DNA from: Globodera rostochiensis | Taxonomy: Eukaryota; Nematoda; Chromadorea; Rhabditida; Heteroderidae | Reading direction: 5' to 3' | DNA: 64,000 nt | Assembly (NCBI GenBank): GCA_018350325.1 | Contig: JAEVLN010000009.1 | Span: 2,129,388 to 2,193,387 of the forward strand | Shown here: positions 1 through 64,000 of the stretch, in pieces | Position numbering within the stretch: the first letter of the stretch is position 1 | Layout: each line of letters opens with the position of its first letter | Program-made: the position numbers and the translations under genes | The notes under the pieces: generated by a model | Databases searched by the model: none | Told to the model about the DNA's origin: nothing | Seen by the model: only the letters and a program-made list of their open reading frames with translations

Positions 1-186
1 GAGGGTCGACAACGCAAAAAGAACACCTGCACAAAAAGGGATAATTAATTAATTAATCATTTTTTTCTTTTCTGAAAAATGTCACAAAATAAAAATTCTG
101 CGTCCATTTCTGTCCTTTTTTTTGTAAATTTTTTTAGCAAAAAAAGCGAAATTTGGTATCATTAGAAAGCGCTATGCTTATAAATC

Positions 187-320
187 TTAGCATCAAGGGC
201 GTAGCCAGCATTTTTTTTCAGGAGGGGGCTGATCCAGAAAAAAAAAAAATCGATTTTTAGGGGTGCATTTTGCTTTTTATTGAATTTTGGTTAAGCAATT
301 TTTCAAAAAAATGTTCAATT
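187..320. repeat. Fragment of GGCCGTAGCCAGG-type repeat in afadin intron
   Basis: The segment has 'gggcgtagccagc', then a G-run with 'ctgatcc', then 'tcgatttttaggggtgcatttt' and 'ttaagcaattttt'. The same order occurs at 3549-3735. Only one end is kept here, so it is a truncated dispersed repeat. Confidence 0.6.
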
Positions 321-351
321 TTTAAGGGTGCTTTTTGGTTTTCTCAATTCG

Positions 352-2010
352 ACTGACCACATTGTTGGAGGTCGAGTGCTCGGCCAACAGTTGGAGAGGC
401 CTTTCCGAGGCGTACAACAACCGTTCCCGCTGCTTTTCAATGCTCCGCAAATCGCTGAAACTGCGCGACATGGCGTCCGATTCCATCAAAAACACCTTTT
501 TTTTTTAATGCAAAAATGCACATTATTGTCGAACATTTAAGTGAAATTAAAACAAAATATAAATGCATTTGGTCCCCCATACCTCGGCAAGTGCATAATT
601 GGACGAGTCCGCCTGCTCCAAGCCGTATTTGTCGAGCGCTGCGCGCACTACTCGCTTCGCGCTGTCCGTCGCGTTCACCAACAGCGTGACATAAGGCCGT
701 TGCGGGAACAGTTCGACCCCGTAGATTTTCAGACTTCCACCTACCAAAAAAAAACAATTATTATATATAAAATGCCATTATATTCGAGCAAAATGCCAAA
801 AAAACCACCCCCACTGTTGCTCATATGGCGCAATTGTTCGTCCAACTTTTGTTCACGACGTCGCTTCAACACCAGCTCCGGGTTGGACAATGTACGAGCA
901 AATGGCGTCAATGCGTTGGGCGAGAATAAAAGCGGTGGAGGAGGCGGAGGCGACGACGACGCCGGCGGCACCGTGTCGTACAGATGACGAGGAGTGCCAA
1001 TTTCTAGCAAAAAAATTGGATTTTTTTCAGTACTTTAATCATGGCAACAGTTAGTTCAATGCCAAAAACAAAACAAAAAACTTTTTGGAAGAATCAATCC
1101 CTGACCACAAAAACTGGAAATCCAAAAGTCCGCCAAAAATCTGATCTTTTCTAATCATTTTTCCGCCCTTGAACCATCTGATCCAATAAAAGAAAAATCA
1201 GGCCAATTTTTTTTTTGTAAATTTCCGGATTTTTTTGTCCAAAAAGTACGGAATCCGAACCCAAAATTCCCGGAAAAAAATCTGGTTAAATCCCAAATGC
1301 AAACCATTGTTCCGCAACTGCAACCGCTTTTTTCCACCGCCGACACTCTTTACACTGCCGCCCACCAGTGCCGATGTTGTTGTTGTTGCTGGTACTGCTT
1401 GGGCTTGTCGCCGTTTGGAGAAGCGGCGCGGAATGCAGCGCACAAAGTCCGCCGACGGCGACTGCACCACCGGAGGCGTTGCCGGCGCGTCCGCTCGCCT
1501 GAGCACAAAGCGACCCTCGCGCATGCCGCCGCCACCACTGCCCTGCTCGTCGGTGCAGCAACACCACCCCAACTGGACGAGCAGCGGCCGCTCGCCAGCG
1601 TCCATGCGCCGCTGTTGCTGCTGCTCGGCAACCGCGCCATTGTCGTCGTTATGCAACTCCCACAAAGCGTACGCGCTCGCGGGCGCTAGCATGCGCATGT
1701 CTGCATGGAATTTGGCCACCAACGCGTGCACAACGCAGGCAACACTGTGCGCACTGGACACGCGCATGCATTTGGTGGCAGCTGTACCCGTTGCTGGCGA
1801 CTGCTGCTGCTGTTCATGCAGGAAGAAGCGGATGACACCATGAAATTCCATGTTCTGCAAGCAGTACAAGCACTTTGGAAAGCCAAAAAAAACAAATGAA
1901 CAAAAAACACCACCAACTTCGTCCGGGCAACTGATCGCGAACATGTCCAATCGGCTGCCGTTCCACCGCTCAATCAGTTCACAAATTTTCCGTCTTTCAT
2001 CCTCTTCCAT
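352..2010 (-). CDS. Afadin/canoe-like protein, N-terminal exons (partial)
   Basis: Afadin is a scaffold that links nectins and Rap/Ras signalling to actin at cell junctions. Five exons are readable on the minus strand: 2010-1918, 1854-1305, 1003-809, 740-583 and 495 to about 352. The start Met is followed by MEEDERRKICELIERWNGSR, matching the afadin N-terminus. Exon 2 opens with MEFHGVIRFF and covers the first Ras-association domain. Exon 3 has RTLSNPELVLKRRREQKL, a very characteristic afadin segment. Exon 4 starts the second Ras-association domain (GGSLKIYGVELFPQRPY) and exon 5 continues it (PLQLLAEHS). Splice phases agree at each junction I checked. The last exon end is approximate, and the FHA, dilute and PDZ parts must lie beyond the left edge. 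The C. elegans counterpart would be afd-1. The loop between the Ras-association domains carries long Gln and Gly runs. Confidence 0.88.
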
Positions 2011-2980
2011 TTTGACAAAAGGTAAAGGCAAAAATGTGAGAAAAGTTGCGTCAAAAGTTGTCAAAAATTGTAAGGCGAAAATGGAATGTCAAAAATAAGC
2101 AATAAATAATGGAGATCGGCGAAGAACAAAGGCATGAGTCTGAAAAATGATTGAAATTTTTTTCGATTAAAAAAAAGGTATTATTGATTGATTGAATCGT
2201 TGGTTTTGGACAGTATCAGCAAGTGAACAAACATAAAACGTCCAATTCATGGACGGCAAAAAGGGAAAAAAAGCGGCATAATGTTTGAACGAATTGTTGG
2301 TAATAATAAATCTTTGGCGTTCTGTCTTTGGAAAAAGAAGGAAATTTTTTTAAAGTGCAGAGATCTTCCTGATTTTTTGCACAGAGCTTGCCAAAATGTG
2401 CAAATGTTTAGTAAGAATATGTAAATTAGCAAATTGCCTAGCCCAAAATTGATTAATTCTAATAAAAATGGAAAAGAACAAATTGAAAAACACAAAATAA
2501 TATATCCGAAAAAAATTATATTTTCATAATTTGTGTTCGAAACATTTGCAAAATGAATCGCAAAAAGGGGGGATGCTCCCCCACAAACATGTGCAAAATC
2601 AGATAAGAAAACTGGGGTGATTAAAGACGGGTAGAGGAAGGAGGTCGGCAAGCCGGGGAAGAGGAACATGGTCAAATGGATAAACTGGAATAATAAATGG
2701 ATGACACAAATGATCGGTATTAGTTATTTTCAATTGAGGATGCATGGGGATGTTTTTCATGTAGACGACATATGTAGGTGCGCAAGTGGGCGTGGTGTAC
2801 TCCTTCAATATGTTGGAGGTGCTGACCCACCCACCCACCTTCGACCCGGACTAAAGCCGGATAGGTATCTGCTTGGGAAAGCCCGCTCAGCTCCAATTTG
2901 ATTTCCCAAAACCCAAACGTACATAAATACAAACGTTTACAGCTTGTACATCTGATTTCACTAACTAATAACAGCAACGA
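2011..2980. other. Divergent intergenic spacer
   Basis: This AT-rich interval lies between the afadin start (minus) and the next gene (plus), so it should hold both promoters. I see no convincing coding exon or known element in it. A T-rich tract at about 2155-2175 and scattered short open frames are all that stand out. Confidence 0.5.
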
Positions 2981-5288
2981 ATGTTTATGCAAACGATTCA
3001 CGAATCTGCCGACGAAATTTTGGGTTCAAAGCCAACCCAATCATCCAGTAGCAGCAGCACTGCTCAACCCGAAAATCAAACTTCGAAGGTTTCTTTGAGT
3101 TCTGCTCACAAATTCAAAATTTGACAACCATTTTTTTGTTACTTTTGTCAGACTTTCGATGTCTACCTTTCCGTAACGGCACTCAGCAAGAAGCTGATGA
3201 CATTGGCATTTTCGGCCAATTCTGAAGATCCGGCACAACGGGATGAACAACTGCAAATGCTGGTGGACAAACTGAAACAATGGACGAACGAGTTGGACAA
3301 CCTTTCTGCTAATTGTGACAACAAGACGTACATTTTATGGGTTGGAGTTAAGTTTTTTAATTTAAACATTTTTAGTGGCCAACCGGTTGCTGCAATTCCT
3401 GCGCAATCGGTCTCAAAACCTCCCGAACAGCCGGGTTCTGCAAGTCGTACTCGTTTGGTCTCAACAATTCCCGATCGTCTGATTTCTGCAATTCTTGCCC
3501 CAACGGTTCAGAACGAATTGTCAGGTTTCCGCATTTTTTTTGTTATTTTAAAGGCCGTAGCCAGGATTCTTTTTTCGGGGGGGGGGACGATCCAAAAAGT
3601 CGATTCTTAGGGGTGTATTTTTTTACTGGTTATTGCATTTTTGTTAAGCAATTTTTCCGAAAAAAGTCAGATATCACTTAAAATTTTCAAAAAATTTTAT
3701 TTTTGGGGGGGGGGGGGGGCCTGGCTACAGCCCTAGTTTATGGAGGCCGAGCAGTAGTCAGACTTGGATTAGCAGATTGAATTCAAACGGCGCAAAGAGA
3801 ACACCCTTTTTTTGTGAACTCGTATTTTTGGGACAGTTTGCTCCTCATGTCAATGGATTTTAGCATCCAGTTTTCAAAGCAACATTTGCTTTTAAGGTAT
3901 GCCGGGACGTATGATCATGCAAAAGCTGTGCACAGCTGAGCAGAGCATCAGTCGTGCTGCCATCAACATCGGAACAACAGCAAATGTGCGAGTTGTTCAG
4001 GCGCCGGTAAGATTTAGATTACATTTTAAGAACCAAAATTGTTTGGGGTTTTTGATGGCAAATGGATTTCGATGCAGTTTTTGTTGAACTGCTTGACATC
4101 GGTGGCATTGTTTAAAAAATTGTTTGAGGTTTTTGATGGCAAATGGGGATTCCTATGCAGTTTTTGTTGAATTGCTTGACATCGGTGGCATTGTTTAAAA
4201 AATTGTTTGGGGTTTTTGATGGCAAATGGGGATTCCTATGCAGTTTTTGTTGAACTGCTTGACATCTGTGGCATTGTTTATATATATGTAAATGATGAGA
4301 GAAAATTCCGTTGGTTGGACGAGACGGTTAAAACGCCTATGGCGGGGGCAAAAGAACAAAAGGGATGCCCTGGTAGCTCAGTTGGAAGAGCTGTCCATGG
4401 ATTGGGTGTAGGTCGTGGGTTCGACCCCCACCCGGGGTTACCATTTTGTCATAATTCGTTATTTATAGCGGCTGCATCTATGAGAATTCTTGTCAACTAT
4501 TTGTTATGTTGATCCGGAAGGTTAATGATGCAAAAATTGAACACTGTGCTTATTACCGACATATGTCCCTGTATTAGCATGGATTTTTGTTAAATTTGCA
4601 CAGCACAATTTTTAAAATATCAAATTTAAAAATAAAAAAGCCAAAAATATTAAACCAAATTAGTCAAAAGAAATTATTTAATTTTTAAGCAACCAGCAAC
4701 AATGGCATCGGCACCGCCACGTCTTCGCCCGGCTGCTTTTCGCATTTCTGACGGTGCCGGTGTGTGTGGCATTGCAGTTGGACGAACTGGCACTGGCAAA
4801 GTGCAGCAACGACGTGAGCGTCTGTTGGTGCGCCGCATTCCGCCCAGCAATGCTTACCTGAGCGCCGGCTCCAAGCTGTACCACCACCAGCAGCAGCCAC
4901 AGCTGCAGCATCAAACATCGAAAGTGCCGCCAAGCAACGCGTACCTGAGTGCCGGGTCAAAGTTGGCAATTCGACAGCAGCAAATGCAGCAGCAACAGCA
5001 GCGTTTGAAGCGTCTGCAACATCATTTGTCTGGGGTAGGTCATGACGCCCCCGAAATAGGGGGGGGGGGGGTTTGAGTCAAAAACGAGTCAATTCTCTCG
5101 ATCCACAGATTGGCTCTTCGTTAAGTACTGCTGGTGGCATCATCAGCAACACTTCAGCCACCACTGCTTCTGCATTTCCATCAACTTCTAGCAGTGCAAC
5201 TGCTCCTATTGCACTTAGTCTTCGCAGCGCAGTCGTCCAACAACAGCCTATCGGGAACATTGAACAGATGCAAACTGAACAGCAGTAG
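2981..5288 (+). CDS. Unrecognised Ser/Gln-rich protein, 6 exons, 355 aa
   Basis: I do not recognise this protein. Exons are 2981-3088, 3152-3327, 3376-3524, 3897-4006, 4690-5034 and 5109-5288. Phases close exactly and give 356 codons including TAG. The N-terminus (MFMQTIHESADEILG) leads into a Ser run. Exon 2 encodes a probable amphipathic helix (LQMLVDKLKQWTNELDNL). Exon 5 is basic and Gln-rich and contains a 13-residue motif, PPSNAYLSAGSKL, twice, about 32 residues apart from the first to the second copy. The C-terminus is Ser/Thr/Ala/Gln-rich. No signal peptide or membrane segment is visible. The composition suggests a nuclear or transcription-associated protein, perhaps a diverged Mediator-like subunit, but that is only a guess. 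The start was chosen as the first Met of the open exon; an upstream exon is possible. Confidence 0.68.
3549..3735. mobile_element. Small inverted-repeat element, GGCCGTAGCCAGG family
   Basis: It lies in intron 3 of the Ser/Gln-rich gene. The left end reads 'aggccgtagccagg' and the right end 'cctggctacagccct', which are inverted and nearly complementary. The interior has G-runs and 'tcgattcttaggggtgtattttt'. Fragments of the same family occur at 187-320, about 15290-15400 and 61330-61520. I see no clear target-site duplication. Confidence 0.7.
4030..4285 (+). repeat. About 82-bp tandem repeat, three copies
   Basis: The unit runs from 'attgtttgaggtttttgatgg' through 'gcagtttttgttgaactgc' to 'gacatcggtggcattgttta'. 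It repeats three times in intron 4 of the Ser/Gln-rich gene with a few substitutions and a small insertion. The last copy grades into 'catctgtggcattgtttatata'. It is not coding in a consistent frame. Confidence 0.85.
4367..4439 (+). pseudogene. tRNA-like sequence, probable tRNA pseudogene or SINE head
   Basis: This 73-nt segment has a 7-bp acceptor stem (GCCCTGG with CCGGGGT, two wobbles), a good D arm (GCTC/GAGC) with an A-box-like 'tagctcagttgg', and a perfect T arm (GTGGG/CCCAC) with loop TTCGACC as B-box. The anticodon arm is broken: at canonical spacing the stem is mismatched and U33 is missing. Internal pol III promoter boxes survive, but decoding is unlikely. A shortened relative with the same 3' end ('cacccggggttaccatttt') is at about 47244-47281. 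Confidence 0.6.
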
Positions 5289-5412
5289 AATTACGGGATG
5301 TTTCGAGCAGTGTAAAAATTTACGACACCATTCATCTAATCTATTGTACTTTTTTTTGACTTATCTGACGAATTTCTCTCCCTCTTTTTTTTACTTATTT
5401 TAACGAATGCGC

Positions 5413-5418
5413 AATAAA
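5413..5418 (+). terminator. Poly(A) signal AATAAA
   Basis: A canonical hexamer lies about 125 bases after the stop of the Ser/Gln-rich gene and about 150 bases before the hexokinase start. The two same-strand genes are therefore closely spaced. Confidence 0.5.
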
Positions 5419-5564
5419 TTTTTAATTTTAAATCATGATTTCACATTTTGGGACAATGAATCCAACAGATTTTTTCGTCATTTTCTCTTTTTTTTGAGCA
5501 TTTTTGAGCCTTCACGCATTTTATGTTTGATTCACTCTCTCATTTGTGTGCCTTGTTGTGAACA

Positions 5565-8500
5565 ATGCAAAATTCTTCGGTGCCCCAGTCGTGCCCCGAG
5601 TTGCGCAAGTCGCGTTCCGTCACGCACTCCTCGAACTACTCGTTGGACAAGATCAAATCGTTGCATGAAAGCTCCACAAAGGCCTTGTTTCATTCCAATG
5701 AGGTACATTCAACAACAACTCCATGGGTTTTGATTAGAGCCCGGAATTTTGAAAAAATCTGGATCTGTATTTTGGAAATGACCTGGATCTGGATTTACCA
5801 GATTTAAAAATCCTGGTTTTCCAGAATATCTGATCCTGGTGCTTTGATCAAAATACCAGGAGCAAGATCAGAAGTTCTGGTCTGGATCCAGATCCAGTCC
5901 GGGCTCTAGTTTTGATTGATCATTTTTAAAATTTGTACATTTTTGAATTAATTTTGTCTTGAAAATGTGGAAATTTTTTCGGGAGACATAGCCTTTCCAT
6001 GGAGCCTTCGATCGATCATTTACAACTCAAAACACCGAAATATATTCTCAGGTCCAAGCAATTTGCAAATGTTTGGAACTCGGTGACACCCAATTGCGCG
6101 AAGTGATGGCCCGAATTGAGCAGGCATTTCAGCGTGGGCTGAACCCGGCTACAGGTTTTAAACACCACCAACGCAATTTTCTATCAAAAAAAATTGTTTT
6201 AATCAAAAAAAAAAAAGAGAGAAGAATTTGTATAAAAAGTTGGAAAATTTGTCTCAAAATTTTCCGTTTTCAAGTTAATGTTGGGAATTTTTTCCTTTAA
6301 CATGGAATTTTGTTCTTATTCAACAAGGAATTGTATAAAAATTGGAAAATTTGCTTCTATTTTTTGTTTTGAATATAATGTTGGGAGTTTTTTTGCTTTA
6401 AGCATGGAATTTTGTTCTTAATCAACAAGGAATTTGTATAAAAGTTGGCAAAATTTGTCTCAAAATTTTCGTTTTGAATAGAATGTTGGCAATTTTTTTT
6501 CTTTAAACATGGATTTTTGTTCTTAATCACAAGGAATTTGTATATAAGTTGGAAAATTTGTCTCAAAATTTTCCGTTTTCAAGATAATATGTTGGGAATT
6601 TTTTTGTCCTTAAACATGGAATTTTGTGAAAATTGTGAATCTTTAAAATTCAGCATCAAATGCGTCGGTCAAAATGCTGCCCACATACGTTCGTGCAGTT
6701 GCGGTGGGCGAGGAGTGCGGCGAGTTTCTGGCACTTGACTTGGGCGGCACCAATTTTCGCGTGCTGTTGATAACGCTTGAGGGCGAATGCCGGTCAACAA
6801 TGCGCAGCAAAATTTACCGTGTGCCGGACTACGTTCAGAAAGGCACCGGCACTGCGGTGAGTTTACGCACACAAATTGGTGGTGGTTAATCAATTAACCC
6901 TTTTTTTGTCACAAAAAAGAGATGAAAATATAGGGAAAAAGTTTTTTTATAGGGTTTTTGGTGGGGTTTAGAATGGCAATCTGACACATGGAAGGTCCAA
7001 ACATTTCGTTTGACTAAGGATCTTTTGTCAGTTTTTCGAAATTCGACTTTTTGACATTTTTTTTGTGTTTAAAAAAATCCGTTTTTCAAAAAAACGGGGT
7101 GTAAATGGTCAGCATTTTGTAGTTGTTCGATCACATCGCCGCTTGTTTGGCCAAGTTCATGCAGGAACACGATCTGATGGGCCGGCCGAAGCTTCCGCTC
7201 GGCTTCACCTTCTCCTTCCCATGTGAACAGCACGGACTGACCAGTGCGATGCTCACAAATTGGACGAAAGGATTCAATGTATGCCATTCATGGAATTTTA
7301 TTGATGGCATTTTGCCATTTTTTTTTGAAATTTTTGTCATCTTTTTGACTGTGTTTCGGATGACAGCACCACCTTTTTGGGTTTTTGCGATTGCAACCGG
7401 CCATATTTCATATTTTTAAAAAGCATTTCTTTTTGATTTTTTTTTGTTTCTGTTCAAGGCCTCCGGCGTTGTGGGCGAGGACGTGGTGCAGCTGCTGCGC
7501 GAGGCGTGCATACGCCGTGGCGACGTGGACATTGACGTGGTGGCGGTGCTCAACGACACCACCGGGACAATGTTGGCTTGCTCTTTTTTCGAGAAGTACT
7601 GCTACATTGGCGTCATTGTTGGCACCGGTCAGTGTCTTTAATTTTTCAAAAATTCGAACCCTGGACCGTTTTTCTAAAATTTCAATTCGAATTCCGTAAA
7701 AAAAAGCATTTTTAACAGAAAGTACAAAAATGATTCAGGCTGCAACGCGGCTTACCTTGAGAAGTTGGAGAACGTGCACAAACTGCATGGCGTGAACCCG
7801 GCAGAAGGTAAATTCTTAGCTAATTGGCATTCAATTTTGATTATATTATCAATTTTATAATTCAATTTTTTGCCCATTTTGAAGATGGTCTACCGTCGGA
7901 GATGTGCGTGAACACGGAGTGGGGCGGTTTTGGTGATGACGGCGCACTGGACGAGTTCCTCACCATGTACGATCGACAGTTGGACGAGCACAGCATCAAC
8001 CCGGGCCGGCAACGCTTCGAAAAAACAATTTCCGGAATGTACATGGTCCGTTTTTTTGTGGCTTTTGTTTTTAATTAACCAATTTTTTCATTTTATAACT
8101 TTTTTGGTCACCGATTAAAAATTATTTAACGAGTTTTTCGGTAACACTACGTTTTGCCGACCTAGCAAAAATGGTACGTTTTGCCAACTCATTTGTCAGT
8201 AAAAATATTCCGTTTTGCCTCCGTTACTTTTTGCCAACTTCACGTTTTTTTGATGATTTTGAGCATGTTTTTAAATTGTTGAGGCCAAAAGATTCCGAAA
8301 AAATTTTGAAATCGAAAAACTTACGAATTCGGGTCAAGGGTTCGAAATTTTCGACATTTAAGTTTTTGATAGATTGGGAAAACGTACCATTTTTGCTGAG
8401 TTGGCAAAAATTAACAATTTTGCTGGATTGGCAAAATGTACAGTTGGCAAAACGTACGGACACCAGTTTTCCGTAATTAAAACACTAATTGCCTCATTTG

Positions 8501-9755
8501 GAATTTATTGGAAATTTTTCAGGGTGAATTGGTGCGCTTGGTGCTCGAGGATTTGACCCGCCGTGGGCTGTTGCTGAGCGGGGACACCGAGCGAATTTCG
8601 GAGCCAGGCTGTTTCCCGACCAAATTGGTGTCCGACATTGAAAGGTAATTATAGAATTGTTTCCAAATTTTAACAATTTTTATCATTTTTAAATTTTTTT
8701 TAGTCAAATGGGCAATGACGACAACGAAAATCCATTTGGCCGAATTGAGGAGATGTTGCAAGAAATTGGTCAGTCAGCAGCGGTTGTGTCTAGAGCCCGG
8801 ACTTGAGCTTCGAGCGAGATCTCGAGTCAAGATTTTTCGAGATCTCGAGACGAGATTCTCGTCTCGACCGGGCTCTAGTTGTGTCAATAATTAAAAAAGT
8901 GTCGAAAACAAAAAATTGCAGGCATTTGGAACTCGACGCCGTCCGACTGTGCCAACATTGCGTACGTGTGCTCGTTGGTCAGCACGCGCGCCGCGCACTT
9001 TTGCGCATGCGGAATTGCCGCGTTGCTGAAGCGCATGCAGCGTCCGTTCGTCACCGTCGGCGTTGACGGCTCCGTCTACCGCTTCCATCCGACATTCAAG
9101 GACTTGTTGGACGCCAAAATTGACGACCTGGTGGATGGAAAGCACGAGGTAAATGAAAAAACGGAGCGACTCGTTTTTCCTTTAAAAAATACATTTATAA
9201 TGGGAACGAGTCGATATAAATGGAGGGGGGGGGGAACGAGTCGATATAAATGGAGGAGGGGGGGGGAACGAGTCGATATAAATGGAGGGGGGGAGGACGA
9301 ATCGATATAAATGGAGGGGGGGGGGGGAACGAGTCGATATAAATGGAGGGGGGGGGGGGAACGAGTCGATACAAATTGAGGGAACGAGTCGATATAAATG
9401 GAGAGGGCGGGGAACGAGTCGGTGGGGGAAGGGGTGGAGGATGGGAACGAGTGTTAATATTTTTTCGAGTTAAATGTGTGTGTTCAGTGAGTACCAGAAC
9501 TTGGCCAACGGCACACGGGAAATTTTAATAAAAATTTTTGCGATTTTTTTTTGTTGAAAAAATAATGTGTGTTGTGTGTTTTTGTAGTTCATCCTGGTGC
9601 TCAGCGAGGACGGCAGTGGACGTGGCGCTGCGGTGGCTGCAGCGGTCGCGTCCCGGATGAATCAGATCACGCACGAGCATCGTGAAGTGCGACGACTCAC
9701 ATCCATGGAAGCAGCAGCTGTGCCCATTCCTATCACCGCTGACAAAAAGCCTTAG
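5565..9755 (+). CDS. Hexokinase, 11 exons, 526 aa
   Basis: It phosphorylates glucose with ATP at the start of glycolysis. Exons are 5565-5702, 6052-6154, 6654-6856, 7123-7278, 7459-7627, 7739-7807, 7885-8045, 8523-8644, 8704-8768, 8922-9148 and 9588-9755. All phases close, giving 527 codons including TAG. Hallmarks in order are [19 protein letters not shown] (phosphate-1, residues 106-116), [23 protein letters not shown] (catalytic Asp233), [42 protein letters not shown] (adenosine side) and [12 protein letters not shown] at the C-terminus. The length fits a single-unit 50-kDa enzyme with a 50-80 residue Ser-rich N-terminal extension. Introns carry transposons (5735-5908, 8791-8877), tandem repeats (intron 2) and a minisatellite (intron 10). 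Exons 5-10 are duplicated as a pseudogene at 43.2-45.5 kb. The first exon is the least certain. Confidence 0.95.
5735..5908. mobile_element. hAT-type MITE (TAGAGCCCGG family) in hexokinase intron 1
   Basis: The ends are TAGAGCCCGGA and TCCGGGCTCTA. They are flanked by identical 8-bp direct repeats GTTTTGAT at 5727-5734 and 5909-5916. The interior is made of degenerate 'tctggatctg' iterations. An 8-bp duplication with short inverted ends is the hAT pattern; no transposase is present. Confidence 0.9.
6200..6640 (+). repeat. About 110-bp tandem repeat in hexokinase intron 2
   Basis: Four imperfect copies of a unit containing 'ttggaaaatttgtctcaaaa', 'atgttgggaatttttt' and 'aacatggaattttgttctta' fill most of intron 2. 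Copies differ by small indels and substitutions. Confidence 0.85.
8791..8877. mobile_element. hAT-type MITE (TAGAGCCCGG family) in hexokinase intron 9
   Basis: The ends are TAGAGCCCGG and CCGGGCTCTA, flanked by identical 8-bp repeats GTTGTGTC at 8783-8790 and 8878-8885. The interior is a palindromic 'gagatctcgag' series. The same insertion, rearranged at one end, sits in the hexokinase pseudogene at about 44051-44150, so the duplication happened after this insertion. Confidence 0.92.
9198..9450 (+). repeat. Minisatellite in hexokinase intron 10
   Basis: About eight copies of a roughly 25-33 bp unit, 'gggaacgagtcgatataaat' followed by 'ggagg' and a variable G-run. Copy length varies mainly through the G-run. 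Related sequence persists in the pseudogene at about 43732-43772. Confidence 0.92.
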
Positions 9756-9855
9756 AGGAATTTTATACCCTCATTTTTATTTTGTTTGTTTTAGGTTTTA
9801 CCATTTTTTATTTTGTGTATCCCCCTCATGTGTTAGTTAGTCATTTATATATAAT

Positions 9856-10162
9856 TAGGCTTGGACAAACCCGGGAGTTGGGGAATCCCGGCTTATGAGT
9901 TTGTACCCGGGAGGCAATTTTTAAGGATTTGAATTTTGCGGTTTAAACCCCCGGGGGTTTGTCCTACCCTGTTGGGGACCCGGTTTATGAGTTCGTTTTC
10001 CGGATGCCTTAAGAATTTGAATTTGAACATCCGGTTTAACCCCCGGGGGGTTTGTCCTACCCTGTTGGGGACCCGGTTTATGGGTTCGTACCCGGGAGGC
10101 AATTTTTAAGCATTGGAATTTTGAACATCCGGTTTAACCCCCGGGGGGTTTGTCCTAGCCTA
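9856..10162. mobile_element. hAT-type MITE with internal tandem units, downstream of hexokinase
   Basis: The ends are TAGGCTTGGACAAACCC and, inverted, TAGGCTAGGACAAACCC. Flanking octamers are TATATAAT (9848-9855) and TTTATAAT (10163-10170), 7 of 8 matching. Inside are about three direct copies of a roughly 100-bp unit with 'cccggtttatg' and 'cccccgggg' blocks, so the arms have expanded into a short tandem series. Confidence 0.85.
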
Positions 10163-10300
10163 TTTATAATGTTAGTTTTATATGTAGCAGACTTTTGTTG
10201 CTCACATTTATTATTCTATCGCTTGCAACTTTCCAACACAAACACTTTACTACTTCTGAGATGACCACACTTTGCATTTTATTGCAGTTTAATGAATAAT

Positions 10301-10306
10301 AATAAA
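10301..10306 (+). terminator. Candidate distal poly(A) signal
   Basis: AATAAA lies about 545 bases after the hexokinase stop, beyond the MITE. It is one possible cleavage signal for the hexokinase transcript; expression data would be needed to confirm it. Confidence 0.3.
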
Positions 10307-10483
10307 TGAATTAAAAAAATACGGGGCAAATTCGACCGTTTTTTGGGGTTCGAACTTCAAACTGGGGGGTCAGAATCGACTCCCTGAAATTTGTAAAAAA
10401 TTTCTTGTTTTTCCAAAAATGGGACGCTCCAGCCCCAGCGATCAATTTACATGAAAAAAGCCTTTTTGAACTTTACCGTAATA

Positions 10484-10582
10484 CCGTAAACACTCTTTTA
10501 ATCCCTTATGGGGGATTATTAGAGGTTAGGTGATTATTTTTCAATCTACTCAGAGGTTGGAGGATTTAAAGACTGTTTACGG
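10484..10582. mobile_element. Degenerate MITE, ACCGTA..TTTTAATCCC family
   Basis: The left end 'accgtaaacactcttttaat' is inverted at the right as 'ggatttaaagactgtttacggt'. It resembles the cleaner element at 21552-21666 in end sequence and size, so both are one family. Confidence 0.65.
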
Positions 10583-11190
10583 TTTGTTTTTGCATTTAGG
10601 TATATGCTTTTACAAATGCTACGTAATTTATAAAAATGGAAAATGTGTCCCATCGTTTTGAAACCCCAAAATTTCTTTATGGACGACATTTCTTTAAAAC
10701 ACAATATATCACCATAGGGATCCCTAAACGGAGGAAACAATTATATTCTTTTGCTTTATGCTTCACTGAATGAATGAATGGTCCAAGGACCCCCCCCCCC
10801 CCATTCAGCCACCTCTTTTGGGTGGGACAAATTATTTAAAATGACTGTGCAAGGGGCATGGCCACAGTTGGGAAGTTTGCCAAAAACTTACCGTTCCATG
10901 AGTGTAGGGGAACGGACATTTTGTCCACGTACGACATAAATTTTAATTTCTTTCAATTAGTGACTAATTAGGTAGTGGTTTTTAATTCTGGAATTTTATG
11001 CTCATTTCCTCACAAATCAGTCCACTGTTTTGTTAGGCGTTGATTCTTCATGTTTGTTTATTCAGCTGGTTACACATTAGGTAATTTATATAATAAAGTA
11101 CAAAAAATCATAAGCATTTATCCAATTTTTTTTTGTTGTGTTTGTCGATTGACGAAAGCATTTAAAAATTAGCACTTTTGACGCGAACGC
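10583..11190. other. Intergenic, no gene seen
   Basis: AT-rich spacer with a C-run at about 10791-10802. I see no exon with family similarity on either strand. Confidence 0.5.
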
Positions 11191-11695
11191 TTTTTACTCA
11201 TAAAATGTGTGTGTGTGTGTGTCCTGTTGCCCTTTTTTCAGAGCCTTCCCCGCCGGGCCTCCCCCGCCCCCGATCCATTTGTTCGCCCTCGACTCCCTCT
11301 GCTGCTGCTGCTGCTTGGTGGTGGTGGTGAATTGTGTGTACGTCGTCCTCGCAGTCGTTGTCGTCGTCGTCGTCGTCGTCATTTCTACGGTGACGATGAC
11401 TGGCTGATTGGTGGCAGAGTTGCACAGCCACCCACCACTTGTGTCTTCCCCCCCCCCCCGCCCCCGCACTCCGTCGTCCCCCCCCCCCCCCTCCCGTCTC
11501 AAATATTCTTCCAATCCAACTCCATTCTCTGCTCCACAGCTGCCGCCTCCGCCGTCGTCCCCCCCCCCCCCTATTTGGGGCGTGTGAAGGGGGAAAATGT
11601 CAATCGACGGCATACACAAATCGGATTCATTCCAACCACCACCTTCGTTCCCCCCTCCCCCCCCTCAACTCCTCCAATCTCTGACAAAAAAAAAA
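11190..11695. repeat. Low-complexity C-rich and trinucleotide tract
   Basis: It contains a GT run (11207-11222), CTG and GTC/GTT trinucleotide runs and four C-runs of 10 or more bases. Long open frames on both strands are only Pro-, Gly-, Asp- or Thr-rich repeats without a domain, so I do not call a gene. The interval may be a 5' regulatory or transcribed low-complexity region. Confidence 0.7.
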
Positions 11696-11744
11696 AATAG
11701 GCTTACATAAGTATGTTAATTCCTCATTTTTGTCACGTGCACAC

Positions 11745-11835
11745 CAGGGATGGGAGCCGACAACCTCAAAAAATTTCGGAACTCGGAATTCCAAGACATC
11801 AAAAAAGTCGGGAATCGGAATTCCGACCATCCCTG
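11745..11835. mobile_element. hAT-type MITE (CAGGGATGG family)
   Basis: The ends are CAGGGATGG and CCATCCCTG, flanked by identical 8-bp repeats GTGCACAC at 11737-11744 and 11836-11843. The 91-bp element has 'ggaattcc' inverted blocks inside. A degenerate relative is at about 45825-45945. Confidence 0.93.
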
Positions 11836-11843
11836 GTGCACAC

Positions 11844-13433
11844 TGCACATATGTATATACCGTTGTGGTGGTTTTGTTAGCCCCAGGCATAGCAATCAAA
11901 CAAATTTTTAAGTGCGCGGGTGGGGAGGGCTAACTCAAAAATCAACACAGCCACCACAGCAAGGAGCTCTGTTTTTACACCTAACAACAACAAAAAACTT
12001 TTTGCTGACAATGAGGAGGAGTTATGTGTAATGACAGGACCGTGCGCAAAGCGCCGGCGGGGTCAATTCGTCCGACTGAGCGGAGCAATCGAGCGGCGCC
12101 CCCACCAATTGCTGGGGCGCCGTTTGTCGAGTGTGCGGTACTTTGGCGCCCAGTATAAAGCAGAGGGTTGCCAACTGTCCTTATTTTTGTAAGATTTGTC
12201 CTTATTTGAGGCCTCCGTCCTCATTTTGTCCTTATTTTTCGAATTTTGTGAAGATTTTCATAATATTTTAAGACGATTTTTACGCAAATTGCTGCCAATT
12301 TTTTATGCAAGCTTCGTTTTTTGTGCGTAGTTCGGCATTTTTCCAAATTTCCTTCAGAAAAAGGCAATAAAATTCGAATTTTTGAATTTTTCTTGCCAAG
12401 ATCAATTTTTTTCAAAAGAATTTTTTTGTTAAAACCCTTCATGAATTTTTTTTTTCTTTCCTCGAAATGTACCACTTTCGCACAATACCACCTTAAGCTC
12501 GAAAGTTTTCAACCATTTTTGGAGTCTGGCATTTATGAAATGCATTTTTTCCATGTTTTTTTAAATTCAATTTGGTACAGATTATTGGCCAAATTTTGGA
12601 TTTCGAACCGCGCGACTCGACCATTTTTTTGACAGAACATTTTTTAAAGGCTGTGAAAATCTATTTTTATTATTATCGTGGGAATGAAAACTTTTTGTTG
12701 GCCTAAAAATGCAAATTTTAGCTCAAACGATGGGGACACAGAAATAAAATATGCACGATTTGTTATTTGTGGTGGTTTTGGCTCTTTCCGTCCTGCTGGG
12801 CAACCGTGTTTTATGAATTGATTTACACATTTCCGTTTTATCCAATTTGAAAAAGAAAAACCGGATCAAATGGATTACATATGACGCCCTATGATCAGGC
12901 AATATCATGGTTTCTAAATTGCTCCATGAATTTAATGCCAAATATCTCCAAAAATGTGTTCGGACGGGAATCCCGTCACGGGATCCCGTTTAATTTCCCG
13001 ATAAAATCCTGACGGGGATCCCGACCCGATCTTTAGCCAATGGGTCTACTAAACATTTCCTTTACCGCTTCACCCATTTTGAATTATTTCTAGGGGGAGG
13101 GATTCCCCCCCCCCCGGGGGGATACGACCTGGCCCGCCCTTTACATTGTCCCCAAAATTGAATTTTAACCATTTTCACATTACTAATTCATTTTTCATTT
13201 TCAGATTTATTCCCAGTCGCGGGTAAAAGTGCAAAAATATCGTCCTTAAATTTGCTTGTTGTGTGCTGCTGCACGTACTATTCGTTGTTGTTGTTGCTAT
13301 AAACACAACAACAACAACAACAACAACAAAAAATTCATTCTCTCCAATTACCAAACAGAAACAACAACAACAGCACAACAACCACATCAAAACGAAAACG
13401 TATTCCTCGCCCAGCCGCGGCATTATTGATTTG
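11844..13433. other. Intergenic spacer upstream of the GalNAc-transferase
   Basis: It contains 'gtccttattttt' iterations at about 12175-12240 that resemble sequence near 48230-48310. There is a small 'cgggaatcccg' inverted-repeat cluster at 12960-13035 and CAA/GTT trinucleotide runs at 13285-13380. No exon could be supported. The reading frame of the first GalNAc-transferase exon is open back to 13263 but is only a Thr/Gln/Asn repeat there. Confidence 0.5.
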
Positions 13434-16400
13434 ATGGCTTTAAAGTTTTTTCCCGCCCGACGGCGTTCATTTTTCATCAAATTGGTGCTGCTCGTCCCGT
13501 TCGTGTGGATATGCGCCCTCATTTTCTTGAATTTGCCCGGAACGGTAACAAAATTTTTCAGATTCACAAAATGTTCCGGTGGAATTTTTTGTTTAGAAAT
13601 TGGCCTAACGGACAAAATCTTCAAAATTTTTTCCATTTTTTGTTTTAGAAATTGGTTAAATTTTTCCATTTTTTTTGTTTAGAAATTGGCCAAACGAACA
13701 AAATTTTAATTTTTTCCCCCATTTTTTGTTTGGGGTTTCCCGGGGGTTTTCAAACCAAAAAAAAAATCCAGCATTTATTTTTTTCTAATTTTTTGTTTTT
13801 TGCGTTATTTAACTTTTTTGTTTTGTTTTAGCGAAACAGTGACGAAAATCCCAGCGACCAGCGGAATGAGCGGGGCGTAAAAAAGGAACAAGACGGACTT
13901 GCTCTAATGGCTATTCAAGGGTTAGTTTTTTTTTGTAAAAAATTCTAACAAAAAACAAATTGTTTTAAAAGTCGAGAAAGTGGTGCTTCTGGGGATTTTC
14001 GGCTAGAATCCAAATTTTAGGAAATTTTGAATTTTAAAATTTTTTTTTAAATGGGGGGGGGCACCATCTTCACTATTACCGTTTTTTTTTGTAAAAAATT
14101 TTAACAAAATGATGTCATAAAATTCAATTTGGTCAGATTTGGTCCGCCCGTTGTCATCGCGGACCAACCAACTGTCAAAGATCTACGGAAGGAGAGCAAA
14201 GAGGAGGGGGTTGGTTTTTGAACCTTTTGAGAATTTTCTATTTTTTTATTTTTTAAAAACTTTTTGCAGGTCGGCAACATTCCGAAACCCGGACGACAAT
14301 CCTTTTTTGACCCAAAGTCACCAATTTACAAAAAAGGGGACCCCAGCCAGGCAGGCGAAGGCGGCAAGGCCGTCAAAATTGACAAGGAGGTCTGTCTGAC
14401 TTGACTTATTTGTTAGCTAGGCCTAAAATGAAAAAAAAAAATTCCCGTCCCCAAAATTTGACAATTTTTTAATGTTGGGGAAAGGATTACGCGCGTATGC
14501 CATAAAAAGTGAAATTTTAACAATTTTTTATCCCTTACATTTAGAGAACGGATAAATACAAATATTTGGAATATTTGTACAAATATCCAAATATTTGTTT
14601 TGTCAGATTTTTCGAAAAACCAAATTTTGATATTATTTTTTTTGTTGCCATAACTTTGTGTCAAAAATGAACCCAAAAGGAGGGCTTAAACGTATTGTTA
14701 TACTAGCAGTACACACTGGTGGGATCGAGAAATAAAAAAATGAACTCAATTTTTGGTGGAACCCGCACAAGATTTTCCACGAGCCCTGATCCAAATGCGG
14801 ATCTTGCGATTTAGACATTTTTAAAATTTATGGACCCCTGGTTCCGCGACATTTTGCAAAATTCTGTGCCCTATTTTTGGAGTAATACCACCTGTGCTTG
14901 CTTTATGTTTGAAATTTTTTAATGCAATTAATGCAATTTAATTAGAAATTGTCGCCCGAAGAGCGGAAGAAATATGATGACGGCTTCCAGAACAATGCCT
15001 TTAACCAATACGGCACGTTTACAATTTAAAAAATAATAATTTGAACATTTTTTGTTTAAGCATCGGACATGATTTCACTTCACCGGTCGTTGCCGCCCCC
15101 GGCGGATGACGAGTGAGTTTTTTTGTGTGTTTGTCGCCGCGGGGGGGGGGGATTTTAAATTTTTGAAGTTTTTAACTTCAATTATATGAATCATGAAGCA
15201 CTTTTGGGAAAAAATTCCCATTTTTCTCTAAAAAATATGAAATTTTTAAACAAAGTTCAAAAAGTTGGCATAATTGTGGCAGGTGTGGAAATGTGGCAAA
15301 AAAAAAAACTGGCAAATTTGGATTTTGGGGGTGCATTTTTGGGATTTATTGTATTTTTTCTTAAGCAATTTTTCGACCAAAAAAAAATGCTCGATTTTGG
15401 AAGAAAATTGGATTTACAATTTTTTTATTTCCCCTTCAAATTTTGGGTGCACCACCGAGCAGTACGCGTCCAATTTGCCGGACACGACGGTGGTGATCTG
15501 CTTCCACAACGAGGCCTGGTCCGTGTTGTTGCGCACGGTGCACAGTGTTATTGAACGAACGCCGGACGCGCTGTTGAACGAGGTGATCTTGGTGGACGAC
15601 TTCTCGGACATGGAGCACACGAAGAGGCCGTTGGACGAGTACATGGCCCAGTTCAAGAAGGTTTACACCGACCGCTTTTGCTTAGTGCATTTGGGTGCTT
15701 TTCACTATTATGGAGACGGCCTTTTAATCGGGTAGAATCCGATTCGAACATCCATTTCACCCAATTTTGAACCCCGAACCCGAATTCGAACAATTTTTTG
15801 AAAATTCAAAATTTTTCAAAATTCAATTTTAGCCTCAAAATTATTCATAAAACATAAGATTGCAACGAAAAAACAACTAATGATCGAATTCATGTTTTTT
15901 GAATGATTTTGAGGCTAAAATTGAATTTTGGAAATTTTTGATTCTTCTAAAAATTGTATGAATTCGGGTCCCGGAGTTCGAAAATCGTCGAAGCGGAGGT
16001 CAGATCCGGAGGCTACGCCTCTGAATACGCTAAGAAAAATGTTTTATTTTTAAATATTTTTAAAAATGCCCCCTCAAAGTCTTCGAGTTTTTGCATCATT
16101 TTATATATGCAGGTTCGCGTTCTGCGGCTCGAAAAGCGCGAGGGACTCATCCGGGCGCGCCTCCGTGGCGCTGCATTGGCCAAAGGCCAAGTGATCACCT
16201 ACCTGGACTCGCATTGCGAGTGCATGGACGGTACGTCCTGTAACATTTGACAACATTTAATTGAGCTTGAGTTTGATGAGCGAAATTTAGATCAAAACAA
16301 AAAAACGATAGTCCATTTTAACTGTTTTGTGTTCAGGTTGGATTGAGCCGTTGCTGGACCGGATTCATAAGAACAGCTCGACAGTCGTGTGTCCGGTGAT

Positions 16401-19400
16401 TGACGTGATTGATGACAACAATTTTGAGTACCACTACTCCAAGGCGTTCTTCACCAATGTTGGCGGTGTGTGGTGGTGGTGATCAAACAAAAAATATTAT
16501 CCAAAAAAGCGTTTTTCTGGACACAAATTGCCACAATATCTTGGGCTCTCTAATTTTTGGGTCCAAAATTTTGTCGTATTTTAAATTTAAAAACAAAAAT
16601 TGGCTTCAAATAAGGGTGCCAACTTTAAATCCCGACAATTTGATGCAATTTTGGGTAGAGAACGAACGCCTCGAATTTGTGGGCTCCATAAAAATGGATG
16701 TCATTTTAGTTTCTTTGATTTGAAAAAAAAAATTAATTTGTGCAAAGAAAACTTTAAAAAATCATTTTCCTATAGGGTTTGACTGGTCATTGCAGTTCAA
16801 CTGGCATCCAATTCCGGAGCGGGATCGCAAAAATCGTCGGCACATTGATCCGGTTGCATCGCCGACCATGGTATTTAAAAAAAAAATTTTGTTTTTGTAT
16901 TAAAATGGGGGGGGGGGGGAGCCCTAGCCCTTAGGCTAAATTTTTTGAAATTTTAAAAGCCCAAGAAAAAAAAAGTTGGATTTTTTTTAGGCCGGCGGAC
17001 TCTTCTCCATTCACCGGGAGTATTTCGAAAAATTGGGCACCTACGACCCGGGCTTCGACATTTGGGGCGGCGAGAACTTGGAGCTGTCTTTTAAGGTAAA
17101 CGGATTTTAAAACTTACTTTTTTGTTTTTGTTTTTTTTTAAATTTGAAATTTTTAGATTTGGATGTGCGGTGGCCGGCTTGAAATTGTTCCGTGGTAAGG
17201 CGATTTTTGTTTAATTTTTTGAAAAAAAATTTAAATTTTTGAAATTTGATCAAAAACTGTTCAGTTCCCATGTTGGGCACATTTTCCGCAAACGAAGTCC
17301 GTACAAATGGCGGGCGGGCGTCAATGTGCTGAAGAAGAACTCCATTCGGTTGGCCGAGGTGTGGCTGGACGACTTCAAGACGTACTACTACGAGCGCATC
17401 AACAACCAATTGGTTCTTCTGTTTTTCTCTCAAAAGCATTTTTTCAATATAATTTTAAAAGCATTTTTTAAGGGTGATTTTGGTGACATCAAATCGCGCA
17501 AGGAGCTCAGAGAGGTGATTTTTTTTAAATAAAATGGAAATTGCGAAAATTTTAACTTTTTCTAGTCATCAATTATTCAACCTCAACAATTGGGAAAATA
17601 ATGAAAAATGGATGAAATTAAAAGTTTGGGTTAAAGAAGCAAAATTTTATTTTTATTAAAGGCTAAGAAGGTAAAAAAAGAAATTAGAAATATTTTTTTT
17701 TACCATTTTTCAATCATTCTGTTTCCAGCGACTGCAATGCAAAACGTTCAAGTGGTATTTGAACAACATTTTCCCCGAACTGTTCGTCCCCGGCGAAGCA
17801 GTTGCGAAGGGCGAGGTAAGCGAGCAGTACATCGATGCTGAACATTTATTAAAACAAATAAAATGGACGCGTGTGTCCGAATTTTCCGAATTTTTTTTGG
17901 GCTTTATTCTTCCGCTTTATAGAAAAAAAAATGCATAAAATTTGGAAAAATCGGACCCCCACAATTTTATGTCCAACAAAATTGTGCCATATGCAAATGC
18001 TTGCTTCTTCAAAACGCTTGCAGTATTTTTTCTACATTATTAATAAATTTAAAAAAATATTTACGCGATTTTTTTTTTTTGTGTGGGTACAAACAGCGGT
18101 TTTTAGAAAGTTTGAAATAAAATTAAAAAAAAATTTTCAATCCTAGAAAAGTGGGGCGACACGATTCTAAAATTGAAGGTTTTTGATTAATCAATCTGTT
18201 AACAAAATTATTATAAATAGCAAAAAATCGCGTAAATATTTTTCCAAAAAAAATTAAATATTGCCTTTGGCAATTTGTGTGGATTAATTACCATTAATTA
18301 ATGACAAAATGCCAAAACTCGTATTTTCTTTCCCCCCCCCCCCCATTTTTTGTTCTGTCGGCTTCAAAACAGCGCTTCGTGTTCAGTCTAGGCACAAAAA
18401 ACTGCCGCCGCTTTTTTTTTCAAATGTTACAGCAGCAGATTTTAGTTTTTGAATTTTTTTTTTCTTAACGGTCCGGGACACCAAAAATATTTACAGAAAT
18501 TTTTAGCAATTTTTTTTTTAAATTTTAATTATCATAAATTTACACATGCTTATGGGTTAGCAAATGTTTCCCATGAACGTGCTAGGACGCGTGAGTGGGT
18601 GGGTGGCACTGTTTTCACAATTTTTGCTTTTTTGACAACATTACGCCAAACAAAAATTTTTTTTCAAAAAATTTAAAATGAACTTTTTGAGGAAACAAAC
18701 ATTTGCTGACCCGTAGGTGTACACACCCAAATTCATCAATAAGTGTAACATACGTAAACGTACGTGTACAGGTCGCCAATGGTGCGCCACTGAAGCATCA
18801 GCGGTGCCTAGACTGTGTGGTCAAAAAGCGCGATAAATTGAAGCCGATTGGACTGTGGCCATGCCATGGACAGGGTGGGAACCAAGTGAGTTTTGGCATT
18901 TTGGTTGGCTTGTGGCCCTGTTCAGGTCCGGAACGGCTTTGTGCCGCCCGGTGGTGGTGGCGCCGGCGATGGTCAACCACCGGCGTCCTGTGTGGACAGT
19001 CCGGTGGGGGACGAGCACAACAATAAGCCCGTAATTGCATACCCGTGCCATTTACAGGGCGGAAATCAGGTGGAAATGGAGAGGAAAAAAAGAGCGGAAC
19101 AATTTTTCTTAACCCCCCCCCCCTTACACCCCTCTACACCCTACGGTTGCCAAATTTTTTTTTTGTAAAATTTGGAGAAAAAATTTTTTGGGTACACTTT
19201 TTGGGGTTTGCACAGTTTCCATTACTAATATTGTGAATATAATAAAGAGCAATTTGGAATAACGAAAATTCTTTTTTTAGAGAGAAAAATCGAAAATTTT
19301 TGTTTTTTTTGTGGAACTTTTTGTTTGTTCTGACTTGGTGGACTGCTTGATGTGCATGCGTTTGTTTTGAGTCCAAAAAAAGCTTGGGGGGGGGGTAGGG

Positions 19401-20764
19401 GATGGTGTTGTGAACTGCTCGGGCCGGTCGGAGCGAAGGGGCAACAACAATGCAATAACACAACAGCAAATGCTGCTGCTGCTGCTGCTTTAAAGCCATT
19501 GGAAAAAAAATTAAAAAAAAACATATTTATTAAAATTAAAAAAAGTGTCCACGCGAGAACACAGTGAATTTCCGTTAGATTCGAAACGCCGGGGGCGGTT
19601 CCAAAATTTGCATCGATTGGACGAAGCGGAGCAAACTCGGTTTTGTTGTTTTGATCCTTTTTTTTGGTTAACATTTCAGTTTTAAAAAGTTAGGCCTTTA
19701 CTGGTGCCACAACCAGGGTGGAAATCAGGTTTAAAATCCCTTAATGTTTATATTTTTATTTAACATATTTTGTGTATTGTTTTGTTTGTTGCCTCTTCTG
19801 GTAAGTTTTTGTGTATAAATTGATCAATGGATGCGGGGATCAATTTTTTCTCATGAGTGATGACTTTTTGAATGATTTTTTTTTGTCGGTTTATAATTTT
19901 TTGCGTCCATTTCAGTACTGGATGTTCAGTCGAGACGGCGAGATCCGGCGTGACGAGTCGTGCATCGACTTTGCCGGCAAGGAGGTGATGATATTTCCGT
20001 GCCATTCACAGGTGCCAAAAAAGACATTTTAAACAACAAATTAATTCCCCCCGATTTTTTTTCGTAGAAAGGCAATCAGGAATGGCGCTATAATCATAAG
20101 GTGAAAAAGGGAGTTACAAATTTTTTTCAAAAAATAATTGTGTTAAAATTTTGTTCATCAGCTACGCCAACTGTTGCACGTTGTCACCGGAAAATGCATG
20201 GAGATGACCAGGGATGGCAACAAGTTGAAGGTGGTCGACGGGGGGGGGGGTCGCGGGTTTTGTGGGTTGCGCACTGATAGTGAGTCCGGTCTTCCGGACG
20301 GAATTGTTCAGATTCCTCCTCCCGTTTTGATCCGGGGATGTCGAAAAGCCTGAAAATGCTTGATCAAATATATGTTGTTTCTGGATAATTCCAAATCCTG
20401 CTCATGGACGGTCGTCCGCTGCGGGCTCAATAGATTTGATTCATAGAATTTAAATTGGATTGATCCATAAATTTTAAAATTGGATTGATTCATAAAATTT
20501 AAAATTGGATTGATTCATAAAATTTAAAATTGGATTGATTCGTAAAATTTAAAATTGGATTGATTCATAGAATTTAAATTGGATTGATTAATAAAATTTA
20601 AAATGTATACCATTCGCCTCATTCCCGCGCACACACAAAAACAATTTGACAACATTTAAAACATTTTAAAGATGAGTGCATGTAATACGGAAAGTGCCTA
20701 CCAGCAATGGACATTCAAGGACTACAACGAGACAAAGGCACGCGAGTACGGCATGGTCCTGTAG
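13434..20764 (+). CDS. gly-5: Polypeptide N-acetylgalactosaminyltransferase, GLY-5-like, 20 exons
   Basis: This Golgi type II membrane enzyme starts mucin-type O-glycosylation by moving GalNAc from UDP-GalNAc to Ser/Thr. Exons: 13434-13544, 13832-13920, 14137-14209, 14270-14389, 14946-15012, 15061-15112, 15447-15660, 16113-16230, 16337-16465, 16776-16870, 16991-17095, 17157-17194, 17265-17412, 17473-17514, 17729-17815, 18772-18885, 19916-20011, 20068-20100, 20162-20230, 20672-20764. This gives 630 aa. A membrane anchor is at residues 14-34. The GT1 motif ([21 protein letters not shown]), metal-binding LDSHCE (Asp274, His276) and Gal/GalNAc-T motif ([21 protein letters not shown]) are present. 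The ricin-type lectin domain ends in GGNQ-YW, GNQEW and YQQW. Two junctions are non-canonical: a GC donor at 15013 and a GG acceptor before 15447. Two alternative lectin cassettes are listed separately. The gly-5 assignment rests on [19 protein letters not shown] linkers and the cassettes. Confidence 0.93.
15735..16000. mobile_element. Foldback repeat in GalNAc-transferase intron 7
   Basis: The arms 'caaaattcaattttagcctc' (ending near 15836) and 'gaggctaaaattgaattttg' (starting near 15909) are inverted. Outer blocks 'cgaacccgaattcg' and 'gaattcgggtcc' extend the symmetry. A relative with the same 'aattttggctc'/'gaggcaaaatt' core lies at 24725-24900. Confidence 0.75.
18926..19069 (+). CDS. Alternative lectin cassette B of the GalNAc-transferase
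   Basis: This 144-nt, phase-0 exon has consensus borders (ttcag before, gtggaa after). It encodes [12 protein letters not shown].. ASCVDS .. [15 protein letters not shown]. It could replace exon 18772-18885 ([15 protein letters not shown] .. [13 protein letters not shown]): both begin with V-x-N, carry a C-x-D motif and end in GGNQ just before the shared [12 protein letters not shown] exon. Mutually exclusive use is the simplest reading, because joining both would duplicate the CLD-to-QxW half repeat. Confidence 0.8.
19579..19728 (+). CDS. Alternative lectin cassette C of the GalNAc-transferase (two exons)
   Basis: Exons 19579-19639 and 19694-19728 (61 + 35 = 96 nt, in phase) encode [32 protein letters not shown]. 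They give a third version of the same lectin half repeat with C-I-D and GGNQ motifs. The small intron between them uses gttttg and ttag; an alternative junction two residues longer is also possible. As with cassette B, it would splice from exon 15 and into exon 19916. Confidence 0.7.
20430..20610 (+). repeat. About 29-bp tandem repeat in the last GalNAc-transferase intron
   Basis: The unit 'ttggattgattcataaaatt' plus 'taaaa' repeats about six times with single-base differences. Confidence 0.9.
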
Positions 20765-21551
20765 GGAAGACGGTGGTGTCGTCCGTCATATCCATTCGCG
20801 AGATTACGAAGGTGGCGTGGGGTTGGATACGGCACGGGGTTCAATCATCAAATCAATTAGGCATTAATCAGGAAAAAAAATAAAATAATGATTTGTTTCA
20901 GTTTCACTGCATCATCATCCCCCTTGTGGCGTCGTCATCATCGTTTTTTATCCCAAACTACTGTTGCTGAACAACCTTAACACTAACAACATAACAACAC
21001 CAAGCAGTACGCGTACACCATGCGTGAAAGATAATATATGATTTTTTTCCCCCCGCAACAAAACATTTTTGGCAATCTTTGCCATGCCCACCCACGCTCC
21101 CCATTCGCCCGTTGTCACTTATGCGCATAATGTCAACTTTTATTTATTTAATTTATTCTTTCTTTCTTTGTTTGTTATTATTATATTATGGTATGAAGAA
21201 TTTTACTCGCAAATATAATTTTAACTTTTTTTCTATATTTATATAAAATTTCTTGCCTCCACGAAAAGAGTCGTCAATTTTTTCAAAAATGAATTTTTTG
21301 TTTCTTGACCCTCAACATTATTACCTAATTATTGTGCACGCACCACACCCTTAATTGTTGTTTTATTATTTAAAAAAACTTAAACCTATCGCTGTTTTTT
21401 TGTTGTAATAATCCACATTCCGCCCGGTAAACGCAACGCAATTGCCACACATTGAAAAAAGCAAAAAATTTTTGTTTGCTTTTCTTTTATATATTAATAA
21501 TGCCCAATTTTTTGCTTCAATGTTCCAAATGTTGTGGAGAGACTAAGGGAG

Positions 21552-21666
21552 TACCGTATATATTGTTTTAATCCCCCACGCTGTAATAATCTCCCGCCTT
21601 CTAATAATGTTTTTGAGGAAGTTGAAAAATAATCTCCCATGTGGGATTAAAACAGTATATACGGTA
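21552..21666. mobile_element. MITE with TA-flanked inverted repeats
   Basis: The 115-bp element has arms 'accgtatatattgttttaat' and 'attaaaacagtatatacggt', inverted with one mismatch and bounded by TA on both sides. TA flanks fit a Tc1/mariner-type non-autonomous element. The element at 10484-10582 is a degenerate relative. Confidence 0.85.
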
Positions 21667-21713
21667 ATTTTTGCACAAAACTTGGGGCTCCATATAAAAC
21701 ATATGTATGTACC

Positions 21714-21801
21714 CAGGGATGTAACCGGACGCCAAAGAAGAAATGTCCGGGATTCCGGCTCTCAAAAAATGCCATAAATCCGGAATCCGGTTACATTCCT
21801 G
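21714..21801. mobile_element. MITE, CAGGGATGTAACCGGA ends
   Basis: The left end CAGGGATGTAACCGGA matches the inverted right end (CAGGAATGTAACCGGA) with one change. No clear target duplication survives. A one-ended relative ('caccagggatataaccgg') is at about 52266-52345. Confidence 0.75.
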
Positions 21802-22329
21802 ATACCTCCACCCATGGTCCATGGCACACACGCTCTAAATTCGGCATCTTTCACTTTGTTTGCCCTTTCCTTTTTGGTTGTTGTTCTTGTTGTTGGTTTG
21901 TTCGTTCATTCATAATATTTTTCGCTGTGATATGCATACATATTCCTCTCCACTTTTACACATTTTTTTTTTTGCCCGGGAATCGGGTCCCTTCAAGACC
22001 TCATTCCTTGCCATATTAACACCTTTTTGTTGTTGTTCACTAATTGCTTAATGTGCGGCGCCACATGAAAAGTACTCCCCCCGCCCATTCCAAAACATTT
22101 TGCAGACGAAAAAAAAGTGGTAATACAGTACAAATTGATTTTGTCTGCTAATTTAGCATAGAAAAAGTGCCGGAGCAGTATTCTATTTTATTTATGTTGT
22201 GAGATTTTGTTATGGTGTTTTTTGTATTCAATGGAATAAATGAAGCGGAAAAGCACACAAATTGAAATAACTAGAGCCGGACGTTCGAGATTCTCGATCA
22301 AAATCTTAATCAGTCCTCAGATCTGGCTG

Positions 22330-23065
22330 TTCAATAATTATAATTGGGAAAATATCGGTCATAGCGGCCAGAGCCAAAATCGAACAAAACATATACCAAT
22401 CGACTCCTCTTGGTCTGCAATGTAAAAATGCGAAAAAAAAATTTTGTGCAACCGTTCCCTGAAGAGTTACAGACCCGGGACTGAAATGTCTTTTGACTGG
22501 GGACTCAGTTGTCCACTGATTAAAAATGGGAAAAATCACTCATATTGGCTTTCAAATTACGAATTCGTCAATAGAAACTAAAAATTGAGAATTTAAAACG
22601 GTATTTGAACCGGTTTAAAATTTTGAAAATTAAAGAAAAAAATGTAAAATGGATACACCAGACCAAAAGTAAAAATGAACCCCCTTTCTCCGCAGACAAC
22701 CGTAAACAGAAGAAACTGTGCGCAGAAGCCCGGTCAGAGTACCATTCATAATGGTACTGAAGTTTCCATTTTTTCCTTTAATTTTCAAAATTTAAACGGT
22801 TTAAAAACCGTTTTAGATTCTCAATTTTTAGTTTCTATTGAGGAATTCGTAATTTGAAAGCCAATATAAGTGATTTTTCCATTTTTTAATCAGTGGACAA
22901 CTGTTTCCCCAGTCAAAAGAAACTTCAGTCCCGGGTCTGTAACCCTTCAGGGAATGGTTGCCCAAAATTTTTTTTCGGATTGTTACATTGCAGACCGAGA
23001 GGAGTCGATTGGTATATGTTTTGTTCGATTTTGGCTCTGGCCGCTATGACCGATATTTATCAATA
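22330..23065. mobile_element. Large foldback element, about 300-bp arms
   Basis: The segment 22335-22637 reappears inverted at about 22765-23065 with roughly 90% identity by eye, including 'agcggccagagccaaaatcg', 'cagacccgggactgaa' and 'acgaattcgtcaatagaaac'. A unique spacer of about 125 bp lies between the arms. An arm-end fragment is at 55746-55812. No coding capacity. Confidence 0.9.
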
Positions 23066-24724
23066 ATTGGGTATTGTCAGTAGTTAGAAAGACGGGACCG
23101 TCGTCTGTGCGCGAAATTTTCGCGGATTAACGCTGGCCTTTTGTTGTTTTCCCGCACCTTTGGGGGGGGGGGTGTGGCGTCGAGATTTTCCCGCGCGTGT
23201 CGAAACCTTTTGGGGTGGTTTTTTAAGGAACGGTTATGTGAGCAAAACAACAACAAAAAATGTTGGTGAGAGATGAGATGTGGAATTTTAGCTTTCGATC
23301 CAGCAGCTGTGTCAATAAATGAATTAAATTGAAAAAGCAGCAAGTTTTTATTCATTGTAAACAAAAGGAAACTTCGGAACATATACGGAAATTCATTATG
23401 TCCGAAAAAATTTTCAGGTGTGCTAGTAAACAGTCAAAAAAAAATTGTATTATAAGTAATTTGTAACAATCAAAAGCCTGTAATTACGAGCACCCTTAAT
23501 CTTTGTCACATGTTATTTGCACCGAAAGATAGTTTTGCAATTACTTGTTGCAACGTACACGTTTAAGTGTGTATTTATCATCCTGATGAAAATGTTTGTT
23601 GTCAAATGTACATGTCGATTGCATCGTTCTTTCTCAGCCTTCTTTTGCAAACGTGCACAGTAGAGCTCGAAAGTGTTGAAGAGCTGGGCAAAATTTAGCG
23701 CTATCTAAAAATGAAAAACACGAAAAGACGACCGTCTAGTGTTCGGTACGGAAAATTTACCGAGGTAAACCGGTAAAAATTTACGGTAAATTTATCGTTA
23801 ACGGTCACTTTTCAGTTCCAATCGGTAAAAACCGGTAACGGTTAAAATCGGTAACAAAAAGCACAAAATTACAACGAAAAACTTTTCAAAAAACAAAATT
23901 GGGTAAATGTTGATCTAGGGCGCAGAAACGAAATCACCCGCAAAGAAACTAGAAAAAAAAACGGATTTTCTGGTGCCAAAACGGTTCCTGGGCTTTTCAA
24001 CAGAGCGGACGATTCGACAGCGAATTTTTCGAAAGTACAATTATTCAAAAAATTAGTTAATTAAAATTTAAATTCATTTTTATAAAGATAGTTTCAATTC
24101 TAATACTAATCTTGGTTTGTATAATCTTCTGCTTCCATACCTCTGATTATCTCACTGAATATCTGATGCCCATTTCTATTTCTCAAATTATTTTTTAGAA
24201 AAACACCTTCAGAATAAAATTGGTGTATCGTTCGAATATTGACTTACATATAATTTTTTAAAATTTCAATTAATTTTAATTTTTTGTAAATTTGTCGTAC
24301 TGTCGAAAAATTTACTGCGAAAGTCCTGACACCGTCAAAACGACCGAATTCTGATCGGCTTTTTAATCAGAAAACATTTTTTCCCCATAAAAGCTTTACC
24401 AAAAATTTATTTTACAATACATTATGCGCAGTGTTGTGCAGCGTCTGGCAAAAACTACATGACACGCCTCTTTGGTGGAGAAGGTCACTAAATTTATGTA
24501 ACATAAAATAAAATAAGAAATTATTTCATTTTACGCCAATATATTACTTTATTGACCCAAGGAAACGTGATCCCTTATCATCGACTAATCCGTGATCTAT
24601 ATAATCTGCCCTATCTGATTCCAATTACTTAAAAAGCATGGACCAGACCAGAAGGAGTGTCCGGACAATCCGTAAGTAATTATTAATGACCGGGGAAAAA
24701 CTTTCTATGGGTTTTTTAGGTCGA

Positions 24725-24900
24725 GGAGCCCAAATATGACCTCAGTTTAGACCAATTTCGAACCACAGACCTGAATTCGAACATTTTCGAGAATTCAAAA
24801 ATTTTCATAAATCAATTTTGGCTCAATTTTTTTGAGGCAAAATTGATTTTGAAAAATGTTCAAATTCGGTTTCGAGATTCAAATTAGGCAAACGTATGTC
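24725..24900. mobile_element. Foldback repeat, relative of the one at 15735-16000
   Basis: 'cataaatcaattttggctca' is inverted as 'gaggcaaaattgattttga', with 'cctgaattcgaac' outside. It lies in the last intron of the decayed secreted-protein locus. Confidence 0.65.
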
Positions 24901-24909
24901 AGATTCGGA

Positions 24910-25362
24910 CTCTACCCCCGGTACGCATCCACGCGCCGGACACTTCAGTGCACACACTTAGTGCCGGACACTTCAGTGCCAGCAATTGAAAGGCTATAAC
25001 TTTTTAAATCAAACAATCAAGAAGTCATTGGAAAGCTCTAAGCTTTTAAAAGTCATTGTTAAGCCAAAGCTAACCAATTAGAAAATTCGTAAAAAAAGTA
25101 TTGCAATAAAACTGATGAGAAACCCTGATTTGGGGTGTTTTCACGTTGAACTTCTTAAAAACGAATTGAACCGGCTTGGCTTTTTTTTTTGTACGATACT
25201 TCTCATTTACAGCTTTCCAATGACATCTTGATTGTTTGATTTGGTTGAGTTTAAAAAACAGTTATAGACTTTTAAGGCTGGCACTGAAGTGTCCGGCACT
25301 GAAGTGTGGGACACCTGCTGAAGTGCGCGGCACCGAAGTGTAGGCACTGAAGTGATCGCCGC
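24910..25362. mobile_element. Foldback element whose arms are short iterated repeats (candidate satellite source)
   Basis: The left arm (24932-24982) contains two copies of 'ccggacacttcagtgc' plus a variant. The right arm (25276-25360) contains, inverted, about five 14-19 bp units such as 'ggcactgaagtgtcc' and 'ggcactgaagtgtgg'. The AT-rich interior includes 'ttgaaccggcttgg' and 'aacttcttaaaaacg'. The arm unit is nearly the monomer of the array that starts at 25805, and interior-like sequence abuts that array. Confidence 0.85.
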
Positions 25363-25804
25363 CGCTCTACCTCCCCCCCCCCCCCCCCCTCCCCAAATAA
25401 CCTTAGAAACATCTTTTTTTCGACTCAATAATTAATGACTGAAACCCGTTTTCCATGCCGCCACAAAAAATGTCTCTGCTGATCAAGGCCATCGTTGAAT
25501 TAAAGGCTGCACCGTGAAATGCTTCTTGCAAGGCCATGCACTCGGCAAATGTAATGTGGGCCTGCGCAATAAACGATGTACAAAAACTCCTTGTAGCCGC
25601 TTTCCAAGCTTCAAAGCCTAGCACAACGCCCTGTAAAAGTTGCAATTATAAATAAGTAGGGGTCGAATTATAAGTTTTTTGCATATTTTGTTGTTTTCTC
25701 ATATGCTTCGAAGAATACGGCCCAAAAATAGATCATTTAAAAAATACCCAAGCGGTTTAATTGGTTTAAAAAAGTTTAACGTGAAAAACACGCAAAATCG
25801 AGGG

Positions 25805-28800
25805 TGCGGCACTGAACCATTCGGCCATGAACCGTGCTGCACTGACCGTGCGGCACTGAACCGTACGGCATTTAACCGCCCGGCACTGAACCGCCCGCAC
25901 TGAACCGTGCGGCACTGAACCGCCCGGCACTGAACCTTGCGGCACTGAACCGTACGGCATTTAACCGCCCGGCACTGAGCCGCCCGCACTGAACCGTGCG
26001 GCACTGAACCGCCCGGCACTGAACCGCCCGCACTGAACCGTGCGGCACTGAACCGTCCGGCACTGAACCGTCAGGCACTGAACCGCCAGGCACTAATCCG
26101 TGCGGCACTAAACGTCCGGCACTGAACAGTGCGGCACTGAACGTCCGGCACTGAACCGTGCGGTACAGTACCGTCCGGCACTGCCCGTGCGGCACTGAAC
26201 CGTGCGGCACTGAACCGTCCGGCACTGAACCGTCAGGCACTGAACCGTACGACAATTAACCGCCCGGCACTGAACCGCCCGCACTGAACCGCCAGGCACT
26301 GATCCGTGCGGCACTAAACGTCCGGCACTGAACAGTGCGGCACTGAACGTCCGGCACTGAACCGTGCGGTACAGTACCGTCCGGCACTGCCCGTGCGGCA
26401 CTGAACCGTGCGGCACTGAACCGTCCGGCACTGAACCGTCAGGCACTGAACCGTCAGGCACTGAACCGTACGACAATTAACCGCCCGGCACTGAACCGCC
26501 CGCACTGAACCGTCCGGCACTGAACCTTGCGGCAGTGAACCGTCCGGCACTGAACCGTCCGGCACTGAACCGTGCGGCACTGAACCGTACGGCACTGAAC
26601 CGCCCGCACTGAACCTCCCGCACTGAACCTTGCGGCAGTGAACCGTCCGGCACTGAATCGCCCGCACTGAACCGTCCGGCACTGAACCTTGCGGCAGTGA
26701 ACCGTCCGGCACTGAACCGCCCGCACTGAACCGTGCGGCACTGAACCGTCCGGCACTGAACCGACAGGCACTGAACCGTCAGGCACTGAACCGCCAGGCA
26801 CTGATCCGTGCGGCACTAAACGTCCGGCACTGAACAGTGCGGCACTGAACGTCCGGCACTGAACCGTGCGGCACTGAACCGTCCGGCACTGCCCGTGCGG
26901 CACTGAACCGTGCGGCACTGAACCGTCCGGCACTGAACCGTCCGGCACTGAACCGTCCGGCAGTGAACCGTCCGGCACTGAACCGTCCGGCACTGAACCG
27001 TGCGGCACTGAACCGTACGGCACTTAACCGCCCGGCACTGAACCGCCCGCACTGAACCGTTCGATACTGCCCGTGCGGCAGTGCGGCACTGAATCGCCCG
27101 CACTGAACCGTCCGGCAGTGAACCGTCCGGCACTGAACCGTCCGGCACTGAACCGTGCGGCAGTGAACCGCCAGGCACTGATCCGTGCGGCACTAAACGT
27201 CCGGCACTGAACAGTGCGGCACTGAACGTCCGGCACTGAACCGTCCGGCACTGAACCGTCCGGCACTGAACAGTGCGGCACTGAACGTCCGGCACTGAAC
27301 CGTGCGGCACTGAACCGTACGGCACTTAACCGCCCGGCAGTGAACCGCCCGCACTGAACCGTTCGATACTGCCCGTGCGGCAGTGCGGCACTGAACCGTC
27401 ACGCACTGAACCGCCAGGCACTGATCCGTGCGGCACTAAACGTCCGGCACTGAACAGTGCGGCACTGAACGTCCGGCACTGAACCGTGCGGCACTGAACC
27501 GTCCGGTACTGGACCGTCAGGCACTTAACCGCCCGGCACTGAACCGCCCGCACTGAACCGCCCGCACTGAACCGTGCGGCACTGAACCGTCCGGTACTGG
27601 ACCGTCAAGCACTGAACCGTCAGGCACTGAACCGCAGGCACTGATCCGTGCGGCACTAAACGTCCGGCACTGAACAGTGCGGCACTGAACGTCCGGCACT
27701 GAACCGTGCGGTACAGTACCGTCCGGCACTGCCCGTGCGGCACTGAACCGTGCGGCACTGAACCGTCCGGCACTGAACCGTCAGGCACTGAACCGTACGA
27801 CAATTAACCGCCCGGCACTGAATCGCCCGCACTGAACCGTCCGGCAGTGAACCGTCCGGCACTGAACCGTCCGGCACTGAACCGTGCGGCAGTGAACCGC
27901 CGTTTCCGCCGGACAACCCCGCAAACCCCGGCACTGAACCAGGCACTGAAACCCCGGCACTGAACCCAAATGACCGTGGAGCCGCGGCACTGAACCGGCA
28001 ACCCCGCAGACGGCCGGCCAAAAGTCGGAAGGCCGCCCAACCCCACGAACCCCCCGAACCCGAAGCCCGAACCGAGCTCGGCACTGAACCGCCGGACGAA
28101 CCCGGCACTGAACCGCCGCACTGAACCGTGCGGCACTGAACCGTCCGGCACTGAACCGTCAGGCACTGAACCGTCGCACTGAACCGCCAGGACGACCGCC
28201 GCACCGTCGGCACTGAACCGTCGGCACTGAACCGTCGGCACTGAACCGTCGGCACTGAACCGCCAGGCACTGACCGTCGGCACTGAACCGTCCGCACTGA
28301 ACCGCAGGAACTGCCGGCACTGAACCGTGCGGCACTGAACCGTCCGGCACTGACCGCAGGCACTGAACCGTCACGCACTGACCGCCAGGCACTGATCCGT
28401 CCGGCACTAAACTGCGGCACAAAGTGCGGCACTGAAGCCGGCCACTGAACCCGGCTAACCGTCCGGCACCCTGCGGCAAACGCGGCACTGAACCGTCCGG
28501 CACTGAACCGCAGGCACTGAACCCGGCACGAACCGCCGCACTGAACCGCCGGCACTGAACCGTCCGGCACTGAACCGTCCGGCACTGAACGTGCGGCACT
28601 GAACCGCCGGCACTGAACCGTCCGGCACTGAACCGTGCGGCATGAACCTGCGGCACTAACCGTCCGGCACTGAACCGTCCGGCACTGAACGTCGCACTGA
28701 ACCGTCGGCACTGAACCTACAGGCACTGACCGTCACGCACTGAACCGTCCGGCACTGAACCGGCGGACTGAACCGTCCGGCACTGAACGCCGGCACTGAA

Positions 28801-31800
28801 CCGTGCGGCACTGACCGTCCGGCACGAACCGCCACACTGAACCGTCCGGCACTGAACCGGCGCAGTGACGTACCGGCACTGGCCACTGAACGTCCGGCAC
28901 TGAACCTTGCGGCACTGAACCGTCCGGCACTGACCCGCCCGCATGAACCGTGCGGCACTGAACCGTCCGGCACTGAACCCCGCACTGAACCGTCCGGACT
29001 GACCGCGCGGCCTGAACGTCCGGCACTGACACCGCCGGCACTGAAACCGTGCGGCACGAACTCGCACTGAACCGCCCGCACTGAACCGTCCGGCACTGAC
29101 CCGTGCGGCACTGAACCGTCGCACTGACCGTCGGCACTGAACCGTCCGGCACTGAACCGTGCGTGCACGTGAACCGTCCGCACTGAACCGTCCGCACTGA
29201 ACCGTCCGGCACTGAACCGTACTGACCGCGGCTTGAACTGCGGCACTGAACGCGGCAAACCGGCGGACGTCGCACTGCCGTGACACCCCCGTGAACCCCG
29301 CGACGACGCCGACGAACGGCGGAACTTGAACGTCCGACTGAACCGTGCGGACGACCTCCGGCACTGACCGTCGGCACGAGCGGCCGGCACTGAACCGTCG
29401 GCACAAGTCCGGCACGACCGTCGCACTGAACGCCCGGCACTGAACCGCCGGCACTGAACCGCCGGCACGAACCGCGGCACTGAACCGCGGCACTGAACCC
29501 GCACTAACGCCGGCACGAACCGTGCGGCACTGACCGTCGACTGACGGCCGACTGAACCGGCGGACGCCGCGACGCCGCGACGCCGGCCTGACGCGGCACG
29601 ACCGCAGACCGTGGCACTACGTCGCACTGACGTCCGCACTGACCGCGCTGACCCCGGCACTTGAACCGTCGCACTGAACCGTCGGCACTAACCGCGAACG
29701 TCGGCCTGAACCCGGCCTAACGTCGCACTGAACGCGGCCTGACCTCGGCCTGAACCGCCACTGACCGTCAGCACCACTACCGTGGCACAACGTCCGGCAA
29801 CCGGCAAATGGCACTGACCGCACTGAACCCGGCAGAACCGCGCACTGACCTCGGCACGAACCGTCGGCACTGAACCGTCCGGCACTGACCGTCAGGCACT
29901 GAACCGTACGCATAACCGCCGGCACTGAACCGCGGCACTAACCGTCCGCACTGAACTGCGCATGAACCGTCCGGCACTGAACCGTCCGCACTGAACCGCC
30001 GGCACTACCGTGCGGCACTAACCGTCCGGCACTGAACCGTCGGCACTGAACGTCGGCACTAACCGCCGGCACTGAACGCGGCCTGAACCGTCCGGCACTG
30101 AACCGTCGGACGAACCGCCGGCACCGTCGGCACTGAACCGTGCGGCACTGAACCGTCCGGCACTGAACCGTCAGGCACTGAACGTCGGCACTAACCGGGA
30201 CTGACGCGGCACTGAACGCGGCACAATCGCACTGAACGTCCGCACTGAACCGTGCGACGACACCGCGCACTGAACCGCGGCACTAACCCTCCGGCACTGA
30301 ACGTGCGGCACTGAACGTCCGGCACGAACCGCGGACACCCGCACCGCCGGCACTGAACCGCGGCACTGACCGTCGGCACTAACGTCCGGCACTGAACCGT
30401 CGGCACTGAACCGTCCGGCCTGAACCGTCCGGCACTGAACCGTCCGGCACTGAACCGTGCGGCACTGAACCGTCGGCCAACCGCGGCCTGAACCGCCGGC
30501 GAACCGTACGGCCGAGCGCCGGCACTGAACCGGCACGACCGCCGGCACTGAACCGTCCGGACTGAACCGTCAGACGACTGTACCGGCGAACCGCCGCACT
30601 GAACCGTGCGGCACTAACGTCCGGCACTGAACCGCGGCACTGAACCGTCCGGCACGAACCCTGCGGCATGACCGTCCGGCACTGAAGTGCGGCATGAACC
30701 GTCGGAACCGCCGGACTGAACCCGCACTGAACGCAGCACTGAACCGTCGGCACTAACGTGCCTAAAGTGCGGACCGTCCGACTACGCGGCCTGAAGCCCG
30801 CGGCACTGAACCGTCCGGCACTGAACCGTCCAGCACTGAACCGTGCGGATAACCGTCCGGCACTGAACCGTCCGGCACTGCCCGTGCGGCACAGAACCGT
30901 GCGGCACTGAACCGTCCGGCACTGAACCGTCAGGCACTGAACCGTCCGGCACTGAACAGTGCGGAACTGAACGTCCGGCACTGAACCGTGCGGCACTGAA
31001 CCGTCCGGCACTGAACCGTCAGGCACTGAACCGTCAGGCACTGAACCGCAAGCACTGATCCGTGCGGCACTAAAACGTCCGGCACTGAACAGTGCGGCAC
31101 TGAACGTCCGGCACTGAACCGTGCGGTACAGTACCGTCCGGCACTGCCCGTGCGGCACTGAACCGTCCGGCACTTGAACCGCCGGCCTGAACCTCGGCAC
31201 TGAACCGCCACTGAACCGCCCGCACTGAACCGCCCGCATGAACCGGCGGCACTGAACCGTCCGGCACTGAACCGCGGCACTGAACCGCGCGAACCGCCAG
31301 GCACGATCCGTGCGGCACTGAAACGCCGGCACTGAACCGGCGACACTGAACGTCCGCACTGAACGTGCGACTGAACCGTCGGACTGACCGCCTGAACGAT
31401 CCGCCGGCACTGAACCGCGGCATGAACCGCGGCACTGAACCGTCCGGCACTGAACCGTGCGGCACTGACCGTCCGGCACTGACCGTCGGCACTGAACCGT
31501 CCGGCAACCCCGGCACGAACTGGACTGAACCGTCCGGCACGAACCGTCCGGCACTGAACCGTCCGGCACTGAACCGTGCGGCACTGAACCGCCGGCACTA
31601 ACCGTGCGGCACTGAACCCCGGCACTGAACCGTGGCACTGAACGCGTGCGGCCTGAACGTCAGGCACTGAACCGCCAGGCACTGATCCGTGCGGCACTAA
31701 ACCCTCCGGCACTGAACGTGCGGCACTGAACCGTCCGGCACTGAACCGTGCGGCACTGAACCGTCCGGCACTGAACGTCCGGCACTGAACCGTCCGGCAC

Positions 31801-34800
31801 TGAACCGTCGAGAACCGCCCGGCACTGAACCCCCGACTGAACCGTCGGCATACGCCGGGCCCGGCACTGAACCGTCCGGCACTGAACCGCGGCATGAACC
31901 GTCGGCACTGAACCCGGCACTGAACCGTCCGGCAAACTGACGTAACCGGACCCCGGCACTGAACCGTCCGGCACTGAACCGCCGGCACTGAACCGTCCGG
32001 CACTGAACCTGCGCTGAACCGTCCGGCACTGAACCGCCGGCCTGAACCGTGCGCACTGAACCGTCCGCACTAACCGCAGGCACTGAACCGTCCGGCACTG
32101 AACCGTGCGGCACTGAACCGTCCGGCACTGACCGTCGGCACTGAACCGTCAGGCACTGAACCGCCGGCACTGAACCGTGCGGCACTAAAGCCGGCACTGA
32201 ACAGTGCGGCACTGAACCGTCCGGACTGAACCGGCGGACGCGCCGAACGCCGGCATCACCGTGCGGCACTGAACCGTCGGCACTGAACCGTCCGGCACTG
32301 AACCGGGACAACCGGCCTGAACCGTCGCACGAACCGTACGACAATAACCGCCCGGCACTGAACCGGGCACTGAACCGTCCGGCACTGAACCGTCCGGCAC
32401 TGAACCGTCGGCACTGAACCGTCGCTTAACCGCCGGCACTGAACCGCCCGCACTGAACCGTCCGGCACTGAACGTGCGGCACTGACGTCCGGCACTGAAC
32501 CGTCGGACAGACCGTCCGGCACTGACCGCGGCACGAACCGTGCGCACTAACCGTCCGGCACTGAACGTCAGGCACTGAACGTCCGGCATGAACCGCGGCA
32601 CTAACCGTCAGGCACTGAACCGTCCGGCACTGAACCTCGGCAGTGAACCGTCCGGCACTGACCGTCCGCACTGAACCGTCCGGCACTGAACCTCGGCACT
32701 AACCCCGGCACTGAACCGCCGCACTGAACCGTCGGCACTAAACGTCCGGCACTGAACCGACAGCCGTGCGGCACTAAACTCCGGCACTGAACCGTGCGGA
32801 CTGAACGTCCGGCACTGCCGTGCGGCACTGAACCGTGCGCACTGAACCGTCCGGCACTGAACCGTCGGCACTGAACCGTCGGCACTGAACCGTCGCATTA
32901 ACGTCCGGCACTGAACAGTCGCACTGAACGTCCGGCACTGAACCGTGCGGCACTGACCGTCACGGCACTAACCGCCGGCACTGAACCGCCGCACTGACCG
33001 TTCGTAAACTCGCACAACGTGCGGACGAACGTCGGCACTGAACCGTCAAGCACTGAACCGCCAGGCACTGAACCGCGGCACTAACCGTCCGGCACTGAAC
33101 CGTGCGGCACTGAACCGTCGGCACTGAACCGTGGGCACGACCGCCCGGCACTGACCGTCCGGCACTGAACCGTGCGGCACTGAACCGCCGGCCTGAACCG
33201 TGCGGCACTGAACCGTGCGGCACTGAACGCGGCACTGAACCGTCCGGCACTACGTCGCACTGAACCGTCGGCACTGACCGCGGCACTGAACGTCGGCACT
33301 ACGTCCGGCATGAACCGTGCGGCACGAACCGTCCGGCACTGAACCGTCCGGCACTGAACCGTCCGGCACGAACGACGCCTGCCGTGGCACTGAACCGTCC
33401 GCACTGAACCGTCGGCACTGAACAGTCGCACTGAACGTCCGGCACTGAACGTGCGCACTGACCGTCGGCACTGAACCGTCGGCACTGACGGCCGGCACTG
33501 AACCGTGCGGCACTAACGTCCGGCACTGAACGTGCGGCACTGAACCTCCGGCACTGAACCGTGCGGCACTGAACCGTCCGGCACTGAACCGTCAGGCACT
33601 GAACCTCAAGCACTGAACCGCCAGGCACTTATACCGGCGGCACTAAACGTCCGGCACTGAACAGGCGGCACTGAACGTCCGGCACTGACCGTGCGGCCGT
33701 GAACCGTCCCGGCACTGAACCCGGCCACTGAACCGTCCGGCACTGAACCGTCCGGCACTGAACCGTGCACTGAAGTCCAGCATGAACCGTGCGGCACTGA
33801 ACCGTCCGGCACTGAACCGTCGGCACTGAACCGTCCGCACTACCGGCACTGAACCGTCGGCACTGAACCGTCCGGCACTGAACCGGGCAGGCACTGACCG
33901 CCGGCACTAACCGTCCGGCACTGAACCGTCCGGCACTGAACCGCCGGCACTGAACCGTGGCACTGAACGCCGGCACTGACCGTGCGGCACTGAACCGTCG
34001 GCACTGAACCGTGCGCACGAACCGTCCGGCACTGAACCGTCCGGCCACTGAACCGTCCGGCACTGAACCGCCGGCCTAACCGTCCGGCACTGAACCGTCG
34101 GCACTGAACCGCCGGCACTGAACCGTGCGGCACTGACCGTACGGCACTGAACCCTCCGGCACTGAACCGTCGGCACTGAACGTCCGGCACTGAAACGCGG
34201 CACTGAACTCCGGCACTGAACCGTGCGGCACTACCGTCCGGACTGCCGTCGGCATGAACCTGCGGCACTGAACCGTCCGGCACTGAACCGTCGGCACTGA
34301 ACCGTGCGGCACTAACCGCGACATCCCCGCATGAACCGTCCGGCATGAACCGTCCGGCACTGAACCGTCCGGACTGACCCGGACTGAACCGTCCGGCACT
34401 GAACCGTCGGCATGAACCGCGGCACTGAACCTCCGGCACTGAACCTCCGGCACTGAACCCCGGCACTGAACCGTGCGGCACGAACCGCTGACCGCGCACT
34501 GAACCGTCCGGCACTGAACCGTCCGGCACGAACCGTCCGGCACTGACCGCGGCACTGAACCGTCCGGCACTGAACCGTCGGCACTGAACCGTGGCACTGA
34601 ACCGTCCGCACTGAACCGTCGGCACTGAACCGTCCGGCCTGAACCGCCAGAACCGCAGCACTTAACCCCATCAGGCACTGAACCGTCGCACTGAACAGGC
34701 GGCACTGAACCGTGCGGCACTGAACCTCCGGCACTGAACCGCGCACTGACCGTGCGGCACTGAACGTGCTGCACGTGACCGTCCGCATGACCGTCCGCAC

Positions 34801-37800
34801 TGAACCGTCCGGCACTGAACCGTGCGGCACTGAACCCCCGGCACTGAACCGTCACGCACTGAAACCGTCCGGCACTGAACCGTGCGGCACTGAACCGTCC
34901 GGCACGAACCGTCCGACTAGAACCGTCGGCACTGAACCGTGCGGCACTGAACCGTCCGGCACTGACCGTCGCCATGAACCGCCGGCACTGAACCGTGCGC
35001 ACTGACGTCGGCACTGAACCGTCGCACTGAACCGTCCGGCACTGAACGTGCGGCACTGAACCGTCCGGCACTGAACCGTCAGACTGAACCGTAGGCACTG
35101 AACCTCCAGGCACTGAACCGTGCGGCACTGAACGTCCGGCATGAACAGTGCGGCACTGAACGTCCGGCACTGAACCGTGGGACAGTACCGTCCGGCACTG
35201 CCGTGCGGCCTGACCGTGAACGTGCGGCACTGAACCGTGCGGCACTGAACCGTCCGGCAGAACCGTCGGCACTGAACCGCGCGGCATCTAAACGTCCGGC
35301 ACTGAACGTCCGCACTGACGTGCGGCACTGACCGTCCGGCACTGAACCGCTGCGGCACGAACCGTCCCGGCACTGAACGTCAGGCACTGAACCGTCGCAC
35401 GCACTGAACCGTCGGCACTGAACCGTCCGGCACTGACCGTCGGCACTGAACCGTCGGCACTGAACCGCCCGCACTGAACCGCGGCAAACCGTCCGCACTG
35501 AACCGTGCGGCATGAACCGTCGGCACTGAACCGTCCGGCACTGAACCGTGCGGCCTAACCGTCCGGCACTGAACCGTGCGGCACTGAACCGTCCGGCACT
35601 GAACCGGTGGGTAAGTACCGTCCGGCACTGCCCGTGCCTAACGTCGGCACTGAACCGTGCGGCACTGAACCGCCGGCACTGAACCGTGCAGGCACTGAAC
35701 CGAGACGGCACCGCGGGCACTGAACCGCCCGACTGAACCGTCGGCACTGAACCGTGCGGCACTGAACCGTCCGGCACTGAACCGCCCGGCCTGAACCGTC
35801 GCGGCATGAACCGTCCGGCACTGAACCGCCGGCACGATGATCCGTCGGCCTAAACGTCCGGCACTGAACAGTGCGGCACTGAACGTCCGGCACTGAACCG
35901 TGCAGCACGAACCGTCCGGCACTGAATCCGTGCGGTACAGTAACCGTCGGCACTGAACCGTACGGCATGAACCGTCAGGCAACTGAACCGTACTGACATT
36001 AAACCTGCCCGGCACTGAATCGGCCCGCACTGAACGTCCGCATTGAACCGTCCGGCACTAACCGTCCGGCACTGAACCGTGCGGCTTGAACGCCAGGCAC
36101 TGAACCGTCAGGCACTGAACCGTCCGCACTGAACCGTGCGGCAAGACGTCCGGCACTGAACCGCAGGCACTGAACCGTCATGCACCTGACCGCCAGGCAC
36201 TGACCGTGGCCGGCACTAAACGTCCGGCACTGAACAGTGCGGGCACTGAACGTCCGGCACTGACAGTGGTCAGCACTGAACCGTCAGGCACTGAAGCGTC
36301 CGGCACTGAACCGTCCGGCTATGAACCGTCAGCACGACAACTGAACCGTCCGGCCACTGAACCGTGCGGCACTGAAAACATACGGCACTTAACCGCCCGG
36401 CACTGAAGCAGGCCCGCACTGAACCGTGCAGCACTGAACTCGGCCTGAACCGGGGGGTGCTGTACAGTAACCGTGCGGGCCTGAACCGCCAGGCACTGAT
36501 CCGTGCGGCACTAAACGTCCGGCACTGAACAGTGCGGCACTGAACGTCCGGCACTGAACCGTGCAGCACTGAACCGTCCGGCACTGAACCGTGCGGTACA
36601 GTACCGTCCGGCACTGCCCGTGCGGCACTGAACCGTGCGGCACTGAACCGTCCGGCACTGAACCGTCAGGCACTGAACCGTCCGGCACTGAACCGTGCGG
36701 CACTGAACCGTCCGGCACTGAACCGTACGACAATTAACCGCCCGGCACTGAACCGCCCGCACTGAACCGTCCGGCACTGAACCTTGCGGCAGTGAACCGT
36801 CCGGCACTGCCCGTGCGGCATAGAACCGTGCGGCACTGAACCGTCCGGTACTGGACCGTCAAGCACTGAACCGTCAGGCACTGAACCGCCAGGCACTGAT
36901 CCGTGCGGCACTAAACGTCCGGCACTGAACAGTGCGGCACTGAACGTCCGGCACTGAACCGTGCGGTACAGTACCGTCCGGCACTGCCCGTGCGGCACTG
37001 AACCGTGCGGCACTGAACCGTCCGGCACTGAACCGTCAGGCACTGAACCGTACGACAATTAACCGCCCGGCACTGAATCGCCCGCACTGAACCGTCCGGC
37101 AGTGAACCGTCCGGCACTGAACCGTCCGGCACTGAACCGTGCGGCACTGAACCGTCCGGCACTGAACCGACAGGCACTGAACCGTCAGGCACTGAACCGC
37201 CAGGCACTGATCCGTGCGGCACTAAACGTCCGGCACTGAACAGTGCGGCACTGAACGTCCGGCACTGAACCGTGCAGCACTGAACCGTCCGGCACTGAAC
37301 CGTGCGGTACAGTACCGTCCGGCACTGCCCGTGCGGCACTGAACCGTGCGGCACTGAACCGTCCGGCACTGAACCGTCCGGCACTGAACCGTGCGGCACT
37401 GAAGCGTACGGCACTTAACCGCCAGGCACTGAACCGCCCGCACTGAACCGTCCGGCACTGAACAGTGCGGCACTGAACGTCCGGCACTGAACCGTGCGGT
37501 ACAGTACCGTCCGGCACTGCCCGTGCGGCACTGAACCGTGCGGCACTGAACCGTCCGGCACTGAACCGTCCGGCACTGAACAGTGCGGAACTGAACGTCC
37601 GGCACTGAACCGTGCGGCACTGAACCGTCCGGCACTGAACCGTCAGGCACTGAACCGTCAGGCACTGAACCGCAAGCACTGATCCGTGCGGCACTAAAAC
37701 GTCCGGCACTGAACCGTGCGGCACAGTACCGTCCGGCACTGCCCGTGCGGCACTGAACCGTCCGGCACTGAACCGTCAGGCACTGAACCGTCACGCACTG

Positions 37801-40800
37801 AACCGCCAGGCACTGATCCGTGCGGCACTAAAAGTCCGGCACTGAACAGTGCGACACTGAACCTCCCGCACTGAACCTTGCGGCAGTGAACCGTCCGCAC
37901 TGAATCGCCCGCACTGAACCGTCCGGCACTGAACCGTACGGCACTGAACCGCCAGGCACTGATCCGTGCGGCACTGAACCGTGCGGCACTGAACCGTCCG
38001 GCACTGAACCGTCAGGCACTGAACCGTCACGCACTGAACCGCCAGGCACTGATCCGTGCGGCACTAAACGTCCGGCACTGAACAGTGCGACACTGAACGT
38101 CCGGCACTGAACCGTGCGGTACAGTACCGTCCGGCACTGCCCGTGCGGCACTGAACCGTGCGGCACTGAACCGTCCGGCACTGAACCGTCAGGCACTGAA
38201 CCGTCAGGCACTGAACCGTACGACAATTAACCGCCCGGCACTGAACCGTGCGGCACTGAACCGTCCGGCACTGAACCTTGCGGCAGTGAACCGTCCGGCA
38301 CTGAACCGTCCGGCACTGAACCGTGCGGCACTGAACCGTACGGCACTGAACCGCCCGCACTGAACCTCCCGCACTGAACCTTGCGGCAGTGAACCGTCCG
38401 GCACTGAATCGCCCGCACTGAACCGTCCGGCACTGAACCTTGCGGCAGTGAACCGTCCGGCACTGAACCGCCCGCACTGAACCGTCAGGCACTGAACCGT
38501 ACGACAATTAACCGCCCGGCACTGAACCGCCCGCACTGAACCGTCCGGCACTGAACCTTGCGGTGAACCGTCCGGCACTGAACCGTCCGGCACTGAACCG
38601 TGCGGCACTGAACCGTACGGCACTGAACCGCCAGGCACTGATCCGTGCGGCACTGAACCGTGCGGCACTGAACCGTCCGGCACTGAACCGTCAGGCACTG
38701 AACCGTCACGCACTGAACCGCCAGGCACTGATCCGTGCGGCACTAAACGTCCGGCACTGAACAGTGCGACACTGAACGTCCGGCACTGAACCGTGCGGTA
38801 CAGTACCGTCCGGCACTGCCCGTGCGGCACTGAACCGTGCGGCACTGAACCGTCCGGCACTGAACCGTCAGGCACTGAACCGTCAGGCACTGAACCGTAC
38901 GACAATTTACCGCCCGGCACTGAACCGTGCGGCACTGAACCGTGCGGCACTGAACCGTCAGGCACTGAACCGTCAGGCACTGAACCGTACGACAATTAAC
39001 CGCCCGGCACTGAACCGCCCGCACTGAACCGTCCGGCACTGAACAGTGCGGCACTGAACGTCCGGCACTGAACCGTGCGGTACAGTACCGTCCGGCACTG
39101 CCCGTGCGGCACAGAACCGTGCGGCACTGAACCGTCCGGCACTGAACCGTCAGGCACTGAACCGTACGACAATTAACCGCCCGGCACTGAACCGCCCGCA
39201 CTGAACCGTCCGGCACTGAACCTTGCGGCAGTGAACCGTCCGGCACTGAATCGCCCGCACTGAACCGTCCGGCACTGAACCTTGCGGCAGTGAACCGTCC
39301 GGCACTGAACCGCCCGCACTGAACCGTGCGGCACTAAACGTCCGGCACTGAACAGTGCGGCACTGAACGTCCGGCACTGAACCGTGCGGTACAGTACCGT
39401 CCGGCACTGCCCGTGCGGCACTGAACCGTGCGGCACTGAACCGTGCGGCACTGAACCGTCCGGCACTGAACCGTCAGGCACTGAACCGTACGACAATTAA
39501 CCGCCCGGCACTGAATCGCCCGCACTGAACCGTCCGGCACTGAACCGTGCGGCACTGAACCGTACGGCACTTAACCGCCCGGCACTGAACCGCCCGCACT
39601 GAACCGTTCGATACTGCCCGTGCGGCAGTGCGGCACTGAACCGTCAAGCACTGAACCGCCAGGCACTGATCCGTGCGGCACTAAACGTCCGGCACTGAAC
39701 AGTGCGGCACTGAACGCCCGGCACTGAACCGTGCGGTACAGTACCGTCCGGCACTGCCCGTGCGGCACTGAACCGTGCGGCACTGAACCGTCCGGCACTG
39801 AACCGTCCGGCACTGAACCGTGCGGCACTGAAGCGTACGGCACTTAACCGCCAGGCACTGAACCGCCCGCACTGAACCGTCCGGCACTGAACAGTGCGGC
39901 ACTGAACGTCCGGCACTGAACCGTGCGGTACAGTACCGTCCGGCACTGCCCGTGCGGCACTGAACCGTGCGGCACTGAACCGTCCGGCACTGAACCGTCC
40001 GGCACTGAACAGTGCGGAACTGAACGTCCGGCACTGAACCGTGCGGCACTGAACCGTCCGGCACTGAACCGTCAGGCACTGAACCGTCAGGCACTGAACC
40101 GCAAGCACTGATCCGTGCGGCACTAAAACGTCCGGCACTGAAACCGTGCGGACAGACCGTCCGGCACTGCCGTGCCGCACTGAACCGTCGGACTGAACCG
40201 TCAGGCACTGAACGTCGGCACTAACCGCCCGGCACTGAACCGCCCGCACTAACCGTCCGGCACTGAACCGTGCGGTGAACCGTGCGGCACTGAACCGTCC
40301 GGCACTGAACGTCGGCACTGAACCGTCCGCACTGAACCGCCGGCACTGAACCGTGCGGCCAAACGTCCGCACTGAACGTCCGCACTGAACGTCCGGCACT
40401 GAACCGTGCGGACAGGATCCGTCCGGCACTGACCGCCCGCACTGAACCGTGCGGCACTGAACCGTGCGGCACTGAACCGTCCGGTACTGGACCGTCAGGC
40501 ACTGAACCGCCAGGCACTGATCCGTGCGGCACTAAACGTCCGGCACTGAACAGTGCGGCACTGAACAGTGCGGCACTGAACGTCCGGCACTGAACCGTGC
40601 GGTACAGTACCGTCCGGCACTGCCCGTGCGGCACTGAACCGTGCGGCACTGAACCGTCCGGCACTGAACCGTCAGGCACTGAACCGTCAGGCACTGAACC
40701 GCCAGGCACTGATCCGTGCGGCACTAAACGTCCGGCACTGAACAGTGCGGCACTGAACGTCCGGCACTGAACCGTGCGGTACAGTACCGTCCGGCACTGC

Positions 40801-41133
40801 CCGTGCGGCACAGAACCGTGCGGCACTGAACCGTCCGGCACTGAACCGTCAGGCACTGAACCGTACGACAATTAACCGCCCGGCACTGAACCGCCCGCAC
40901 TGAACCGTGCGGTACAGTACCGTCCGGCACTGCCCGTGCGGCACAGAACCGTGCGGCACTGAACCGTCCGGCACTGAACCGTCAGGCACTGAACCGTACG
41001 ACAATTAACCGCCCGGCACTGAACCGCCCGCACTGAACCGTCCGGCACTGAACCTTGCGGCAGTGAACCGTCCGGCACTGAATCGCCCGCACTGAACCGT
41101 CCGGCACTGAACCGTCCGGCACTGAACCGTCAG
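25805..41133. repeat. Satellite array, 15-bp GC-rich monomer, about 15.3 kb
   Basis: The monomer is GGCACTGAACCGTCC, about a thousand copies. Common variants are GGCACTGAACCGTGC, a 14-bp form with 'cgcccgcactgaac', 'cttgcggcagtgaac' and 'cgtacgacaattaac'. A landmark block 'gtgcggtacagtaccgtccg' recurs at irregular 130-700 bp spacing, showing higher-order duplication. A block with 'cagtgcggaactgaac' recurs near 30956, 37578 and 40008. The ends (25.8-27.9 and 36.5-41.1 kb) are regular; the middle is eroded by single-base losses. Because 15 is divisible by 3, the array is open in several frames and yields spurious proteins with 5-residue periods. Confidence 0.97.
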
Positions 41134-41990
41134 GCTCCTTCCTAGCAATAACTTTTTAGACTCAAAAAAAAAAGTTCGATCAATTGTTCGAACGGTTTAA
41201 GTGTTCGGCATCCGCTAAAACGGAGCTCGGATTCGCGTTCTTCACACGAGTTCTGAACGATTTTTTGAGGGTATTGTCAATTTTATTGAGGTGAACGAAT
41301 GGGGTAAAAGGGAACGAATAGAATGCTACGAATTGGCGGGGAACGAATCGTGTGACTTCCATTTTTGCTTTAAAAGAATTATTCAACTGTTCAAAAAAAA
41401 CTTACAAATTCGTAAAATATACTAGTGACATTGCAAGTGCCAACGTCGGCTCTGCTCCAGTCACTTCTTTCCAAGTCAGGCTTTTTCCTAAAAAGTTTTT
41501 GTTGAAATAAATGCACAATAGATATCTGTCCTTTTTCCAGCTTAATGTTTTAACGGACGTTCTCTTTCGACAACTAATGAAATTTTCAGGGAAATTTAAG
41601 AATTTCTAAAATGTCAGTATTTCAAAAGCCTATAACTTTAAACTCTAACGAATAAGATGAAATTAGAAAGTAATTGAGAAGAATCATTCAAAAAAAGCCA
41701 AGCGGTTCAATTCATTTTTTAAAAAGTTCAATGTTCAAAAGTACCCAAAATTGAGGGTATAGTTTTGTCGAAATAACTTTTTCACGAATTCTCTAATTGT
41801 TTTAATTTTTTAATAGCCCATAAAATGCTCTACAAAACCCAAAACCGGCTAAACTCTTTTTGGGCAGTGTACTAGCTTTAAAGTTGGTACCAAACCGCTT
41901 AATTGATTGACTATAAAAAGATTTCATAATAACACTAATAAAATTAGATAACTATTTATAACCAAATTCGCATGTAAAAGCATTACTTAC
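41134..41990. other. Intron sequence right of the array
   Basis: At about 41625-41760 there is sequence homologous to the interior of the foldback at 24910-25362 ('aagccaagcggttcaattca', 'aaaattgagggt'). No exon is seen until the family exon at 41991. Confidence 0.55.
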
Positions 41991-42188
41991 AATCGCATCC
42001 GCAGCAGTTTGATTTGCTGTGCCATCCTTATATGCGCGAGCGCTGCGCTTTCGTGCTTTTGTAAATGTCGCACAAAGCCATCCTCCGCCTCTTTTGGGTC
42101 ATCAAATTCGCCTATAATGTAAAGTTATTAACCTTATTTGTTAGATGAAAAATAATGCCCTGACCTCCATCCTTTCTGGGCCTGGTGC

Positions 42189-42602
42189 TCGTCTTTGGGT
42201 TAAGTTAACCCGGGTTAACGGCTAAACCCCGGTATAAACCCGGGTTTAGTCCCTTCTTCCCTTCAATTTTTACTCTTATTTGGGAAATTTTTTAATTATT
42301 TTAAAACAAAATCAAATAATTTGAAAATATGTTTAAATAAATTAAAATGATTTTAAAACTCAATTCTAAGTGGAACTTGAAACTTTTTAATAATTTTTTT
42401 TTTTAATTTTTCGATCTTGTTTTATAAAAACTTTGCCGATTTTTAAAACTAAAAAATCTGCTATGAATATAAATTTAAAAGAAATATTTAAAAATTAATT
42501 GATTTAATTTACAGCACTAATTTATCGAAAATAAACCGTTAACCCCGCCTCGAGTTTGGGTTAAGAATCCTTAAGAAAAAATAAACCCGGGTTAGATGAG
42601 CA
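42189..42602. mobile_element. Inverted-repeat element with AACCCGGGTTA blocks
   Basis: The ends 'ggtgctcgtct' and 'agatgagcacc' are inverted, each followed inward by 'ttaacccgggtt'-type blocks, around an AT-rich interior. No target duplication could be identified. It lies between exons 1 and 2 of the decayed secreted-protein locus. Confidence 0.6.
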
Positions 42603-43230
42603 CCCCAACCCGGGTTTAGGCCCGTTTCTGGTTTAATGCCCCCGGGGCCATGACCTCCACCCTTTCTGGTTTAATGCCCCCGCCCCCGACATGGCCGCCT
42701 CGACCATTCCCGACTTTCCCGCTCCCGTGGGATCAGAGAGTAACCTAAATTGAATTTTTATACATGAACTCACTCAGATCCTTGTCGCTGCTCACTGGGT
42801 GAACAAAAGCCGATGCATGGGAAATGAGTAGGAGCGCACATATGGTATAAGACCAAAATGATTAAAAAAGGGAGTAATCGTAAAATTTAAAAAGGGTTGC
42901 CGAACTCGAAGTTGAATTTTCGTCGTCGGGGGCTTTTTTCAAACTTACTCCCATTTTTCCCCTTTTTGATCAGTATCAAAAGTTTCGAAATTTTTAAGAA
43001 AAATGCAAGAAAAACAGAGAGATCGACATTATGGTTTTTGGCCAAATTTAAAGGGTTATAACTTTTTTCGTAGGTGCTCCCGCGCAAAATTTGAGATTCG
43101 TGCGCTAGGCTTAGAGTGGAGTAATTGCCATATTATTTGGGTCACTCGTTTCTGGGCCCTCTGGTCAACATTTATTCCGGAATTTTTTATCCAAAACATC
43201 TGAAAAATATTACATTTACAATTGTGAGTG

Positions 43231-45147
43231 TTTTTTCGAAGCGTTGCCGGCCCGGGTTGATGCTGTGCTCGTCCAACTGTCGATCGTACATGGTGAGGAA
43301 CTCGTCCAGTGCGCCGTCATCACCAAAACCGCCCCACTCCGTGTTCACGCACATCTCCGACGGTAGACCATCTTCAAAATGGGCAAAAAATTAAGTTAGA
43401 AATTGATGAATACGATCAAAATTGAATACCAAATAGTTAGCTAAGCTCTACCTTCCGCCGGGTTCACTCCTTGCAATATTATCCCGGTGGTGTCGTTGAG
43501 CACCGCCACCACATCAATGTCCTCGTCTTCGCGGCGTATGCACACTTCGCGCAGCAGCTGCACCACGTCCTCGTCCACAACGCCGGAGGCCTGAACAGAA
43601 AAAAAATTCAAAAAATCAGAAAGAAATGCTTTTATAAATATAAAATATGGCCGGTTGCGATCGCAAAACCCCAAAAAGATGGTGGCATCCGGCACAGTCA
43701 AAAAGATGGCAAAATGAACGTCGATATCGGGGAACGAGTTGGTGGGGAAGGGGTGGGGGCGAGTCGATGACCGTTCATTTACCTCGTGCTTTCCATCCAC
43801 CAGGTCGTCAATTTTGGCGTCCAACAAGTCCTTGAATGTCGGATGGAAGCGGTAGACGGAGCCGTCAACGCCGACGGTGACGAACGGACGCTGCATGCGC
43901 TTCAGCAACGCGGCAATCCCGCATGCGCAAAAGTGCGCGGCGCGCGTGCTGACCAACGAGCACACGTACGCAATGTTGGCACAGTCGGACGGCGTCGAGT
44001 TCCAAATGCCTGCAATTTTTTGTTTTTGACACTTTTCAATTATTGACACAACTAGAGAGAATCTCGTCTCGAGATCGAAAAATCTTGACTCGAGATCTCG
44101 CAAAAATCTTGACTCGAGATCTCGCTCGAAGCTCAAGTCCGGGCTCTAGACACAACCGCTGCCGACTGACCAATTTCTTGCAACATCTCCTCAATTCGGC
44201 CAAATGGATTTTCGTTGTCGTCATTGCCCATTTGACTAAAAAAATTTAAAAATGATAAAAATTGTTAAAATTTGGAAACAATTCTATAATTACCTTTCAA
44301 TGTCGGACACCAATTTGGTCGGGAAACAGCCAGGCTCCGAAATTCGCTCGGTGTCCCCGCTCAGCAACAGCCCACGGCGGGTCAAATCCTCGAGCACCAA
44401 GCGCACCAATTCACCCTGAAAAATTTCGAAAAAAATTCCGAATGGAAGGAAACAAGGCAATTAGTGTTTTAATTACGGAAAAACTTGATAAATAATTTTT
44501 AATAAAATGAAATTGGTTGATTAAAACCAAAGTCAAAAAAAAAACGGACCATGTACATGCCGGAAATTGTTTTTTCGAAGCGTTGCCGGCCCGGGTTGAT
44601 GCTGTGCTCGTCCAACTGTCGATCGTACATGGTGAGGAACTCGTCCAGTGCGCCGTCATCACCAAAACCGCCCCACTCCGTGTTCACGCACATCTCCGAC
44701 GGTAGACCATCTTCAAAATGGGCAAAAAATTGAATTATAAAATTGATAATATAATCAAAATTGAATGCCAATTAGCTAAGCTTTACCTTCTGCCGGGTTC
44801 ACGCCATGCAGTTTGTGCACGTTCTCCAACTTCTCTAGGTAAGCAGCGTTGCAGCCTGAATCATTTTTGTGTACTTTCAGTTAAAAATGTTTTTTTTATG
44901 GAATTCGAATTTGAAAATTTTGGATTTTAGAAAAACGGTCCAGGGTTCGAGAATTTTTGAAAAATTAAAGACACTGACCGGTGCCAACAATGACGCCAAT
45001 GTAGCAGTACTTTTCGAAAAAAGAGCAAGCCAACATTGTGCCGGTGGTGTCGTTGAGCACCGCCACCACGTCAATGTCCACGTCGCCGCGGCGTATGCAC
45101 GCCTCGCGCAGCAGCTGCACCACGTCCTCGCCCACAACGCCGGAGGC
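43231..45147 (-). pseudogene. Hexokinase pseudogene: exons 5-10 plus a second 5/6-7 block
   Basis: It is a duplicate of the hexokinase at 5565-9755. Exon copies in order are 5 (45147-44979), 6 (44855-44787), 7 (44710-44550), 8 (44415-44294), 9 (44235-44171) and 10 (44009-43783). All six keep their exact lengths and splice sites. Instead of exon 11 there follows a second exon 5 (from 43590) fused directly to the end of exon 6 (to 43452), lacking 99 coding bases and the intron. A second exon 7 follows (43371 to about 43231, truncated). Exons 1-4 and 11 are absent. Intron-4-like sequence continues to about 45515. The second exon 5 has several amino-acid changes ([21 protein letters not shown]). 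It is not expected to give an active enzyme. Confidence 0.93.
44051..44150. mobile_element. Inherited TAGAGCCCGG MITE in pseudogene intron 9
   Basis: It occupies the same position and target sequence (gacacaac on both sides, minus-strand view) as the element at 8791-8877. One end has lost CCGGG and the inner 'gagatctcg' blocks are amplified. It dates the hexokinase duplication to after the MITE insertion. Confidence 0.85.
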
Positions 45148-45198
45148 CTGAACAGAAAATTTTTTAAACAATATTATTTTTTAATTTTGTGTTTGAAC

Positions 45199-45411
45199 TA
45201 GGTTTGCATGGGACCGGTACCGGGACGGGATTTCCCGGGGTTTTCAGGTAATAATTTAGCAGAATCTCAAAAAAATTGATTATGGATGAGGCAATAGACG
45301 TTGAGACAATGAGGAAGATATTTTTTAATAATAAAAAACATTTTGTTTTACCATTTAACATCACAAAAAATTTTGTGCTCCCAGTAAGTCCCGGGATCCA
45401 GTGCAACCCTA
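45199..45411. mobile_element. hAT-type MITE inserted in pseudogene intron 4
   Basis: The ends are TAGGTTTGCATGG and, inverted, TAGGGTTGCACTGG. They are flanked by identical 8-bp repeats GTTTGAAC at 45191-45198 and 45412-45419. The parent hexokinase intron 4 (7279-7458) lacks it, so it inserted after duplication. Confidence 0.92.
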
Positions 45412-45593
45412 GTTTGAACATCCACGGTTCGATTCAAAATGCTTTTAAAATATTAAATATGGCCGGTTGCAATCGCAAAACCTAAAAAGGTGGTGGCATC
45501 CGAGACAGTCAAAAAAATGACAAAATTTCAAAAAAAGTGGATTACACGGGACTCAAAAATGTGGCAAATGCCACCGAATGGCTGTTCAAAACT

Positions 45594-45720
45594 AAATTTA
45601 TATATAAAAATAAATTTATTTGTATCTTTTTGCGGAGCATACGTGCTGAACAACAAACCGCGGCAAAACAAAGATCGCTCCTACAAATGGACCTGACATA
45701 AAGAAGTAATTAATGCAATT
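45594..45720 (-). pseudogene. Duplicated 5' region of the 132-aa secreted-protein gene
   Basis: It is homologous to 53216-53345, the upstream region, start codon and first intron of the gene at 52477-53265 (shared 'gttgttcagcac.tatg', 'aataaatttattttt'). Here the ATG is followed by ctcc instead of the gt donor, and the signal-peptide exon is missing. A dead fragment. Confidence 0.7.
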
Positions 45721-45824
45721 AAATTAGATAGAAATATGATTTATAAAAATGTTGGTTAATTTATGAAATTATTATTTTTATTTATTTTTTGCATTTTATT
45801 ATTGGACAAAGTGTGTTTTCAATC

Positions 45825-45945
45825 AGGAATGGGCGCCGACGACCTCCAAAAAATTTTGAAACTCGAATTCCGGGGCTTAAAAATTTTCCTCGGCAAATTT
45901 TATTTCGGAAGCCGGAACTCGGAATTCCGACCATACCGGATTTAC
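45825..45945. mobile_element. Degenerate CAGGGATGG-family MITE
   Basis: 'caggaatgggcgccgacgac' at the left and 'ggaattccgaccata' at the right follow the layout of the intact element at 11745-11835, with extra interior sequence. Confidence 0.55.
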
Positions 45946-46081
45946 ATGGACTAAAAAGCGTCAAATATGTACTTAAAATAGGGACTATAACTAGTGATCG
46001 AGTATTTTTTTACAAAACTCGTTTATTTCGGAAATCTTGGCATTATCAAAATTTGTAAATTAGTTTGGGAAGATTGCGGTT

Positions 46082-47016
46082 AGACCCCGGCACTTGTTAT
46101 TATTTGTGACTATGAAATTAACATATTGTAGTATAATTTATGGGTTCGTATTTTATCTTCCACTAACATCGAGTCACGTATTATAACATCCAATCACGTA
46201 TTATAACATTCAATCACGTATTATAACATTCAATCACATATTACAACATCCAATCACACGCTCCCCACATATTTTACCATCCATTCTGTTCCGAAGGAAA
46301 GGAAAATAGTGTGGGAGTTTGACGAAAAAGAAAAGAAATAGCGTGCTTGTCAGACGCTCACACACTCTAACTATTTCGTCACTTCCTCGCACTCTATCTC
46401 TAACTATTTCTTCATTCCTCGCACGCTATTTTGTTCGTGATTCAGGTCATGTATTACCACACGCTGTGTTAGATGAAATGGGAAATAGCGTGTGTGAGAC
46501 ACGTCTAAACGATACACTATTTCATTTTCCTCGCACTCTCTTTTTCTTCAGGACATCTAGGCCCGTACAAATCCTGCTGGACGCGTGCGTGCGCGTACAA
46601 ATCCTGCTGGACGCGTGCGTGCGCGTACAAATCCTGCTCCACTAACATGAATCACGAACAAAAACAGTTAGAGATAGAGTGCGAGGAAGTGAAGAAATAG
46701 TTAGAGTGTGTGAGCGTCTGACAAGCACGCTATTTCTTTTCTTTTTCCTCAAACTCCCACACTATTTTCCTTTCCTTCGGAACAGAATGGATGGTAAAAT
46801 ATGTGGGGAGCGTGTGATTGAATGTTGTAATATGTGATTGAATGTTATAATACGTGATTGGATGTTATAATACGTGATTGGATGTTATAATACGTGATTG
46901 GTTGTGGTATGTATTCAAAAAGTGTTATGGCGTGTTAACGCGTATATTCAAATGTTAAGATATGGAAGGACCGTGTTATTTCCATAGTCACAAAGAATCA
47001 CAAGTGCCGGGGTCCA
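46082..47016. mobile_element. Foldback element with 9-bp target duplication
   Basis: The arms begin 'gaccccggcacttg' and end 'caagtgccggggtc'. The inverted arms include 'cacgtattataacatccaat' iterations and 'gtgtgggagtttgacgaaaa' and are about 300 bp or longer. Direct repeats ATTGCGGTT flank it at 46073-46081 and 47017-47025. A 9-bp duplication with long arms is the Mutator-like pattern. The centre has three copies of 'gcgtacaaatcctgctggac'. No transposase is present. Confidence 0.9.
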
Positions 47017-47101
47017 ATTGCGGTTCAAAAAAATCTGCAATAGAAAAAATTATTTAGTCAGTCGGGGATTTGAATTTGAACCCCCAGGCAACCCACATCA
47101 C

Positions 47102-47334
47102 TAGGGCTGGCATTTATATGCACATAAAATCTTGAAATATGCGCATAAAATATACACCAAAAATTGCAAAATATGCACAAAAAATGAAAAAATATGCACA
47201 TAAATTTTTCCAAATTCAATGTAAAATTTCCCTAAAATCTTTAACCCCGGTAGCTCCGAGTCCCACCCGGGGTTACCATTTTACTTTACTCAAATACTTA
47301 TAAAATATGCATATAAATAGCAATGCCAGCCCTA
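47102..47334. mobile_element. hAT-type MITE carrying a tRNA-like fragment
   Basis: The ends are TAGGGCTGGCATT and, inverted, TAGGGCTGGCATTG. They are flanked by identical 8-bp repeats CACATCAC at 47094-47101 and 47335-47342. 'atatgcacataaaa' iterations fill the interior. At 47244-47281 it contains 'aaccccggtagctc' and 'cacccggggttaccatttt', matching both ends of the tRNA-like sequence at 4367-4445 with the middle deleted. Confidence 0.92.
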
Positions 47335-47453
47335 CACATCACACACCATCATACCACGAGGTCACCAATTAAAAGAAATCTTCAAAATCATCTTCTTTTA
47401 TATCTTGTCCTTTATTTTACTTTGGGCTTGCTTATAAGAGCCCCGTCGAAACA

Positions 47454-50400
47454 TCATCCGTTATTTTTACAATGAAAATCAAATTCGCAATGATGTTCTG
47501 CAGTCTCCTCGCCTAAGTTCATGTTTATTAGTGCATTGAAAAGGGATGTGCTCCTGTCTACATGCTCCTTGCACCAATGCTGCTGCTCTTGCTGCTCCAA
47601 TCTTGCGCAGTAGATCTCGAAGGTGTTAAAAAGAAGAGCAAAATGTTGTGCAATCTAAAAATTGTAACTATCGGCGTATTATTAAATATTTGGATTATTA
47701 AAATAATCCTAGCTGGGGTGGGTCTTTCGATTTCGATAATTTCGGGGTTTTTCTTTTATTTCGATTTGGAAAATCGAATTCTTCGAAAAAAATTTTGTAT
47801 CAAATGTTATAGATGATCCTAGTATTAGGTATTTTAAAACATTCATATAAGCGGCGAGCTAGTTTATTTGAAAAATGTCTTTTTAAATTCAAATATCGAA
47901 TTTACTTAGGTTTCTTTATTGTTTCTATATTTTTCTTTTGAAAAAAGAGGATTTAAATTTTACTAGTATTCGAATTTTACTAAATACAATTTTGTGAAGG
48001 AAGGTATACAAATAATACTAACTCCTCGTATTTTTGAATATTTTCATTAATACTAGGATATAGAAGAATCCTAATTAGTGTTTGGCGATGGAGTTTTTAG
48101 GTATTTGTTTTTGATAAAATACCGATACCAAAAATACTGAAATCCCAAATTTCATTGGATTCTAGGACCCAAATTCTAATTTAAGCACATTTTCTAATTT
48201 AAAGATGTATTAGTTTCTCAGGGGTCGGATTCGTCCTTATTTTAAAGGACAGTCCTTGAAAATGCCCTCAATCTTATAATTAAAAAAGTCCTTATTTCAA
48301 GAATGACCTTTGAAAATTAGAATTTGCCGTGAGTATTCAAAATTTTGGAATTTTATGGAGAAATCATGCTTTGGCATTGTGTGGTTCAAAATTTTTAATA
48401 GAAAAGAATCATTTCTTAATCCCCCTTTCAAAACATTGGACCTCTGATAATTTTTACGTTAATTTTTGTAACAATTTTCTTAATAAACATTCTTAAAATC
48501 TTCAAAAAATTTTCCGGCGGCGCTTATCGGCACCGGCGGACTCTTCCCATTTCTTAAAAGCTTTAATATCGCAGTTTTAAAAATTTTGGTTGCAAATCTC
48601 TAGGGTTGTTCAGTACCGGTTACGAAAACCGGGTCTTCGAAATCCCGGTTAACCGAAAACCGGTTAGCCAAACCGCAACAAAAAAAAACCTTAGAAAAGA
48701 GTGTAAGAATGAATATTTTTTCTTACCTTATTCGCTTTATGGTATAGTTGTATGCAAAATGCGCAGGGTATTGGGCCTTTTTCTTGGAGTTGACTAAATT
48801 TATGGCATACAATAGAAGATAAGAAGCTATTTAACTTTCAGCAAATAATTACATTGTTAATCTGAGATAAAGTGACCTCTGATCTTGGACTGATCCGTGC
48901 GTGATCTTCTAATATCAGTAAGTTATTTTGAAAAGCGGCCAGATCAGTGAGCACTTTTTGTAGCTATTTGAGCCTATTTTTGGACAAAATATTTTTAAAT
49001 AATTTCAAATCAGAGGTTAAACCAATACTAGCCAAAAAATTTTAAAATCCAAATAAGTTAATAAACCCGTTTTTCATGTCGCAGAAACTATCATTTGGAC
49101 CAAGCTCCATTGTGGTGTTGAAGGCCCAATTGTGAAAAGCTTCAGCTAACACTTTGCACTCGGCGGAGGTTATTTGGGCTTGACTAGTCAACAACGCGCA
49201 AAAGGAATGGAAAGATGTCGTCCAAGTCGCAAAACTACCAGAGATGCTCTAATACGTTGTAATTTTATAAGTGGTTAGAAAGGAGATTAGAAAATAAGGC
49301 CCTATTTATTAAATTAAATTGCAATTTTTTGTAGCCATATTACACTAATCTTTCAAAATTTGATTAAATTTCAATGTTTTCTACAGGCATGGACACGGTT
49401 ATGAATTTCCTTAACCGTAACCGCCCGTCCTCAAACACTTAGAAACGTTAACCGTCCGTAACCGCCCGTCTTAAAAATCTCATAACCGTTAACCGCCCGT
49501 CCTCAAAATCTCATAACCGTTAACCGCCCGCGGTTATCCGCGGTTAACCGCATTATTTAAAAATCAATAAAGTTTTCCAGATTTTGAACAATCGATTTTT
49601 CAAAACTATTTTTTTCCGATCGTGATGTGGCGTCCTTCTAAAATTAAATCAAAATTGATGTGTATTGAACTTAACAAGTGATTTTTATCAGATTTTGTCA
49701 ATGAATAAAATTTTTAAATCTCTTTCTAACACTTTCATGATTAAAATCTAACAAAGCGCGACCGATCAGCGAAATTTTTTTCTGTGTTTTTTGCGCTTTA
49801 GATTTATAAAATATTTTTTGGGCGGTGTGGGGGTTCGGCGGTGCCGATAGGCGCCGCCGAGAGAAAAAATTGAATATTTACCGACTTATGCTAAGAAAAA
49901 TTGTCAAATTGAGGTGATTGAACGTTTTAAAATGCACTAATTATTTATGTAAACACTTAGAATTTTACTTTTTATAGCAAAAATTTTTGTAAAAAATTGT
50001 AAGAATACTAAAAAGAAGGGATATTAAAATATAAATAAAACGATTACAGCGGGTGGGGCTAGAACCTAGAACAAATAAAATCAGTCGGAGAGTTTCACCA
50101 CTAAGCCATCGGATCGATAAAGTAATTTGGTGAAATGTGAATAAAAGTCAAAGAAATTATAAGGCAAATCATCTCAATCCTCAACAGCCAAAAAATAACG
50201 GATACGACGGCTAACCGCGGTTTTAGAGGTCATAACCGTTAACCGACCGTAACCGCCCGCCCTCAAAATCTCATAACCGTTAACCGCCCGTAACCGCGAC
50301 CTTTTAAATTTCATAACCGTTAACCGCGGGTAACCGCGGTTAACCGCGGTTAACCGCGGTTACGGGTAACCGTGTCCATGCCTGGTTTTCTAGCCATATT

Positions 50401-52089
50401 GCCCTAATCAAATTCTATAAACATCAAAACTTTAAAAAATTTGTTTTTTTTAAATTTTAAAAAGGTCGAAAGTTCCTTTTTATGAGCGCATTTCGCTACA
50501 AAAGATAAAGGTTAACTGTTAAAAATCATACTAATTGTAACAAGATTCTCGCCAAATTGCAAGAAGAGGCATTTTTCGTTTTGCTCGATGCACTTCTTTC
50601 CAACATTGAGTTGTCAGATTGGTCTTCTCTGTAATGTCATTAATGAGCCCTCAAGAACCGATGGAAATACACAAATATCCATTGTTCATTTTCAGGTTGA
50701 AGTTTAACAACCAAAAAAGCGATTTTGGCAGCATTCTAACCACTAAACTAATGCGTGCTTTAGAATAGGGACAGAAAATTTGCTAAATAGGACATCGAAG
50801 ACCAAAAATAAGACTTAGGGGTCCGAATAAGGACAATTTAATCTTATAAAAGCTTATAAAAGCTAATAAAAGCTTTAGAATGATAGCAAAACCTTGATTG
50901 GTTGATTGACAAAAAGAAAAGCTAAAAATTGATTTCTGACAATAACGCTTAAAAAATATTTGTTGTAACCAGAATCCGCACGTAAAAGCAAAACTTACAA
51001 TTTAAGCCGAAACAGCTTCAATTCTTGCGTCATTCTTTTATGCTCCAACGCCGCTTTTTCGTGTTCTTTTTCTGCCTCGCGTAAGTGTTGTACAAATCCA
51101 TCCTCCTGCCATTTTGATTCATCAAATTCGCCTATAATGTAAAATGAAAAACTTTTAAGGCTTAGGTGACAAAATATGAAAATACATATTTAATTTAATA
51201 AATAAAAATTTAATTAAGGTGGCTTCGCGACTCCCGAACCCTGACCTCGGCACGTTCTGCTTAAATAAGGCTACGATCTCAAATTTTCAAAAGCAGCATC
51301 AGAACGTGAAAACAGCAGCATTGAGCATCAAAAAGCAGTAAATTTCATTCGTATATTTCTGGGTACAAAGAATTAATTTGAGCAATTTCCTGTCAGAAAT
51401 GAGCATTTTGCGAATTTGTTATGAATTTTGCGCGCGATTTCACAAAAATTTTTGGGAAAAGAGGGTGGGGCTCAGCGGTGCCGATTGGAGCCGCCGAGAA
51501 CATTTTAAATTTTCGACTCAATTTGTTAAGAGATTTGCATGTTTTTCACAACCTAATCGACTTCAAGACATAACCCTTGAATTCAATTATAAAGCAAGAA
51601 TTTTCTTTTGTTGGACATCTCTGAACTTTTAAATAGTATAAAAAGTCAATTATACTGCAATTTTGTTGAACAATTTACTCGAAAAATCATTAAATTTTCC
51701 ATTTTTTAAGTAACATTATGCATGCCAAATATTCAAATTAAGCATCTATGAAATTTTTTTTTAATTTTCCAAAAAACCCACAAAAAATCGGCAAAAAACC
51801 CACAAAGCTTCTGAATACCCACAAAAACAGCATTTTAAAAAAAACATCATTGCACTTTCAACAACCCACAAAAAGCTAAGCAGCAGATATCGCAGCCCTA
51901 GCTTAAATGCCCCCGACTTTCTCGCTCGCGTGGGGTCGCGGAGCAATCCTAATTAAATCTTTTATACATATACTCACTCAAATCCTTGTCTATGCTCATT
52001 GGTTGAATAAAAGCCGTTGCGTGGGATATGAGCAGGAGGATGACACTGATGTGGTAACAGTGCCACAAGGGGCGCCCCTTGGCAAGCAT
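47454..52089 (-). CDS. Unrecognised secreted protein, intact paralogue, about 4 exons
   Basis: I do not recognise the family. Exon 1 (52089-51978) encodes MLAKGRPLWHCYHISVILLL.. with a clear signal peptide ending near SHATA, so the product should be secreted. Exon 2 (51131-50999) is a charged helical segment (EFDESKWQEDGFVQHLREAE). Exon 3 (from 49234 to about 49080) encodes SFHSFCALLTSQAQITSAEC and AFHNWAFNTTMELGP. Exon 4 (47654-47454) encodes IAQHFALLFNTFEIYCARLE and ends HCKNNG-TGA. Exons 1-3 join in phase (1, then 2). The exon 3 donor and its phase with exon 4 are unresolved, and a conserved block near 48870-48925 may be an extra small exon. The total is about 200 aa. Intron 2 contains a 1-kb hAT element. 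Paralogue of the decayed locus at 23513-42845. Confidence 0.68.
49384..50384. mobile_element. 1-kb hAT-type element with perfect 18-bp ends
   Basis: The ends CAGGCATGGACACGGTTA are exactly inverted. Identical 8-bp repeats GTTTTCTA flank it at 49376-49383 and 50385-50392. Subterminal sequence is iterated 'cataaccgttaaccgcccg', a series facing inward at both ends. The centre is AT-rich without a transposase. It is in intron 2 of the intact secreted-protein gene. Confidence 0.95.
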
Positions 52090-52265
52090 GGCGAGGACGA
52101 TGAGTGATTTGACAAGCCGAACAAGCGTACATATGGTATATGACCAAAACGACTGAAAATTTTTTTTAAATCGACTAACACTTCGGCTGTGCCTACGTAA
52201 GAAGGCTCAGGCAGAGTAATAACCAGGGACTAATCTGGGTTTCTGGCCCATGCTCTGACGTACAC

Positions 52266-52345
52266 ACCAGGGATATAACCGGATGCCGGACCATTTTTAT
52301 GCCGGATTGAACTTTATGCCGAAAAATCCGGAATTAAATCCGGCA
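52266..52345. mobile_element. One-ended CAGGGATRTAACCGG element
   Basis: It starts 'caccagggatataaccggat' and ends 'ttaaatccggcata', then runs into a G-run. It is related to 21714-21801; the far inverted end is not preserved. Confidence 0.55.
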
Positions 52346-52476
52346 TATGGTGGTGAGGAGAGGGGGGGGGGGGGGTCGGTGGTCGATAAGCTAAATTATG
52401 TGCTGGAACCCCAAGCTCGGCCCTGATTCGGTTTATTAAGCACAAGACAGTTTCAGCAAGAGAACTAAAAATAATG

Positions 52477-53265
52477 TTATTCTTCGACCTGAAAATAGTA
52501 GTTGAACACGCTCATCACGACGGCACAGTGCGACAGAAAATTGCCGTTCAAGGCGTCCGCAGGCGAAAAGGAGCTGTTCAGCACCGGCACTTGCTCATAC
52601 AGCTTGAAGGCGGCGTGGAGAAAATCTCTGAGTGTTTTTTGGATGTTAATTGTCTGTTCACCTAAAATTTGTGCCTTTTAAAGTTTAATTAAATTTCTAT
52701 CATTAAAATAAAAAAAGAATTCTGTTTAGAATAAAAAGGTTTACACCAAATTTTAATTTGAGTCGCTTTCAAATAGAAAGCAAGAAAATTATTGTTTTCG
52801 AAATAAATTGGCACGACAATTTGCAATTTTTTATTTATAATACTTTTAAAATAAAAGATATTTAAAATGAATTAATTAACACAAAAGACCACACACTTCC
52901 TGAATATCGGCCCAATTTGGACGGTCTTTTGGAAGTTGGTCGGGTGTTCACGGTTCCAGTAGCTCTGGTTGTTTGGTACAATGATCATCTGCTTGATTTG
53001 GTAAATCTTGCTGCAACTCAACAGCTCCACCTGTGACAACTTTTGATAAAAAAATATATTTAAATAAAAATAAAATTAATTAAAAAGTGCCTGAAGGCAA
53101 AATTTGCAAAATTTATATAAATAAACTTTAAAAGCACCGGGTGGTCATTGGTGAGTCGAATATCAGCAGAGGCCGCCAGCAAAGCATGCACGAGGACGAG
53201 CAAAAAAAATGTCTAAATTTATAACAAAAATAAATTTATTTCTTTTTCTTTTTGCGGACGACCAT
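52477..53265 (-). CDS. Small secreted protein, 132 aa, 4 exons, unrecognised
   Basis: Exons are 53265-53263 (the ATG alone), 53212-53138, 53030-52895 and 52661-52477. Phases close to exactly 133 codons. The second exon gives TFFLLVLVHALLAASA, a strong signal peptide, so the protein should be secreted. The mature part begins DIRLTNDHPVELLSCSKIYQ, with two early Cys, and ends FNYYFQVEE. No domain is recognised. The one-codon first exon is inferred from ATG followed by gtcgtc and an acceptor (atttag) directly before the signal-peptide codons; an in-frame stop rules out reading straight through. It is preceded on the same strand by the four-pass membrane cluster and followed by the secreted-protein paralogues. 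A dead copy of its 5' end is at 45594-45720. Confidence 0.72.
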
Positions 53266-53929
53266 ATGTGCTGAACAACAAATCGGCGGCAAAACTCCAA
53301 CTAACAAAAGCACTCCTTAATGGACCTGACAGAAAATTGAAGTGATTAGTGCCTAAATTAAATTAAATGAACATGAAACTTATATTACAAAATCAATTTT
53401 TTAAACTATAAAAAGCCAGATTTTGTGATATTTAACGAAAAATGCGGGAATAAATAAATTATAAATAATATTATTAATGCATATATGTCCTTTAGGCTTC
53501 AGGGCATATTAGCTTTTTGGGATTAATGTTTCGCGATCATTCATATTTGTAGCCAAATGTTCTTCTCCTAAGTATCAAAATACTTATAACATAGGAACAA
53601 TAATGTTTTTAAAATGGTGTTTAATTTATGAAATTATTTTTTTATTATATTTTTTAAAGTATTTTAATAATGAATAAAATGTTGTTCATATGAATTATTA
53701 ATAAGGCCGAGATTTTTTATTTTTTTATATGTTTTTTTGCGAATACTTATAGTGAGAAGCCCAAAAATCGCATTTATTTCGAAAAATTCTCGACCCTAAT
53801 TAATTCTTGACGACCTATTTAATTGCGCAGATGTTCTTTTTTTTGATGGACTTGAAGAAGAGTGGTGAGGGGCATGCGCCCTCTCTGTCTTCTTTAAACC
53901 CATCGTGAAGAACAACATCTGCCCAATTG
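53266..53929. other. Intergenic, no gene seen
   Basis: AT-rich upstream region of the 132-aa gene. 'attaatgcatatatg' and similar runs are present; no exon or element could be supported. Confidence 0.45.
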
Positions 53930-54058
53930 AATGGGGCCAAGAGTGTAGCTCATTTGTTTGGCCAAAACTGTAGCTTATTTGTCAGGCCAAGACTGTCGCT
54001 CATTTGTCAGGCTAAAATTGTCGCTCATTTGTCAGGCCAAGACTGTAGCTCATTTGTC
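53930..54058 (+). repeat. About 27-bp tandem repeat, five copies
   Basis: The unit 'ggccaagactgtagctcatt' followed by 'tgtca' repeats five times with a few substitutions. Confidence 0.92.
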
Positions 54059-54409
54059 AAAGCTACGCATCATCGCATTTTTGGGAGTTTTTCAATGGGC
54101 TGAAAACAGAGTTGGCATCTCTATATGAGACAAATTAATTTTTATATTATCATCATTACTTTAATCTATTAAATTTTCCAAAAAATGATTCTTCAAATTT
54201 ATAAATTCAGTTTTCACAAACTTAGCTTATTTGATTTTTTTGCATCAAAAATTGTGAACAGTAATTGTTGCTTGGCGAAAAAATTGTTGACGTAATGTTA
54301 TTTGATGCTTGCATGATTACGACTTTGTCAATAGAAAATAGAATGAATTTAAGTCCAAACTTATTTAAATTTCGACTCACTTATGTATAAGGTACGAACC
54401 CTGATTTAA

Positions 54410-54660
54410 CTAATAAAATAAAAAATAAATTTTATATTTTCATAATTATTTTTGAGTATGAGTTCAATTGATTTATGACACTTTTTGACAATTGTCGACC
54501 CGATGGACCAATTGCCAAATTTTTTCAAAAGGAAAAAATCAACAAATCTAACTGAATACAAACAACACGCCTTTTTTGCCAACGTAACGCACAAATTAAC
54601 AATAACAACAATAAAAGTGTCATACAAACGAAGACCGTAATTATGTACACGGAAATAAAG
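54410..54660 (-). pseudogene. Fragment of a four-pass membrane gene (exon 4 plus 3' flank)
   Basis: Positions 54430-54490 match exon 4 and the following sequence of the gene at 57946-59040 ('gacacttttgacaattgtcg'-type). Positions 54545-54655 match the 3' flanks of the copies at 60196 and 62826 ('aacgtaacgcacaaattaac', 'gtcatacaaacgaag'). The pieces are in an order not seen in intact copies, so this is a rearranged remnant. Confidence 0.65.
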
Positions 54661-54667
54661 GGCTACC

Positions 54668-55448
54668 GGTCCGAGTGTCGAATAAACCAAATACAGTCCG
54701 AGTGTCGAATAGAACTAAAAATGTCCGAGTGTCGAAAGTCCCAGTGTCGAAAAGTCTGAGTGTCGAATTGAACAAAAAATGTCCGAGTGTCGAACAGAAC
54801 AAAAAATGTCCTGGTGCCGAAAAACCAGGGAAGGTCCCAGTGACGATTTCTATAATGAATTAACGGGAAAACTGAATTTTTGATGGAATTTGTTAAGATT
54901 GGTCCACAAATTACGAATTTTAGCCCACCCAGTTGCATTTCTGACCAATTTCATAACAAAAAATGGGAATTTTACACTATATGGGAGTGGTTCGGATCCG
55001 AATAAAAATAATACCAAACACTAAATTTATTAGCTCCTCACCAACCTATTCATACCAGGATACCTCGCACTTTGTCGTGGTTTCCGATCTCAAACTGCAT
55101 TCGCTGTTGGCTCTATACCGGTTGTCAAAATAAATAGAAAAACAACAGTATGTATGTTAGAGATCTCGTTTCGAGGATCTCGAAAAATCTCGACTCGTCA
55201 AGTCCGGTCTCTAAAGTATGTACATAAATAAAAAGTATGAAAATTGATCCGATTTTGCTTTTTGCAGTGAAAAAATAGAATTCGACACTCGGTCGATATT
55301 TGTTCTATTCGACACTCGGATAGTATTTGCACTATTCGACACTCAGACTTTTCGACACTGGGACTTTCGACACTCGGATATTTTTAATTCTATTCGACAC
55401 TCGGACATTTTTTCCACTATTCGACACTCGGACCATTCGACACTCGGA
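54668..55448. mobile_element. Foldback element with arms of iterated GTCCGAGTGTCGAA units
   Basis: The left arm (54668-54845) has about eight copies of 'gtccgagtgtcgaa' spaced by 0-15 bp of 'tagaacaaaaa'. The right arm (55268-55448) has about nine copies of the inverse, 'ttcgacactcggac'. The central about 400 bp is unique and contains a nested MITE (55158-55213). It shows the same architecture as the foldback at 24910-25362 with an unrelated unit. Confidence 0.92.
55158..55213. mobile_element. Short TAGAGA-type MITE nested in the foldback
   Basis: Starts 'tagagatctcg' and ends 'ggtctcta', with 'gatctcgaaaaatctcgactcg' inside. Flanking octamers ATGTATGT and AAGTATGT differ at one base. A diverged TAGAGCCCGG-family member. 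Confidence 0.7.
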
Positions 55449-57053
55449 TCGGAAGCGAAATAAAGGACAAAAAGTTCTTGCATGTTTTTAAATTTTAGCT
55501 AAAAATGCACATATCTCAGCCGAACATGAACCAATTTGTCGAGTTTTTATAGGCTTTGAATAAAGCGCTTACTAACGACTCGGGTGGCATGTTGCCCGAG
55601 GCGCTTGGCCTACGGGCCGCAACGTTATGGCAATTTGAATCTCGTGAGTTGTCAATATATGCGTTGAGTGGGAGTGAAATTCTAAAAAAAAGCCGTCTTT
55701 TTGCCCTAAATCGAGCTGAGTATTTTATATGATGTACTGATAAAGAATTCGTCAATAGAAACTAAAAAGTGAGCATTTAAACCGGTTTAAATTTTTAAAA
55801 ATTAAGGAAAAAATCGACTTTTGAGTGGGAAGTTTCCCTCGATTTGCAGGGAAATCCCCCCCCCCCCCTAATTTGTAGAAAATTCTCTTGTTTTTGAGGG
55901 AGACTTCCCCCGAAATCGAGAGAGATTTACCAACGTAAAACAAGAAAATTCCCGGGGAAAAATCCACCAATTTTGAAAGTTGAAATTTTCCTCCAAAAGC
56001 TCCCCACAAAAATAGCAGGGGAACACTTTGTCCCCCAAAATAATAAAAAGAATCGACGGTAAAACAAATCCAAATTGGCTAATCTTTCTGAGTTAAAATG
56101 CGCTGAGAATAAATAACATATTTTCGAACGATTTAAAAAAAAAATTTTTCAGAAATTTGAACAAAAGAATCCCCCGCTATGGTTTTATGGCCAACTGTAA
56201 CTTTGCTTAAATCAGGAATCGTATTTGTCCTTTTTTTTTTAAAGATTTGTACTTCATTTGGGGGTACACGTCCTTTTTTGTACATTATTTGAGATTTCTG
56301 GAGCTTTTAAATAATGTTTGTTTAAATAATCTTTAGACAGATTGCCAAATTTGTTAAGGTTGAAGCATTTTTTGCATTCTTTTTTGAATTTTCGCTTAAA
56401 AAATGTCCAAAATTTCGTATCAACGTGCTTACCATTTTTCATTTTCGTTTCGGAATTGGTGTTTTTAGGGAAAATAAAATAAAGCTGCAGAAGGTAACTA
56501 AAAATCCCATCCCCGGTAACATACGTGAAATAGTAGGGGGGATCAACGGCCTTTCGTACGAACGATGGGGGAGGGGGGGGGGGATTTTCCAATGGAATTT
56601 ATATGTATTCTAAACAGAGTTTATTAGTATACAAAAACAAATACTTTTCCTACTTAAAAAATTGTTATACATATAAAACAAACACTCCATTGATTATTAT
56701 TAATCAAAAACAATATTACATTTTTTTTAAAATATGTTTTAAAACAATGTGGCTAACAAAATTTAATATTGCAAATATTCAATGAAATACAAAAAAAAAA
56801 ATTATCAAAAGTTATTGATTTACAAAAAGAGTCATGGCAAGAGTCAAGGCAAATCAAAATCAAATTGGCCTGGGCAAACAATGCTTGCTTTTCTCGCGTT
56901 TGGGCTTCTGACATTTCTCCGTGTATGTGCAACACCTTTTAAATTTAAAACTAACCAAAATTATAGATTCTTCGCAGATTTTCATTTTTGAGTTTTGACT
57001 TGTGAATTTAGGCATTTTATCTTTTTTTTGGACTTCATTGATATTTAAAAACC
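55449..57053. other. Spacer with repeat fragments
   Basis: 55746-55812 is an arm-end fragment of the 22330-23065 foldback. C- and G-runs lie at 55857-55868 and 56569-56582. At about 56942-56840 (minus) there is an open segment following 'aaaag' that encodes HGEMSEAQTREKQALFAQAN; it looks protein-like but I could not attach it to a gene. Confidence 0.45.
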
Positions 57054-57645
57054 TTATTTGGCTTCATCTTCACTCGACGGCTCGTCGCTTGCATGCCCCA
57101 CACTTTCATTTAATACCATTTCCTCTGCATTCCGTCACCCGAAATCACAACAAATATTAGCTATTCGCTGTGCCCGGCTGTAGGTTCTACGCTTTTTTGA
57201 AAAGGTGCGAATCCAGTCGCCTCATCTGGCACAATAGTCACCTTAGTAGTTCGAATTTTTCGACCCAACTTTGATTTTTCAGAAAAGTAATAAATAGGGA
57301 TCGGATTTATATGCACCAAAAATGGCCAAAATATGCATTTTTAACATTTTTTTTTTTGCCAAAATATGCTTTGCACAAAACTTTTTTTGAGCTAATTTTA
57401 TCAAAACTAATTGGACTAAAAATATGCAAAATGCATATAATCCGTTCCCTACTAATAAACCTCGAGAAATTCCTCTGCGTGCGGCAAAACCATAAGCACA
57501 GAAGATGGCCGCATTCGTGCACAGAAACTCTGGCAGTGTTCTGCTCACGAGTTTCATTGGCTAATTCAATTTCGGCTTGAAACATATTGTAATTATCCCA
57601 GCGCTCGCGGCCTGCAGCCTTTGCAGGTTTGCTCGTGAAAGGCAT
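57054..57645 (-). CDS. Small acidic-tailed protein, 87 aa, 3 exons
   Basis: I do not recognise it. Exons 57645-57529, 57268-57191 and 57122-57054 are all phase 0 and total 88 codons with TAA. The protein begins MPFTSKPAKAAGRERWDNYN, continues with a charged helix (ELANETREQNTAR) and a basic-to-hydrophobic patch (GRKIRTTKVTIVPDE), and ends in an acidic tail (DEPSSEDEAK). No signal peptide or membrane segment. This composition suits a small nuclear or chaperone-like factor, but that is speculation. The first intron carries a hAT MITE at 57295-57451. The acceptor of exon 3 (cagag) has an alternative two bases upstream. Confidence 0.5.
57295..57451. mobile_element. hAT-type MITE in intron 1 of the 87-aa gene
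   Basis: The ends TAGGGATCGGATTTATATGC and, inverted, TAGGGAACGGATTATATGC have few mismatches. Flanking octamers GTAATAAA (57287-57294) and CTAATAAA (57452-57459) differ at one base. The interior has 'aaatatgca' iterations, resembling the element at 47102-47334. Confidence 0.9.
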
Positions 57646-57945
57646 TTTTAAAATTGGTTTTTTTGCCTTAAAAATTTAATGATACATAGTCAAAGCTCAT
57701 TTGATTTCTCATTTTTCACTTTAGAAATGTTGTATAATACTTATAGATTTGAAGAACCCTTTGGCAGCACAAAAATTGGACAATGTTGTTTTGCCCCATT
57801 ATTTACCAATTTGATTTTACATATTAATTTTGATTTTTGGTTAATATTTTGAAGAAAAAATTTTCAACCCGAAGACCCGACCCGACATTTTTCTAAACCC
57901 GCGGGTAATCCTGGTACTTGTACCTAATAAAGTAAAAAATAGATT

Positions 57946-59040
57946 TTACATTTTCATAATTATTTTTGCGTGTGAGTTCAATTTATGACACTTTTTGACA
58001 ATTGTCGTCTCGTACCCAATTTTGATCACCTCAACGACCTTAAATTGTAAAATGTATTGATTAAGTGCAAATAGCAAAATAATCAGGGATGAAGGCAGCC
58101 GACGCTAGATCACTCACTACTAGAGACTAGAGCCCGGTCAAGACGAGAAATATCGATTCGAGATCTCGTTCGAAGAAATTCTAGAGATTTTTTGAGAATC
58201 TCGACTCGAGATCTCGCTCGAAGCTCAAGTCCGGGCTCTACTAGAAACCGGCCATCCCGATTTTCGGGATTGGTCGAAATTCCGACCTAATCACGGTCCC
58301 AATCAACCCGTGGAATCGCAAGAAAATCGGCAGAGGAATCCCACCCAATCCCGTCCGGTCTCTACTCACTCACTACCCCAGGGGCTATCGACCTTAAATG
58401 TACCTAAATTATGTTGGCCGAAAGGTTAAGTGCAAACAGCAAAAGTAATCAGGGATGAAGGCCCCAGAAAGTGTTTCGGATGTCATCCCTGGCTAGAAGA
58501 TCGGCCAAACCAATTGTTTCAGGCTCGGACCCCAAACCAATCCCGACAGAATCCTAATCCCGTCCACTCACTACCCCAGCGGCTATATTCATGAAAAAGA
58601 AATTGCACCCCGGCAATCAGGTATGGCACGAACAACCACGGATTGCGCGCATGCTGTCCATAAACGACCAGCAAACAAGCGCCCGCGACGAGAGTGTAGA
58701 CCTAATTAATTTTGTCATTAAAACTCATTAGGATACATTTGTTCAAAATTTGATAGTGCAACATTTTCTGTCATTTTTGTGCCAATTAATTTACCAATCC
58801 GTCCCCAATGGTTGTACCGCTGGCTTCGTTCAACATAGTCAACAAGAAAATTCCACTGATCATTTTGACTGAAAAGAAGATCATCGCGACCACATTAATC
58901 CCCTTAATTAAAATTAAAACAAATTATTTTTTGAATTCCAATTTCACCGTTTCAATGCTGACGCAGCCACAACAACAGGTTGTGCCACCTTCATTGTTGT
59001 TTAGACCATATTTGTTGGTTGTGACACTTTTGTTGTCCAT
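57946..59040 (-). CDS. Four-pass membrane protein, LAPTM-like, copy 3 (altered 3' end)
   Basis: Third member of the cluster. Exons are 59040-58948, 58902-58795, 58701-58609 and 58038-57946. The first encodes MDNKSVTTNKYGLNNN.. and the CCCGCVSIET motif that precedes the first membrane segment, as in LAPTM-type proteins. Exons 2 and 3 give two membrane helices (VVAMIFFSVKMISGIFLL; LLVVYG..WLFVPYLIAG). Exon 4 opens VVEVIKIGYET like its paralogues but lacks their gtacgt donor and runs to TAA. It has no counterpart of the last exon with the fourth helix. It may be a truncated protein or a pseudogene. Intron 3 contains the MITE at 58128-58240. Confidence 0.6.
58128..58240. mobile_element. hAT-type MITE (TAGAGCCCGG family)
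   Basis: Ends TAGAGCCCGG and CCGGGCTCTA. Flanking octamers CTAGAGAC (58120-58127) and CTAGAAAC (58241-58248) differ at one base. The interior consists of 'gagatctcg' palindromes. Confidence 0.9.
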
Positions 59041-60195
59041 TTGATACAAATTTATTTGCTAAATTTCTGTTTTAGTGATGCACCCCTAAAAATTGACTTT
59101 TTTTGGTCAAAAATGTAACAAAAATAAAAATAAATTTTTTCTATAAAATCAACTAGCCATTTTTTGATCAAAAATGCATCGCTAAAAACAAATTTTTTTA
59201 ATAAATTTAACTTTTTCGAAAATGTTAGCTATAAATATGAATTTATGTTATTTATTTTTTTTAGAAAAATGTAAAAAAAATGTTGTCATACGAAACCTAA
59301 AAAATAGCTTTTATATTTTTATAACTTTTTCAAAATTTTTGTTAACAATTTTAACATAAATTCCGATCTCTACAATCAACAATAAAGGCAAATGGAGGGG
59401 AAAGGACGGAACACGAGAATGTCATCGTGGGCTTTTTGATTTGTATTCTGATTAATCAAAATCGATCAAAGAAAATTTCTGCTTAAATTCCAATGCTTAA
59501 CCTTATTCAAACTCTGTGAAATTGGCAAAAATAAACAATTGTTGACGAAAAAAGTTACCATTTGTTGTACGAAAGCGAATACAAATGCCCCAAATGTGTT
59601 TTTTGAATTTTGGAAAATTTGAATTTTTTTAAAAACATTTTTTGGAACACTAAGCCTACCAAGCTCTCAAGAATTTTTTTCGAAAATGACCCCCGATTTT
59701 AGTGCATTTTACGGTTTTCGGATCTCTATGTATGAAGGAGGTGTCTGATCACCGTAATGTAATTACCTTTTTTGATCAGTAACAAAAGTCACACATTTCA
59801 CAAAAAAACTTTGGATTATTTGGTGGGATCAATGTGTAGCTATGTGAATAATGCGATTTGATTCGATCAACTTCATGGGTGGTCGATCCCACCCCCCCTT
59901 TTTTTTGAAAAAATAAATTTTTTATTCTAAATGTCGAGAAAAAAATTGTTTCTATAGGTTTTCGGGTCTCGACCATTCCGTACTTGACATCACGCAGATT
60001 TCTGACGAAAGTCCAACAAAATCGACACAAACAATAATCCTTTTTTTTTTTGCCAACGTAACGCACAAATTAACAATCGCAACAATAATAGTGTCTGTCA
60101 TACAAACGAAGAGCGTAATTATGTAATTAACAGAAAATCGTCCTAATTATGGTTTTATCACCAATCATCGCATCGATCATCAGACGGGGCGACTC
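59041..60195. other. Spacer between membrane-protein copies 3 and 2
   Basis: It contains 'gcacccctaaaaattgactttt' fragments of the GGCCGTAGCCAGG repeat family (about 59080-59110). At 60045-60125 it has the 3' flank shared with the other copies ('aacgtaacgcacaaattaac'). No further exon seen. Confidence 0.5.
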
Positions 60196-61991
60196 TCAGC
60201 CATTCCTGACAGCCAAGAATCCACGGAGGATGACGTAGTAGGGCCACCCAGTCACAACACAAAGCAAAACAGGAATAATCAGCCCGCGCATGCATCCCTT
60301 GGCCGACGACACTGAAAAATAAAATAAAAGTGTAATTTTTAAGTTTAAAAAATCTGTTTAAAAGGATCCAGTTTTGAAAATTGGCTATTTACAACATTTG
60401 AGAGTTACATATGCGTTCTCGAATTGCTTTCAATCAAACTAAAAAAACCAAAAAATGGGGTAATATGTAGGACTTGGAAACTCATGGAAATCCATTTTTT
60501 TTTTTTTGCGAACTGGGGATGCCCTGAAATGCACGAAAAACACATTTTTAGCTTGATTTAAAGCTTCTAGGACCGATTTTTATAATCCATATTTCTCGAT
60601 TTATGTCCATATTTCGCCATTTTTAAAAAATTCCTTAACAAAAATGTAATAAAAACGAAAAATACCCCCCTAAGGATCGACTTTTTAAAAATTTTCAAAA
60701 AATGCACCCCTAAAAATTGACTTTTTCGCAACTAAAAATTCTGCCACCAAAAAATAAAAATTGTTAAAATTCTGCTTATTTTTAAAAAAATTTCTGAAAT
60801 GCTTTTAATTTACATATAAAATTTTGTATTTCTCTTACTATTTTTTCATTCAAATTTTATAAAAAATTTATGTCCATATTTTCAATTTTTATGTCAATAT
60901 TTTGGTGTTTTGCCCATAATTTGTCCATATTTTGAAGATTTATGTCCATATTTTATGGCCATATTTCACGATTTTATATCCATATTTTTCCGAGCCCTAG
61001 TAATATGGCAACCCGAGTTATTTTTTTTTAATCAGAAACATGGAGGCCTTTTATTTGTAATGCTTCCACCCGTACAAAACGTACGAAATTCCGCAAAATT
61101 CGCCGAGTCGTTCCCGTCCGCCAGACACTTTGCCTTCTCATAGATCTCGTAACCGAATACGCCCACCACAGCGACCTTAAATTGTAAAAATGTATTGATT
61201 ATGTCGCCCCAAACAGCAAAATCGGGACTGAAGTCAGCTGACGCTGCAAATAGTTCATTCACTACTACTAAAACCCGGCCAAACCTTCTGATCAATCCCG
61301 CCGGATCCCGAGAAAATCCCGGAGGGATCCCAATCAGGGGGCTGATCAAAAAAGTCGATTCTTAGGGATGTATTTTTTGTTTTGTTTTTTGTTTAAATGA
61401 TGCCTTTCTTATAAATTTTATAATACATTTGTCAACACAATGAAGATCACACTTTAAAATTTTTAAAAAAATTCATTTTCGGTGGGAAGCACGGAACCCC
61501 CCTGGCTACGGCCTTGATCCCAATCACGTCCGACTTCTACTCACTCACTCACTACCCCAGGGGCTATCTCCATGAAAAATAAATTGCACCCCGAGAATCA
61601 GGCATGGAACGAACAACCACTGATTGCGCGCATGCTGTCCATAAATGACCAGCAAACAAGCGCAGGCAAAAACCCCGGTGATCTAAAATTAATTTTGGCA
61701 TTAAAACTCATTAGGATACATAATGAATAATTTGTTCCAAAATTTGATAAATACACAAATTCTTTTATTTTTCTGCCAATTCATTTACCATTCCTTGCAC
61801 AATTTGCTTCTCGTCGAACGCAAAGTAAATTGTATATAGCCCAAAGAGCACACAGAGAACAATCGAGACCCCTAAAGTCCCCTTAAATGAAACCAATTAA
61901 AAACCAAAAATGTTTTTTTTTTGATTTTCAATTTCACCGTCTCAACGCTGATGAAGCCACAACAGATTGTTGCGCCACTTTTGTTGCCCAT
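60196..61991 (-). CDS. Four-pass membrane protein, LAPTM-like, copy 2, 148 aa
   Basis: Exons are 61991-61938, 61881-61789, 61682-61590, 61175-61085 and 60311-60196; phases close at 149 codons. The N-terminus is short (MGNKSGATICCGFISVET), leading into helix 1 (GVSIVLCVLFGLYTIYFAF). Helix 2 is ACACLLVIYG..WLFVPCLILG, helix 3 starts VAVVGVFGYEIYEKAK, and helix 4 is GLIIPVLLCVVTGWPYYVIL, ending GFLAVRNG. The CC-x-x-(x)-(I/V)-S-V/I-E-T-G lead-in and the four helices resemble LAPTM-type endosomal/lysosomal proteins and related nematode four-pass families. Function is unknown and the similarity is from memory. Each exon has a counterpart of similar length in the copies on either side, so the cluster arose by tandem duplication. 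Confidence 0.78.
61330..61520. repeat. GGCCGTAGCCAGG-family fragment in intron 3 of copy 2's upstream intron region
   Basis: 'gggggctgatcaaaaaagtc' with 'gattcttagggatgta' at the left and 'cccctggctacggcctt' at the right match the ends of the element at 3549-3735. It lies between exons 3 and 4 of membrane copy 2. Confidence 0.7.
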
Positions 61992-62825
61992 TTGATAACA
62001 AATTTATTTGCAAAATATCGTTTTATCTAAACAAATAAAATGTCATAAATCGTAAAATTTCACATTTTGTGAATGTTTTTATGTGATTAGAAACGAGCTA
62101 AGCGATTGAGTAAATGCCCAAAAACAATGGGACGAATTCTTGCAATTTTAGCATTAAAACGTTGTTTAAAAAAACTAATGATTCAATACTTTTGTTTCAT
62201 ACAAAACAAAGGTTTATATCTAAAGACCACGCAAATCACGAATACATCCTTAAAAACGAAAATTCTTGATTTTGTATATTAAAATAGGAATTTTTTTGAA
62301 CGGAGGTCGCCAATTCTTAAAACAAATGGCAACAGTTCTTTTATATCAATTTTTATATCGCAATTTACCGCTTAGGTAACCTTTCGCCAAAAGTTTCGAC
62401 ACGAAAAGAAAAATAATAAACAATTCAAAAAACCCTCTGAATGGCGGGCAGACAGCGTGTTTTAGCCCGTATAACCTTTTCCCGTGTCTTTTGAAAATTC
62501 CGACCTCAACAAATAACATTAAAGGCAAAAATGGGGGGGGGATGGGTTCAGACCGGAAGCCGTACAAATTCCCCAAATGTGATTTGACTGAAATTGATTG
62601 AAGCTTCTGCATCAAAGCTTTCATTGGTAGCACCGGATGGTTACGCTTTCCATCGATCAATGGCGATCAAAAGATCAACACCCAAAACAATAATCCTTTT
62701 TTGCGACATCGTAACGCACAAATTAACAATAAAAGTGTCATACAAACGAAGAGCAAATTATGTAATTATCAGAAGATCGTCCTAATTTGCTTTAATCACC
62801 AATCAATCATCAATCACATCGATCA
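61992..62825. other. Spacer between membrane-protein copies 2 and 1
   Basis: It holds the shared 3' flank of the family at about 62695-62790 ('cgtaacgcacaaattaac', 'gtcatacaaacgaagagc') and a G-run at 62532-62539. No other gene seen. Confidence 0.5.
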
Positions 62826-63971
62826 TCAGAAGTGAGGGCGATAACGGCGACTTTCAACCTCCCTGGCCGCCAAGAATCCACGGACAATAATGGAGTAGAA
62901 CCACGAATGAAAAAGAATTGTCACGACAATGAAAACCACGATTATCATACAACCATTAGCTGAAAACAGCTAAATGAATCATTCGTTTTAAGAATCTGTA
63001 AAAGGATCCAGAACAAAAAAAACCGTCTTTTAACTATAATTAATTATCCATAAACGGGATTCAAAAAATCCAATGCCGAATTATGGGAAAATGCTTTTAT
63101 TATTTGTTTGCTCTCCCCGTTACAAAACGTACAGTTGGACAACGAACACATATTAAAAAACGCAAAGCAAATAAACCAGCGAATGATCACATCAACGACC
63201 TTAAATTTGTAAAATGTATTGCTTTTATAGTGTCCAAAAGGTTAATTGGTATAATTAAGTTTTGTTTTTTAAACGAAAGCACAGAAAGTTTTCTCGGATG
63301 TGCTTGGGCGTCGCCCAAAGGGTAATACCAAAAGAGACGACGTTTTATTAAAGGATTTTGTGATCAATTTTACCCCCCGTTTTGCGACAATGTTATAGAC
63401 AAAATTTGTCCATCCCTGACAAAGATCGGGCCAAACCAATTTTCGAGCCCAACCCAATCCCGAAAAACCCCCCAAAAATCGATCGGGATCCTGACAAATC
63501 ATGATTCTGATCAATCCGTAAAAGAAATGCACCCCGGCAATCAGGTATGGCACGAACAACAACGGATTGCGCGCTTGCTGTGCAAAAATGACCAGCAAAC
63601 AAGGACAGGCAAAGCCTATGTTGAACTAAATTAATTTTGGCATTAAAAACTCATTAGGATACATTTGGGTTCTCAAAATTCGATAAGTACACATTTTCTT
63701 GCATTTCACTGCAAATTAACTTACCATTCCGAACAAAAAGTGCTTTGGGCCAAAGAAGAAGAAAATTGCCGATATCATATAGATCACCCAGCTAACAATC
63801 GCGGCCACATAAGTGCCCTTAATTAAATAAAACAATTAAAAACAAAATGTTTTTTTAGAATTTCTATTTCACCGTTTCAATGCTGACGCAGCCACAACAG
63901 CAGGTTGTGCCACTTTTGTTGTTGTTTGTACCATATTTGTATTTGTTGATTGCGCCAATTTCGTTGTTCAT
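62826..63971 (-). CDS. Four-pass membrane protein, LAPTM-like, copy 1, 161 aa
   Basis: Exons are 63971-63873, 63817-63725, 63625-63533, 63199-63133 and 62959-62826; phases close at 162 codons. The N-terminus is Asn/Lys-rich (MNNEIGAINKYKYGTNNNK) and precedes CCCGCVSIET. Helices are VAAIVSWVIYMISAIFFFFG, CLLVIFA..LLFVPYLIAG, VVDVIIRWFICFAFF and MIIVVFIVVTILFHSWFY. The tail is GFLAAREVESRRYRPHF. Conserved donors (gtacgt after exon 4) and exon lengths (93, 93) are shared with copy 2. Two intra-repeat Cys pairs and a loop after helix 3 (SLSNSN) differ. It is the right-most complete copy; more may lie beyond the window. Confidence 0.78.
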
Positions 63972-64000
63972 TTGATGAAAATTATTTGCAAAATTTCGTT

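Follow-up and report, generated by a model that had tools for sequence, protein, structure and literature searches.

A kilobase satellite array in Globodera rostochiensis with a probable origin in the over-grown arm of a foldback transposon

Results

Features of the array locus

The locus lies within a window of 64,000 nucleotides, by which we mean the whole stretch of DNA analysed (C80:2129388-2193387), and the complete Globodera rostochiensis assembly (92.6 Mb in 80 contigs) was searched for related sequences. Positions below are those of the window, and features are on the + strand unless stated otherwise. A complete MITE-like foldback, in which no coding sequence was seen, occupies 24919..25364. 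Its arms were identified from the inverted repeat and a table of units and are built of GGCACTGAAGTG units, with two to three recognisable units in the left arm (24935..24980, − strand) and four to five in the right arm (25280..25354). The element is bordered by a 9-bp target-site duplication whose left copy (CTCTACCCC, 24910..24918) and right copy (CTCTACCTC, 25365..25373) differ by a single mismatch. The units are of the GTG type and the element groups with GTG interiors.

To the right of this element, a satellite array of CCG-type arm units with the monomer GGCACTGAACCGTCC extends over 25807..41135. For this interval TRF reported a period of 15, 1073 copies and 77% matches, the length and the unit number being unreliable. 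The array monomer and the arm unit of the neighbouring foldback are two bases apart (CCG versus GTG), and exact units within the array numbered 415 for GGCACTGAACCG versus one for GGCACTGAAGTG. All 213 window matches to a monomer-pair pattern were on the + strand, and the polarity of the array is that of a right arm. A preliminary description of this DNA had recognised an array of about 15 kb with a 15-bp monomer, a foldback with inverted arms beside it and a difference between arm unit and monomer confined to GTG/CCG, and each of these features was recovered in our analysis.

The array is not of uniform quality. Its left edge (25807..27900) is well resolved, with 70–75% of the units exactly 15 bp long, and its right edge (36500..41135) is better resolved than the centre and has variant units in common with the left edge. 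By alignment counts, which vary with the scoring used, the centre (27900..36000) contained 13.4 deletions per 100 bases, alongside 1.4 core substitutions and 0.6 insertions, versus about 2.6 deletions, about 4.5 core substitutions relative to the monomer and 0.1–0.2 insertions at both edges. Deletions rose abruptly at 27,900 and fell more gradually near 36–36.8 kb, and the variant units common to both edges were rare in between. Because decay would be expected to raise substitutions as well, yet few were present, the centre is probably an unpolished noisy consensus. Thus, at least about 7 kb of the array is apparently genuine while the centre and the total length are doubtful, and only the edges (about 2 kb and about 4.6 kb) should be read as interpretable array sequence. 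We saw no clean higher-order repeat within the array, in which block spacings vary. Linkers counted at the edges were mainly TCC, TGC, TCA and CCC; the 2-bp linker TG, the commonest one in the arms of short CCG copies, was absent. This absence speaks against an arm origin and would mean that amplification was limited to part of an arm or that the linkers have drifted.

On the left, the array is preceded by a fragment of CCG-type foldback interior (25732..25806). Over its 75 bp the fragment reached 93% identity in the best comparison with CCG interiors (n = 20) and at most 84% with GTG interiors (n = 39). When aligned to the neighbouring foldback, 25739-25805 matched the reverse complement of 25122-25188 with 81% identity (E 6e-9). 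Immediately upstream, 25652..25731 holds the initial 80 bp of a different dispersed repeat, cut where the foldback fragment starts; all seven examined copies of that repeat run on with other sequence. About 150 bp of interior is absent between the fragment and the first array unit (in copy L041 the matched part ends at 1575 and the first unit lies at 1729). The junction is therefore not clean, with another repeat abutting the fragment on its left and interior sequence gone on its right, which counts against an arm origin.

The right side is more complex. A piece of another dispersed inverted-repeat family (41175..41348), of which C5:2497472-2497882 contains both orientations, is followed by a relic of foldback interior (41612..41802). 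Positions 41624-41802 aligned to the reverse complement of 25072-25273 with 71% identity (E 2e-21), so that both flanks are interior-like beyond chance, as the preliminary description had proposed. The relic spans the same portion of the interior as the left fragment, to which it is 78% identical, and it is therefore not the continuation of that fragment. Its identity to CCG and GTG interiors averaged about 73.5% and did not exceed about 78%. From these interior comparisons it probably belongs to an older lineage; it is not of the left fragment's CCG type and is not close to the neighbouring foldback, so that no single element spans the array. Six relatives of the relic were examined. The highest score, by a narrow margin, was that of a deep GTG-arm copy (L076, 134 bits); four of the others (125–132 bits) had no such units and one (131 bits) had a single unit. 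Inspection of the array's right edge revealed neither a transposon end nor a target duplication, a further point against an arm origin. At 41144-41165 a 22-bp stretch matches foldback interior (E 6e-4, small search); this match might reflect a tandem dimer of the L120 kind but was set aside as too weak.

CCG and GTG foldbacks elsewhere in the genome

A DNA search with the neighbouring foldback yielded 405 candidate places, the best 40 of which were scored. The monomer-pair pattern matched the genome 354 times, versus no match for the reversed control. These matches comprised 213 in the window array, 132 in loci that we examined and nine outside them; by the unit table, the 132 represent foldback arms, single arm remnants and a 50-unit array. 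Among the 100 matches listed, many of those outside the array were inverted pairs about 384 bp apart, which are the arms of a sister foldback with the array monomer as its arm unit. The genome thus contains two sister lineages, one with GTG and the other with CCG at the end of the unit. The interiors of short copies (20 CCG and 39 GTG) separated under midpoint rooting, with mean identities of 93% within CCG, 95% within GTG and 84% between them. The tree of these 59 interiors included 54 of 60 complete copies (six longer than 900 bp were omitted) and five additional interiors, those of the window copy and of four copies in which one end was not recognised. Given this split, we rejected the idea that arm types were repeatedly shuffled between interiors.

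Copies were considered complete (n = 60) when both ends were within two substitutions of the end motifs; the window foldback falls outside this set because its left end has diverged. Target duplications of 9 bp were perfect in 47 of these copies and contained one mismatch in one copy and two in another, and several of the remaining 11 showed a shifted or 8-bp duplication by eye. With at most one mismatch allowed at 9 bp, 48 of the 60 real end pairs qualified versus 7 of 3540 mismatched pairs used as a control. The foldback family has been mobile in the past. The outermost motifs are unlike, since 59 of the 60 copies, which were chosen by end motifs and not by the pairing of motifs, had one GCGGCG-type and one GTAC-type end. 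Complete copies are also clustered, with eight pairs lying within 500 bp of each other.

As a separate observation from the genome searches, the Rfam SL1 model had at least 46 genomic matches (50 of 33,072 candidates were scored), the best with an E value of 5.0e-7 and below the family cut-off, and no matches in 14 control genomes. One match that we examined carries the 22-base SL1 leader of nematodes in reverse complement, and these SL1-like genes are in keeping with a nematode genome.

Arms of intermediate length

In normal copies, an arm consists of a few 12-bp cores in tandem, with linkers of mostly 2–4 bp between them. Among the short complete copies (n = 54), 27 had 5/5 units in their two arms and nine had 3/5, and five of the six longer copies had 9/9. 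Much longer arms were also found. In all four cases in which both arms of such a copy were visible the expansion was one-sided, with 1/13 (L060), 10/3 (L049), 4/31 (L075) and 3/50 units (L035), and two further loci had a single visible long arm of 13 (L121) or 47 units (L106). Length change was not always one-sided, as one copy had 7/8 units, which is a point against the arm-origin reading.

Three of these loci deserve description. L075 is complete, is bordered by a perfect 9-bp duplication and has a 31-unit arm (32 units by a second parse) in which a block of several units is repeated; its interior is 98% identical to that of its closest relative, L109, which has 5/3 units. At L106, 47 units are joined to a stretch of foldback interior (89% identity over 56 bp, E 5e-15), and no transposon end was seen on its right side, as in the window array. 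In L035, an array of 50 units comes after the inner end of an arm of the full-length type. All four of the arms or arrays with at least 30 units that we found lie beside foldback interior or an inner arm and have right-arm polarity, which agrees with the genome-wide association between arrays and foldback sequence that the preliminary description had expected. The window array adjoins the interior of its element on the left side only.

The examined sequence covered 345 of the 354 monomer-pair matches for the CCG unit and 210 of 267 for the GTG unit. All 78 three-unit GTG matches were considered, and large runs were confined to C1:807 kb and C56:4180 kb, while C28:534.5 kb had a run of about 10 units. 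The pattern searches, from which strongly changed units or units at 14-bp spacing could escape, revealed no large array without foldback sequence. Against an arm origin stands a gap of about 20-fold between the largest intermediates (50 units) and the window array, an array of this size being a single case.

Transposase-coding copies and the two unit bases

The full-length CCG copies on C7 and C45 (L069 and L071) are 2.4 kb long, have nine units per arm and are 99.8% identical. The exons of L069 matched MULE (PF10551, E 4.9e-11) and FLYWCH (PF04500, E 5.7e-6), both above the curated cut-off, and were also found in L071 and L107. In a further copy, on C80, the MULE exon is interrupted by one stop. 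The MULE exon was also used as a protein query, which gave 37 candidates and no scored match. A GTG copy on C12 follows the plan of the full-length CCG copies. Its exon pieces have 70–90% protein identity to the CCG ones, apart from one 36-residue piece with 50%, and a part of the CCG coding region, about 200 bp, has no counterpart in it. Full-length copies contain a 14-bp spacer, cattataaatgcga, followed by one more unit. Read inwards, the CCG and GTG arms have in common the linkers at the outer end and this spacer at the inner end.

Comparison of a nine-unit CCG arm with a nine-unit GTG arm revealed that 17 of the 18 bases at the two unit positions that distinguish the lineages differed, versus one of 90 other unit bases and four of 38 bases in linkers of equal length. 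This comparison was devised after the unit table had been seen, used one arm of one copy per lineage and included a five-unit subset picked by eye. Since the two arms of one copy are nearly identical (99.5% in L069), they were counted once. The pattern suggests that the unit core has been under selection or has undergone very short conversion, which would be expected of a binding site, and the arm unit may be where the transposase binds.

Discussion

Our results make it very probable that the array originated as an over-grown right arm of a CCG-type, Tm1-like (Phantom/Mutator) foldback that later became a stand-alone satellite. Its monomer is the CCG arm unit, it runs in right-arm polarity and the interior fragment at its left edge is of the CCG lineage. 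Arms of intermediate length occur at other loci. The way in which units were exchanged and the order in which parts were lost are what we infer from this arrangement. In this reading the run of units in an arm is unstable, and a few adjacent units at a time are duplicated as a block, whether through unequal exchange or through slippage. Such block duplication could produce arms of 13, 31, 47 and 50 units and, at the window array, anything from several hundred units to about 1,000. The enlarged copy would then lose its ends and most of its interior, leaving a stand-alone satellite locus.

The source may instead have been the arm of a full-length, transposase-coding CCG copy rather than of a short one, although we consider this improbable. 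The linker TAC is found both in the array and in full-length arms, and the 50-unit array of L035 belongs to the full-length kind. However, the left flank is short-copy interior, and the variant GGCTCTGAA of full-length arms had no exact match in the array.

Alternatively, a 15-bp satellite may have existed first, been captured into the arms and spread with the transposon. For miDNA4 of Xenopus, it has been proposed that a MITE captured a tandem repeat (PMC12628747), and the array is much larger than any arm. This order of events is nevertheless very unlikely, as units occupy ordered positions in the 60 complete copies, in both lineages and in short and long copies alike, and as the searches described above found no large foldback-free array within their limits. 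Moreover, the composite-arm plan also occurs in the Tm1 family of Meloidogyne (PMC3169594), in which the unit is given as CGATTCAGTATC and shares nine of 12 core bases with CGGTTCAGTGCC here, a level reached by 60 of 20,000 shuffled units.

An equally small probability attaches to the array being, wholly or for the most part, an assembly artefact in which noisy long reads inflated a short arm. The 8-kb centre, with five times the deletions and one-third of the core substitutions of the edges and a sharp boundary at 27,900, is what such inflation might leave; the edges are far cleaner and have variant units in common.

The preliminary description had attributed the array to a second copy of the neighbouring foldback that spanned it, with half of the interior on each side. 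The notion of a transposon-arm origin stands, given the arm units and the abutting interior on the left, but the neighbour as the source and the right flank as the other half of the copy must be given up: interior-like sequence in one orientation on both sides and L076 as the best-scoring of six right-flank matches are outweighed by the GTG type of the neighbour against the CCG type of the units and left flank, by a right flank that repeats the left flank's portion of the interior at no more than about 78% identity to either lineage, and by the clustering of foldbacks in any case, so that this explanation can hardly be right.

A more speculative proposal, to which we give a rather low probability, concerns the two bases that distinguish the lineages. 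The unit would be the recognition site of the transposase with a CC/GT lineage code, and the arms would have switched in parallel with the transposase while the core and linkers remained mostly constant. The satellite would then act as a sink that titrates the CCG transposase, such that its hundreds of CCG-type sites could restrain their own lineage and spare the GTG sister.

By their structure and domains, both lineages are Mutator-like and closely resemble Tm1, a Mutator/Foldback family of the root-knot nematode Meloidogyne (Gross and Williamson 2011, PMC3169594). As described in that paper, Tm1 shares with the family here composite arms with variable numbers of 13–15 bp units, unlike outermost motifs, mostly 9-bp duplications, and the division into MITE-like and transposase-coding classes, the latter with MULE plus FLYWCH (Phantom). 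A spacer followed by one more unit at the inner end of the arm may be a further parallel, although the Tm1 spacer (motif D) is purine-rich and the one here is not. One to nine units per arm are reported for Tm1, in contrast to up to 50 in elements and a kilobase array here, and the word satellite does not occur in the main text of the Tm1 paper (PMC3169594). Judged by titles and the openings of abstracts, none of the papers listed in our literature searches describes the present array.

The window array can be regarded as a nematode counterpart of Tetris and its TIR-220 satellite in Drosophila virilis (Dias et al. 2014, PMC4079207). In both cases tandem repeats of foldback arms expand to kilobase satellite arrays, which often lie beside other parts of the element, and the target duplications are similar (8–10 bp for Tetris and usually 9 bp here). 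The repeat is about 220 bp in Tetris and 15 bp here. No transposase-coding copy was found for Tetris (PMC4079207), whereas full-length copies exist here, and the unit type tracks the transposase lineage in the two lineages compared. As in miDNA4 of Xenopus, as summarised in a review (PMC12628747), the array would have grown within the element with the ends lost afterwards; the miDNA4 repeat is internal, whereas the one here is a terminal inverted arm. Foldback arms as seeds of satellites are thus already known from Drosophila, there without a transposase-coding copy. What this genome adds is the presence together of normal arms, arms of 13, 31, 47 and 50 units, transposase-coding copies and a kilobase array, with the 31-unit intermediate sitting in a complete element with its target duplication. 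The Tetris paper also cites repeated binding sites for the Galileo transposase (PMC4079207), and the sister lineages found here, distinguished by the same two bases in almost every unit and accompanied by their transposases, make this old idea of extra binding sites directly testable.

The foldback adjoining the satellite array is not an unusual arrangement, because eight pairs of foldbacks less than 500 bp apart were found among the 60 complete copies in the genome. In a single one of these 60 copies, at locus L114 (contig C20:730886-731315), both ends belong to one type and the 9-bp target duplication is absent; this copy is possibly a recombinant. Within the array, the central part (window 27900-36000) contains many deletions and few substitutions, and probably represents unpolished long-read consensus.

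The arms at four loci (L054, L055, L058 and L059) are built of mixed units, CGG, CGT and CAG when read inwards, and constitute a sub-lineage of the CCG foldbacks in which one of the switch bases that separate the two sister lineages is intermediate towards the GTG type. Among the GTG foldbacks themselves, L120 (C45:3553400-3554400) is a tandem dimer with the order interior-arm-interior-arm, the middle arm being common to both, and the full-length copy at L105 (C12:5787387 onwards) contains a second inverted repeat with CACTGCCCAAAGGATC units, at about 488-640 of that locus. A run of approximately 10 GTG units at C28:534503-534651 is known solely from the list of pattern matches.

The window also contains other tandem repeats. 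At 9202-9421, a unit of 31-32 bp that includes long runs of G is repeated in tandem, and several scattered blocks of TAACCGCCCG-like repeats lie within 49415-50362. Tandem 20-bp repeats of TAACATCCAATCACGTATTA and its near reverse complement form an inverted pair (46164-46257 and 46814-46905), which is a candidate for a further foldback with tandem-repeat arms. Similarly, the inverted pair of tandem repeats based on GTCCGAGTGTCGAA (54669-54811 and 55280-55448) is foldback-like.
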